DNA of 64,000 nt from Gammaproteobacteria bacterium (GTDB lineage: Bacteria > Pseudomonadota > Gammaproteobacteria > Steroidobacterales > GCA-2729495): positions 62,001-126,000 of the forward strand of contig JADYZO010000107.1 in assembly GCA_020853135.1 (NCBI GenBank). The letters are read 5' to 3'. The position numbers and the translations under genes are program-made. This document shows, piece by piece, positions 1 through 64,000 of the stretch. The notes under the pieces were generated by a model. That model made no database searches, was not told where the DNA came from, and worked only from the letters and a program-made list of their open reading frames with translations. The first letter of the stretch is position 1, and each line of letters begins with the position of its first letter.

Positions 1-1
1 T

Positions 2-103
2 ATCCCGGGCCACGGCGGCATCCTCGACCGGGTCGACAGCGTGACTGCCGCAGCGCCGCTCTTCGTGCTCGAGGCGGGCTGGCTCGGCTGGCTCGGCGCA
101 TGA
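2..103 (+). CDS. cdsA: Phosphatidate cytidylyltransferase, C-terminal fragment (truncated by window start)
   Basis: Open frame from window edge: [33 protein letters not shown]; [12 protein letters not shown] is the CdsA C-terminal signature; lies upstream of rseP as expected. Confidence 0.85.
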
Positions 104-236
104 GCCTGCCGCCGGTTGCAAGCGGGTTGCCGGCCTTGCGATCATGCGCTGCCACCGTCGCGCGGAGCGCGGCCCGCGCCCGGGCCGCGACCGGTCGCGA
201 GGCCATGGCTGGCAGACCGGGTGCATTTGCAGGCCT

Positions 237-1601
237 ATGAACTTCCTGACCTCCACGCTGGCATTCCTGGTGGCGATCGGCACACTCGTGGCCGTCCACG
301 AGTTCGGGCATTTCATCGCGGCCAGGCTGCTTGGTGTGCGGGTCCTGCGCTTCTCCATCGGTTTTGGCCGGCCGGTGTGGCTGCATCGCGCCGGACCTGA
401 CCACACCGAATACTGCCTCTCGGCGATCCCCTTCGGCGGCTACGTCAAGCTGCTCGACGAGCGTGACTGCCCCGTGGCGCTGGCCGAGCAGGGGCGGACC
501 TTCAACCGCCAGCCGGTGCACCGCCGCATGGTGATCCTGGCAGCGGGCCCGGCGTTCAACTTCTTCTTTGCCGTCGTCGCCTACTGGGCGATGTTCATGA
601 TCGGCGTGCCGGGCATGCGCCCCGTCGTGGGCGAGGTCACCGCGGATTCGGTCGCCGCAAGGGCCGGCCTGGTGGCGGGCGACGAGATCATCGAGGTGGG
701 CGGCACGCGCATCGCCACCTGGGAGGGTGCGGTGGTGGCCATGCTGGATGGCCTGCTCGACAATGGCCGCATCAGCCTGCAGCTGCGCCGCCAGACAGGC
801 GGCGAGCGGCTGGTGAACCTGGAGGCTGCGGGTCGTTCCGCGGAACTGACCGAGCCTGGCCGGCTGTTCCCCGGGCTGGGTTTTGCGCCCTGGGCACCCC
901 GCCTGCCCGCCGTGATCGGCGAGGTCATGGCGGGTGGTACCGCCGCAAGGGCCGGGCTGCGTGCGGGCGACCGGGTGCTCAGTGCCGACGGCCAGCCGGT
1001 CGGCAGCTGGCCGCAATGGGTGGAGTATGTGCGGGCGCGGCCCGGGAAGACCATCCTCACCGAGGTCCGCCGGGATGGCGTCACCCTCGAGCTGCGCCTC
1101 GATGTCGCGCGCGCCGACACGGAGGAGGGCGCCGTCGGGCGCATCGGTGCCTCGCCGCTCGTGCCCGCCGGCCTCTATGACGACATGCGTGCGGTGGAGC
1201 GCTTCGGCCCGGTGGCCGCCATGGGTGCGGCCATGACCCGCACCTGGGAGATGTCCAGCCTGACCCTGCGCATGATCGCGCGCATGCTCACCGGCGATGT
1301 CTCGGTGAAGAACATCAGCGGTCCGATCAACATCGCCCAGTACGCCGGCTACAGCGCCAGCGTCGGCCTCTCGCCCTTCCTCGGTTTCCTTGCCGTGGTG
1401 AGCCTCAGTCTTGGTATCCTTAACCTTTTGCCGGTGCCCATGCTTGATGGTGGCCAGATCGCCTACCAGTTCATCGAGTTCGCCAAGGGCTCGCCGCTCT
1501 CGGAACGCTCGCAGCTCATTGGCCAGCAGGTCGGCATCTTCCTGCTGCTGGCGCTCATGAGCTTTGCCTTCTACAACGACATTTCGCGACTCCTCGGCTG
1601 A
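237..1601 (+). CDS. rseP: RIP metalloprotease RseP (site-2 protease)
   Basis: MNFLTSTLAFLVAIGTLVAVHEFGHFIAARLL (HExxH), PDZ regions, C-terminal LNLLPVPMLDGG motif. Confidence 0.95.
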   Translation: MNFLTSTLAFLVAIGTLVAVHEFGHFIAARLLGVRVLRFSIGFGRPVWLHRAGPDHTEYCLSAIPFGGYVKLLDERDCPVALAEQGRTFNRQPVHRRMVILAAGPAFNFFFAVVAYWAMFMIGVPGMRPVVGEVTADSVAARAGLVAGDEIIEVGGTRIATWEGAVVAMLDGLLDNGRISLQLRRQTGGERLVNLEAAGRSAELTEPGRLFPGLGFAPWAPRLPAVIGEVMAGGTAARAGLRAGDRVLSADGQPVGSWPQWVEYVRARPGKTILTEVRRDGVTLELRLDVARADTEEGAVGRIGASPLVPAGLYDDMRAVERFGPVAAMGAAMTRTWEMSSLTLRMIARMLTGDVSVKNISGPINIAQYAGYSASVGLSPFLGFLAVVSLSLGILNLLPVPMLDGGQIAYQFIEFAKGSPLSERSQLIGQQVGIFLLLALMSFAFYNDISRLLG

Positions 1602-1605
1602 TTCC

Positions 1606-4026
1606 GTGACCAGGCCCGCAGATGGACCCCGCCAGCCCGGCCGCGTGCGCCGGTGGTTTGCCTGCCTCGCGCTGCTGGCGGTCGCCGCCGGTGCCTCCGC
1701 GGCGGACATGGTGGTGCGCGACATCCGCGTCGAGGGCCTGCAGCGGATTTCCGAAGGCACCGTGTTCAACTACCTGCCGGTCAACATCGGTGACAGGCTC
1801 GACCGCCAGCGCAGCCAGGAAGCACTGCGTGCGGTCTACGCCACCGGCTTCTTCCGGGACGTGGAGCTGCGCTGGGACAACGGCACGCTGGTGATCGCCG
1901 TGGCGGAGCGGCCTTCCATCGAGAGCTTCTCCATCACCGGCAACAAGGACATCAAGACCGAGGACCTGAACGAGTCGCTGGCGAAGATCGGCCTGAAGGC
2001 CGGCCGGATATTCAACCGCTCGGTGCTCGACGAGGTGGAGCAGTCGCTCACCGACCAGTACTACAGCCGCGGCAAGTACGCCGCCCGCGTCACCACCGAG
2101 GTCGAGGACCTGCCGGACAACAAGGTCAGGATCGCCATCAAGATCGTCGAGGGGGACCGGGCCCGGATCCGCCAGATCAACATCGTCGGCAACCACAGCT
2201 TCCCGACCGACGAGATCATCGAGGGCTTCCAGCTCAAGATGCCCAACTGGCTGTCCTTCATCCGCCAGGACGACCGTTACTCCCGCGAGGCGCTGCAGGG
2301 TGACCTCGAGACGCTGCGGTCCTTCTACATGGACCAGGGGTTTGCCGACTTCCGCATCGAATCGACCCAGGTCGCGCTGTCCCCCGACAAGCAGGACATC
2401 TTCATCACCATCAACCTGGTCGAGGGCGAGCGCTACCGGATCTCCAACGTCAAGCTGGCGGGCAACCTGATCCTGCAGGAGCAGGAACTCAACCCCTACG
2501 TCCTGGTCAAGCCGGGCCAGACCTATTCGCAGCGCACCATCACCCAGAGCGCCGACCTCATCCGCCTGCGCCTGGGCGAGGAGGGCTATGCCTTCGCCAG
2601 CGTCGAGCCGGTGCCCGAACTCGACAAGGCGGCCAAGACCGTGGCCATCACCCTGTACGTGGAGCCGAAGAGCCGCGTCTACGTGCGGCGCGTGAATTTC
2701 ACGGGCACCACCAGCATCAACGACGAGGTGCTGCGCCGCGAGGTGCGCCAGTTCGAGGGGGGCTTCCTGTCCAACAGCCGCCTGGAGCGGTCCAAGGTGC
2801 GCCTGCAGCGGCTGCCCTACATCGAGAAGGTGGAGTCGAGCACCAACCCGGTGCCGGGCACGCCGGACCTGGTGGACGTGGACTTCTCCATCAAGGAAGG
2901 GCTGCCGGGCCAGTTCGGCGGCGGCATCGGCTATTCCGGCGCCCAGGGCTTCCTGCTCAACGGCAACCTCGTGCACACCAATTTCCTCGGCACCGGCGAG
3001 CGGGTTTCCGCCGACGTCAGCACGAGCAAATACCGGACCATCTACAGCCTCTCGCACACGGATCCGTACACCACCATCGACGAGGTGAGCCGGACCATCA
3101 GCCTGTCCTACCGCGACATCACCCAGTACACCTCCGGCGCGTCGAACTTCTCCACCGAGACCGCGGCACTGTCGGTGGAGTACGGTTATCCGATCACGGA
3201 GTTCCAGCGCCTGATCTTCGGTTTCAGCTGGCAGGAGTCCAACCTGCTGGCCGACAGCTACAGCAGTGCCCAGGCCCGGGAATGGGTGCAGCACAACGGC
3301 AGCGGCTTCGCCGAGAAGATCAACGGCGGGGGCGAGGTGTACGGCACGAACTTCAGCAGCTTCGACCTGGTCGCCGGCTGGATGTACGACAGCCGCAACC
3401 GTGCCCTGTTCGCCGATCGCGGCGCGCGCCACCGCTTCACCGTGTCCACCACCGTGCCCGGGAGCGATGTCGAGTACTACACCCTCAACTACACCGGCGT
3501 GCAGTACTTCCCCATGGGGACGTACTTCACGCTGGCCGTGAATGTCGATCTCGGCTTCGGCGACAGCTACGGCGACACCACGGCCATCGTGCCGTTCAAG
3601 AACTTCTTCGCCGGCGGCCCCGACACGGTGCGTGGCTACCGCGACAACTTCCTCGGTCCCCGTGACAGCTACGGCAACCCCTACGGCGGCAACCTGCTGG
3701 TCGCGGCCCAGACCGAACTGATCCTGCCGATCCCCGAGAAGTGGCGCTCGCGCTCGCGGCTGACGCTGTTCTACGATCTGGGCAACGTGTTTTCCACCGG
3801 CGGGGCGACCTTCACTGCGCCCTACCCGAACAACACGGTGCCGATCGACTACAATTTCAGCCTGAGTGAGCTGAAGCAGTCGGTGGGCATCTCCGCCCAG
3901 TGGCTGGCGCCGCTGGGCCTGTTCCGCTTCAGCTACGGTTTCCCGCTCAACGCCAAAAAGGCCACCGCGTTCTCCTACGGGGACGAGACCGAGGAGTTCC
4001 AGTTCTCGATAGGCGGGGCGTTCTAG
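1606..4026 (+). CDS. bamA: Outer membrane protein assembly factor BamA (probable GTG start)
   Basis: POTRA repeats, signal peptide, beta-barrel with terminal Phe (FSIGGAF*); follows rseP. ORF track starts at 1564. Confidence 0.95.
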   Translation: MTRPADGPRQPGRVRRWFACLALLAVAAGASAADMVVRDIRVEGLQRISEGTVFNYLPVNIGDRLDRQRSQEALRAVYATGFFRDVELRWDNGTLVIAVAERPSIESFSITGNKDIKTEDLNESLAKIGLKAGRIFNRSVLDEVEQSLTDQYYSRGKYAARVTTEVEDLPDNKVRIAIKIVEGDRARIRQINIVGNHSFPTDEIIEGFQLKMPNWLSFIRQDDRYSREALQGDLETLRSFYMDQGFADFRIESTQVALSPDKQDIFITINLVEGERYRISNVKLAGNLILQEQELNPYVLVKPGQTYSQRTITQSADLIRLRLGEEGYAFASVEPVPELDKAAKTVAITLYVEPKSRVYVRRVNFTGTTSINDEVLRREVRQFEGGFLSNSRLERSKVRLQRLPYIEKVESSTNPVPGTPDLVDVDFSIKEGLPGQFGGGIGYSGAQGFLLNGNLVHTNFLGTGERVSADVSTSKYRTIYSLSHTDPYTTIDEVSRTISLSYRDITQYTSGASNFSTETAALSVEYGYPITEFQRLIFGFSWQESNLLADSYSSAQAREWVQHNGSGFAEKINGGGEVYGTNFSSFDLVAGWMYDSRNRALFADRGARHRFTVSTTVPGSDVEYYTLNYTGVQYFPMGTYFTLAVNVDLGFGDSYGDTTAIVPFKNFFAGGPDTVRGYRDNFLGPRDSYGNPYGGNLLVAAQTELILPIPEKWRSRSRLTLFYDLGNVFSTGGATFTAPYPNNTVPIDYNFSLSELKQSVGISAQWLAPLGLFRFSYGFPLNAKKATAFSYGDETEEFQFSIGGAF

Positions 4027-4053
4027 GCCATGCAACCAGAAGGATCAGCAGAC

Positions 4054-4605
4054 ATGATGCGACGTTCAACGATTCTCCGGACACTCCTGGCCGCAGCGTT
4101 GCTGCTCCCGGGGCTGGCAGCGGCCCAGGCGGCCCCGGCGCTGAAGATCGGCGTGGTGGATTTCGCCCGCCTCGTCAAGGAATCACCCCAGGCCGAGGCC
4201 ACGCTCAAGGCGCTGGAGAACGAGTTCGCCCCGCGGCAGCGGGACCTGGTGGCCAAGCAGAACGAACTGAAGGACCGGCAGGCCAAGCTGCAGAAGGATG
4301 CCGCGGTGATGGGTGCCGACGAGCGGCGCAACGCCGAGAGCAAGTTCCGCGACGACGAGCGTGAGCTGGGCCGGCGCGTGAATGCCTTCCAGGAGGACAT
4401 CAACGTGCGCCGCAACGAGGAACTCGGCAAGCTGCAGGTCGACCTCCTGCGCGAAGTGCAGTCCTTCGCCAAGCAGCGTGGCTATGACCTCATCGTGGGC
4501 GACGGCGTGCTCTATGCCACCCAGAGCCTCGACCTGACCGCGCAGATCCTGGCCAGCGTGCAGGCGGGCTACAAGGCCAAGCCGGCGGCACCGGCCAAGC
4601 CCTGA
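4054..4605 (+). CDS. skp: OmpH/Skp family periplasmic chaperone
   Basis: Signal peptide, [15 protein letters not shown]..., coiled-coil; between bamA and lpxD. Confidence 0.9.
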
Positions 4606-4649
4606 GGGCAGGCGGCGGGCATGCGCGAGGCGCACGCGGCGTGGCTGGC

Positions 4650-5681
4650 ATGGGCATGACGCTGGCGGCACTGGCGGTCCGGCACGGCTGCGAATTGCGC
4701 GGTGATCCCGACGTCACCGTGGACCACGTCGCCACGCTCGCCGCCGCCGGCCCGGGCGCGCTGGCCTTCCTCGCCAACCCGCAGTACCGCCCGCAGCTGG
4801 CGGCCACCCGGGCGAGCGCCGTGGTGCTGGATGCGCAGTCGGCGGACGCCTGTCCGGCGGCCTGCCTGGTCAGCAGCAACCCTTATCTCGCCTACGCGCA
4901 CATGGCCGCGGACCTGCATCCGCTGCCCCCGCCGCGTCCCGGGGTCGCCGGGAGCGCCAGCGTCGCCGGATCGGCGAGGCTCGGCACCGGCGTGCAGGTG
5001 GACGCCGGCGCGGTGATCGGCGAGGGCGCGGTGATCGGCGAGCGGGCCATCATCGGGCCCAACGCAGTGGTCGGTGCGGGCTGCGTCCTCGGCGAGGATA
5101 CCCGCATCATGGCCGGCGTCGTGCTCGGTGATCGCGTGCGCATCGGGCGTCGCTGCCTGATCCACCCCAACGCGGTGATCGGCGCCGACGGCTTCGGCAA
5201 TGCCCGGGGCCCGGGTGGCGCCTGGACCAAGGTGCCGCAGGTCGGCGGCGTGATGATCGGCGACGACGTGGAGATCGGTGCGCTCACCTCGGTGGACCGC
5301 GGTGCGATCGGCGACACCGTGATTGGCAACGGGGTGCGGCTCGACAACCAGATCCAGGTGGGGCACAACGTCACCATCGGCGAGCACACGGCCATTGCCG
5401 CGCAGGTGGGCATCTCCGGCAGCACGCAGATCGGTGCCCGCTGCATCATCGCCGGGAAGGTCGGCTTCGCCGGCCACCTGACCGTGGCCGACGATGTCGT
5501 CATCAGCGGCGGAGCCAGTGTCACCCGGTCGATCGGCAAGCCGGGCGTCTATGGTGGCGCCATTCCCGCGGATGAGGCGCGCCAGTGGCGCAAGAACGCC
5601 GTGCGCTTCGGCCAGCTGGACCAGCTGGTGCGGCGGCTGCATGCGCTTGAGGCGGCCCTGGGCAGGCGGGGTGCGAAATGA
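4650..5681 (+). CDS. lpxD: UDP-3-O-acylglucosamine N-acyltransferase LpxD
   Basis: Hexapeptide repeats, GADGFG motif, N-terminal uridine-binding domain; synteny. Confidence 0.95.
5007..5042 (+). repeat. Perfect 18-bp tandem duplication inside lpxD
   Basis: GGCGCGGTGATCGGCGAG x2, encoding [12 protein letters not shown]. Confidence 0.9.
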
Positions 5682-6448
5682 TCCACGGGACGGCGATCAT
5701 CTCCCCGGAAGCGGAACTGGCCGCCGACGTCACGGTCGGCCCCTACAGCATCATCGGGGCGCAGGTGCGCATCGGCGCAGGCTCGGTGATCGGCCCGCAC
5801 GTGGTCATCAAGGGGCCGACGACGCTGGGCGCCGGCAACCGCGTGTTCCAGTTCGCCTCCATCGGCGACGACCCGCAGGACAAGAAATACGCGGGTGAGG
5901 CGACGCGGCTGGAGATCGGTGATCGCAACACCATCCGTGAGTATTGCACCATCAACCGCGGCACGGCCCAGGATGCCGGCGTGACCCGCGTGGGCAACGA
6001 CAACTGGCTGATGGCCTACACGCACGTCGCCCACGACTGCCAGCTCGGCAATGGCGTGATCATGTCGAACAACGCCACGCTGGCCGGGCACGTCCACGTG
6101 GAGGACTTCGTGATCCTGAGCGGTTTCTGCGCCGTGCACCAGTTCTGCCGCATCGGGGCGCACGCCTTCATCGGCGGGCTCTCCGGCGTGACCCGCGACG
6201 TGCTGCCCTTCATGATGGTCGCCGGCCATCCGCCCGAGCCGCGCGGCATCAACCAGGAGGGCCTCAAGCGCCGCGGCTTCACCGCGGAACAGCTGCGCAA
6301 CCTCAAGGAGGCCTACCGCATCCTCTACCGCTCGGGGCTGCGCCTGGTGGAGGCCCGCGAGCAGCTGGCGGCGCTGGCGGCCACCCAGCCCGAGGTGCGT
6401 GCCATCCTCGAGTTCCTCGACCGCTCGGAACGCAGCATTGTCCGCTAG
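5678..6448 (+). CDS. lpxA: UDP-N-acetylglucosamine acyltransferase LpxA
   Basis: [27 protein letters not shown]..., hexapeptide repeats, [22 protein letters not shown]. Confidence 0.96.
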
Positions 6449-6474
6449 CCCCTGGGCGGGCGGGGCAGGCCGCC

Positions 6475-7614
6475 ATGCGCATCGTCCTGGTTGCCGGTGA
6501 GGCCTCGGGCGACCAGCTGGGCGCCGGACTGATCGGGGCGCTGCGCCGGCTGCAGCCGGATGCACAGTTCGCCGGGATCGCGGGCCCGGCCATGCAGGCG
6601 GCCGGTTGCGCGGCCTGGTATCCCGCCGAGGAGCTGGCCGTGATGGGCCTCACCGAGGTGCTGCGCCACCTGCCGCGGCTGGCGCGGCTGCGGCGCGCGC
6701 TCGTGGAGCGCATCCTCGCCGATCCGCCCGATGTCTACGTCGGCATCGACGCCCCGGACTTCAACCTGCGCATCGAGCCGGTGCTGCGGCGTGCGGGCAT
6801 CCGCACGGTCCACTACGTGTCCCCGAGCGTCTGGGCCTGGCGCCGCGGCCGCGTGCGGCTGTTGCGCGCCGCCTGCGACCGCGTGCTGTGCCTGCTGCCC
6901 TTCGAAGCGCCATTCCTCGAGGCCGCCGGGGTGAGCGCCACCTTCGTCGGCCACCCGCTGGCCGATGCCATCCCGCCACAGAGCGATCGCGAAGCGGCCC
7001 GCCGTGCCCTCGGGCTGGGCGCCGGCACGGTGGTGGGGTTGCTGCCGGGCAGCCGGCTCGGCGAGGTGACGCGCCTGGCGGCGCCGTTCCTGGATGCGGC
7101 GGTGCTCCTGGCCCGCGACTGGCCCGGCATGCGTTTCCTCGCGCCAATGGCCACGGCGCGCGTGCGCGAGGCCTTCGCGGCCGAACTGGCGCAACATCCT
7201 GACGCACCGCCCGTGCAGCTGGTGGACGGGCGCGCGCGCGAGGTCATGGCGGCCAGCGACGGCCTGCTGGTGGCCTCCGGCACCGCCACCCTGGAGGCGG
7301 CGCTGGTCGGGCGGCCGATGGTCGTTGCCTATCGCCTGGCGCCGCTGACCTACTGGCTCGCACGCGGCCTGCGCCTGGTCAGGCTGGCGCACTTCTCGCT
7401 GCCGAACCTGCTGGCCGGCGAGGCGCTCGTGCCCGAACTGCTGCAGGAGGAAGTCACCGCGGCACGGCTGGCCGCCGAACTGGACGCCATCCTGCGCTCA
7501 CCCGGACGCCAGCAGGCGCTGGCCCGGCGCTTCGCGGACCTGCACCGCGAACTGCGCCGCGATGCCAGCGCGAGGGCCGCCCGCGCGACGCTGGAGGTGG
7601 CCGCGCAGCGCTGA
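6475..7614 (+). CDS. lpxB: Lipid-A-disaccharide synthase LpxB
   Basis: MRIVLVAGEASGDQLGAGLI..., YVSPSVWAWR, LLPGSRLGEV. Confidence 0.95.
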   Translation: MRIVLVAGEASGDQLGAGLIGALRRLQPDAQFAGIAGPAMQAAGCAAWYPAEELAVMGLTEVLRHLPRLARLRRALVERILADPPDVYVGIDAPDFNLRIEPVLRRAGIRTVHYVSPSVWAWRRGRVRLLRAACDRVLCLLPFEAPFLEAAGVSATFVGHPLADAIPPQSDREAARRALGLGAGTVVGLLPGSRLGEVTRLAAPFLDAAVLLARDWPGMRFLAPMATARVREAFAAELAQHPDAPPVQLVDGRAREVMAASDGLLVASGTATLEAALVGRPMVVAYRLAPLTYWLARGLRLVRLAHFSLPNLLAGEALVPELLQEEVTAARLAAELDAILRSPGRQQALARRFADLHRELRRDASARAARATLEVAAQR

Positions 7615-7654
7615 AGGCCGCAGGCGGGGTTGCTCCTCCCTATAATCCACTTCC

Positions 7655-8280
7655 ATGACGCCGCACCGGGCCGCTGTTCTCCCGCATCACCCGCCTGCCG
7701 CCGGGACGGGCGGGGTGGACGAGGCGGGCCGCGGGCCGCTGGCGGGCGCGGTGGTCGCCGCGGTGGTGGTGCTGGCCCCGGGGCAGCTGATCGAGGGCGT
7801 GCGCGATTCCAAGCTGCTGTCGGCCGCGCAGCGCGAGCGCCTCGCCCTGCGCATCCGCGGCGAGGCGCTGGGCTGGGCGCTCGGTCGTGCGGCAGTGGCC
7901 GAGATCGACCGCCTGAACATCCTCAATGCCACGTTCCTCGCGATGGAGCGCGCCGTGGCCGGGCTGGCAGTCCCGCCGCGGGAACTGGCGGTGGACGGCA
8001 ACCGGGCGCCGCGCTTCGCCGGCTTCGCCGGCGTGGTGCGCACGGTGGTGGGCGGCGACCGTTCCTGTCCGGCGATCGCTGCCGCATCCATCCTCGCCAA
8101 GGTCGCGCGCGATGCGGAGATGCTCGAGCTGGATGCCGCCTACCCGGGCTACGGCTTCGCACGCCACAAGGGCTATCCCACGGCGGAGCACCGCGCGGTG
8201 CTCGCGCAGCGGGGTCCCTGCGCGGCGCACCGGCGCAGTTTCGCGCCGGTGCGCGCGGCGATGCCGGGCGGGGCCTGCGC

Positions 8281-8284
<4 letters not shown>
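7655..8284 (+). CDS. rnhB: Ribonuclease HII
   Basis: [41 protein letters not shown]. Confidence 0.95.
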
Positions 8285-11769
<3,485 letters not shown>

Positions 11770-11777
11770 TGCCGTGC

Positions 11778-11805
11778 TTGTGCGCACCGTCCCGGTGGCT
11801 ATAGT
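11778..11805 (+). promoter_or_regulatory. Putative sigma-70 promoter for accA
   Basis: TTGTGC-N16-TATAGT in dnaE-accA intergenic. Confidence 0.45.
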
Positions 11806-11838
11806 GTCAGCGCAGCTGGCTTCGGGGATCACCCGCTG

Positions 11839-12798
11839 ATGGACCTCAATTTCCTGGATTTCGAACAGCCGATCGCCGAGCTCGAGGCGAAGATCGAGGA
11901 GCTGCGCTTCGTCGGCGACGACTCGGAGGTCAACATCAGCGATGAGATCGAGCGCCTCAAGGAGAAGAGCGAGGCGCTCACCCGCAGCATCTTTGCCAGC
12001 CTGAGTTCCTGGCAGGTGGCACAGCTGGCCCGCCACCCGCTGCGGCCCTACACACTGGATTACCTCGAGGTCATCAGCCCGGATTTCCAGGAGTTGCATG
12101 GCGAGCGGATGTTCGCCGATGACCCGGCCATCGTCGGCGGCCTCGGCCGGCTGGATGGCCGGCCGGTCATGTTCATCGGCCACCAGAAGGGGCGCGACAC
12201 CAAGGCGCGGGTCAGGCGCAACTACGGCATGCCGAAGCCCGAGGGTTATCGCAAGGCACTGCGGCTCATGCAGCTGGCCGAGCGGTTCCGCCTGCCGGTG
12301 GTCACGCTGATCGACACGCCCGGCGCCTACCCGGGACTCGACGCCGAGGAGCGCGGCCAGAGCGAGGCGATCGCCCGCAACCTGTTCGAGATGGCGCGCC
12401 TGAAGACGCCCATCATCAGCGTGGTGATCGGCGAGGGCGGCTCCGGCGGCGCCCTGGCCATCGGTGTCGCCGACCGCCTCATCATGCTCGAGTATGCCGT
12501 CTACTCGGTTATCTCCCCGGAAGGCTGCGCCAGCATCCTGTGGAAGAGCGCGGAGAAGGCGGAGACCGCCGCGGAGGCCATGGGCATCACCGCGCCCCGC
12601 CTGCTGTCGCTCGGCCTGGTGGATGAGCTCGTGCGCGAGCCGCTCGGCGGGGCGCACCGCGATCCGCAGGCCAGCGCGGCGAGCCTGCATGCCGCGCTGC
12701 TGGCCAACCTGCGTGACCTGGAGTTGCTGGACACCGCCGAGCTGCTCAGGCGCCGCCAGGCGCGCCTGCAGTCCTTCGGCCGCTTCCGCGAGAGCTGA
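11839..12798 (+). CDS. accA: Acetyl-CoA carboxylase carboxyltransferase subunit alpha
   Basis: [47 protein letters not shown]. Confidence 0.96.
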
Positions 12799-14150
12799 TG
12801 CACGCCGGGGCCGGCCACCCGGGCGTGGACGCCGTCACTGACGCCATCCGCGCCGCGCTGGCTGCCGCCCCGCAGGCCGCGGCCGGCGGCATCTGTGTCG
12901 GCCTGAGCGGCGGGCTGGATTCTTCGGTGCTGCTGCACGCGCTGGCGGGCATGCGCCCGGCCGGCAGCCTGCGCGCGGCCTACATCGACCATGGCCTGCA
13001 CCCGGATGCATCTGCCTGGGGGGCGCATTGCGCGGCCTTGTGTGCCGCCCTCGGCGTGCCCTACGCCTGCCACCGGGTGGCGGTGGTGCCCGACGGCGAG
13101 GGGATCGAGGCGGCCGCCCGGCGTGCCCGCTACGCAGCGCTGCTCGGCGACCTGCAGCCGGGTGAGACGCTGGTCACCGCGCACCACCGTGACGACCAGG
13201 CCGAGACCCTGCTGCTCAACCTGCTGCGCGGGTCCGGGCCCGCCGGGCTCGCCGGCATCGCCGGCCGTCACCCGGAGGCGCGGCTCCTGCGGCCGCTGCT
13301 CGCGGTGCCGCGCGCCGCCATCCTCGGCTACGCCCGCGCCGCGGGACTCGCCTGGGTCGAGGATCCGGCCAACCGGGACCCGCGCTTCGACCGCAACTTC
13401 CTGCGGCTGCAGGTGCTCCCGCTGCTGGCGAGCCGGTGGCCGGCCAGTGCCGGTGCGCTGGCCCGCAGTGCGGCCTTGTGTACCGAGGCGGCCGCGCTCC
13501 TCGATGACCTGGCGGTGGCCGACGCACGCCGCGTCACGCAGCGTGGCCGGATCGTCCTCGATCGCCTCGCGACCCTCACCGAGGCGCGCCAGCGCAATCT
13601 GCTGCGCCACCTGTGCCGCATCGGGACCGGCACGGCACCACCCGGGCAGCGCCTGCGCGCAGGTCTCGGCCAGTTGCTGCAGGCGGGCAGTGACCGCCAG
13701 CCGCTGCTCGCCTGGCCGGGCGGGGAGATCCGCCGCTTCCGCGGGCATCTGCATATCCAGCGGCCGCTGGGTGCGCCGCCCGTGGACTGTGCGCAATTGC
13801 CGGCCAGGGCCGGCGCCAGCCTCGAGCTGGGTGCTGCAGCCGGGCGCCTCAGCCTGCGGCGCGCCCGCGCGGGCGCGCCGGCCCTGCGGCCGTCCGCCGG
13901 CGGGTTCACGGTGCGCTTCCGCCAGGGTGGCGAGCGGCTGCGGCCCGTGGGCAGTACGCGGCGGCGCGATCTCAAGAAGCTGCTGCAGGAACGAGGCGTG
14001 GTGCCCTGGATGCGCGGGCGCATTCCGCTGCTGTTCGCCGACGGGCAGCTGGTGGCCGTGGCGGACCTGTGGATCGCGCAGGAATCCGCTGCCGCCAGCG
14101 GCGAGCCGGGGCTGCGCATCTGCTGGGACCGGCATCCGCCCGTCGATTGA
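12798..14150 (+). CDS. tilS: tRNA(Ile)-lysidine synthase
   Basis: SGGLDSSVLLHAL PP-loop, HHRDDQAETLLLNLLRGSG. Confidence 0.95.
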   Translation: MHAGAGHPGVDAVTDAIRAALAAAPQAAAGGICVGLSGGLDSSVLLHALAGMRPAGSLRAAYIDHGLHPDASAWGAHCAALCAALGVPYACHRVAVVPDGEGIEAAARRARYAALLGDLQPGETLVTAHHRDDQAETLLLNLLRGSGPAGLAGIAGRHPEARLLRPLLAVPRAAILGYARAAGLAWVEDPANRDPRFDRNFLRLQVLPLLASRWPASAGALARSAALCTEAAALLDDLAVADARRVTQRGRIVLDRLATLTEARQRNLLRHLCRIGTGTAPPGQRLRAGLGQLLQAGSDRQPLLAWPGGEIRRFRGHLHIQRPLGAPPVDCAQLPARAGASLELGAAAGRLSLRRARAGAPALRPSAGGFTVRFRQGGERLRPVGSTRRRDLKKLLQERGVVPWMRGRIPLLFADGQLVAVADLWIAQESAAASGEPGLRICWDRHPPVD

Positions 14151-14170
14151 GCAGCGGTGGCGATCGGCGA

Positions 14171-14199
14171 TTGTCGCCACCGGGCCTATCTGGTAACTT
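14171..14199 (+). promoter_or_regulatory. Putative sigma-70 promoter for pyrG
   Basis: TTGTCG-N17-TAACTT in tilS-pyrG intergenic. Confidence 0.4.
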
Positions 14200-14217
14200 G
14201 CCTCTCCCATCTGATGA

Positions 14218-18090
<3,873 letters not shown>

Positions 18091-18094
18091 TGGC

Positions 18095-18409
18095 ATGCTG
18101 ATGCGCGTGGTGCCTGTCGTGCTGGTCGTGCTGCTGGGGCTGCTGCAGGTCCGCCTGTGGTTCGCCGAGGACGGCCTGCGTGGCGTTACCCGGTTGCGTG
18201 GCCAGCTGGTGGAGCAGCGCGCGGAGAACCGCCGCCTGGCCGAGCGCAACCGGCGCCTCGAGGCCGAGGTGGCCGACCTGCGGCAGGGATTCTCGGCGCT
18301 CGAGGAGCGGGCCCGCGCAGACCTCGGCCTCATCGGCCCCAACGAGACCTTCTACATCTTCACCGGTGGCGCGCAGCCGCCGGCCCGCGACGCGGGAGGT
18401 GACCGGTGA
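18095..18409 (+). CDS. ftsB: Cell division protein FtsB
   Basis: Short bitopic protein with N-terminal TM and coiled coil, ERARADLGLIGPNETFYIF; downstream of eno. Confidence 0.9.
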   Translation: MLMRVVPVVLVVLLGLLQVRLWFAEDGLRGVTRLRGQLVEQRAENRRLAERNRRLEAEVADLRQGFSALEERARADLGLIGPNETFYIFTGGAQPPARDAGGDR

Positions 18410-18452
18410 GCCGGCGTGCCGGCCCCGCCGGCCGCATCGGCAGGAGCCGTCC

Positions 18453-19199
18453 ATGATCCGCACCGAAAGCCGCGGCGCCATCACGGCCATCGCCATCGAC
18501 CGGCCGCCGGCCAATGCGCTGAACACGGAGCTGGCTGCGGGGCTGTACGCCGCGCATCAGCGTGCCTGCGCCGACGGTGCGCAGGTGATCATCCTGACCG
18601 GACGGCCGGGGATGTTCAGCGGGGGGCTCGATGTGCCGGAACTGCTGCCCCAGCCGCGTGCGGTGGTGGAGGCGTTCTGGCTGGCGTTCTTTCGCCTGAC
18701 CCGTGCGCTGGCGGTGAGCCCGGTGCCCGTGGTGGCCGCCATCAGCGGCCATGCCCCGGCCGGTGGCGCGGTGCTCGCCATCCACTGCGACTACCGCATC
18801 GGCGTGCGCGGGAACTTCCGCATGGGCCTGAACGAGGTGGCCGTGGGCCTGCCGGTGCCCGACTGCATCATGCTGGCCTTCGAGCACCTGCTCGGCGCGC
18901 GGCTGGCGCAGCGCCTGGCGATGACCGCGCAGCTGGTGGCCATGGACGAGGCGCTGGCCATCGGCCTGGTGGATGAGCTGGTGGAGCCCGAACGGCTGAT
19001 GGAACACGCCTGGGAGTGGTCGCAGCGCCTGGCCGCCCTGCCGCCGCTGGCCATGAACCGCACGCGCATGCTGGCGCGCCGGCGGCTGGCGGAGCTGCTG
19101 GAACCGCAGGCCGATGCCCGGCTGGCAACCGACCTCTGGTTCTCGGCCGAGACCCAGGCCGGCATGCACGCGCTCGTGGCGCGCCTGGCGAAGAAGTAG
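18453..19199 (+). CDS. Crotonase-fold enoyl-CoA hydratase/isomerase, closest in motif to delta3-delta2-enoyl-CoA isomerase (ECI1/DCI type)
   Basis: GRPGMFSGGLDVPELL and ISGHAPAGGAVLAIHCDYRIG...MGLNEVAVGL motifs; AGGAG Shine-Dalgarno before ATG. Confidence 0.8.
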   Translation: MIRTESRGAITAIAIDRPPANALNTELAAGLYAAHQRACADGAQVIILTGRPGMFSGGLDVPELLPQPRAVVEAFWLAFFRLTRALAVSPVPVVAAISGHAPAGGAVLAIHCDYRIGVRGNFRMGLNEVAVGLPVPDCIMLAFEHLLGARLAQRLAMTAQLVAMDEALAIGLVDELVEPERLMEHAWEWSQRLAALPPLAMNRTRMLARRRLAELLEPQADARLATDLWFSAETQAGMHALVARLAKK

Positions 19200-19209
19200 C
19201 ACGCTGCGC

Positions 19210-19755
19210 TCAGCGACGCAGCAGGACATAGACCGCACCGGTGCCGCCGTCATGCGCCGGCGCGGAGACGAAGGCCAGCACGTCCTCCCACTGGCGCAGC
19301 CAGCGGTTGACGCTTTGCTTGAGTACGGGGCCGCGTTCCCCGGAGCGCAGGCCCTTGCCGTGGATGACGCGCACGCACTGCAGGCGGTCGCGTACGGCGC
19401 CGGCCAGGAAGCTGCGCAGCGCCTCGCGGGCCTGGTTGCTGGTCAGGCCGTGCAGGTCGATCCCGGCGCGCACGGCGAGGCGTCCGCGGCGCAGGTTGCT
19501 GAAGGTCCGGGCGGAGATGGACGGGCGGCGGAACACCAGTTCCTCGCCGGTCTCGAGTTCGAGCTGCCCGGCGGAGAACTGCAGCGATTCGCGCAGGACC
19601 AGCGCCTCGTCCTGGCGGCGCAGGCGCGCGCGCGGCGGCGGGGGCGGCTGGCGCGGCGCGCGGCGGCGCGGTTGCAGCGGGCGGGCATCCGCCACGGCGG
19701 CCCGGAATAGCGCCGCGTCCTCCGAATTGATATTTTTAGGCGGTTTGCTGGTCAT
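19210..19755 (-). CDS. smrA: Smr/MutS2 domain protein (SmrA/YdaL-like)
   Basis: IDLHGLTSNQAREALRSFL, CVRVIHGKGLRSG, HDGGTGAVYVLLRR. Confidence 0.88.
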   Translation of the reverse strand: MTSKPPKNINSEDAALFRAAVADARPLQPRRRAPRQPPPPPRARLRRQDEALVLRESLQFSAGQLELETGEELVFRRPSISARTFSNLRRGRLAVRAGIDLHGLTSNQAREALRSFLAGAVRDRLQCVRVIHGKGLRSGERGPVLKQSVNRWLRQWEDVLAFVSAPAHDGGTGAVYVLLRR

Positions 19756-19814
19756 CGGCCTGTGCTTCCGGGCGCTCCCGGGTGATGACGGCGCGCAGCG
19801 AATGGAACAAGGCC

Positions 19815-20555
19815 TTGAAGATACTGCTTAGCAATGACGACGGCTACCAGTCCGAGGGGCTGGCAACCCTGGCCCTGGCGCTGGCCGACCTGGCCGAACT
19901 CACCATCGTCGCGCCCGACCGCAACCAGAGCGGCGCCAGCCATTCGCTGACGCTGGAGTCGCCGCTGCGCGTGGCGCGCAGCCGCGAGGGCATGTTTTAT
20001 GTCAACGGCACGCCCACCGACTGCGTGCACCTGGCGATCACCGGCTTGCTCGAGCAGGAGCCCGACATGGTCATCGCCGGCATCAACCACGGCGCCAACC
20101 TCGGCGACGACGTGCTGTACTCGGGCACCGTGGCGGCCGCCATCGAGGGCCGCTCGCTCGGCCTGCCGGCGATCGCCGTCTCGCTGGCCGGCCACGCGCT
20201 GCGCCACTTCGACAGCGCGGGGCAGGCGGTGCGCATCCTGCTCGGGAAGCTCGAGCGCGAGCCGCTGCCCCCGGACACCATCCTCAACGTCAACGTGCCG
20301 GACCTGCCCTTTGGCGAGATCCGCGGCTTCGAGGCCACGCGCCTCGGCTACCGGCACCGCTCGGAGCCGGTCGTGGAGACCACCGATCCCAAGGGTCGCC
20401 CGGTGTTCTGGATGGGTGCGGCCGGGGCAGGCCAGGACGCCGGTCCCGGCACCGACTTCCACGCCATCGACCATGCGCGGATCTCGGTGACCCCGCTGCA
20501 GATCGACCTGACGCGCCACTCCGCCATTGCCACGCTGGCCGGATGGCTGCCGTGA
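19815..20555 (+). CDS. surE: 5'/3'-nucleotidase SurE (probable TTG start; ORF track 19782)
   Basis: (M)[54 protein letters not shown]. Confidence 0.94.
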
Positions 20556-21223
20556 CGGCCAGTGACCCGGAGGGCCGCAACGGCATCGGCATGACCTCGG
20601 CGCGCACCCGCGAGCGCCTGGTCCAGCGCCTGTCCGCCAGCGGCATCCGCAACGAGGCGGTGCTGGAGCGCATCCGCGCGGTGCCGCGCCACCTGTTCAT
20701 CGACGAGGCCCTGGCGAGCCGCGCCTACGAGGACAGTGCGTTGCCGATCGGCAAGGGGCAGACGATCTCCCAGCCCTACATCGTCGCGCTGATGACCCAG
20801 GCACTGATCGAGGGCGGCAGGCCGGAGAAGGTGCTGGAGGTCGGCACGGGCTGCGGCTACCAGAGCGCGATACTGGCGCCGCTGGTGGGGCAGCTGTTCA
20901 CCATCGAGCGCATCGCCAGCCTGCAGCGGGCGGCACGCCAGCGCCTCACCAGCCTCGGGTTCGGCAATGTGCGCTTCCGGCACGGCGACGGCTTCGAGGG
21001 CTGGCCGGGCCAGGCGCCCTTCAACGGGATCCTGGTGGCGGCGGCCCCCGGCGAGATCCCCTCGGCCTTGCTCGATCAGCTGGCGCCCGGCGGCCGGCTC
21101 GTCATGCCTGTCGGCCCGCCTGGCCAGCAGGAACTGGTGCGCATGACCCGCACGGCGAACGGCATCGAGCGCGAGCACCTCTGCTGGGTGAGCTTCGTGC
21201 CGCTGGTGGAGGGCAAGGGCTGA
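20543..21223 (+). CDS. pcm: Protein-L-isoaspartate O-methyltransferase (start may be 20591)
   Basis: [34 protein letters not shown]; follows surE. Confidence 0.94.
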
Positions 21224-21243
21224 AGCGCCGTGGCGGGGCGGCC

Positions 21244-21945
21244 GTGCGGGTTGCGCTCCTGGCGGTGCTGGCTGCTGCGTGGCTGGCCGGCTGTGCCGCG
21301 GGCGGGCCGGAAGCTGCCGGCGCCCGCGCCGGCGTCTACGTGGTGCGCCCTGGCGATACGCTCTACGGAATCGCCAGCCGGCTGGGCATCGATTACCGCG
21401 ACCTCGCGCGCTGGAACCGCCTCGGTGATGGCAGCCTGATCCACCCGGGCCAGCGCCTGCGGCTGGATCCCGCCCCGGAAGGGGCGGCTGCGCCGGCGCC
21501 GCGCAGTCCGCAGGTTGGCGCCCCCGATACGCCGCCACCGGCAGCCGGCTGGCTCTGGCCGGCATCGGGGCCCGTGCTGGCTGGCTTCGGTGCCTCGACC
21601 CGCACGGCATCGGGAATTCTCATCGGCGGCCAGCCAGGCCAGGCGGTGGTGGCCAGCGCCGATGGCGAGGTGGTGTATGCCGGCAGCGGGCTCACCGGCT
21701 ACGGCCTGCTCGTCATCGTGCGCCACAATCCGGGCTGGCTGAGCGCCTACGGGCACAACGCCGACCTGCTGGTGCGGGAGGGCGAGCGCGTGCGCGCAGG
21801 GCAGCCGATCGGACACATGGGCGCGGGCGCCGGACATGATGCCGTGCTGCATTTCGAGATCCGGCGCAATGGCGCGCCGGTGGATCCCCTGCGCCTGCTG
21901 CCAGCGCGCGGCGGTGCTGGCCGCCCGGCCTCAGGTGACGAATAA
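21244..21945 (+). CDS. nlpD: NlpD-like lipoprotein with LysM and degenerate LytM/M23 domain (GTG start)
   Basis: Lipobox LAGC, YVVRPGDTLYGIASRLG LysM, VVYAGSGLTGYGLLVIVRHNPGWLSAYGHN...HFEIRRNG. Confidence 0.85.
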   Translation: MRVALLAVLAAAWLAGCAAGGPEAAGARAGVYVVRPGDTLYGIASRLGIDYRDLARWNRLGDGSLIHPGQRLRLDPAPEGAAAPAPRSPQVGAPDTPPPAAGWLWPASGPVLAGFGASTRTASGILIGGQPGQAVVASADGEVVYAGSGLTGYGLLVIVRHNPGWLSAYGHNADLLVREGERVRAGQPIGHMGAGAGHDAVLHFEIRRNGAPVDPLRLLPARGGAGRPASGDE

Positions 21946-22299
21946 TGCCGCCGCGACCCGGCGGTATTCCGCGGCGAGGACGTTGTAGGTGCGACAGGCG
22001 GCAGGCGTGTCCATGACCTCCAGGCCGATCCCCTGGCGCAGGATCGCGGCGGCCATCGCCGGCGGCGGGAAGCGCTGGCGTGCGCCGGTGCCGAGCAGGA
22101 TCACCTCGGGTTCGAGCGCGAGCACGGCGGCGAAGTCGGCCGGTGCGAGCGCCTCCACCGCGGGCGGCTGCCAGTCACGGATGATGTGGTCGATGGTGAG
22201 GATGAGGGGCCGGGTGAAGCTCTCGTTGCCGACCAGGATCGCGCTCCCGGAACAGCCACGGATGAGGTGGCCCTCGCCCCTGTCGAGTTCGAGTTTCAC
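21931..22299 (-). CDS. Mth938-like (DUF498) domain protein
   Basis: LEPEVILLGTGARQRFPPPAMAAAILRQGIGLEVMDTPAACRTYNVLAAEYRRVAAAL. Confidence 0.8.
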   Translation of the reverse strand: MKLELDRGEGHLIRGCSGSAILVGNESFTRPLILTIDHIIRDWQPPAVEALAPADFAAVLALEPEVILLGTGARQRFPPPAMAAAILRQGIGLEVMDTPAACRTYNVLAAEYRRVAAALFVT

Positions 22300-22355
22300 G
22301 CCTGGCTGCGCTCCGGTCGCACCGGCCCGGTGGCCGGCGGAGCGCCAGCTTAGCC

Positions 22356-24086
22356 GTGGCTGAGGGGGCTGTCACCCGCGTGCTGCGCATCCGCCGGCGC
22401 GAGGTGCCGGAGCCGCTCTATCGTGCGATGCCCGCCACGCTCGACCCCGTCCTGCGCCGCGTCTACGCGGCGCGCGACGCGCAGCCGGCGCAGCTCGCCG
22501 CCACGCTCTCCGGGTTGCTGCCCGTCGGCAGCCTGGGCGGCATGGAGGCGGCCACCGGGGCACTGGTGGCCGCGCGCCGCCGCCAGGCGCCGGTCCTCGT
22601 GGCCGGCGACTACGATGCCGATGGCGCCACGGCGACGGCCCTGCTGGTCAGCGCGTTGCGCGGCATGGGCTTCGGCCATGTCGACTATCTGGTGCCGGAC
22701 CGGTTCGAACTCGGCTATGGCTTCTCGCCCGGCGTGGCCGACCTGGCCGCGGCACGCGGACCCGCGCTCATCATCACCGTGGACAACGGTGTCACCAGCG
22801 TCGAGGGCGTGGCGCGGGCGGCGGCACTCGGCATCGACGTCATCGTCACCGACCACCATCTGCCGGGCAGCGAGCTGCCTGCCGCCCGGGCCCTCATCAA
22901 CCCGAACCTGCCCGGCGAGGCCTTCCCGAGCAAGGCGCTCTGCGGTGTCGGCGTGGCCTTCTACCTGGCCGCGGCGCTGGCGAAGGCGCTGGATGGCGCC
23001 GGCCTCGGCAGCTACGCGCAGCTGCGCGCCCCGGTGCTCGATGCGCTCGACCTCGTGGCGCTCGGCACGGTGGCCGATCTCGTCCCGCTGGATGCCAACA
23101 ACCGCATCCTCGTGGGCGAGGGGCTGCGGCGCATCCGCGCCGGGCGCCTGCGCCCCGGGCTGGCGGCGCTGTTCGCGGTTGCCGGACGCGATCCCGCCGT
23201 TGCGCGCAGCGCGGATCTCGGCTTCGCCATCGCCCCGCGCCTCAACGCCGCCGGCCGGCTCGATGTCATGTCGCTCGGCATCGACTGCCTGCTGGCGCCC
23301 GATGCGCAGCGGGCGCGGGTACTCGCCGCGCGCCTGGACGAACTCAACGCCGAGCGGCGCGGCCTGCAGCGGCGCATGCAGTCGCAGGCCGAGGAGCTGC
23401 TCGACCGGCTGGCCGGAGCCGGGCAGGAGGCCGGCACCTGCCTGTTCGACCCCGGCTGGCACGAGGGGATCGTCGGCCTGGTGGCTGCCCGGCTGAAGGA
23501 GCGCACGGGCCGCCCGGTCGTGGCGTTCGCGCCCGGCGGGGAACCCGGCACGCTCAAGGGCTCGGCCCGTTCGGTGGATGGCGTGCATGTGCGTGACGTC
23601 CTGGCCGCGGTGGCCACCCGCAACGTGGCCCCCGGCCTGCGCTTCGGCGGGCATGCCATGGCAGCCGGGCTGCGCCTGCCGGCGGCCGAGCTGCCAGCCT
23701 TCGCCGCCGCCTGGGAGGCCGAACTCGCCCGGGTGCTGGCCGGCGTGGACACGGACCGCGTGCTGTGGAGCGACGGATCGCTGGCTGCCGGGGAGATGAC
23801 GGTGGAACTGGCCGAGCAGCTGCATTTTGCCGGGCCCTGGGGCCAGGGATTCCCCGAACCAATGTTCGATGACGCGTTCAGCGTGCTGGACCAGCGCGTG
23901 CTGAAGGATGCGCACCTGCGCCTGTCGCTGCGCCATGCGCAGGGCGGCGATCCCGTCGATGCCATCGCCTTCAACCACGTCGCTGCGCTGCCGGCCCGGG
24001 TGCACTGCTGCTACCGGTTCGGCATCAGCGACTTCGGCGGCCGCCGCCGGCGACAGCTGGTTGTGGAACATGTGCAATCCGCATAG
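22356..24086 (+). CDS. recJ: Single-stranded-DNA-specific exonuclease RecJ
   Basis: [44 protein letters not shown]. Confidence 0.95.
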
Positions 24087-24089
24087 GAT
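24061..24089 (+). promoter_or_regulatory. Putative sigma-70 promoter for prfB (inside recJ 3' end)
   Basis: TTGTGG-N17-TAGGAT. Confidence 0.5.
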
Positions 24090-24122
24090 GGCGCGCTTCC
24101 CTGCAGCGATCACCGCGCCCCC

Positions 24123-25218
24123 ATGGAAACCAGCCCGATCCGCCAGCTCATCCGCGACCTCCATGAACGCTCCTGCGCGCTTCGGGGGTATCTTTGACCT
24201 CGATCGCAAGCGTGAACGGCTGACCGAGGTCCAGCAGGCGCTGGAAGAACCCGGCATCTGGCAGGATCCGCCGAAGGCCGAGGCACTCGGGCGCGAGCGC
24301 GCCCAGCTGGAGGGCATCGTGCGCCAGTTCGAGGGCATCGAGCGGGCGCTGGCCGACAGCACCGACCTGCTCGACATGGCCGAGGCCGAGGACGACGCTG
24401 CTGCGGCCAGCGGCGTGTCCCGCGACGTCGAGACCACGCGCAGCGAGGTCGAGCGGCTGGAGTTCCAGCGCATGTTCAGCGGCGCCCACGATGCCGGCAA
24501 TGCCTTCCTCGACATCCAGGCGGGCGCCGGGGGCACCGAGGCGCAGGACTGGGCCGAGATGCTGCTGCGCATGTACCTGAAGTACTGCGAGAAGAAGGGC
24601 TTCGCGGTGGAGATGCTGGAAGCCTCCGCCGGCGAGGTCGCCGGCCTCAAGAGCGCGAGCATCCGCGTCGCCGGCGAGTACGCCTATGGCTGGCTGCGCA
24701 CCGAGACCGGCGTGCACCGGCTGGTGCGCAAGTCGCCCTTCGATTCCGGCAACCGCCGCCATACCTCGTTTGCCGCTGTCTTCGTCTCGCCGGAAATCGA
24801 GGACGACATCCAGATCGAGATCAACCCGGCGGACCTGCGCATCGACGTCTACCGGGCGAGCGGCGCCGGCGGCCAGCACGTCAACCGCACCGAGTCCGCG
24901 GTGCGCATCACGCACCTGCCCACCGGCGTGGTGGTGCAGTGCCAGAACGAGCGCTCCCAGCACAAGAACAAGGCCACGGCCATGAAGCAGCTCAAGGCGA
25001 AGCTCTACCAGCTCGAGGAGCAGAAGCGCCGTGCCGACACCCAGGCGCTGGAGGACAGCAAGGCCGATGTCGGCTGGGGCAGCCAGATCCGCTCCTACGT
25101 GCTCGACCAGTCGCGGATCAAGGATCTGCGCACCATGGTCGAGGCCGGCAATCCCGATGACATCCTCGATGGCGATCTCGACCGCTTCATCGAGGCCAGC
25201 CTCAAGCAGGGCCTGTAG
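24123..25218 (+). CDS. prfB: Peptide chain release factor 2, join(24123..24194,24196..25218) via programmed +1 frameshift
   Basis: Zero frame [24 protein letters not shown] then TGA in CGGGGGTATCTTTGAC; +1 frame [17 protein letters not shown]...; [20 protein letters not shown]. Confidence 0.96.
24181..24198 (+). promoter_or_regulatory. prfB programmed +1 frameshift site (internal SD-like GGGGG, slippery CTT, TGA C)
   Basis: CGGGGGTATCTTTGAC. Confidence 0.95.
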
Positions 25219-25247
25219 CAGGCCGCCCGCGCGGCCACGGTGGCAGC

Positions 25248-26750
25248 ATGACCGACGACAATCCCGCAGGAACCGAACATCGCCTGGTGGCCGAGCGCCG
25301 CCGCAAGCTCGAGGCGCTGCGCGAGGCGGGCTTCCGCTTCCCGAACCAGCTGCGGCGCACGGCGCTCGCCGGCCAGATCCTCAGCACCTACGAGGGTCAC
25401 GGCACCGAGGCGCTGGAGGCCGCGGCGGTGGAGGTTGCCGTCGGCGGGCGCGTGATGGCCAAGCGCGTCATGGGCAGGACCAGCTTCGTGAAGGTCCAGG
25501 ACCGCAGCGGGCAGATCCAGGTGTTCCTGCAGCAGGATGCCCTGCCTGAGGGGGCCTACCAGGCCTTCAAGGGCTGGGACCTCGGCGACATCATCTGGGC
25601 CCGCGGGCAGCTGTTCCGCACGAAGACCGGCGAGCTCACGGTGCGCGCCACGCAGGTCGAGCTGCTGGTGAAGGCGCTGCGTCCGCTGCCGGAGAAGTTC
25701 CACGGCCTCACCGACCAGGAGACGCGCTATCGCCAGCGCTACCTCGACCTGATCATGAACGAGGACTCGCGCGAGGTCTTCCGGCGCCGTTCGCAGGTCG
25801 TGCAGTTCCTGCGCAACTACCTCGACACCCTGGAGTTCCTCGAGGTCGAGACGCCGATGATGCAGGCCATCCCCGGCGGTGCCATGGCCAGGCCCTTCGT
25901 CACCCACCACAATGCGCTGGACCGGCAGCTCTACCTGCGCATCGCGCCGGAGCTCTACCTCAAGCGGCTGGTGGTGGGCGGCTTCGAGCGCGTCTACGAG
26001 CTCAACCGCAACTTCCGCAATGAAGGCATCTCCACCCAGCACAACCCCGAGTTCACCATGCTGGAGCTGTACATGGCCTATGCCGACTACCAGGTCCTCA
26101 TGGACCTGGTCGAGCAGATGCTGCGCAGCCTCGCCGGCTACCTGCTGGGCACGACCACCGTCCTCTACCAGGGCAGGAGCTACGACTTCGCCGCGCCGTT
26201 CCGCCGCGCTTCGATCGAGGACCTCGTGGCGCAGTACAACCCGGAGCTGCCGCGCGGCCAGCTGCGCGATCCGGATGCGCTGCGCGCCTGCTGCGAACGG
26301 CTCGGCATCGCCGTGCAGCCCGGCTTCGGTGCCGGCAAGCTGCTCACCGAGGTCTTCGAGAAGACCGCCGAGCACCGCCTCGATGTGCCGACCTTCGTCA
26401 CCGGCTTCCCCGCGGAGGTCTCGCCGCTGGCCCGGCGCAGCGATGCCGATCCCTTCCTCACCGACCGCTTCGAGCTCTTCATCCACGGGCGCGAGATCGC
26501 CAACGGGTTCTCCGAGCTCAACGATGCCGAGGACCAGGCCGGGCGCTTCCGTGCGCAGGTCCTCCAGAAGACCGCGGGCGACGAGGAGGCGATGTTCTAC
26601 GACGAAGACTACGTCACGGCGCTGGAGTACGGCCTGCCGCCCACGGCGGGTCTCGGCATCGGCATCGACCGGCTGGTCATGCTGCTCACCGACAGCCCGT
26701 CGATCCGCGACGTGCTGCTGTTCCCGCACATGCGCGATGCGGCCGGCTGA
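25248..26750 (+). CDS. lysS: Lysine--tRNA ligase (class II)
   Basis: [83 protein letters not shown]. Confidence 0.96.
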
Positions 26751-26754
26751 TGCC

Positions 26755-27730
26755 TCAGGCGGGCGGCATCTCCGGGATCCCGTAGGGAAGAGCCAGCGGC
26801 GCGAGCGGCTGGCGCAGTTGGGCATCCGCAAAGAGGGGGCCGGCGGCCGCCTCCAGGCGCACCACGGCGAGGAGTTCGCTGCCCGTGGCTGCCGGTGCGG
26901 CCAGCACCACGGCGCCTGATTCGCCGGCGGGCCCGAACACCGGATCGCCCGCTGCAGGGGGTGGCAGGCCCGCGCCGAAGCGCAACAGCCGGCGTTTCAG
27001 CCGGCCGAGGTGGCGGGTGCGGGTGACGGTTTCCTGTCCCGGATAACAGCCCTTGTCGAAGCTCAGCGCACCGGCGAGGTCGAGGTTGAGCATCTGCGGG
27101 ATGTAGGCACCCGCCGCCGTGCCGATGCGTGCGAAGCCGGCGCGGATGTCCGCGAGTGTCCAGGCATCGGCATCAGCCGGCGTGCCCGGCTGCGCGGCGA
27201 GGAGGGCCGGCCATGCGCCGGCCGGTGCCGCAATCAGCAGCCGTCCGGCGTCGGGACACAGGGCGAGCCATTGCGCCGTGGCGCTGCATTCCAGTGGCCG
27301 TGCCGGCAGGGTTGCGCCAGGCAGCGCCGGCGCTGCGCCGGCAGCCGGGATGCACCCGGCCAGCATGACCTCGGCGACTTCCACCGTGACCTGCGCGCGC
27401 AGCACGAACATGCGCAGACGGCGCACAATGCCCGCGGCCAGCGTGGCGGGAACGGTGAGCCAGAATGCATCGCGCCAGTCGAAAGCCTCACCGGCGACGA
27501 GCACGCGTCCCTGTGCATCGGCCCAAGCATAGCGCACGGCACGCGTGGGCGTGATGAGCCGCAGATCCTGGGTCAGCTGGCCCTGGAGGAATGCCTGGCG
27601 GTCCGCACCCGCGACGCGCAGGAGTCGCAGCGCATGCAGCGATGCGAGCGGTGCGCACGCGTCGTTGTCCCGGGTCAGGCCAGACACTGGTGAGGGCCGT
27701 GGTGAAAAATCCGCTGCATTCTGGCACACT
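26755..27730 (-). CDS. ygfZ: YgfZ/GcvT-domain protein (Fe-S cluster repair/tRNA-modifying YgfZ); start uncertain, GTG 27730 or GTG ~27690
   Basis: FDKGCYPGQETVTRTRHLGRLKRRLL is the YgfZ KGCYxGQE signature. Confidence 0.88.
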
Positions 27731-27737
27731 TTTTTAA

Positions 27738-27935
<198 letters not shown>

Positions 27936-27981
27936 TGCCTCAGCCACGCTGATGCAGCCATCGCGCGGAGGATCACGGCCC

Positions 27982-28374
27982 ATGGCCCAAGCAAACCGGC
28001 CCTTGTCACCCCACCTGGGCATTTACCGCTGGCAGGTCAGCAACACGCTGTCCATCCTGCACCGGATGAGCGGCCTGTTCCTGACGATCGGGGCGCTGGT
28101 CCTCACCGCATGGCTCGTGGCTGCGGCCAGTGGTCCCGCGGCCTATGGGATGCTGGCCGGCCTGCTGAAGTCACCGCCCGGCGCCCTGCTGCTGTTCGGC
28201 TGGTCGCTCGCCTTCTTCTATCACCTGTGCAACGGCATCCGGCACCTGGCCTGGGATGCCGGCCATGGCTTCACGATCCCGGGCTCCCGCGCGACGGGCT
28301 GGACGGCGGTCATCGCTGCCGGCGTCCTCACGCTGCTGTTCTGGATCGTGGCCCTGACGGGCAACGGAGGCTGA
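27982..28374 (+). CDS. sdhC: Succinate dehydrogenase cytochrome b556 subunit
   Basis: RPLSPHLGIYRWQVSNTLSILHRMSG, HLCNGIRHLAWDAG. Confidence 0.94.
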   Translation: MAQANRPLSPHLGIYRWQVSNTLSILHRMSGLFLTIGALVLTAWLVAAASGPAAYGMLAGLLKSPPGALLLFGWSLAFFYHLCNGIRHLAWDAGHGFTIPGSRATGWTAVIAAGVLTLLFWIVALTGNGG

Positions 28375-28377
28375 GCC

Positions 28378-28764
28378 ATGGGTTTTCGATCACCCCTCGG
28401 GCGGGCCATCGGCTCCGGTTCGGCCAGATCGGGCTTCGAGCACTGGTGGGGGCAGCGCCTGTCGGCGGCCGGCCTGGGCCTGCTCGGCCTGTGGTTCGTC
28501 ATCAGCATCGCCGGCATCGGCGCAGCTGATCACGCCACGGTGGCGGCGTGGATCGGTTCCATGCCGCATGCCATCCTGCTCATCCTGCTCGTCATGACGC
28601 TCCTGTATCACTCGAACCTCGGCGTCAACGTCGTCCTCGAGGACTACGTGCATGATGGCCGGGCACTGGTCCTCGCCCTGGGGCTGGTGAGGTTTGCCCA
28701 CGTGGCGATGGCGGTGGCCGGCATCTATTCCATCGTGAGCTTGTCACTGGGAGCCCGGGCATGA
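28378..28764 (+). CDS. sdhD: Succinate dehydrogenase membrane anchor subunit
   Basis: [12 protein letters not shown], three TM helices, [16 protein letters not shown]; between sdhC and sdhA. Confidence 0.92.
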
Positions 28765-30548
28765 GCGCGGAGTACGCCTTTACCGACCACAGCTACGATG
28801 TGGTCGTCGTCGGCGCCGGCGGCGCCGGCCTGCGCGCCACCTTCGGCCTGGTGGAGGCCGGGCTGTCCACCGCCTGCATCACCAAGGTGTTCCCGACGCG
28901 CAGCCACACCGTGGCGGCGCAGGGCGGCATCAGCGCGGCGCTCGGCAACATGGGCGAGGACGACTGGCGCTGGCACATGTACGACACCGTCAAGGGTTCC
29001 GACTGGCTCGGTGACCAGGACGCCATCGAGTACATGTGCAAGGAGGCGCCCCAGGCCGTCATCGAACTGGAGCACTACGGTGTGCCGTTCTCCCGCACCG
29101 AGGACGGCCGCATCTACCAGCGGCCCTTCGGTGGCATGACCACGCACTTCGGCAAGGGCACGGCCCAGCGCACCTGCGCGGCAGCCGACCGTACCGGCCA
29201 TGCCATGCTGCACACCCTCTACCAGCAGTCGCTGAAGCACAACGCCACGTTCTTCATCGAGTACTTCGCCATCGACCTCATCATGGAGAACGGTGAATGC
29301 CGCGGGGTCGTCGCGCTCGACATGGCCACCGGCACGTTGCACCGCTTCCGCGCCCACCGCGTCATCCTGGCCACCGGGGGTTATGGGCGCGCCTATTTCT
29401 CCTGCACCTCGGCCCACACCTGCACGGGCGATGGCAACGCCATGGTGCTGCGCGCCGGGCTGCCGCTCCAGGACATGGAGTTCGTGCAGTTCCACCCGAC
29501 CGGCATCTACGGCTCCGGCTGCCTGATCACCGAGGGCGCCCGTGGCGAGGGCGGCTACCTGACCAATTCGCGGGGCGAGCGCTTCATGGAGCGCTATGCG
29601 CCCAACGCCAAGGACCTGGCCTCGCGCGACGTCGTGAGCCGCTCCATGACCGTGGAGATCCGCGAGGGCAGGGGCGTGGGCCACGAGGCGGACCACATCC
29701 ACCTGCACCTCGAGCACCTCGGGCCCGACGTGATCCACGAGCGCCTGCCCGGCATCGCCGAGACCGCGCGCATCTTCGCGGGCGTGGACGTCACCCGCGA
29801 GCCGATTCCGGTGCTGCCAACCGTGCACTACAACATGGGCGGCATCCCGACCAACCACCACGGCGAGGTGCTGACGCTGAAGGACGGCAATCCCGACAGC
29901 GTGGTGCCCGGCCTCATGGCCGTGGGCGAGGCGGCCTGCGTCTCGGTGCATGGCGCCAACCGCCTGGGTTCCAACTCGCTGCTCGACCTGGTCGTGTTCG
30001 GGCGTGCCGCGGCGCATCGCTGCGCCGACGTGCTCAAGGACGCCGGTCGCCAGCGGCCGCTGCCGGCGGGTGCCGGCGATGTGGCGGTTGCCCGCCTCGA
30101 CCGCCTGCGCAACGCCAACGGCAGCCGCCCGACAGCCGAGATCCGGCTGGAGATGCAGAAGATCATGCAGGGCCATGCCGCGGTGTTTCGCACCGGGGAG
30201 ACGTTGCGCGAGGGCGTCGGCATGCTGCTGCGGACGCGGGCATCCTTTGCCGATGTGCGCGTGAGCGACCGCGGCCTGGTGTGGAACACCGACCTGGTGG
30301 AGACGCTGGAGCTGGAGAACCTGCTCGGCCAGGCGCTGGCCACCATCACGGCTGCCGCCAATCGCCAGGAGAGCCGGGGTGCGCATGCCCGCGAGGATTT
30401 CCCGCAGCGTGATGACACCAACTGGATGAAGCACTCGCTGATCTGGGTGGACGATGCCGGCCAGGTGCGCATCGACTACCGCCCGGTGCACATGCAGACG
30501 CTCACCCGCGACGTCGAGCCCGTGCCGCCCAGGGCGCGGGTCTACTGA
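28761..30548 (+). CDS. sdhA: Succinate dehydrogenase flavoprotein subunit
   Basis: [55 protein letters not shown]. Confidence 0.97.
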
Positions 30549-30569
30549 TCTCACCGACGAGGAAGACCG

Positions 30570-31352
30570 ATGGCCGAGTTCAGGCTGCCAGCGAACTCCC
30601 GCGTCCAGCCGGGGCGCGAGCACAAGGCCCCCGCCGGGGCGACGCGGGTGCGCAAGTTCCGCATCTACCGCTACGATCCCGCCACGGGCGGGAACCCGCG
30701 CCTCGATTCCTACGAGGTGGACATGGACCGCTGCGGGCCGATGGTCCTCGACGTCCTCATCAAGATCAAGAACGAGGTGGATCCCACGCTGACGTTCCGG
30801 CGTTCCTGCAGGGAGGGCATCTGCGGCTCCTGCGCCATGAACATCGACGGGACCAACACGCTGGCCTGCATCAAGGCCACGGCGGATGTCCGTGGCGACG
30901 TGCGCATCCATCCGCTGCCGCACATGCCGGTCGTGAAGGACCTGGTGCCCGACCTGACCCACTTCTACGCGCAGTACGCCTCGATCAAGCCCTGGCTGCA
31001 GACGAAGAGCCCGCCGCCCCCCGATCGCGAGCGCCTGCAGTCGAAGGCCGATCGCGAGAAGATCGACATGCCGTCGAACTGCATCCTCTGCGCCTGCTGC
31101 TCGACCGCCTGCCCGAGCTACTGGTGGAATCCCGAGCGTTACCTCGGCCCCGCGGTGCTGCTGGCGGCGTACCGCTGGGTGGCCGACAGCCGCGATGAGG
31201 CCACCGGGGAGCGCCTCGACGAGCTGGAGGACCCGTTCCGGCTGTACCGCTGCCACACGATCATGAACTGCACCTACACCTGCCCCAAGGGTCTCAACCC
31301 GGCCTGGGCGATCGGGGAGATCAAGAAGAAGATCGCGGAGCGCAAGCTGTAG
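30570..31352 (+). CDS. sdhB: Succinate dehydrogenase iron-sulfur subunit
   Basis: [40 protein letters not shown]. Confidence 0.97.
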
Positions 31353-31362
31353 CGGCTGCGCC

Positions 31363-31635
31363 ATGACCCCGGAACAGGAGTTCAACCGGCTGCGCTGGCG
31401 CTGCCGGCGCGGCATGCGCGAGCTCGATGCGCTGCTGATGGCCTACGCGGATGCGTGTTATCGCGATGCCGGTCCGGCCGGGCAGGCGGCCTTCCGCGGC
31501 CTCCTATCGCTGCCGGATCCCGAGATTGTCGCCTTGCTGAATGGCAGCCAGCGCAGCGAGGATGCCGGCATCACCCGGCTGGTGGGGCAATTGCTTGCGC
31601 TGCGGGTTCCAGGAGGCAGTCAGCATCCGGCCTGA
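31363..31635 (+). CDS. sdhE: FAD assembly factor SdhE
   Basis: RLRWRCRRGMRELDALLMAYAD (RGxxE motif), 90 aa, downstream of sdhB. Confidence 0.9.
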   Translation: MTPEQEFNRLRWRCRRGMRELDALLMAYADACYRDAGPAGQAAFRGLLSLPDPEIVALLNGSQRSEDAGITRLVGQLLALRVPGGSQHPA

Positions 31636-32026
31636 GGGCCGAGGGGAGTGGCTGGCCGTGGCCGCAGGGCTTGGCACGGCCTGTGCCGTCGCGCTGGCGG
31701 TGGCGGACCTGCCGCTGCCGCTGCGCCTGGTGGCCGGTCTGCTGGTGCTCCTGCGGCTGGGCCGGGAGTTGTACGGGCAGCTCTCGATGCACGATCCCGC
31801 CCGGGTGCTGCGGCTGGCCTGGCTGCCGGGCGGGCGCTGGCAGCTCGAGACCCCGGCTGGACCCGCGCCGGCCCGCCTCGTCCACCGCTGGGGCCATGGC
31901 GGCGGCCCGGTGCTGGCCATGGAATGGGTCTGCGAGGATGGACGCCAGTGCCGGGCATGGGTCTGGCGGCACCGCTGTCCGCCGCGGCAGTGGCGGCGGC
32001 TGCGGGTGCACCTGCGCCTGGCGTAG
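31541..32026 (+). CDS. ygfX: YgfX/CptA-like membrane protein (true start uncertain)
   Basis: SIRPEGRGEWLAVAAGL..., two TM helices, WxxC-terminal basic region; overlaps sdhE 3' end as in sdhE-ygfX pairs. Confidence 0.7.
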   Translation: MAASAARMPASPGWWGNCLRCGFQEAVSIRPEGRGEWLAVAAGLGTACAVALAVADLPLPLRLVAGLLVLLRLGRELYGQLSMHDPARVLRLAWLPGGRWQLETPAGPAPARLVHRWGHGGGPVLAMEWVCEDGRQCRAWVWRHRCPPRQWRRLRVHLRLA

Positions 32027-32095
32027 AATCCCGGTCCGACGCTGCGCCGCGCCAGCCCGGCCCCGGCGCAAATTCATGTCCCGGGCTGTCGGGAC

Positions 32096-32124
32096 CGAAC
32101 TTTCACGACGGACCGCAGTCTATC
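32096..32124 (+). promoter_or_regulatory. Putative sigma-E-type promoter upstream of rpoE
   Basis: GAACTT (32097-32102), 15 nt, GTCTATC (32118-32124); matches the GGAACTT-N15/16-GTC-type ECF consensus. Confidence 0.75.
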
Positions 32125-32130
32125 GGGCTG

Positions 32131-32168
32131 ATGCGGATCCGTGCCGCTGACCGGCCCCGGATCCGCAT
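32131..32168 (+). promoter_or_regulatory. Inverted repeat/stem-loop across rpoE 5' leader and start codon
   Basis: ATGCGGATCCG (32131-32141) / CGGATCCGCAT (32158-32168), perfect 11 bp, 16-nt loop. Confidence 0.7.
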
Positions 32169-32751
32169 GGCAGAGCAGACCAGCGACCAGTTGCTAGTGC
32201 AGACCGTCCAGCAGGGCGATCGGCGCGCATTTGATGCGCTGGTGCTCCGGTACCAGCAGCGCATCGTGAAGCTGGTCATGCGCTACGTGCATGATCCGGT
32301 CGAGGCCCAGGACGTGGCCCAGGAAGCATTCATCAAGGCCTATCGCGCGTTGCCCACCTTCCGTGGCGAGAGCGCCTTCTACACCTGGCTCTACCGCATC
32401 GCCATCAATACCGCCAAGAATTACCTGGTTTCACTGCAGCGCCGCCCGGTGGATTACAGCCTGGACCTGCAGGATCCCGAGAATTACGCAGCCAATGCCC
32501 GCCTGCGCGAGGAGGATTCCCCCGAGGGACTCGCCATGCAGGAGGAACTGCAGCGGACCGTGGAACGCACGATTGCGTCATTGCCCGAGGAATTGCGCAC
32601 GGCCATCATGCTGCGCGAGATCGACGGCCTGAGCTACGAGGAAATCGCCAGCGCCATGGACTGCCCGGTCGGCACTGTGCGCTCGCGCATCTTCCGGGCG
32701 CGTGATGCCATCGATCGGAGCATCGAGGCGATGGCCGGCAACCCACCCTGA
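32167..32751 (+). CDS. rpoE: RNA polymerase sigma factor RpoE (sigma-E/AlgU)
   Basis: DQLLVQTVQQGDRRAFDALVLRYQQRIVKL, DVAQEAFIKAYRALPTFRGESAFYTWLYRIAINTAKNYL; followed by rseA, rseB. Confidence 0.96.
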   Translation: MAEQTSDQLLVQTVQQGDRRAFDALVLRYQQRIVKLVMRYVHDPVEAQDVAQEAFIKAYRALPTFRGESAFYTWLYRIAINTAKNYLVSLQRRPVDYSLDLQDPENYAANARLREEDSPEGLAMQEELQRTVERTIASLPEELRTAIMLREIDGLSYEEIASAMDCPVGTVRSRIFRARDAIDRSIEAMAGNPP

Positions 32752-32772
32752 CCAACCGACGGTAGCGAACAT

Positions 32773-33360
32773 ATGGGCAAGGTACTCGAAGAACAGCTGT
32801 CCGCACTCCTGGACGGCGAACTGCCGGCGGAGGAAATCGACCTGCTGCTGGCCCGGCTCGATCGCGATCCCGGCAGGCGCGCCACGCTCGGGCGCTACGC
32901 CATGATCGGCGAATGCATCCGTACGGGAACGGCCGTGCCGGGTGCGCTTGGCGTGGCCGAGCGCGTGCGGGCGGCGCTCGCCACGGAGGCGGCGCCCGTG
33001 CCGGAGCGCCGGCGGCTGCCGGGCCGCGCAAGGGGCTGGATGGCCGGTGCACTGGCCGCCTCGGTCGCGCTGGTGGCGGTGCTGCGCATCGTTCCTGGCG
33101 TGCCAGCGCCAGCCGCCCAGGCCGTGGCGGGGGCGCCCGCGCTGGCCCGGGCCGCCGGACTCGAGCCGCTGGCCGAAGTCAGCACCGTCGCCAGCCGGCG
33201 CCTGGCGCCGCAGGCGGCCACCCGCCTGACCGGCTACCTGCTGGCTCACGGCGAGTACGCGAGTGTCATTTCCCGCGGCAATTTCGACTCGCGGCTGGTT
33301 TCGGCGCGCGCGGAACGTGCGTCCTGGCGCCAGCCGGAGGACAGGCCGGATGCCTGGTAG
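32773..33360 (+). CDS. rseA: Sigma-E factor negative regulatory protein RseA/MucA
   Basis: EEQLSALLDGELPAEEIDLLLARLDRDPGRRATLGRYAMIGE, single TM. Confidence 0.88.
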   Translation: MGKVLEEQLSALLDGELPAEEIDLLLARLDRDPGRRATLGRYAMIGECIRTGTAVPGALGVAERVRAALATEAAPVPERRRLPGRARGWMAGALAASVALVAVLRIVPGVPAPAAQAVAGAPALARAAGLEPLAEVSTVASRRLAPQAATRLTGYLLAHGEYASVISRGNFDSRLVSARAERASWRQPEDRPDAW

Positions 33361-34378
33361 CCGCCGGCGGTACTGGCGGCTGCTGCGGCCGGTGCTCGGG
33401 GTGCTGCTCATCCCGGGCGGATTGGCGCTGCCGGCTGCGGCGGCAGAGCCTGCGCGTGCCCTGCTCGAGCGCATGAACGAGGCCGCGGAGCATCTCCCCT
33501 ACGAGGGCACGCTCGTCCACCTGCAGGGCGCGGACAGCAGCGTCCTGCACATCGTCCGCCAGCTGCAGGATGGGCACATCACCGAGCGGGTCAGCTGCGA
33601 GGACGCCGGGCGGCAGATCATCCGCAACGATGCGGCGGTCACCGGCATCTTTCCCGACCAGCACGCCGTGCTGGTGGAGGCGCGCGATGGCCGCCAGCAG
33701 CCCCGCAGCCCGCTGCCGGACCGGCTGCCCGGGCCGGCGGGCATCGACGATGCACTGTACCTGCTGTCGTTCGCCGCGCCCGAGCGCATCGCCGGGCGTG
33801 ACACGCAGGGCATCGTGATCCGGCCGCGCGACGGTTTCCGCTACGGCTATCGCCTCTGGCTGGACCGTGCCACGTTCCTGCCGCTGAAGACGCAGCTCGT
33901 GGACGAGCGGGGCCATGTGCTCGAGCAGATACTGTTCACGCGGATCAGTGTCCCGGCGCAGGTCGCGGCCCCGCCATCCGCCGCCGTGACATCCAGTGCC
34001 CCTGCGCCTCCCCCCGCACAGGGCCGCAACGTGCCCGCCGGGCCTCCGGCCGCGGCGGCCGGGGACGAGTGGGTCGTGACACAGCTGCCGCCCGGCTTCC
34101 GCCTGGCCGTGCGCAAGGCGAGGATCACGCCGGGCACGGCCGGCAGCCTGCGCCAGGTCGTGTACTCCGATGGCCTGGCCACCGTGTCGCTGTTCGTCGA
34201 GCCCGCGGTGGGTGCTGCCGAGCAGGCCGAGGGCCTGTCCCAGATGGGCGCCGCGAACGCCTATACCACCACCCTGAACGGCCACATGATCACGGCGGTT
34301 GGCGAGGTGCCCGTGCGCACCGTGGAAATGTTCGCCCGTTCGGCCCGCATCGTGGATCGCCCCGCCTCCTCGCGCTGA
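33350..34378 (+). CDS. rseB: Sigma-E regulatory protein RseB/MucB
   Basis: Signal peptide, ALLERMNEAAEHLPYEGTLVHLQG, DGFRYGYRLWLDRATFLPLKTQLVDERG. Confidence 0.92.
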   Translation: MPGSRRRYWRLLRPVLGVLLIPGGLALPAAAAEPARALLERMNEAAEHLPYEGTLVHLQGADSSVLHIVRQLQDGHITERVSCEDAGRQIIRNDAAVTGIFPDQHAVLVEARDGRQQPRSPLPDRLPGPAGIDDALYLLSFAAPERIAGRDTQGIVIRPRDGFRYGYRLWLDRATFLPLKTQLVDERGHVLEQILFTRISVPAQVAAPPSAAVTSSAPAPPPAQGRNVPAGPPAAAAGDEWVVTQLPPGFRLAVRKARITPGTAGSLRQVVYSDGLATVSLFVEPAVGAAEQAEGLSQMGAANAYTTTLNGHMITAVGEVPVRTVEMFARSARIVDRPASSR

Positions 34379-34650
34379 TGCCCGTGCCCGGCCGTGAATT
34401 GACCCTGCTGGGCCGACCCGGGTGCCACCTCTGCGAGGATGCGCTGGAGATCCTGGAGCCCCGCTGCCGCGCCGCCGGCGTGCAGCTGCGGGTCGTGGAC
34501 GTCGATGGCGAGGAGGCGCTGCGCAGCCGCTACGGCCTGCGCATACCGGTGGTGCTGGCCGCTGATGGCGAGCTGTCGGGCTGGCCGCTCGACGAGGCAC
34601 GGCTCACGGCCTGGTTGCGTGGTTCCCCCCGGGCATCATCCGGCGGGTAA
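34378..34650 (+). CDS. Glutaredoxin family protein
   Basis: LTLLGRPGCHLCEDALEIL (CxxC), 90 aa thioredoxin-like. Confidence 0.85.
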   Translation: MPVPGRELTLLGRPGCHLCEDALEILEPRCRAAGVQLRVVDVDGEEALRSRYGLRIPVVLAADGELSGWPLDEARLTAWLRGSPRASSGG

Positions 34651-34713
34651 AGGCCCGGCCCGGAGCCCGCTTCCGGGTATAATCTGCCGCCTTTTGCACG
34701 GCCCCCCGGGGAC

Positions 34714-36531
<1,818 letters not shown>

Positions 36532-36586
36532 AAGCCGCCCGTGGTAAAGTCCGCCGGGTTTCTCCTGGGCTCAGGGTGGTGATGCC

Positions 36587-37339
36587 GTGGATTTCTCGCT
36601 GATACTGGTGCTGGCCACCCTGGCCACGGGCCTGGTCTGGGGCGCCCACCGCGCTTACCGGGCCATGGGCCGCCCGGCGTCCACCGCTGAACCGGTGGTG
36701 GTGGAATATGCCCGCTCGTTCTTCCCGGTGCTCCTCCTGGTGCTGGTGGTGCGCTCCTTCCTGTTCGAGCCATTCCGCATCCCCTCCAGCTCGATGATGC
36801 CGACCCTGCTGACCGGGGACTTCATCTTCGTCAACAAATACACCTACGGGCTGCGGCTGCCCGTGCTGAACACGAAGATCGTGGACATCGGCGAACCCCG
36901 GCGCGGTGACGTCATCGTCTTCCGCCTGCCCGCGGACCCCAGCACCAACTACATCAAGCGCCTGGTGGGCCTGCCGGGCGACACCATCCGCTACGCCAAC
37001 GATCACCTTGTGATCAATGGCCAGCCGGTGCCGGACGAGCTGCGCGGCATTTACAACGACGAACTGCAGCCTGGCTCCATCCTGTTGCAGGAGCAGCTCG
37101 GCAGTGTCAGCCACCAGATCCTGCTGATCCCGGGGGGCGCGGGCCGTGGCGACGGCACCTTCGTCGTGCCGCCCGGCCACTACTTCATGATGGGTGACAA
37201 CCGCGACAACAGCCAGGACAGCCGCTTCATCGGGCCGATCCCGGAGGCGAACATCGTCGGTCGGGCGGTGCGGATCTGGATGAACTGGGACTTCAGGAGC
37301 ATGCCCCGCTGGGGCCGGATCGGCGGGCGGATCGAATAG
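36587..37339 (+). CDS. lepB: Signal peptidase I
   Basis: IPSSSMMPTLLTGDFIFVNKYTYG, NYIKRLVGLPGD, MMGDNRDNSQDSR. Confidence 0.96.
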   Translation: MDFSLILVLATLATGLVWGAHRAYRAMGRPASTAEPVVVEYARSFFPVLLLVLVVRSFLFEPFRIPSSSMMPTLLTGDFIFVNKYTYGLRLPVLNTKIVDIGEPRRGDVIVFRLPADPSTNYIKRLVGLPGDTIRYANDHLVINGQPVPDELRGIYNDELQPGSILLQEQLGSVSHQILLIPGGAGRGDGTFVVPPGHYFMMGDNRDNSQDSRFIGPIPEANIVGRAVRIWMNWDFRSMPRWGRIGGRIE

Positions 37340-37425
37340 GGCGCCGCCCGCCCGCACGGCGGGTTGTGTATGCTGTGGCCCGTGGGGCCGGCGACGGCGA
37401 TTTGCGTGACGAAGGAGTGAAGCAC

Positions 37426-37791
37426 ATGCATGCCAAGCAGAAGGGCCTGACGCTGATCAGTTTCCTGGTCCTGGCGGCGATGGTGGGCCTGATCGGCTTC
37501 GCAGGCCTGAAGCTCGTGCCGATCTATCTCGAGAACATGAAGATCAGGAAGATACTGGCCGACGTGAAGAGCGAGTTCGACGGCCAGCCGGTCACGGCGG
37601 TGGAGGTGCGGCGGGCCATCGACAAGAAGCTCGACATCGAGATGGTCTACAGCCTCCGGGCCCGCGATTTCGACATCGAGAGCACCGGTACCGGCCTCAC
37701 CGTGGCCGCCCGCTACGAGCGTCCGGAGTCGTTCATCGCCAACATCTCCCTGCTGGTCACCTTCAACGACGAGGTTGAGATACGCAAGTGA
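37426..37791 (+). CDS. DUF4845 family membrane protein
   Basis: KQKGLTLISFLVLAAMVGLIGFAGLKLVPIYLENMKI; located lepB-X-rnc. Confidence 0.8.
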   Translation: MHAKQKGLTLISFLVLAAMVGLIGFAGLKLVPIYLENMKIRKILADVKSEFDGQPVTAVEVRRAIDKKLDIEMVYSLRARDFDIESTGTGLTVAARYERPESFIANISLLVTFNDEVEIRK

Positions 37792-38486
37792 CGACAGCGG
37801 TGCGCTGGGCCGGGGACCGGCTCGGTTACCACTTCGCCGACCCGGGCCTCCTCGACCTCGCCCTGACCCACCGCAGCGCATCGGCCCGCAACAATGAGCG
37901 CCTCGAATTCCTCGGCGACGCCGTGCTCGGCCTGGTGATCGCCGACGCCCTCTACCGGCGCCGGCCGGATGCCGGCGAGGGCCTGCTGAGCCGCATCCGC
38001 TCCCGCCTGGTGCGTGGGGAGACGCTGGCGGACATCGCCCGTGACCTCGGTCTGGCCGACCTCGTCCGCCTCGGCAGTGGCGAGACCCGCACCGGCGGCC
38101 ACCAGCGCTCCTCCATCCTGTCCAATGCGCTGGAGGCACTCCTCGGCGCCATCTACCTCGACGGTGGCATGGCAGCCGCCGAGGCCGTGGTGTTGCGCCT
38201 CTATGCCGGCCGCCTCGCCGACCTGCCCGGCGAGGAGGCGCTCACCGATCCGAAGACGCGCCTGCAGGAATGGCTGCAGGCGCGGGGCGAGCAGCTGCCG
38301 GTCTATGCCGTGAAGCACGTCGCGGGGTCGGCGCACGCCCAGGTGTTCGAGGTGGTGTGCGAGATCGGTTCGCTTGGCGTGGTCGTCGGCGGCCACGGGG
38401 CGAGCCGGCGCACGGCCGAGCAGGATGCCGCCCAGCGCGCCCTGGCGGAGGTCCTCGCGGCAGGCGGGACGCCGGCGGCGCCATGA
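37788..38486 (+). CDS. rnc: Ribonuclease III
   Basis: NERLEFLGDAVLGLVIADALYRR, C-terminal dsRBD. Confidence 0.96.
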   Translation: MTTAVRWAGDRLGYHFADPGLLDLALTHRSASARNNERLEFLGDAVLGLVIADALYRRRPDAGEGLLSRIRSRLVRGETLADIARDLGLADLVRLGSGETRTGGHQRSSILSNALEALLGAIYLDGGMAAAEAVVLRLYAGRLADLPGEEALTDPKTRLQEWLQARGEQLPVYAVKHVAGSAHAQVFEVVCEIGSLGVVVGGHGASRRTAEQDAAQRALAEVLAAGGTPAAP

Positions 38487-39388
38487 GCCCTGGCGGGGAG
38501 TTTCGCGCGGGCTTCGTCGCGGTGGTCGGCCGGCCCAACGCCGGCAAGTCGACACTGGTCAATGCCCTGGTCGGCGAGAAGGTCAGCATCGTCACCGCCC
38601 GGCCGCAGACCACGCGCCACCGCATCATCGGCATCCGCAGCCGCCCCGACAGCCAGGTGGTGTTCGTCGATACGCCGGGGCTGCATGCCAATGCCCGCAA
38701 GCTCATCAACCGCACCATGAACCGGGCTGCCACCAGTTCACTGGCCGATGCCGACCTGGTGCTCTTCGTCATCGAGGCGGGTGGCTGGCGTGCGGGGGAC
38801 GAACACGTGCTGCGCCGGCTGGCGAAGGCCAGCGCACCGGTGATCCTCGTGGTGAACAAGGCGGACCTGGTGCGGCCGCGCACGAAGATGCTGCCGCTGC
38901 TGGAGGCGGCCGGGGCCCGCCAGTCCTTTGCCGGGATCGTGCCCGTCTCGGCATTGACGGGCGAGAATCTCGGGCAGCTCGTGGAGCTGATCCTCGCGCA
39001 GCTGCCGCCGGGCGGGCGTTTCTACCCCGACGAGATGAAGACCGACCGCGGCCGGGACTTCCGCATCGGCGAGATCCTGCGCGAGAAGCTCATGGCCGCG
39101 CTGGAGCGTGAGGTGCCCTACGGCCTGGCCGTGGAGATCGGTGCCGTGGAGGACGACGGCAAGCTGGTCAGGATCGACGCCCTCATCTGGGTGGCGAAGG
39201 ACTCGCAGCGTCCCATCATCCTCGGGCGTGGCGGCGAGCGGCTCAAGGCCATCGGCCAGGCGGCGCGCCTGGACCTCGAGGCCTTCCTCGGCAAGAAGGT
39301 CTTCCTGCAGACGCACGTGAAGGTGCGGCGCAACTGGGCCGACGACGCGCGTGCCCTGCGCCAGTTCGGCTACGAGGCCGGATCGTGA
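38483..39388 (+). CDS. era: GTPase Era
   Basis: VAVVGRPNAGKSTLVNALVGEKVSIVTARPQTTRHRI, KH domain. Confidence 0.97.
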   Translation: MSPGGEFRAGFVAVVGRPNAGKSTLVNALVGEKVSIVTARPQTTRHRIIGIRSRPDSQVVFVDTPGLHANARKLINRTMNRAATSSLADADLVLFVIEAGGWRAGDEHVLRRLAKASAPVILVVNKADLVRPRTKMLPLLEAAGARQSFAGIVPVSALTGENLGQLVELILAQLPPGGRFYPDEMKTDRGRDFRIGEILREKLMAALEREVPYGLAVEIGAVEDDGKLVRIDALIWVAKDSQRPIILGRGGERLKAIGQAARLDLEAFLGKKVFLQTHVKVRRNWADDARALRQFGYEAGS

Positions 39389-40107
39389 GCACCGTGGAGC
39401 GGGTGGTCCTTGAACCCGCCTTCGTGCTGCATGGTCGCGCCTACCGCGAGACCAGCGAATTGCTCGAGGTGCTGAGCCGTGACCACGGCCGGGTCAGTCT
39501 CGTGGCGCGTGGCGCACGCCGTCCCGGCAGCCGGCTGCGCCCGCTGCTGCAACCGTTCCAGCCGCTGCTGTTATCGTGGTCGGGGCGCTCCGGCGGGCTG
39601 ATGACGCTGGCTGCGGCCGAGGGTGCCGGTGCCGCGCTGGCGCTGGCGGGCGATGGCCTGATGTCGGGCTTCTACCTCAACGAGCTGCTGCTGCGCTTCC
39701 TGCACCGGGGTGATCCGCATCCGCGGGTCTTCGCCGGGTACGCGCGGACCCTGGGCATGCTGGGCTGCGGGCTGGCCCCCGAGTCCGCGCTCCGCGGCTT
39801 CGAGATGCAACTGCTCGCCGAGTCCGGCTACGGGTTGAATCTCGACCACGAGGCGCTCTCGGGCCTGCCGCTGGATCCCGGGGGCCGCTACCAGTACGTG
39901 GCCGAGCGCGGGCCGGTCGCGTCCGGGGAGGGGGCCACCGATGCCGCCACCTACCGGGGCACCGAGTTGCTCGCCATCGGCCGCGGTGAGCTTGACGGGG
40001 CCGCCACCCTGCAGAGCGCCCGGCGCCTGCTGCGTGCGGTCCTCGACCACCACCTGGGGGGGCAGGCGCTCAAGACCCGGCGGGTGGCCCGCGCGATGCG
40101 CCGCTGA
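39385..40107 (+). CDS. recO: DNA repair protein RecO
   Basis: [37 protein letters not shown]; downstream of era. Confidence 0.93.
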
Positions 40108-40205
40108 GGCCGGTGGTGTTTGCGCCGGCTGCCGGGCGGGTGCGATCATGCGCCCGCGACCGGCGCTGGTGCCGGCCGGCCAGCCACAGGAAATCCCGGC
40201 GGGAC

Positions 40206-40940
40206 ATGAGCAGCATTCTCCTCGGCGTCAACGTCGACCATGTGGCCACCTTGCGCCAGGCCCGCGGCACGCGCTTCCCCGATCCGGTGATGGCCGCCTG
40301 GGTGGCCGAGCAGTCCGGGGCCGACAGCATCACGGTGCACCTGCGCGAGGACCGCCGCCACATCCAGGAGCGCGATGTCGAGCTGCTCGCCCGGACCCTG
40401 CAGACCCGCATGAACCTCGAGATGGCGGTGGCCGAGCCCATGCTGGGACTGGCCGAACGGCTGCGACCGGCGGACTGTTGTCTCGTGCCCGAACGGCGCC
40501 CGGAGCTGACCACCGAAGGCGGGCTGGACGTGGCCGGGGACCTCGGGCGCATCCGCGAGGCCACGGCGCGGCTCGCGGCGGCCGGGATCCGCGTGGCGCC
40601 GTTCATCGACCCGGACCCGGCGCAGATCGATGCCTGTGCCGCCGCTGGTGTCCGCATCGTCGAGCTGCACACCGGCGGCTATGCCGAGGCCGTCGATGAG
40701 AGTGGCCGTGCCATTGAACTCGAGCGCCTGCGCGAGGCGGCCCGGTACGCGGTCCGGCTCGGCTTCGACGTGCATGCGGGCCATGGCCTGCACTACCACA
40801 ACGTGCAGCCGGTGGCGGCCATCCGGGAGATCTCCGAGCTCAACATCGGCCATGCGATCGTCGCCCGGGCGGTGTTCGATGGCCTGGCGGGCGCCGTGGC
40901 TGCGATGAAGCGGCTGATGCTCGCCGCCCGCTCGCCATGA
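40206..40940 (+). CDS. pdxJ: Pyridoxine 5'-phosphate synthase
   Basis: [48 protein letters not shown]. Confidence 0.97.
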
Positions 40941-41320
40941 TCTTCGGCATCGGCACCGACATCCTGCAGGTGGCGCGGGTCGAGGCGGTCTTCACGCGCT
41001 TCGGCGGGCGCTTCGCCGAGCGGCTGCTCATGCCCGAGGAGCTCGGGCAGTTCCGCCGCACGCGCCAGCCCGTGCGCTTCCTCGCCATGCGCTTCGCCGC
41101 CAAGGAGGCCATCGTCAAGGCCATGGGCACCGGCTTCGCCAACGGCATGTGGCTGCGTGATGCGGGGGTCAGACCCAACGCACTCGGCCGGCCCGAGGTC
41201 GTCTATTCGGCCCGGGGCCAGCGCCTGTGCGAGGAGCTCGGCATCGGCGCCGGCCACCTGACCCTCTCCGACGAAGCCGGGCTGGTGGTGGCCGTGGCCG
41301 TGCTGATGCGCAGGCAGTGA
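40937..41320 (+). CDS. acpS: Holo-[acyl-carrier-protein] synthase
   Basis: [30 protein letters not shown]. Confidence 0.95.
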
Positions 41321-41333
41321 GCGGGGAGCGGCC

Positions 41334-42116
41334 ATGACCACCCTGGTGTTCGACATCGAGACCGTGCCCGACGTGGCGCTGGGCCGGCGCCTCTACGACC
41401 TCGATGGCATCGCCGATGGCGAGGTCGCCAAGGCCATGGCCTTCCAGCAGCTGCAGGCCACGGGCAGCGAGTTCCTGCCGCTGCACCAGCAGCGCATCGT
41501 CGCCATCTCGGTGCTGCTGCGCCGCCAGGACGAGCTGAAGGTCTGGAGCCTCGGCCACCCGGACAGCGACGAGGCCGAGCTGGTGCGCCGGTTTTTCGAT
41601 GGCATCGACCGCTATGCACCCGAGCTGGTGTCCTGGAACGGCGGGGGCTTCGACCTGCCGGTCCTGCACTACCGGGCGCTGCTCCACGGCGTGGCATCCC
41701 GGCGCTACTGGGACGTGGGCGAGGATGACCGGGAGTTCCGCTTCAACAACTACCTCAGCCGCTTCCACTGGCGCCATCTCGACCTGATGGATGTGCTGTC
41801 GGGCTTCCAGGGACGCGCGCGCGCCAGGCTCGATGACATCGCGGTGATGCTCGGCTTCCCGGGCAAGCTCGGGATGGACGGCAGCAGGGTCTGGGAGGCG
41901 TACCAGGCGGGTGACATCAGCGGGATCCGCAACTACTGCGAGACCGATGTCATCAACACCTACCTGGTGTACCTGCGGTTCCAGCACATCCGCAGCCTGC
42001 TGGACGAGGCCGGGCTCGCGCACGAACTCGCGCGCCTGCGCGGGATGCTGGCCGGCTCCGGCCAGCCGCACCTTGCGGCCTTCCTCGCGGCCTGGCCGCA
42101 GCCTGCGGGCGCCTGA
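41334..42116 (+). CDS. 3'-5' exonuclease, predicted PolB-like exonuclease 2 family
   Basis: VFDIETVPD, LVSWNGGGFDLPVLHYRAL, CETDVINTYLVYLRF. Confidence 0.85.
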   Translation: MTTLVFDIETVPDVALGRRLYDLDGIADGEVAKAMAFQQLQATGSEFLPLHQQRIVAISVLLRRQDELKVWSLGHPDSDEAELVRRFFDGIDRYAPELVSWNGGGFDLPVLHYRALLHGVASRRYWDVGEDDREFRFNNYLSRFHWRHLDLMDVLSGFQGRARARLDDIAVMLGFPGKLGMDGSRVWEAYQAGDISGIRNYCETDVINTYLVYLRFQHIRSLLDEAGLAHELARLRGMLAGSGQPHLAAFLAAWPQPAGA

Positions 42117-42119
42117 GCA

Positions 42120-43460
42120 ATGGGCGGGCGGCGCGCCATCCGCAGGCTCCGGCACGAGCTGCCGGAGAACGCCGTGGTGCAGGACATGACCATCGAGGGC
42201 CGCGGGCTCACCAGCGTGGCCGGCAAGCGGGTCTTCATCGACGGCGCCATTGCCGGCGAGTCCGTCACCTTCCGGCGGGTGCGCGCGCACCGCGACTATG
42301 ACGAGGGCGAACTGCTGGGGATCGGGGCCCGCTCCCCTGACCGCGTGGAGCCCCGCTGCCCGTATTTCGGCGGCTGTGGCGGCTGCAGCCTGCAGCACCT
42401 GTCCACTGCCGCACAGCTGGCACTCAAGGAACGTGCCCTGGCGGAGAGCCTCGGACGCATCGGCCGGGTGACACCCGGGCGGTTGATGCCGGCGGTGGCG
42501 GGGCCGGCCTGGGGCTATCGCCGGCGTGCACGCCTCAGCGTGCGCGATGTCGCCGGCAAGGGCAGGGTGCTGGTCGGTTTCTCCGAGCGCCACAGCCCGC
42601 GGGTCACCGACATGCGCGGATGCGAGGTGCTGCACCCGGCGGTGGCCGGCCTGATCGATCCCCTGAGCGGGCTGATCGGCAGCCTGTCGATCCGCCAGCG
42701 GGTGCCACAGGTCGAGGCTGCGGTGGCGGACAATGCCACGGTGCTCGTATTCCGCGTGCTGGCGCCGCCGACGGCGGCGGACCGCGCGGCACTGCGCGGG
42801 TTTGGCTGCCAGCACGGTGTGCGGATCCTGCTCCAGGCAGGGGGGGCTGGCTCGATCGAGCCCCTCGACGCACAGGCCGATGGTGGCGAGCTCTGGTACG
42901 CGTTGCCCGACAGCGGCCTGCGCCTGGCGTTCGGACCCACCGACTTCATCCAGGTCAACAGCGCCATCAACGGGCGCATGATCAGCCTGGCGCTGGAGTT
43001 GCTCGCCCCGCACGCCGGCATGCGCCTGCTCGATCTGTACTGCGGCATCGGCAACTTCACGCTGCCCCTGGCGCGACAGGCGGGCAGCGTGCTGGGCGTG
43101 GAGGGCGAAGCCGCCATGGTGGAGCGGGCGCGGGCGAATGCGCAGCTGAACGGCATCGCCAATGCCGGGTTCGCCGTGGCCGACCTGTCCACGGCCGACG
43201 GTGCCGGCAGCTGGGCGGGCGGGCGCTTCGACGCCGTGCTGCTCGACCCGCCGCGGGCCGGGGCGGCGGCCATGCTCGCGCCGCTGGCGCAGACCGCCGC
43301 CCGGCGCATCCTCTACGTTTCCTGCCACCCCGGGACGCTGGCACGCGATGCCGGTGTGCTGGTGCACGAGCACGGCTATCGGCTGGCCGCCGCCGGCATC
43401 CTCGACATGTTCCCCGCCACCAGCCACGTCGAGTCCGTGGCGCTGTTCGAAAGGGACTGA
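42120..43460 (+). CDS. rlmD: 23S rRNA (uracil(1939)-C(5))-methyltransferase RlmD
   Basis: TRAM domain, CPYFGGCGGCSLQHL Fe-S motif, DLYCGIGNFTLPLAR, LDPPRAGAA. Confidence 0.94.
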   Translation: MGGRRAIRRLRHELPENAVVQDMTIEGRGLTSVAGKRVFIDGAIAGESVTFRRVRAHRDYDEGELLGIGARSPDRVEPRCPYFGGCGGCSLQHLSTAAQLALKERALAESLGRIGRVTPGRLMPAVAGPAWGYRRRARLSVRDVAGKGRVLVGFSERHSPRVTDMRGCEVLHPAVAGLIDPLSGLIGSLSIRQRVPQVEAAVADNATVLVFRVLAPPTAADRAALRGFGCQHGVRILLQAGGAGSIEPLDAQADGGELWYALPDSGLRLAFGPTDFIQVNSAINGRMISLALELLAPHAGMRLLDLYCGIGNFTLPLARQAGSVLGVEGEAAMVERARANAQLNGIANAGFAVADLSTADGAGSWAGGRFDAVLLDPPRAGAAAMLAPLAQTAARRILYVSCHPGTLARDAGVLVHEHGYRLAAAGILDMFPATSHVESVALFERD

Positions 43461-43951
43461 TGCCGATGGCGGGGTTGCTCCTGCGTGTCATCCTCACCGG
43501 GCAGCGCCTGGAGGTGATCGAGGGCGGGGCCTGCCGCATCAGCTACGCGGTGTCCACCTCCCGCTACGGCCCGGGCGAGCGCCAGGGAAGCCAATGCACG
43601 CCCCGTGGCCGCCACGTCGTCCGTGCCCGCATCGGTGCCGGACTGCCGCGCGGCGCCGTGCTGCGGGCCCGTCGTGCGACCGGCGAGCTGTGGACACCGG
43701 CGCTGGCCGCGCGCTGCCCGGGGCGCGACTGGATCCTCAGCCGCATCCTCTGGCTGTCGGGCAGCGAACCGGGGCGCAACCGCCTCGGGAACGTCGACAG
43801 CATGCGCCGCTTCATCTATATCCACGGCACGCCTGACAGCGAACCCATGGGCGTACCCTTCTCCCACGGCTGCATCAGGATGCGCAATGCGGATGTCATC
43901 GAACTGTTCGACAGGGTGGAGGCCGGGACGCCGGTCGACATCGTGCCCTGA
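43460..43951 (+). CDS. YkuD (L,D-transpeptidase fold) protein without obvious signal peptide
   Basis: YIHGTPDSEPMGVPFSHGCIRMRNADVIELF catalytic motif (HGT...SHGCIRM). Confidence 0.88.
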   Translation: MPMAGLLLRVILTGQRLEVIEGGACRISYAVSTSRYGPGERQGSQCTPRGRHVVRARIGAGLPRGAVLRARRATGELWTPALAARCPGRDWILSRILWLSGSEPGRNRLGNVDSMRRFIYIHGTPDSEPMGVPFSHGCIRMRNADVIELFDRVEAGTPVDIVP

Positions 43952-43977
43952 GCGCACCGCCACCCCGGCATGACCTC

Positions 43978-45024
43978 ATGACGCTCGGCCCCCTCATGAT
44001 CGACGTCGCCGGCCTGGCCCTGACGGCCGGGGAGCGCGAGCAGCTGGCCGATCCGCTGGTGGGTGGCGTGATCCTCTTCGCGCGCAACTTCGCCGACCGC
44101 GGGCAGTTGCAGGCCCTCACCGCGGAGATCCGCGACGTGCGCCATCCCGCGCCGCTGATTGCCGTCGACCAGGAGGGCGGGCGCGTGCAGCGCTTCCGCA
44201 CCGGTTTCACGCTGCTGCCGCCCCTGCGCTGGCTCGGGCACCAGTACGACGCGGATGCCGACCGGGCCCGCCACCTCGCCCGGGCCTGTGGCTGGATCAT
44301 GGCGGCGGAGCTCGTGGAGGCCGGTGTGGATTTCAGCTTCGCACCCTGCGTGGACCTCGACTGGGGACTGAGCGGGGTGATCGGCGACCGCGCCCTGCAC
44401 CGCGATCCCGACGCCGTGGCCAGCCTGGCGCTCTCGTACATGCAGGGGATGCGCGCCGCGGGCATGGCGGCGGTGGCCAAGCACTTCCCGGGGCATGGTG
44501 CCGTGACGGCCGATTCGCACCATGAGCTGCCCGTGGACCGGCGGTCGCTGCCGGAGATCGACGAGGACATCGCACCCTACCTGCGGCTGATCGACCATGG
44601 CCTGGCCGGCATCATGGTGGCGCATGTGCGCTATCCCCGGGTCGATGACCGCATCGCGAGCCTGTCGCCCCTGTGGCTGCGTGGCCAGCTGCGCCAGCGC
44701 CTGGGCTTCCAGGGGGCCATTTTCACCGATGACCTGAGCATGGCGGGTGCGTCGGTCGCAGGAAGCACCACCGAGCGCGTGCGCCAGGCGCTGGCTGCCG
44801 GTGCCGACATGGCCCTCGTCTGCAACGATCCGGTGGCCGCGGCCGGCGCACTCGGGGGGCTGGCCGGCTTCAGCGACCCGGCCGCGCATGCACGCCTCGT
44901 GGCGATGCGGGCCCGGCCGGTGCGGCCGGGTGAGCCCCCGCTGCGTGAGCATGCCGACTGGCAGCGGGCTACTGCCCAGCTGGCAGCGGCCCTCGACCGA
45001 CCGCCGCTCGACCTGCGTGGCTGA
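43978..45024 (+). CDS. nagZ: Beta-N-acetylhexosaminidase NagZ
   Basis: AVDQEGGRVQRFRTGFTLLPP, KHFPGHGAVTADSHHELPVD. Confidence 0.95.
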   Translation: MTLGPLMIDVAGLALTAGEREQLADPLVGGVILFARNFADRGQLQALTAEIRDVRHPAPLIAVDQEGGRVQRFRTGFTLLPPLRWLGHQYDADADRARHLARACGWIMAAELVEAGVDFSFAPCVDLDWGLSGVIGDRALHRDPDAVASLALSYMQGMRAAGMAAVAKHFPGHGAVTADSHHELPVDRRSLPEIDEDIAPYLRLIDHGLAGIMVAHVRYPRVDDRIASLSPLWLRGQLRQRLGFQGAIFTDDLSMAGASVAGSTTERVRQALAAGADMALVCNDPVAAAGALGGLAGFSDPAAHARLVAMRARPVRPGEPPLREHADWQRATAQLAAALDRPPLDLRG

Positions 45025-45574
45025 GCCGCCCGTTCCCGGTGCGCGCCTGCTGGTGCCCGCGGCCCGGGTCGCGCGGGCCTGGACGCGCCTGGCCGCGGGG
45101 CTGCAGCCGCTGGTCGATGCCACCGGCTGCGTCTTCATCGGCGTCATGGTCGGCGGGATGGTGCCGCTGGTGGAGATCGCCCGGCGGCTAAGCGGAGACT
45201 TCGTCCTCGACTACTGCCAGCTGAGCCGCTACCGGGATGCCCGCACCGGCGGGGAGTTGCGCTGGATCAGCCGGCCGCAGCAACCGCTGCAGGGACGGCT
45301 GGTCGTGCTGGTGGACGACATCTTCGACGAAGGCCACACGCTCGCCGAACTGCGCCGCCATTGCCTGGAGGCCGGCGCAACGCGCGTCGTGGCCGCGGTG
45401 CTGGTGCGCAAGCGCCATGACCGGCCGGTGGCGGGGCCGCTGCCGGAATTCGTCGGCCTGGAGGTCGGGGATGAGTTCGTCTTCGGTTGTGGCATGGACC
45501 ACCAGGGGCGCTGGCGGCACCTGCCCGGCATCTACGCACTGGCCGGGCCGTCGGCCGGTGGCGCTCCGCCCTGA
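45017..45574 (+). CDS. Hypoxanthine-guanine phosphoribosyltransferase family (GTG start)
   Basis: VVLVDDIFDEGHTLAELRRHC PRPP motif, phosphoribosyltransferase fold; downstream of nagZ. Confidence 0.85.
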   Translation: MAEPPVPGARLLVPAARVARAWTRLAAGLQPLVDATGCVFIGVMVGGMVPLVEIARRLSGDFVLDYCQLSRYRDARTGGELRWISRPQQPLQGRLVVLVDDIFDEGHTLAELRRHCLEAGATRVVAAVLVRKRHDRPVAGPLPEFVGLEVGDEFVFGCGMDHQGRWRHLPGIYALAGPSAGGAPP

Positions 45575-45764
45575 ACGGGTGCGCCGTGGCCAGCGGGCAC
45601 TGACGTCCGCAGGCGGGCCTTGGCGCAAGGCGGTGACCGCTGTCACAGACCGGGCACGGGACGCCACCTAACATCCACCATCGGGTTGCTGCCTTGCCGG
45701 ACCGCTGCGCCGGCAGGCAGCTGCCGGTTCACGTGGTATCAGTTCAGAATATCCTGACAAGTCG

Positions 45765-46706
45765 ATGAAAGATATTGATAAAAACGTCCTGATCCAGGCG
45801 CTGGAGCAGCTGCCCATTGGCACCCTGATCATCGATGCGCGCCAGGAGCACTGGCCCGTGGTCTACATGAATGCCATCGTCGGCCAGCTCGTCGGGCTGG
45901 ATACGGACAGCCTGCTCGGCTGTCCCTGGCGCGGCCTGCTGGTGGACCCGGAAGAACTGCTGCCCCAGCGCGAGCGCCTGCTCGGCAACCCCTCCCTCGT
46001 GGTGCGCCACCTGCGCCAGCGCTGGCAGTCGCGTTCGGGCGAGCCCGTGGACATGACCCTGCAGGTCTCGCCGCTGTTTGCCCGGCCCGGGCAGCCCGCG
46101 TACTGGCTGGTCACCGTCGATGCCGATCCGCGCGGCGGCGAGTCCTCCGGCGAGGACACGCTGCGCCTGGCGCTGCGCGATGCGCAGCTGCGGCTGCGGC
46201 AACTGGATCGCAGTGATGCCACCACGGGCCTGGCGAACCGCCAGAGTTTCCTCGAGGTGGTGCAGCGCGACTGGGCGATTGCCAGCCGCGAGCAGCGGCG
46301 CATCAGCGTCATCGTCTTCGAGGTCGATGCCTTCGACCGCTACCGGGACCTCTACGGCAGGCATGCCGCAGACTCCTGCCTGCGCAAGGTGGCGCATGCC
46401 ATCAACGGCTCGCTGCGCCGGGGCGGGGACGTGGCAGCCCGCCTGGCCGACAACCGGTTCGCGGTACTGGTGGGTGGCAGCGAGGAGGCGCAGGTGCGCC
46501 AGTTCGCCGAGCAGATCGCGCGCAAGGTCCGCCACCTGGCGATCCATCACCCGCGCTCGCCGGCTGGCCGCTACCTCACTGTCTCGGTGGGTGTCGGCAG
46601 CGAGGTTCCGCCAGGCGGGGCAGGCGAGAGCACGCTGCTGCAGAAGGCGGAAGCCGAACTCGCACGTCCGGCCAGCGCAGCCGGCCAGGTGCTCGGGGCG
46701 GGCTGA
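45765..46706 (+). CDS. PAS + degenerate GGDEF domain protein
   Basis: PAS-like N-term; GGDEF-fold ATTGLANRQSFLEVV...; active-site position reads ADNRF instead of GG(D/E)EF, RxxD I-site retained (RGGD). Confidence 0.88.
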   Translation: MKDIDKNVLIQALEQLPIGTLIIDARQEHWPVVYMNAIVGQLVGLDTDSLLGCPWRGLLVDPEELLPQRERLLGNPSLVVRHLRQRWQSRSGEPVDMTLQVSPLFARPGQPAYWLVTVDADPRGGESSGEDTLRLALRDAQLRLRQLDRSDATTGLANRQSFLEVVQRDWAIASREQRRISVIVFEVDAFDRYRDLYGRHAADSCLRKVAHAINGSLRRGGDVAARLADNRFAVLVGGSEEAQVRQFAEQIARKVRHLAIHHPRSPAGRYLTVSVGVGSEVPPGGAGESTLLQKAEAELARPASAAGQVLGAG

Positions 46707-46755
46707 GGCGGACATCCGCTGGCGCGGGTCCCGCGGGGTCCGCGCGCCTGTCGCG

Positions 46756-47388
46756 TCAGGACTCCTCGTCGGTGGCAGCCGCCGGGCCCTCGTCCCCGGT
46801 TCCGGCCGGTGCCTTCACCGCGATGATCACGCCGAATGCCGGATGGTCGAAATACTGCAGGGCGGTGCCGCGCAGCCGTCGGCCCTGGCGGATGCGCCAG
46901 TTCCCGCCCGCCGCCTCGCCGGCAGCGGACAGCGACACATCGACCAGCACATGCAGGTAGCGTTCGCGATAGAGGGTGAGCGCGCCGCTGAGTCCGGCCT
47001 GCAGCGCTGCCTCGGGCAGCGGCGTCGGCCGCGCCTGCGCCTGCGGCTCCACGGCCTGGGTCCAGCCGCCGTGATAGAGCAGCTGGTAGCCCGGCCCGCG
47101 GCGCAGGCGCGCGGCGAGGTTGCCGAGGCGCAAGGCCCCCGGGGCCAGCGGCGTGGTTTCGGTGGATGCGCCAGGGTCGGGGGCCGGGGCTGCCCGCGGC
47201 GCGAGTGGCGCAGGCACCTCCGGGGTATTGCCGCGCTGGTCGAGGTGGCGGAACACCACGATCTCCACCTCGTAGGCGCCGGCCATCGCGGACGCAGGCC
47301 ACAGCGCGGGTGACATCGCGAGCAGGGCGAGGAACAGGGTGCTCGCGCCGCGGCCGGCTGCGGTTCGGCGGTCTGGCATGGGCCTCAT
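46756..47388 (-). CDS. csiV: CsiV family exported protein
   Basis: YEVEIVVFRHLDQRGNTPE N-term after signal peptide, YLHVLVDVSL, FDHPAFGVIIAV; adjacent to mfd. Confidence 0.8.
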   Translation of the reverse strand: MRPMPDRRTAAGRGASTLFLALLAMSPALWPASAMAGAYEVEIVVFRHLDQRGNTPEVPAPLAPRAAPAPDPGASTETTPLAPGALRLGNLAARLRRGPGYQLLYHGGWTQAVEPQAQARPTPLPEAALQAGLSGALTLYRERYLHVLVDVSLSAAGEAAGGNWRIRQGRRLRGTALQYFDHPAFGVIIAVKAPAGTGDEGPAAATDEES

Positions 47389-50300
47389 GATGCCATGTCG
47401 GCCCGGCGGGCGGCAGCCGCACCGCCGCCTGCCGGCGTGGCCGCGAGTTGCGCCAGCAGGTGGCCGGCGTAGGCCAGCCGTTCTTCGGGTTCGTTCATCT
47501 GCGCACGGAAGACGAGCCGCTGGCGCGGGTCCAGGCGGAACTGCCTGGGGTCCGCGCCGATCAGGCGGACCAGCACCGCCGGGTCCACCTGCGTGGCCTG
47601 GGCGAATTCCACGCTCCCGCCGCCGCTGCCGGCCGTCAGGCGCGCGATGCCGAGCGCGCGGGCCTGCAGCCGCAGCCCGGCGATGCGCAGCAGGTTGGCC
47701 GTGGCCGGGGGCAGGTGGCCGAAGCGGTCCGCCAGTTCGCGCCCGAGTTCCGCCAGGGCGCCGGCGCCATCCGCATTGGCGATGCGCTTGTAGAGCACCA
47801 GGCGGAGGTGGATGTCGGGCAGGTACTCCTCGGGCAGCAAGGCCGGGACGTGCAGGTCGATCTCCGGACCGCGCCCGGCACCCTGTCCGGGATCGATCTC
47901 GATGCCCTTCTCCAGGGCCTGCACGGTGCGGGCCAGCATCTCGTTGTAGAGCGCGAAGCCGATTTCCTGGATCTGCCCGCTCTGGCCTTCGCCCAGCAAC
48001 TCCCCGGCGCCGCGGATCTCCAGATCATGGGTCGCGAGCAGGAAGCCGGCGCCGAGGTCCTCGAGCGCCTCCATCGCCTCCAGGCGCTGGCGCGCATCGG
48101 CCTGCAGCGCCTCGCGCGGCGGCGCCAGCAGGTAGGCGAAGGCCTGGTGGTGGGAGCGGCCGACCCGGCCCCGCAGCTGGTGCAGCTGCGCCAGGCCGAA
48201 CTGCTCGGCCTGGTCGATGATGATGGTGTTGGCGGTGGGCACGTCGAGTCCGCTCTCGATGATGGCGGTGCAGACGAGGATGTCGAAGCGGCGGTGGTAG
48301 AAATCGAGCATCACGCGCTCGAGTTCCCGCTCATGCATCTGGCCGTGGGCGACCTCCAGGCGCGCCTCGGGCATGATCTTCGCCACCTGCGCCGCCACCG
48401 CGCCGATGTCCTGGATGCGGTTGTGCACGAAATAGACCTGGCCGCCACGCTGCAGTTCGCGCAGGCAGGCTTCGCGGACCAGCTGCGCGCTCCAGGTGCT
48501 GAGGAAGGTCTTGATGGCCAGGCGCGATTCCGGCGGCGTGGTGATCAGCGAGAGCTGCCGCAGGTCGCCGAGCGCCATGTTGAGCGTGCGCGGGATGGGC
48601 GTGGCCGTCAGCGTGAGGATGTCCACCTCCGCGCGCAGGCCCTTGAGCTGTTCCTTGTGGCGCACGCCGAAGCGGTGTTCCTCGTCGATGATGACGAGGC
48701 CGAGGTTCCTGAAGGCCGCGTCCTTCTGCAGCAGGCGATGGGTGCCGATGACGATGTCGACCTGGCCCGCGGCGAGCCGTTGCAGCACCTGCCGGTGTTC
48801 CTGTGCGGTCCTGAAGCGCGAGAGCACTTCCACCGTCACCGGCCAGTCGGCGAAGCGGTCGGCGAAGGTCTCGTGGTGCTGCTGGGCCAGCAGCGTGGTC
48901 GGCACCAGCACGGCGACCTGGCGGCCACTGCTGACGGCGGCAAAGGCGGCGCGCAGGGCGACCTCGGTCTTGCCGAAGCCGACATCCCCGCACACCAGCC
49001 GGTCCATGGGCCGGGGGCTGGCGAGGTCCGCCAGCACCTGGTCGATCGCGCTGGCCTGGTCCTCGGTCAGCGTGAAGGGGAATCCGGCCGCAAAGGCCTC
49101 GTAGCCCTGCGGATCCAGCGCCGTGCTGTGGCCGGGCCGCGCGGCGCGCCGCGCGTAGAGTTCGAGCAGCTCGGCGGCCACGTCGCGGATCTTCTCGGCG
49201 GCACGCCGCCGCGCCTTCTGCCACTGGTCAGTGCCGAGGCGGTGGAGCGGCGCGAGTTCCGGGGCGGCGCCGCTGTAGCGCGACACCAGGTCGAGCGAGC
49301 TCACCGGGACGTGCAGCCGGTCGCCACCGGCGTACCCGATCGTGACGAACTCCGCGGCCGTGCCCTCGATGCTCATGCGGGTCAGGCCCACGTAACGGCC
49401 GACGCCGTGGTCGATGTGCACCACCGGGGCGCCGACCCGCAGGTCCGTGAGGTCGCTGACGACGGACTCCGGGTCCCGCCCGCGCCGCCGGCGCCGGCGC
49501 GGGCGCGCGGGCTGGCCGAACAGTTCCTGCTCGGCCAGCAGGGTGATGCCGGCATCGGGCAGATCGACGCCGCGTTCCAGGCTGGCGGTGGCCAGTCCCA
49601 CGCGGCGCGGGCTGGCGAGGAAGGCGGCCCAGTCACTGACCGGTTCCGGAGGCTCGCCCTGGCGCGTCAGCAGGTCGGCCAGCCACTCGCGGCGGCCGGG
49701 GGACTCCACGGCGAACAGCAGGCGCCCGGTGCCTGCGGCGAGAAAGCTGCCGAGCCGCTCGCCGGGGTCGGTCTCGCGTGCGTTGAGCAACAGCACGGGC
49801 GCGGCGGTCGCCGGCAGGCTGGTGCTGCCGGTCGCTGGCGGGAATGGCGCGGCAACTGTCTCGAGGTACACGAGCGGATGGGCGGCGAGGCGTTCAGCGT
49901 GCTCCGCGGGCGGGCAGTAGACTTCCGCGGGCTGCAGCAGGGGGCGCTCGCGGTCCGCGCCGAGCTGCTCGTGGCGTTCCCGGGCCTGTTGCCAGGCCTG
50001 CTCGAATGCGTCCCCGAGGTTGTCCGGGGCCACGACCAGCGTGTCGGCCGGCAGGTAGTCCCAGATCGTCGCCGTCGTCTCGAAGAACAGCGGCAGGTAG
50101 CTTTCCACGCCGGCGGGCCGGCGGCGTTCGGAGACCTCGCGGTAGATGACCGATTCGGCCGGGTTGCCCTCGAAGCGGCGCCGGTAGCGCTGGCGGAACT
50201 GGCGGATGGACTCGGTGTAGTTGGGCAGTTCACGGGCGGGCAGCGTGTCCAGCGCCGCGAGCGGGTCGCCGGAGAGCTGCGTGTCCGGGTCGAAGGTGCG

Positions 50301-50885
50301 GATGCTGTCGATGCCGTCGTCGAGGAAATCCACTCGCACCGGCAGCGCGTGGCCCGTCGGGAAGAAATCCACCAGCGAGCCGCGTACCGCGTAGTCGCCG
50401 GGCACGGACACCAGGCCCACGCGCGCATAGCCCGCCTGGTCGAGGTTCGCCTGGAAGCGCTCCAGGGTGAGGGCATCACCGGTGGCGATGCGCACGGTGT
50501 GCCGCTCCAGGTAGGACACCGGCGCCAGCCGGGGCAGCAGGGTCGTGGCAGCTGTCACCAGGACGCCGCTGCGCCGCTGGCGCAGTTCGCGCAGGATGCG
50601 CAGCCGCGCGGACACGAGGTCCTGGTGCGGGCTGAAGCTGTCGTAGGGCAGGATTTCGAGGTCGGGGAACACGTCCACCGGCAGCGTCCCGCCGGTGAAG
50701 AAGCGCAGCTGGGCTTCCAGCGTCTCGGCCTGCGCCAGGTTGCCGGTCACCACCAGCAGGGGATGACCGGCCGCCGCGAGTTCGGCGATGGCCAGGCCGG
50801 GGGCGCAGCCGGGCAGGCTGGCCCAGCGCTGCGGGGTGCCGGCGCGGGGCAACGGGTCGATGCGGGCAAGCAGGGCGCGCGCCAT
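47385..50885 (-). CDS. mfd: Transcription-repair coupling factor Mfd
   Basis: VCGDVGFGKTEVALRAAFAAV, DEEHRFGVRHKEQLK, TATPIPRTLNMAL, QLRGRVGRS. Confidence 0.96.
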   Translation of the reverse strand: MARALLARIDPLPRAGTPQRWASLPGCAPGLAIAELAAAGHPLLVVTGNLAQAETLEAQLRFFTGGTLPVDVFPDLEILPYDSFSPHQDLVSARLRILRELRQRRSGVLVTAATTLLPRLAPVSYLERHTVRIATGDALTLERFQANLDQAGYARVGLVSVPGDYAVRGSLVDFFPTGHALPVRVDFLDDGIDSIRTFDPDTQLSGDPLAALDTLPARELPNYTESIRQFRQRYRRRFEGNPAESVIYREVSERRRPAGVESYLPLFFETTATIWDYLPADTLVVAPDNLGDAFEQAWQQARERHEQLGADRERPLLQPAEVYCPPAEHAERLAAHPLVYLETVAAPFPPATGSTSLPATAAPVLLLNARETDPGERLGSFLAAGTGRLLFAVESPGRREWLADLLTRQGEPPEPVSDWAAFLASPRRVGLATASLERGVDLPDAGITLLAEQELFGQPARPRRRRRRGRDPESVVSDLTDLRVGAPVVHIDHGVGRYVGLTRMSIEGTAAEFVTIGYAGGDRLHVPVSSLDLVSRYSGAAPELAPLHRLGTDQWQKARRRAAEKIRDVAAELLELYARRAARPGHSTALDPQGYEAFAAGFPFTLTEDQASAIDQVLADLASPRPMDRLVCGDVGFGKTEVALRAAFAAVSSGRQVAVLVPTTLLAQQHHETFADRFADWPVTVEVLSRFRTAQEHRQVLQRLAAGQVDIVIGTHRLLQKDAAFRNLGLVIIDEEHRFGVRHKEQLKGLRAEVDILTLTATPIPRTLNMALGDLRQLSLITTPPESRLAIKTFLSTWSAQLVREACLRELQRGGQVYFVHNRIQDIGAVAAQVAKIMPEARLEVAHGQMHERELERVMLDFYHRRFDILVCTAIIESGLDVPTANTIIIDQAEQFGLAQLHQLRGRVGRSHHQAFAYLLAPPREALQADARQRLEAMEALEDLGAGFLLATHDLEIRGAGELLGEGQSGQIQEIGFALYNEMLARTVQALEKGIEIDPGQGAGRGPEIDLHVPALLPEEYLPDIHLRLVLYKRIANADGAGALAELGRELADRFGHLPPATANLLRIAGLRLQARALGIARLTAGSGGGSVEFAQATQVDPAVLVRLIGADPRQFRLDPRQRLVFRAQMNEPEERLAYAGHLLAQLAATPAGGGAAAARRADMAS

Positions 50886-51016
50886 GGGCTCGGGATCCGG
50901 AAGGGGGGCGCGATTATCACACAGCGTACCGCGGCCGCTGCATGTGGCGGGCATGCTGCCGGGCGGTGCGCGGCCGGGCGGGCCAGCCCGGGGCAGGCTG
51001 GCCAGGGTGCGGCGGG

Positions 51017-51307
51017 TCAGCGGCGGCGGGGCACGGCGTCGATGACGTGGTCGTACTCGAAGAAGACGACGAAGTCCCCGTAGTCCCAGCGCGTGATGGG
51101 TGGCTGGCCCACCGGGGCCTGCTTCTCTGCGGGCTCACCCCAGCGGGTGGCCACCGCCTTCATGGTCATCCCGCGCAGGGGCCGCTCTGCTGCAGTGGCC
51201 CGGGCCTGTTCGATGCCCTGCATGATCAGGGTGTCGGCGTGTGCCATGCCGGCGATACCGGCCATGGCCAGGGTGGCGGCCAGCAACCTGCGGGAGCGTG
51301 TGCGCAT
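51017..51307 (-). CDS. Small exported protein of unknown function
   Basis: MRTRSRRLLAATLAMAGIAGMAHADTLIMQG... signal peptide; GMTMKAVATRWGEPAEKQAPVGQPPITRWDYGDFVVFFEYDHVIDAV. Confidence 0.75.
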   Translation of the reverse strand: MRTRSRRLLAATLAMAGIAGMAHADTLIMQGIEQARATAAERPLRGMTMKAVATRWGEPAEKQAPVGQPPITRWDYGDFVVFFEYDHVIDAVPRRR

Positions 51308-51441
51308 CGTGATAACCTCTGCGGCCATCCAGCCGCGGACTATAGCACCGCACCGTAATGCAGAAAAACCGGCGGTTTCCTCAACCCGGTTCACATTATT
51401 CCGGCCGCGACGGCTGGCAGGCCGGCATCCCTGCGCAGCTT

Positions 51442-51470
51442 TTGTTGCATGACGGGAAGACGTGCATACT
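51442..51470 (+). promoter_or_regulatory. Putative sigma-70 promoter for lolC
   Basis: TTGTTG-N17-CATACT upstream of lolC. Confidence 0.4.
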
Positions 51471-51569
51471 GTGCGCCCTGCCAGGGAGGGTCCCCCATGC
51501 CACTGCGCGAATGCCGGTCGTGATCGCCCGCGCCGGCGCGCTGCGCATCCGGCGCCTGCGGGGCCTGCG

Positions 51570-52811
51570 GTGAGGCGGCCGGTCGCCGCCTACATCGGCC
51601 TGCGCTACCTGCGCAGCCAGCGGGCCAACCAGTTTGCCTCCTTCGTGACCCTGGCCTCCGCGCTGGGCGTGGCGCTGGGCGTCGCCGCGCTGATCGTCGT
51701 GCTCTCGGTCATGAACGGCTTCGGGGACGAGCTGCGCACGCGCCTCACCAGCGTCACCGGTCACGCCTGGGTGGGCGCCGACGGCGGGCTGGCCGACTGG
51801 CAGGCGCGGCGCGCGCAGCTGCTGGGCTTCCCCGGCATCACCGCCGCGGTGCCGGTCATCGAACTCGACGCGGTGCTGGGTCGTGGCCCGGCGCTGGCCG
51901 GCGCCATCGTCACCGGCACCGATCCGGCGCTCGAGGATGCGGCCTCGGCGCTGCGTGCCGGCATGCGTGCCGGAAGCCTCGATGCCCTGCAGCCGGGCAG
52001 CCGCGCCATCGTGCTCGGCGAGGCGCTCGCCGCCCGCATCGGCGCCCGCGTCGGGGACGCGGTCTCGGTGCTGGTGCCGACCAAGGACCGCGAGCATGGC
52101 CTGCAGTCGCGGCTGTGGCAGTTCACGGTCGCCGGCATCTTCGAGCTCGGCGTGAAGGACCACGACGGCACGCGGGCCTTCGTCAGTCTCGCGGATGCCG
52201 CCGCCATCGGCGGGCTGGGATCCAGGGTGGGCGGACTGCGCATCACGACGACCGACATTTTCGCCGCGCCGCAGATCATCCACGCCTGGGCGGCACGCCA
52301 CGGCAGCGGCCTCGTGGTGCGCGACTGGACGCAGGATCACGCCACCTACTTCCGCGCGGTCCGGCTCGAGAAGACCATGATGATGGTGCTGCTCTCGCTC
52401 ATCGTGGCCGTGGCCGCCTTCAACATCGTCGCCACCCTGGTGATGGTGGTCACGGACAAGCGTGGCAGCATCGCCATCCTGCGCACGCTGGGGTTCTCCC
52501 GTGGCGACATCGTGCGCGTGTTCGCCGTGCAGGGCGTGGCCATCGGCTGGCTCGGCGTGGCGGGTGGCGTCATGGCCGGCGCCGGCCTCGCCGCCAACAT
52601 CGGCGTGGTGGCGCCCGCGCTGGAGCGGCTGCTCGGCTTCCAGTTCATGCCGGCGGACGTGTACTACCTGACCTCACTGCCCGCCGACCTGCACTGGGAG
52701 GACGTGCTGGCGGTGAGCGTGGTGGCGCTGCTGATCACCGCGGTCGCAACGGTCTACCCGGCGGTCCGCGCAGCCGGCGTGGAACCTGCCGAAGTGCTGC
52801 GCTACGAGTAG
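51570..52811 (+). CDS. lolC: Lipoprotein-releasing ABC transporter permease LolC (GTG start)
   Basis: RRPVAAYIGLRYLRSQRANQFASFVTLASALGVALG, MacB-like periplasmic and FtsX domains. Confidence 0.92.
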   Translation: MRRPVAAYIGLRYLRSQRANQFASFVTLASALGVALGVAALIVVLSVMNGFGDELRTRLTSVTGHAWVGADGGLADWQARRAQLLGFPGITAAVPVIELDAVLGRGPALAGAIVTGTDPALEDAASALRAGMRAGSLDALQPGSRAIVLGEALAARIGARVGDAVSVLVPTKDREHGLQSRLWQFTVAGIFELGVKDHDGTRAFVSLADAAAIGGLGSRVGGLRITTTDIFAAPQIIHAWAARHGSGLVVRDWTQDHATYFRAVRLEKTMMMVLLSLIVAVAAFNIVATLVMVVTDKRGSIAILRTLGFSRGDIVRVFAVQGVAIGWLGVAGGVMAGAGLAANIGVVAPALERLLGFQFMPADVYYLTSLPADLHWEDVLAVSVVALLITAVATVYPAVRAAGVEPAEVLRYE

Positions 52812-52825
52812 GCCGGCCAGGCACC

Positions 52826-54073
52826 ATGTTGCGCCCCGTCGAGCTGGCCATCGCCCTGCGCTACGTCCGGTCGCGCAGCAGGAACCGCTTCGTCTCCTTC
52901 ATCTCGCTGATGTCGGTGGCCGGCATCGCGCTGGCCGTGGCCGTGCTGATCGCGGTGCTCTCGGCCATGAACGGCTTCGAGCACGAGGTGCGCGCGCGCA
53001 TCCTCGGCGTGCTCGCCCACGGGACCATCACGGGCCTCGACGGACGCATCACGGACTGGCGCCACCTCGAGCAGGTGGCGGCGGAGTATCCCGGCGTGCG
53101 GGCCAGCGCGCCGTTCGTGCGCGGCGAGGCCATGCTGGTGGGGGAGAGTGCGGTCAAGGGGGTGGAGGTGCGCGGCATCGACCCGGAGCGCGAGCTGGCC
53201 ACCGCGGCGCTCGGCAACCTGCTGCGGGCCGGGGACTTCCGCGCGCTCCAGCCCGGCGGATACGCCATCGTCATCGGCCAGGCGCTGGCGCAGCGGCTCG
53301 GCGTGGGCATGGGCGACCACGTGGTGATGCTGGTGCCCGAGGGCATGGCCACGCCCGCCGGGGTCGCGCCGCGCATGCGTCGCTTCCAGGTGGCGGGCAT
53401 CTTCCAGGCAGGCATGTACGAGTACGACAATGGCCTGGTCTTCACCAACATCAGCGATGCGGCGCGGCTGTTCCGCATGGGCGATGCCGTCAGCGGCATC
53501 CGCCTGGCCTTCGCCGAGCCGGCGCGGGCCGCGCAATCGGTGCTGGGCATCGCCCGCGCCTATGGTGGCGGTGTGTTCGTCAGCGACTGGACACGGGAGC
53601 ACGCCAATTTCTTCCGCTCCATCGAGCTGACCCGGAGCATCATGTTTGTCATCCTGCTGATGGTGGTGGGCGTGGCGGCCTTCAACATCGTGTCCACGCT
53701 GGTGATGGTGGTACGCGAGAAGCGGGGCGAGATCGCCATCCTGCGCACGCTGGGTGCGGCGCCCGGCGCAATCGTGCGCATCTTCATGGCCCAGGGCACG
53801 CTCATCGGCGTGGCCGGCACGCTGCTTGGGGTCGCACTCGGCGTCGCCGTGGCGGCCAACCTCGATGTGCTGGTGGCGCTGGTCGAGCGGCTGCTCGGCA
53901 TGAAGTTCCTGGCCCCCGACATCTACTTCATCAGCGACTTCCCGACCCGGCTCGAGTGGCCGGACGTGGCCGTCATCGGCGGCATCGCCCTGGGGCTGGC
54001 CTTCAGCTCCACGCTCTATCCCGCATGGCGTGGCGCGGCCCTGCCGCCCGCCGAGGCCCTGCGACATTACTGA
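52826..54073 (+). CDS. lolE: Lipoprotein-releasing ABC transporter permease LolE
   Basis: [52 protein letters not shown]; FtsX domain. Confidence 0.92.
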
Positions 54074-54092
54074 ATACCCGACCGGAACAGGC

Positions 54093-54824
54093 ATGGACAG
54101 CATCGACACGCAACCCGCCGCCGATCCGCAGGCCGTCCCGCTGGCCTGCACGGGGCTGGAAAAGGAATTCCGCGAGGGCCCGGCCGTCGTGCAGGTGCTG
54201 CGCGGCGTGGACCTGCAGGTTGCCCGCGGCGAGCGCGTGGCCATCATCGGCGCGTCCGGCGCGGGCAAGACCACGCTGCTGCAGCTGCTGGGCGGGCTCG
54301 ACACACCCACGCGCGGGGCGGTCCAGGTGCTCGGCCGCGACATGGCGGCCCTCAACCAGGCCGAGCGCGGCTGGCTGCGCAACCGGTCGCTCGGTTTCGT
54401 CTACCAGTTCCACCACCTGCTGCCGGAGTTCACCGCGCTGGAGAACGTCGCCATGCCGCTGCTGCTGCGCCGCCTGCCGCTGGAACAGGTGGCGGCCGCG
54501 GCGGCCCGGCTGCTGGAACGGGTGGGGCTCGGTGCCCGCCTGCACCACAAGCCGGGCGAACTCTCCGGCGGTGAGCGCCAGCGGGTGGCCGTGGCGCGCG
54601 CGCTGGTGACCTCTCCGGCGGTGGTGCTGGCCGATGAGCCCACCGGCAATCTCGATCACCGCACCGGCGACCGGGTTTTCGGGCTGATGGTCGAGCTCAA
54701 TGCCGAGACCCGCACCAGCCTGGTGATCGTCACCCACGACCTGGCCCGGGCCCGCAGCATGGATCGCGTGCTGCAGATGGAGGATGGCCGCCTGCACGAT
54801 GTGAGCGGCGCGGTCACCGCCTGA
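54093..54824 (+). CDS. lolD: Lipoprotein-releasing ABC transporter ATP-binding protein LolD
   Basis: [22 protein letters not shown] Walker [30 protein letters not shown]. Confidence 0.96.
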
Positions 54825-54837
54825 GGCCGTCCGGCCA

Positions 54838-55356
54838 TCAGCTGCGCGGGCGCTGCCGGCGCCGGCGCAGCCGCCGGGCGGAGGACCAGCGCCAGAGCAG
54901 GTTGGTGCCGAAGTAGACGACGACCGCGGTCAGGCCCGCGGTGATCAGTCCGCCGAGGAACAGCGGCCGCCACAGCAGGCTGAGTTGCGCCTGCAGCCAC
55001 TCCCAGCTCACCTCATCGGGCCAGTCCTGCGAGGGCAGACCGAGCAGCAGGGCGCCGAGGCGGTACTCGAAGTAGAACACCGGCACCATCGTCAACGGCG
55101 AGTTCAGCCAGGTGGCGAGCGCGGCGACCCCCAGGTTCACGCCTGCCAGCAGGCCACAGAGCACCGCCAGCATCATGTGCCCGGGAAACGGGAGCATGGA
55201 GATGGAGACACCGATGGCGAGCGCGCCGGAGACACTGCGCCGGTTGACGGCGAAATACATCGGATGGCGCAACATCGGCGCGAAGGGCCTGAGGTACCAG
55301 GCCTGCTCATTCTGGCGGTATTGCCGGGATATGCGCCGCAGGAATTTTCGCGGCAT
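54838..55356 (-). CDS. DUF2062 membrane protein
   Basis: MPRKFLRRISRQYRQNEQAWYLRPFAPMLRHPMYFAVNRRSVSGALAIGVSISMLPFPGHMMLA. Confidence 0.85.
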   Translation of the reverse strand: MPRKFLRRISRQYRQNEQAWYLRPFAPMLRHPMYFAVNRRSVSGALAIGVSISMLPFPGHMMLAVLCGLLAGVNLGVAALATWLNSPLTMVPVFYFEYRLGALLLGLPSQDWPDEVSWEWLQAQLSLLWRPLFLGGLITAGLTAVVVYFGTNLLWRWSSARRLRRRRQRPRS

Positions 55357-55429
55357 GGCCTAGACTGCCGGGGGTTTCACGTGGGATCGGGATCGCGCCT
55401 TACGGGGTTGCGCCGCGGGCCGGGCCCGC

Positions 55430-57814
55430 GTGCGGGTTCATTATCGTCCATCCGGCATCTTCCCGCACATGTCCTGGTTGGCAGTCCTGGCCCTGGCCCT
55501 CACCTGGTCGCTGCAGCAGTTCGACACGCGCTGGCTGCTCCTGCTGCCCGCCATCAGCTGGTGTGCCCTCGCACTGCTCGCCTGGCATTGCCTCGGCGGC
55601 CGGGCCGCACTGCTGGTCCTGCTGGCGGGCCGGACCCTGTGCGGTGCTGCCTGGTTGTTCGATGACCAGCTGCCGGAGACCCTCGGCAGGCGCGATGTGC
55701 TGCTGCGGGGCGTGGTCTGCGATTTCCCGCGGACCGATGCCGAGGGGCTGCGCATGGTGATCGAGGGCGGGGCGGATGATTCGCCCGGAGGACTGCCGGC
55801 CCGCCTGCACCTGAACTGGTATGCGCCCGCGCCCGACATCCGGCCGGGGGAGCGCTGGCAGCTGCTGGTGCGCCTGAAGCCGCCCCGTGGCCTTGCCAAC
55901 GCCGGTGGCGCCGACTTCGAGCAGTGGCTGTACCAGCGCGGCATCGGCGCAACGGGCTACGTGCGTTCCTCCGCCCTGAACCGCCGGCTGCCGGCCCGCC
56001 CGGGGGATTGCCCGGTGGGCACGCTGCGCGGCGTGCTGGCCGGGCGCATCGAAGGCGCGCTGGGCGGACGGCCGGGCAGCGCCTACGTGCTCGGCATGAC
56101 GGTCGGGGTCACCACGGGCCTCGGCGAAGCCGACTGGGACCTGATGCGGCGCACGGGCACGACGCACCTGCTGGCGATCTCCGGCTTCAACATCGCCATG
56201 GTGGCTGCGCCCTTCGTGTTGCTGGTGCCCTGGGCCGGCCGGCTGTGGCCGCGGCTGGCCGGGCGCCCGGGCGCGGGGCCCGCGCTGGCGATGGCAGTCG
56301 CCACCGTGTACAGCGCCCTGGCGGGATTCGGCCTCAGCGTGCAGCGCGCCCTGCTGATGCTCGGCGTGGCGGGCGTGCTCGCCTGGCGGCGCCGGCCGCT
56401 CGAGGCCTTCCGGGTGCTGGCTGCCGCGGCGTTCGCGATCCTGTGGCTCGATCCGCCGGCCGTGCTCTCCGCGGGCTTCTGGCTGTCGTTCGCCGGTGTC
56501 GCCTGGTTGCTGCTGGCCGCGACGCCGCGCCAGCCGGGTGACGTGCCGCACCAGGGCATCGGCCGGCGTGCCCTGTTGGCCGGTGCCGGCCTGCTGCGTG
56601 TGCAGCTGCTGCTCGGCATCGGCCTGGCGCCACTGACGCTGGCCTGGTTCCAGCAACTGTCCTGGCTGGCGCCGGTGGCGAACCTGCTGGCGGTGCCCGT
56701 ATTCGCCTTCCTGGTCATGCCGCTCGCCCTGGGCGGTGCGGCGCTGCTGCTGCCGCTGCCGGGGCTGGGCACGCCGCTGCTGCGTCTCGCCGCGCGGGTC
56801 GTGGCCGGACTGATGCACGGGCTCGACGGCCTCGCAGGCCTGGCCGGTGCCGCCTGGCAGCCTCCCCCGGGTGGCCCCCTGGCGCTGGTGCTCTGCGTGC
56901 TGGCGGCGCTGCTGCTGGCCTGGCGGCGGCCGTTGCCGCTGCGTTCGCTGGCGTTCGTGCTGGTCCTGCCATTGCTCGCCGGGGAGGGTGCAGGCGCGCG
57001 CCTCGCGGACGGGCAGTTCCGTGTCACGGTCCTGGATGTCGGGCAGGGGCTCGCCGTGCTGGTGCAGACGGCGGCGCACGCGCTCCTCTACGACGCCGGG
57101 CCGGCCTTCCGCCAGCGCAATGCCGGTGATGACGTCGTGGTGCCCGTGCTGCACGCCACCGGCGTGCGGCGCCTTGATGCACTGCTGGTCTCGCACGCCG
57201 ACCAGGACCACGCCGGCGGGGCCCCTGCCGTCCTGCGCGCGCATCCCGGGGCGGTGCTCATCGGGGACGCGCTGCGGCCGCCGGCTCCTGCCCGCCGGCG
57301 GCCCTGTGTCGCGGGAGAGACCTGGGAGTGGGACCAGGTGCGTTTCCGGCTGCTCAACCCGCCGGCCGGCGCACGGTTGTCCGACAACGATGGTTCCTGC
57401 GTGTTGCGCATCGAGGCGCCGGGCGGCAGCGTGCTGCTGCCTGGCGACATCGAGCGGCGGCAGGAGGACGTGCTGGCCGCCGCGGGCCTGCTCGGACCAA
57501 CGGACCTGGTGCTGGCCCCGCACCACGGCAGCCGCAGTTCGTCGGGTCCCGCGCTCGTGGCGGCGACAGGGCCGCGGTTCGTGGTGTTCGCCACGGGGTA
57601 CCTCAACCGCTGGGGATTTCCCGCGGCGCCGGTGCGCGAACGCTGGCATGCCGCGGGCGCCTGCGCGCTCGACACTGCAGCGGAGGGCGCACTGACCTTC
57701 GCCACCGCCGAGGACGGCCTGCGCCTCGTGCGCGCCGCGCGGCGCGACCACGCGCACCTGTGGACCCGTGCGCCACCTGCGCCCGCGCCCTGCCTGATGG
57801 CTGCGGACCCGTAG
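55430..57814 (+). CDS. comEC: DNA internalization-related competence protein ComEC/Rec2
   Basis: GMTVGVTTGLGEADWDLMRRTGTTHLLAISGFNIAM, VTVLDVGQGLAVLVQT, SHADQDHAGG metallo-beta-lactamase domain. Confidence 0.94.
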   Translation: MRVHYRPSGIFPHMSWLAVLALALTWSLQQFDTRWLLLLPAISWCALALLAWHCLGGRAALLVLLAGRTLCGAAWLFDDQLPETLGRRDVLLRGVVCDFPRTDAEGLRMVIEGGADDSPGGLPARLHLNWYAPAPDIRPGERWQLLVRLKPPRGLANAGGADFEQWLYQRGIGATGYVRSSALNRRLPARPGDCPVGTLRGVLAGRIEGALGGRPGSAYVLGMTVGVTTGLGEADWDLMRRTGTTHLLAISGFNIAMVAAPFVLLVPWAGRLWPRLAGRPGAGPALAMAVATVYSALAGFGLSVQRALLMLGVAGVLAWRRRPLEAFRVLAAAAFAILWLDPPAVLSAGFWLSFAGVAWLLLAATPRQPGDVPHQGIGRRALLAGAGLLRVQLLLGIGLAPLTLAWFQQLSWLAPVANLLAVPVFAFLVMPLALGGAALLLPLPGLGTPLLRLAARVVAGLMHGLDGLAGLAGAAWQPPPGGPLALVLCVLAALLLAWRRPLPLRSLAFVLVLPLLAGEGAGARLADGQFRVTVLDVGQGLAVLVQTAAHALLYDAGPAFRQRNAGDDVVVPVLHATGVRRLDALLVSHADQDHAGGAPAVLRAHPGAVLIGDALRPPAPARRRPCVAGETWEWDQVRFRLLNPPAGARLSDNDGSCVLRIEAPGGSVLLPGDIERRQEDVLAAAGLLGPTDLVLAPHHGSRSSSGPALVAATGPRFVVFATGYLNRWGFPAAPVRERWHAAGACALDTAAEGALTFATAEDGLRLVRAARRDHAHLWTRAPPAPAPCLMAADP

Positions 57815-57897
57815 CCGGCCGCTGCGGCTGGGTTAAACTGTCGGCCGCCGGGCGGGCGGCGGGTCCTGTCCGAATGGCGTCCTGGGGCTGGGTGTTC

Positions 57898-58548
57898 ATG
57901 CTGGAAATCATCAAGGCCGGCGGATTGCTGATGATCCCCATCATCGGCTGCTCGGTCATCGCCTGTGCCATCGTGCTGGAGCGGCTGTGGACCCTGCAGC
58001 GCCGGCGCGTGCTGCCACCGGACCTCACCCGCCAGGTCTGGGAGTGGGTGAGCCGCAATGAACTCAACCATGCGCACATCCAGGCACTGCAGGCGGGTTC
58101 GCCGCTCGGGCGGATCCTGTCGGCGGGCCTGCTCAACCGCAACCGCGAACGCCAGATCATGAAGGAGGGCATCGAGGACACGGGCCGCCATGTCGTGCAC
58201 GACCTCGAGCGCTACCTGAACCTGCTCGGCACCATCGCCGCCATCTCGCCGCTGCTCGGCCTGCTCGGCACGGTCACGGGCATGGTGCGGATCTTCGCCG
58301 CCATCAGCGCCACCGGTGCGGTGGGTGATCCGGCGGCGCTGGCCGGCGGCATTTCCGAGGCGCTCATCACCACCGTCGGCGGCCTCATCGTGGCGATCCC
58401 GACGCTGGTGGCCTACCGGTTCCTGCGCGACCGCGTCGACGGCCTGGTCGTCGACATGGAGAAGGAGGCCATCACCCTGGTGGATGCCCTGCACCGGCGC
58501 CAGTACTTCGACACCCTGGGACGGCGTGATGAACCTGCGCAGGCATGA
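57898..58548 (+). CDS. exbB: MotA/TolQ/ExbB proton channel family protein
   Basis: Three TM helices, LNLLGTIAAISPLLGLLGTVTGMVRIFAAI, GGISEALITTVGGLIVAIPTL. Confidence 0.92.
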   Translation: MLEIIKAGGLLMIPIIGCSVIACAIVLERLWTLQRRRVLPPDLTRQVWEWVSRNELNHAHIQALQAGSPLGRILSAGLLNRNRERQIMKEGIEDTGRHVVHDLERYLNLLGTIAAISPLLGLLGTVTGMVRIFAAISATGAVGDPAALAGGISEALITTVGGLIVAIPTLVAYRFLRDRVDGLVVDMEKEAITLVDALHRRQYFDTLGRRDEPAQA

Positions 58549-58963
58549 CCGTTCGCGGGACCTCCCGGAACTCAACCTGGTTTCCCTGGTGGACGTCGTC
58601 CTGCTGCTGCTGATTTTCTTCGTGCTGACCACGAGTTTCGTGGCCCAGTCGCGCCTGGCGATCCATCTCCCCGAGGCGGCCAGTACCGCTGCGGATGCCG
58701 TGGCACCCGCGCTGGAGATCACCGTCACCGCGCGCGGCGGCTTCTTCGTCAACGGCCGGGCCCTGGTCGACAACCGGCCCGAGACGCTCGTGGCGGCCAT
58801 CCGTCGCATCAGTCCCGATGGCGAACTGCACGCCGTGACCATCAGCGCCGATGCGCGTGCCGCCCATCAGGATGTCGTCACGGCCATGGACGTCGCCGGG
58901 CGGCTCGGCATCACCGACGTGCACATCGCCACGTTGCGTGCCTCTCCGGAACGGGCCCGCTGA
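58529..58963 (+). CDS. exbD: ExbD/TolR family biopolymer transporter
   Basis: LPELNLVSLVDVVLLLLIFFVLTTSFV (TM Asp). Confidence 0.93.
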   Translation: MNLRRHDRSRDLPELNLVSLVDVVLLLLIFFVLTTSFVAQSRLAIHLPEAASTAADAVAPALEITVTARGGFFVNGRALVDNRPETLVAAIRRISPDGELHAVTISADARAAHQDVVTAMDVAGRLGITDVHIATLRASPERAR

Positions 58964-60723
58964 TGGCACGGGAGGCCGACGATTCCGCCGCGCTCTACCG
59001 GCGCATGCTCGGCCTGTCCTTCCGCTACTGGCGGGTGTTCGTGCTGGCCGGCCTTGCCATGGTCGTCTATGCGGGCACCGACACGGCATTCGCGTGGCTC
59101 GTCAAGAACCTGCTGGAGGCCGTGAGTCCCGGGGCGCAGTCACCGGAGGAGGGTGACCTGCGCCGCTGGATCCCGCTGGCGATCCTGCTGCTGTTCATCG
59201 TGCGCGGGGCGGCCGATGTCGGCTCCGGCTACGGACTGGGCTGGATCGGCCGGCGCGTGGTGACCGACCTGCGCCAGATGGTGTTCGACAAGTTCATGCG
59301 GCTGCCGGCGCAGTTCTTCGATGGTTCCTCCACGGGCGTGCTGCTGTCCCGCCTGACGTTCAACATCGACCAGATCGCCGAGTCCATCTCCAGCGTGGTG
59401 ACGGTGATGGTGCGGGAGCTGGTGACCGCCATCGGCCTGGTCGGTTACATGCTGTACATCAGCCCCAAGCTGGCGCTGTTCGTGTTCATCGCCGCGCCCC
59501 TGATGATCGCCATCACGCGGATCCTCGGGCGCTCGTTCCGCCGCTACAGCGAGCGCATCCAGCAGTCCATGGGCGACATGACCCGGGTGGCCCAGGAGTC
59601 GCTGCAGAGCCAGCGGGTCATCAAGATCTTCGACGCCCGCGAATACGAGAACCAGCGCTTCCGGGAGGCCAACGAGAAGAACCGGCGCCTGCAGATGCGG
59701 CTGGTCGCGATCAAGGGCATGGGCAGCGGCGTGGTGGCGCTGGTGGCGGCGCTGGGGCTGGCGGCCGTGGCGGCGGTCGCGCTCTCGCCTGCCGTGCGCG
59801 AGCACATGCAGCTCGGGGACTTCGGCGGCTTCATCACCGCCCTCGTGCTGCTCATGCGGCCCCTGCGCCAGGTGGGGGGCATCAACGCCGTGATCCAGCG
59901 CGGCCTGGCGGCCGGGGCGAGCGTGTTCGTCCTGCTGGACGAACCGGAGGAACCCGACACCGGCACCGGGAACCCCGGCCGCGTGCACGGGACGGTGGCG
60001 TTCGAGAAGGTCGGTTTCGGTTACGACAGGGCCAAGGGGCCGGTGCTCTTCGACATCGACCTCGACGTCCCGGCAGGCCAGAAGCTGGCCATCGTCGGGC
60101 GCTCGGGCAGCGGCAAGACAACCCTGGTCAACCTGCTGCCGCGCTTCTACGAGCTGACCGCAGGCCGCATCCTCATCGACGGCCGCGACATCCGCGAGTA
60201 CTCGCTGCAGGGCCTGCGCCGGCAGATCAGCCTGGTGAGCCAGGAAGTCACCCTGTTCAACGACACGGTGGCGAACAACATTGCCTATGGCGCGCTGAAC
60301 GGTGCGCCGCGGGCCGACATCGAGCGCGCCGCCCGCGCTGCGCACCTCGGGGACCTGCTGGCGCAGCTTCCCCAGGGTCTGGACACCATGGTGGGCGACC
60401 GGGGCCTGCTGCTCTCCGGTGGCCAGCGCCAGCGCATCGCCATCGCCCGGGCGTTGCTCAAGGACGCCCCCATCCTCATCCTGGACGAGGCCACTTCGGC
60501 GCTCGATACGGAGTCCGAGCGCCATATCCAGGCGGCACTCGACGAGCTGATGGTCAACCGCACCACCTTCGTCATCGCGCACCGGCTTTCGACGGTGGAG
60601 AACGCCGACCGGATCATCGTGCTGACTGCGGGGCGCATCATCGAGAGCGGCACCCACGCCGAGCTGCTCGCCGCAGGCGGACAGTACGCCACGCTGTACC
60701 GGCTGCAGTTCCGCGATGACTAG
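58963..60723 (+). CDS. msbA: Lipid A export ATP-binding/permease protein MsbA
   Basis: ABC TM domain plus NBD AIVGRSGSGKTTLVNLLPRFYE, LLSGGQRQRIAIARALLKDAPILILDEATSALD. Confidence 0.95.
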   Translation: MAREADDSAALYRRMLGLSFRYWRVFVLAGLAMVVYAGTDTAFAWLVKNLLEAVSPGAQSPEEGDLRRWIPLAILLLFIVRGAADVGSGYGLGWIGRRVVTDLRQMVFDKFMRLPAQFFDGSSTGVLLSRLTFNIDQIAESISSVVTVMVRELVTAIGLVGYMLYISPKLALFVFIAAPLMIAITRILGRSFRRYSERIQQSMGDMTRVAQESLQSQRVIKIFDAREYENQRFREANEKNRRLQMRLVAIKGMGSGVVALVAALGLAAVAAVALSPAVREHMQLGDFGGFITALVLLMRPLRQVGGINAVIQRGLAAGASVFVLLDEPEEPDTGTGNPGRVHGTVAFEKVGFGYDRAKGPVLFDIDLDVPAGQKLAIVGRSGSGKTTLVNLLPRFYELTAGRILIDGRDIREYSLQGLRRQISLVSQEVTLFNDTVANNIAYGALNGAPRADIERAARAAHLGDLLAQLPQGLDTMVGDRGLLLSGGQRQRIAIARALLKDAPILILDEATSALDTESERHIQAALDELMVNRTTFVIAHRLSTVENADRIIVLTAGRIIESGTHAELLAAGGQYATLYRLQFRDD

Positions 60724-61732
60724 CGCCCCGGTCGCGCAGGGCCTGGCACGGCTCTGGTATGGCGACTGCGCGCTGGCCGCGCTGCTCCAGCCGCTGGCCC
60801 TGCTGTTCGGCCTCGGGGTGCGCCTGCGCCGCACGGCCTACCGCCGGGGCTGGCTGGCTTCCGGGCATCCCGGCGTGCCGGTCATCGTCGTCGGCAACCT
60901 CACGGCCGGCGGTGCGGGCAAGACCCCGCTGGTGGTCTGGCTGGTGGAACGCCTGCACGCCGCCGGCATGCGCCCGGGCATCGTCAGCCGCGGCTACGGT
61001 GGCGCGCCACAGGCCGAGCCCTTGCACGTCGGGGCAGCCACCGGGCCGGACACGGCGGGAGACGAGCCGGTGCTGCTGGCACGGCGCACGGGTGTGCCGG
61101 TGATGGTCTGCGTCGACCGGCTGAAGGCGGCACGCGCGGTGGTGCGGGAGGGCGCCGATGTCATCGTGGCGGACGATGGTCTGCAGCACTATGCGCTGCG
61201 CCGGGATGTGGAGATCCTCGTCGTGGACGGTGCGCGCCGCTGGGGCAACGGGCGCCTGTTGCCCGCCGGACCGCTGCGCGAGCCCCCGGCGCGCGCGGCG
61301 GAGGTGGATGCGGTGGTGGTCAACGGCGGGGAAGCGCGGGCGGGCGAGGCAGGGTTCACGCTGCGGCTGGGGGAGGCGGTTTCGCTGGCGACGGGCGAGC
61401 GCCGGCCGCTCGCGGCTTTCGCCGGCCAGCGCGTGCACGCGCTGGCGGGCATCGGCAATCCCGCACGCTTCCACGAGGCGCTGGCCGCCCTCGGCATGCA
61501 GGTGGCGCCCGTGCCGGTGGCCGATCACGGCCGCACCGACCTGGCAGGCCTGCGGCGCGAGGCGCCCTGGCCGATCCTGATGACGGAGAAGGATGCCGTG
61601 AAATATGCCGGGTGCCGTGACCCGCAGGCCTGGTACCTGCCCGTGGACGTGCAGATGTTCCCCGGCTCGGCGGAGTGGCTGATGACCCGCATTGCCTCGC
61701 GGCTGAAGCCCGGGGGCGCCATCCGTGGCTGA
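60716..61732 (+). CDS. lpxK: Tetraacyldisaccharide 4'-kinase
   Basis: VIVVGNLTAGGAGKTPLVVWLVERL, GIVSRGYGG, VIVADDGLQHYALRRD. Confidence 0.95.
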   Translation: MTSAPVAQGLARLWYGDCALAALLQPLALLFGLGVRLRRTAYRRGWLASGHPGVPVIVVGNLTAGGAGKTPLVVWLVERLHAAGMRPGIVSRGYGGAPQAEPLHVGAATGPDTAGDEPVLLARRTGVPVMVCVDRLKAARAVVREGADVIVADDGLQHYALRRDVEILVVDGARRWGNGRLLPAGPLREPPARAAEVDAVVVNGGEARAGEAGFTLRLGEAVSLATGERRPLAAFAGQRVHALAGIGNPARFHEALAALGMQVAPVPVADHGRTDLAGLRREAPWPILMTEKDAVKYAGCRDPQAWYLPVDVQMFPGSAEWLMTRIASRLKPGGAIRG

Positions 61733-62465
61733 GTTCCGCGTCGTGATCCCGGCGAGGTACGCCTCCTCGCGCTTTCCCGGCAAGCCGCTCGCCCTGCTGG
61801 CCGGCCGGCCGATGATCGAGCATGTGTACCGCAGCGCCGCGGCCAGTGGTGCCGCGGGCGTGATCGTGGCCACCGATGACGGGCGCATCGCCGTTGCGGC
61901 ACGTGGCTTCGGTGCCACGGTGGCGATGACGCAGGCCGGCCATGCCTCGGGCACCGACCGCATCGCCGAGGTGGCGGTGGCGCAGGGCTGGCCGGCCGAT
62001 GCCATCGTGGTGAACGTGCAGGGTGACGCGCCGCTGACGCCGCCCGCCAGCGTCAGCCAGGTCGCCGCGCTGCTGGCCGCGCATCCGGCTGCCGCCATGG
62101 CCACCTTGTGCGTGCCGGTCACCAGTGCCGCGGATTACGCCAGTCCGCATGTCGTCAAGGTGGTCATGGACCAGGCCGGCCGCGCGCTGTATTTCAGCCG
62201 CGCGCCGATCCCCGGCACCGGCCACGGCAGCGCGGGGACGCCGCGCGCCTGGCGCCATCTCGGCATCTACGCCTACCGTGTCGGTGAACTCCTGCGCCTC
62301 AGCAGAGCCGAGCCGTGCTACCTGGAGCAGGTGGAAAAGCTCGAGCAGCTGCGCGCGCTGTGGCTGGGCATGGAGATCCGCGTGGCCGTGGCGCGTGAAG
62401 GCCACGGGCCGGACGTGGACACGCCGGCCGATGTCGCCGCAGTGGAGGCGTGGATGGCCGGGTGA
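61725..62465 (+). CDS. kdsB: 3-deoxy-manno-octulosonate cytidylyltransferase
   Basis: FRVVIPARYASSRFPGKPLALLAGRPMIEHVYRSA, VVNVQGDAPL. Confidence 0.96.
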   Translation: MAEFRVVIPARYASSRFPGKPLALLAGRPMIEHVYRSAAASGAAGVIVATDDGRIAVAARGFGATVAMTQAGHASGTDRIAEVAVAQGWPADAIVVNVQGDAPLTPPASVSQVAALLAAHPAAAMATLCVPVTSAADYASPHVVKVVMDQAGRALYFSRAPIPGTGHGSAGTPRAWRHLGIYAYRVGELLRLSRAEPCYLEQVEKLEQLRALWLGMEIRVAVAREGHGPDVDTPADVAAVEAWMAG

Positions 62466-62585
62466 GATCCTCGGCAGGCCGGCGGCGTCGCGCAGGCATT
62501 TGATCGCATTGGGCCGCTTTGGTATGTTCCCGGTCGTCTCAGGCGCTCCCGGGTTCGGCGGGCTACATTGGCGAATCAGCGTGTC

Positions 62586-63062
62586 ATGCGCATCCTGCTC
62601 GTCTGCATGGGCAACATCTGCCGCTCACCGCTGGCCGAGGGCGTGCTGCGCCAGCGCCTGCGTGACCTCGCGCTGCTGGAGCGCGTGGCCATCGATTCGG
62701 CCGGTACCCACGGCTATCACGAAGGCGCCCCGCCCGACGAGCGCGCCCAGGCGGCTGCGGCACGCCGTGGCATCGACATCTCCGACCTGCGGGCGCGGGC
62801 GGTGGTGGGTGGGGACTTCGCGCATTTCGACCTGATCCTCGCGATGGATGAGGACAACCTGGAGAGCCTGCGGAAAGCCGCAGCCGGGGAGTTCCACGCG
62901 AAGATGCACCTGTTCATGGAGTACGCGGCCGGCGACATCGGCCGCTCGGTGCCGGACCCCTACTACGGCGGGCCCATTGGTTTCGAGCGCGTGCTCGACA
63001 TGGTCGAGGAAGCCACTGAAGGGTTGCTGGAGCGGCTGCGGGCGGAACTCGCCGGCCGCTGA
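62586..63062 (+). CDS. Low molecular weight protein-tyrosine phosphatase
   Basis: MRILLVCMGNICRSPLAEGVLR (CX5R), VPDPYYGG DP motif. Confidence 0.94.
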   Translation: MRILLVCMGNICRSPLAEGVLRQRLRDLALLERVAIDSAGTHGYHEGAPPDERAQAAAARRGIDISDLRARAVVGGDFAHFDLILAMDEDNLESLRKAAAGEFHAKMHLFMEYAAGDIGRSVPDPYYGGPIGFERVLDMVEEATEGLLERLRAELAGR

Positions 63063-63073
63063 TGAAGGCAATG

Positions 63074-63103
63074 CCGGGGCGGTGCCCTCTGGCACCACCC
63101 CGG
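63074..63103 (+). terminator. Hairpin between convergent PTP and rne genes (possible bidirectional terminator)
   Basis: CCGGGGCGGTGCC-CTCT-GGCACCACCCCGG, 13-bp stem with one mismatch; no U-tract on either side. Confidence 0.5.
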
Positions 63104-63110
63104 TGGCGGA

Positions 63111-64000
63111 TCAGTCGCGATCGTTGTTCGGCGTGTCCGGGTCGCCCGCACCCGACGACCACACCGTATAGCTCTTCGTGCCACCGCCCGGTGGAGGTTC
63201 CCAGGGCAGCCGGCGCTGCTCGCCGCCCGCCTCGCGGGCTGCGGAGTCCGCGGCTGCTGAAGCGGCTGCGGTGTCCGTGCGCGGCTCGTGCCGGGGCTCA
63301 TGGGCCCGCGGTTCGCCGCCCTCGTGGAAATCCCCGGCTGCTGCGGGATGCTCCCGGTGCGACGCAGGGGCCTCGTTCTGGCCTGCTGGCCAGCCGGCGG
63401 AGTCCCGCGCGTCGTGGCCGACTGGTGCATTGCCCTGCGATTCCGGCTGCCCGGTCTCGCGCCCCTGGCGGCTTTCGCCACCCGCGCCACCGCGGTTGCC
63501 GCGGCCACCGCGCCGGCGCGGGCGCGAACGGTCCCGGCGCTGGGGCTGGTCACCCTCGCGTGGCTCGTTGCCGTTGGTGGCCTGGCGCACCGGTTCGTCG
63601 CGCCGCTCCTCGCGGCGTGGTTCCTCGCCCTGGCGTTGCCCGGGGCGGGTCTCGGCACGCGGCTCCTGCGGGCGGCCGCCCTCCGGGCGCTGTGGGCGCT
63701 GGCCGCGCTGATCCCGCTGGTCGCGGCCGCCGCGCTCGCCCCGGTTTTCGCGCCGGTCCCCGGGCTGGCTGTTCTGGCCACCCTGGTTACCTTGGCCGCG
63801 GTTGCCGCGGCGATCGTCGCGCCGTTCGTCCCGGTGGCGTTCGTCGCGCCGGCCCCGGCCGTGCTGGTCACGGTGGCGGTTGCCGTCGTGGCGGTGGCTG
63901 CGTGCGTCACGCTGGCGCTCACCTGCGGATGGGGCAGGCTGCGCCGGGGCCGTGCTGGCGCTGCCGAACAGCCAGATCTTCAGCCGCGGGATGAGGCCCA
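63111..64000 (-). CDS. rne: Ribonuclease E, C-terminal portion (truncated by window end)
   Basis: Frame open to window edge: GLIPRLKIWLFGSASTAPAQPAPSAGERQRDARSHRHDGNRHRDQHGRGRRDERHRDERRDDRRGNRGQGNQ...; Arg-rich tail, stop at 63111-63113. Confidence 0.8.
   Translation of the reverse strand, partial: GLIPRLKIWLFGSASTAPAQPAPSAGERQRDARSHRHDGNRHRDQHGRGRRDERHRDERRDDRRGNRGQGNQGGQNSQPGDRRENRGERGGRDQRDQRGQRPQRPEGGRPQEPRAETRPGQRQGEEPRREERRDEPVRQATNGNEPREGDQPQRRDRSRPRRRGGRGNRGGAGGESRQGRETGQPESQGNAPVGHDARDSAGWPAGQNEAPASHREHPAAAGDFHEGGEPRAHEPRHEPRTDTAAASAAADSAAREAGGEQRRLPWEPPPGGGTKSYTVWSSGAGDPDTPNNDRD

Follow-up and report, generated by a model that had tools for sequence, protein, structure and literature searches.

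The window, that is, the whole 64,000-nucleotide stretch of DNA that was analysed, holds a gene for a two-domain PAS-GGDEF protein, which lies downstream of nagZ and a phosphoribosyltransferase gene and converges on csiV and mfd. The features of the locus are as follows.

43978-45024, + strand: nagZ, conserved upstream neighbour (NCBIfam PRK05337, E 9.1e-127; synteny)
45017-45574, + strand: phosphoribosyltransferase gene with a GTG start, overlapping nagZ by 8 nt (PF00156, E 7.9e-15)
45633-45646, + strand: CRP-type site GTGA-N6-TCAC upstream of the PAS-GGDEF gene (motif conservation in the family loci)
45669-45674, + strand: putative -10 box TAACAT, spaced 36 nt from the first base of GTGA (conserved spacing; +1 inferred)
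45765-46706, + strand: PAS-GGDEF gene, 313 aa, with a catalytically degenerate GGDEF domain (ORF; AlphaFold2 model, mean pLDDT 89.6)
45777-46118, + strand: PAS domain, about residues 5-118, with a LOV-like fold lacking the flavin-cysteine motif (PAS_4, profile-based match to LOV structures, motif comparison)
46149-46205, + strand: linker helix, residues 129-147, joining PAS and GGDEF (secondary structure of the model; analogy with LadC, PMC10396304)
46287-46289, + strand: R175, counterpart of WspR R198, PleD R313 and MsLadC R174 (alignment)
46320-46349, + strand: degenerate metal/substrate motif EVDAFDRYRD, E186-D195, canonically DxDxFKxxND (translation, family alignment)
46419-46430, + strand: I-site RxxD, R219-G-G-D222 (family alignments, 99 of 99 relatives)
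46446-46460, + strand: dead active-site motif ADNRF, A228-F232, canonically GG(D/E)EF (translation, family alignment)
46756-47388, - strand: csiV, convergent downstream neighbour (PF10972, E 5.8e-24; synteny)
47385-50954, - strand: mfd, conserved downstream neighbour (TIGR00580, E 1.7e-295; synteny)

Membership of the GGDEF superfamily is clear from a Pfam match of residues 151-300 to PF00990 (E 9.7e-30, 103.9 bits against a curated cut-off of 23.8) and from a fold match to WspR, the GGDEF fold being intact in the AlphaFold2 model. Pfam also matches residues 13-117 to PAS_4 (E 4.3e-5), and no output domain is present. The WspR GGDEF domain of Pseudomonas is the closest solved GGDEF in a single-sequence search (37-39% identity) and has RxxD and the partner arginine at the same positions; unlike the window protein, WspR is an active response-regulator cyclase. 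Over the whole chain the best solved match, both by profile (E 1.2e-68 in the PDB) and by fold, is the blue-light LOV cyclase MsLadC (PDB 8C05). The window protein resembles it in sequence and in the layout PAS/LOV, helix, GGDEF, and the positions of RxxD and R174 coincide, but MsLadC, an active cyclase switched by light, has kept the GGDEF motif and the flavin cysteine, neither of which occurs in the window protein. In LadC the counterpart of the linker helix forms the coiled coil of the dimer (PMC10396304). The two domains of the model could not be superposed on MsLadC as one body (rmsd 20.8), so the relative orientation of PAS and GGDEF is uncertain.

The state of the active site was assessed from the translation and from the alignment with WspR. 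As a sequence-only reading of this DNA had claimed, nucleotides 46419-46460 encode R219-G-G-D222-V-A-A-R-L-A228-D-N-R-F232 in the ORF 45765-46706. The RxxD motif stands nine residues ahead of the first GGDEF-motif position, as in WspR (RSSD...GGEEF), so that the canonical I-site spacing proposed in that reading is borne out; ADNRF aligns with GGEEF of WspR, leaving A-D-N at the GG(D/E) positions. In EVDAFDRYRD the Lys is replaced by D191 and the substrate Asn by R194. The loss of this Asn had been recognised correctly, but the metal Asp, which had been described as lost as well, has undergone a conservative replacement by Glu. The second Asp (D188) and the equivalent of the guanine-contacting Asp (D203) are still present. 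With changes at the metal ligand, the Lys, the substrate Asn and every position of GG(D/E)E, the window protein has almost certainly lost cyclase activity. What it retains is RxxD at the canonical spacing beside a degenerate active site, the combination found in PopA, SgmT and CdgA, which makes it a candidate I-site receptor of the degenerate-GGDEF type. As to the secondary arginines of the I-site, R175 is present, and the position of PleD R390 and SgmT R794 is occupied by Q250. R175 presumably corresponds to WspR R198 and PleD R313, a numbering that I counted by hand. In WspR and PleD the I-site operates across subunits, and this arginine completes it across the dimer.

To see whether RGGD and ADNRF are more than a chance reading calls for relatives. 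When 296 genomes from this order were searched, 167 gave a match at E <1e-30, one per genome; some of these may be other GGDEF proteins, and only proteins that were fetched and aligned are counted here as members. Eighty-eight distinct proteins were fetched with their loci, and profile searches added 11 further members, and more taxonomic families, to make 99. The members come from ten taxonomic families of this gammaproteobacterial order and are encoded by intact, single-copy ORFs, in nearly every case at the same locus, where the gene order is nagZ, phosphoribosyltransferase, PAS-GGDEF gene, convergent csiV, mfd. Nearly all of the 88 loci adjoin nagZ, csiV or mfd, L045, with short flanks, being an exception; L166 and L175 have no such neighbour within their short flanks. 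With the motif columns left out of the tree, the family forms one clade (SH-aLRT 99), with mainly active-like GGDEFs on the other side. A literature search that covered papers outside subscription found no description of this PAS-GGDEF family or of its locus.

R219 and D222 are invariant in the alignment of all 99 distinct members and GG(D/E)EF occurs in none of them, which excludes a chance reading. Conservation of RxxD in orthologues had been set beforehand as a test of the receptor idea, and the idea survived it; the expectation that the protein probably makes no c-di-GMP likewise gains from the absence of GG(D/E)EF throughout the family, on top of the changed residues listed above. The 88-sequence alignment, at a median pairwise identity of 29%, has only five invariant columns (D151, Y193, R219, D222 and P263), and the same five emerged from a separately made alignment of 68 sequences of that set. 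Throughout the 88 sequences a small residue (G, S, T or A) fills the second x of RxxD, and R occupies the PleD R390/SgmT R794 position in only 38, a point against the receptor idea; over the 99 members the R175 position is R in 89. Catalytic columns have drifted, with D in 25 of 99 at the metal Asp and N in 19 of 99 at the substrate Asn. The member nearest to an active motif is L171 (G003, taxonomic family f4), with DGDEF and RIDDFDRYIE upstream of it. These patterns bear on two other explanations. One is that the gene is a pseudogene-like, decaying relic in which RxxD has been retained by chance; both cyclase activity and LOV photochemistry are indeed lost in the window's taxonomic family, but intact single-copy ORFs at nearly always one locus in ten taxonomic families, five invariant columns at such low identity and a promoter site found in 35 of 35 loci of one taxonomic family (below) make this very unlikely, with hardly any weight left to it. 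The other is that the degenerate domain senses GTP at what remains of its active site, RxxD being incidental. It could appeal to the position of D203, which is D or E in 93 of 99 members. Since it leaves the invariance of RxxD unexplained, and the metal ligands, the substrate Asn and the phosphate-holding glycines are lost and freely variable, a GTP sensor appears scarcely probable.

The presence of RxxD is not in itself informative, and taken alone was rejected as evidence: it is carried by 32 of the 38 active-like GGDEF domains that do not belong to the family, and what counts is its retention after the loss of catalysis. The motif is frequent but dispensable, and is not needed for the fold, since only 44-57% of GGDEFs overall carry it (PMC3974145) and AoLadC does without it (PMC10396304). 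Moreover, four other degenerate GGDEFs in the window's genome (L011, L013, L014, L015) lack RxxD; there, decay of the active site took the I-site along, which is not the case here. Taken together, the residues at the I-site indicate that the window protein quite probably binds c-di-GMP.

Conservation of RxxD is nevertheless not proof of ligand binding, because LOV cyclases have this motif packed against their sensor domain as well (PMC10396304, PMC12805367); by analogy, selection could be acting on contact of the I-site with the PAS/LOV domain rather than with a ligand. The foremost rival reading is therefore that RxxD serves as an intramolecular clamp, the I-site loop lying in the groove of the PAS dimer and switching an interaction surface according to the state of the PAS domain without any c-di-GMP, as in dark-state MsLadC. 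MsLadC is the best structural and profile match of the window protein, its 218-RGSD-221 is buried against the LOV dimer while R174 (R175 here) forms a salt bridge with D44 of the neighbour (PMC10396304), and two of four MsLadC I-site variants (GMGG and RAGG) become active in the dark (PMC12805367). Yet the PAS halves of the members have diverged strongly. Only 28 of 99 have an acidic residue in the column of the D44 partner (D46 in the window protein), and 62 of 99 keep R175 with no acidic residue there; taxonomic family f7, in which that PAS loop is deleted, retains RxxD. A clamp also fails to predict the joint absence of the family and other GGDEFs described below. On balance it is rather unlikely.

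The explanation that I favour, and consider probable from the sequence comparisons, is that the PAS-GGDEF protein is soluble and dead as an enzyme, and that it serves as a receptor (adaptor), with c-di-GMP bound at the I-site. The protein would dimerise through the PAS domain and the linker helix. As c-di-GMP rises, a dimer of the nucleotide would be gripped by R219/D222 from one GGDEF domain and R175 from the adjoining one; the ligand-held state would lock one conformation and thereby expose or hide a surface for a protein partner, the protein having no output domain of its own. A second input would come from the PAS domain, which in the window's taxonomic family has ceased to be a LOV flavin photoreceptor.

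Known receptors provide precedents for such a protein. PopA of Caulobacter crescentus carries receiver domains, as against PAS in the window protein, and its locus and partners are unrelated to those found here. PMC3509222 cites PopA as a c-di-GMP receptor with, like the window protein, a degenerate active site and an intact I-site, and its citation as an analogue in the sequence-only reading is apt to that extent; PelD, cited beside it, is a weak choice, being unrelated to GGDEF although it has an I-site-like sequence (PMC3509222). SgmT of Myxococcus xanthus also joins a degenerate GGDEF to an intact RxxD, the arginine of which is needed for c-di-GMP binding and for localisation (PMC3509222); it differs in being a hybrid histidine kinase with an output and in its third arginine, R794, which is Q250 here. 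CdgA (Bd3125) of Bdellovibrio bacteriovorus, again with RxxD at the canonical position of a degenerate GGDEF, has no cyclase activity and binds c-di-GMP with a Kd of ~2 uM (PMC3271064), but it belongs to another lineage, and its role at the prey-interacting pole has no demonstrated parallel in the window protein. By this comparison PopA, SgmT and CdgA are better analogues than PelD.

A receptor requires a signal. With 13 GGDEF, 10 EAL and 2 PilZ matches, c-di-GMP signalling is, judging by gene content, alive in the window's genome. A survey of the order covered 247 near-complete genomes, and 25 of them are devoid of GGDEF domains. Sizes of 3-4.6 Mb occur among the GGDEF-free genomes of several lineages (f13, f6 g26 and g44), and the genomes of f11 g39 mostly have 0-2 GGDEF domains. 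No family member was found in the genomes checked that have 0-3 GGDEF domains, a comparison that is partly circular for the zero class because the window protein itself matches PF00990. The genomes with 1-3 domains in which a member was sought and not found are G693, G694, G274, G695, G138, G149, G264, G145 and G237; their best matches have E 7e-42 or weaker and are mostly partial, against 3e-55 or better for members found by this type of search. The neighbouring gene mfd was found in 10 of 11 genomes tested, and six of these ten have no GGDEF domain. Co-absence with other GGDEFs fits a dependence of the family on c-di-GMP, although the absences are clustered on the tree and members are missing also from some genomes with 5-10 GGDEF domains (genera g49 and g43). 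Another explanation is that the protein is a dominant regulatory subunit, which forms heterodimers with active cyclases through the GGDEF domain and linker and inhibits its partner through the I-site. The intact GGDEF fold of the model and its closeness to WspR, the action of the I-site across subunits noted above for WspR and PleD, and the fact that the PAS-GGDEF protein is never the sole GGDEF in the genomes checked all agree with this; synteny, by contrast, links it to no specific cyclase partner. Heterodimerisation seems distinctly improbable, and since it also requires binding of c-di-GMP, it amounts to a variant of the receptor reading favoured here.

Expression of the gene was approached through its upstream region. 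All 35 members from the window's taxonomic family whose upstream DNA is long enough have a perfect GTGA-N6-TCAC, against none of 49 from other taxonomic families; 0.3 among 84 would be expected by chance. A -10-like box follows the start of GTGA at 36 nt in 32 cases and at 37 nt in 3. Given the inferred +1, the CRP-type site would be centred near -41.5, which is the class II CRP position. A search upstream of the PAS-GGDEF gene for a sigma-70 promoter having a -35 as well as a -10 element found none, in line with a CRP promoter of class II. As the factor, Clp, the CRP that responds to c-di-GMP in Xanthomonas, was considered and is disfavoured: the genome's CRP orthologue scores ~254 bits to CRP/Vfr against 208 bits to the Clp structure 3iwz, a difference that makes cAMP-CRP the preferred factor but not a proved one. 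From these motifs, the gene is probably activated by CRP in the window's taxonomic family, through a promoter of the class II type. The gene for the CRP orthologue itself (L236:1429-2130, - strand) has two GTGA-N6-TCAC sites, at 2272-2285 and 2325-2338, both ~140-210 nt before the crp start, an arrangement that suggests autoregulation.

The PAS domain carries traces of the origin of the family. The window protein reads GCPWRGLL where LOV domains have GxNCRFLQ, with W55 at the cysteine column; the LOV motif being absent, a functional LOV photoreceptor was rejected for this protein. Among the 99 members the full cysteine motif is found only in the syntenic L165 (L165:1501-2358; G002, taxonomic family f3), in which GQNCRFLQ is joined to an RxxD-bearing dead GGDEF; this protein may be a receptor of c-di-GMP that senses light. 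Many members from taxonomic family f11 (e.g. L061, L069, L073 and L075) have a GRNLRFLQ-type motif, in which the photoactive Cys is replaced by Leu. According to PMC4682037, LOV proteins lacking the Cys can signal via flavin photoreduction, and so the LOV-like domains of these f11 members may still bind flavin. Stages of decay are thus visible: cysteine present, Cys changed to Leu, motif gone. A bolder hypothesis, offered tentatively and with somewhat less than an even chance of being right in full, is that a light-driven cyclase became a two-domain c-di-GMP receptor once for the whole order, losing catalysis first and then, mostly, light sensing, an order of losses read from a tree without a certain root. 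The I-site would be the sole signature of the catalytic domain to be kept, L165 would be a blue-light-gated receptor built on a dead cyclase, and the one protein of the window's taxonomic family would combine control of expression by cAMP-CRP with sensing of c-di-GMP.

Degenerate-GGDEF I-site receptors are already known; the novelty here lies in a family that spans the order, in its relation to the LOV cyclases and in the CRP promoter. Degenerate domains of this sort are common, and they are usually assessed protein by protein, whereas here an entire order keeps one, with its I-site invariant through deep divergence. The family offers an experimental test of loss of catalysis with retention of the I-site as a predictor of c-di-GMP receptors, and it also allows one to ask how a sensor-enzyme turns into a sensor-adaptor.
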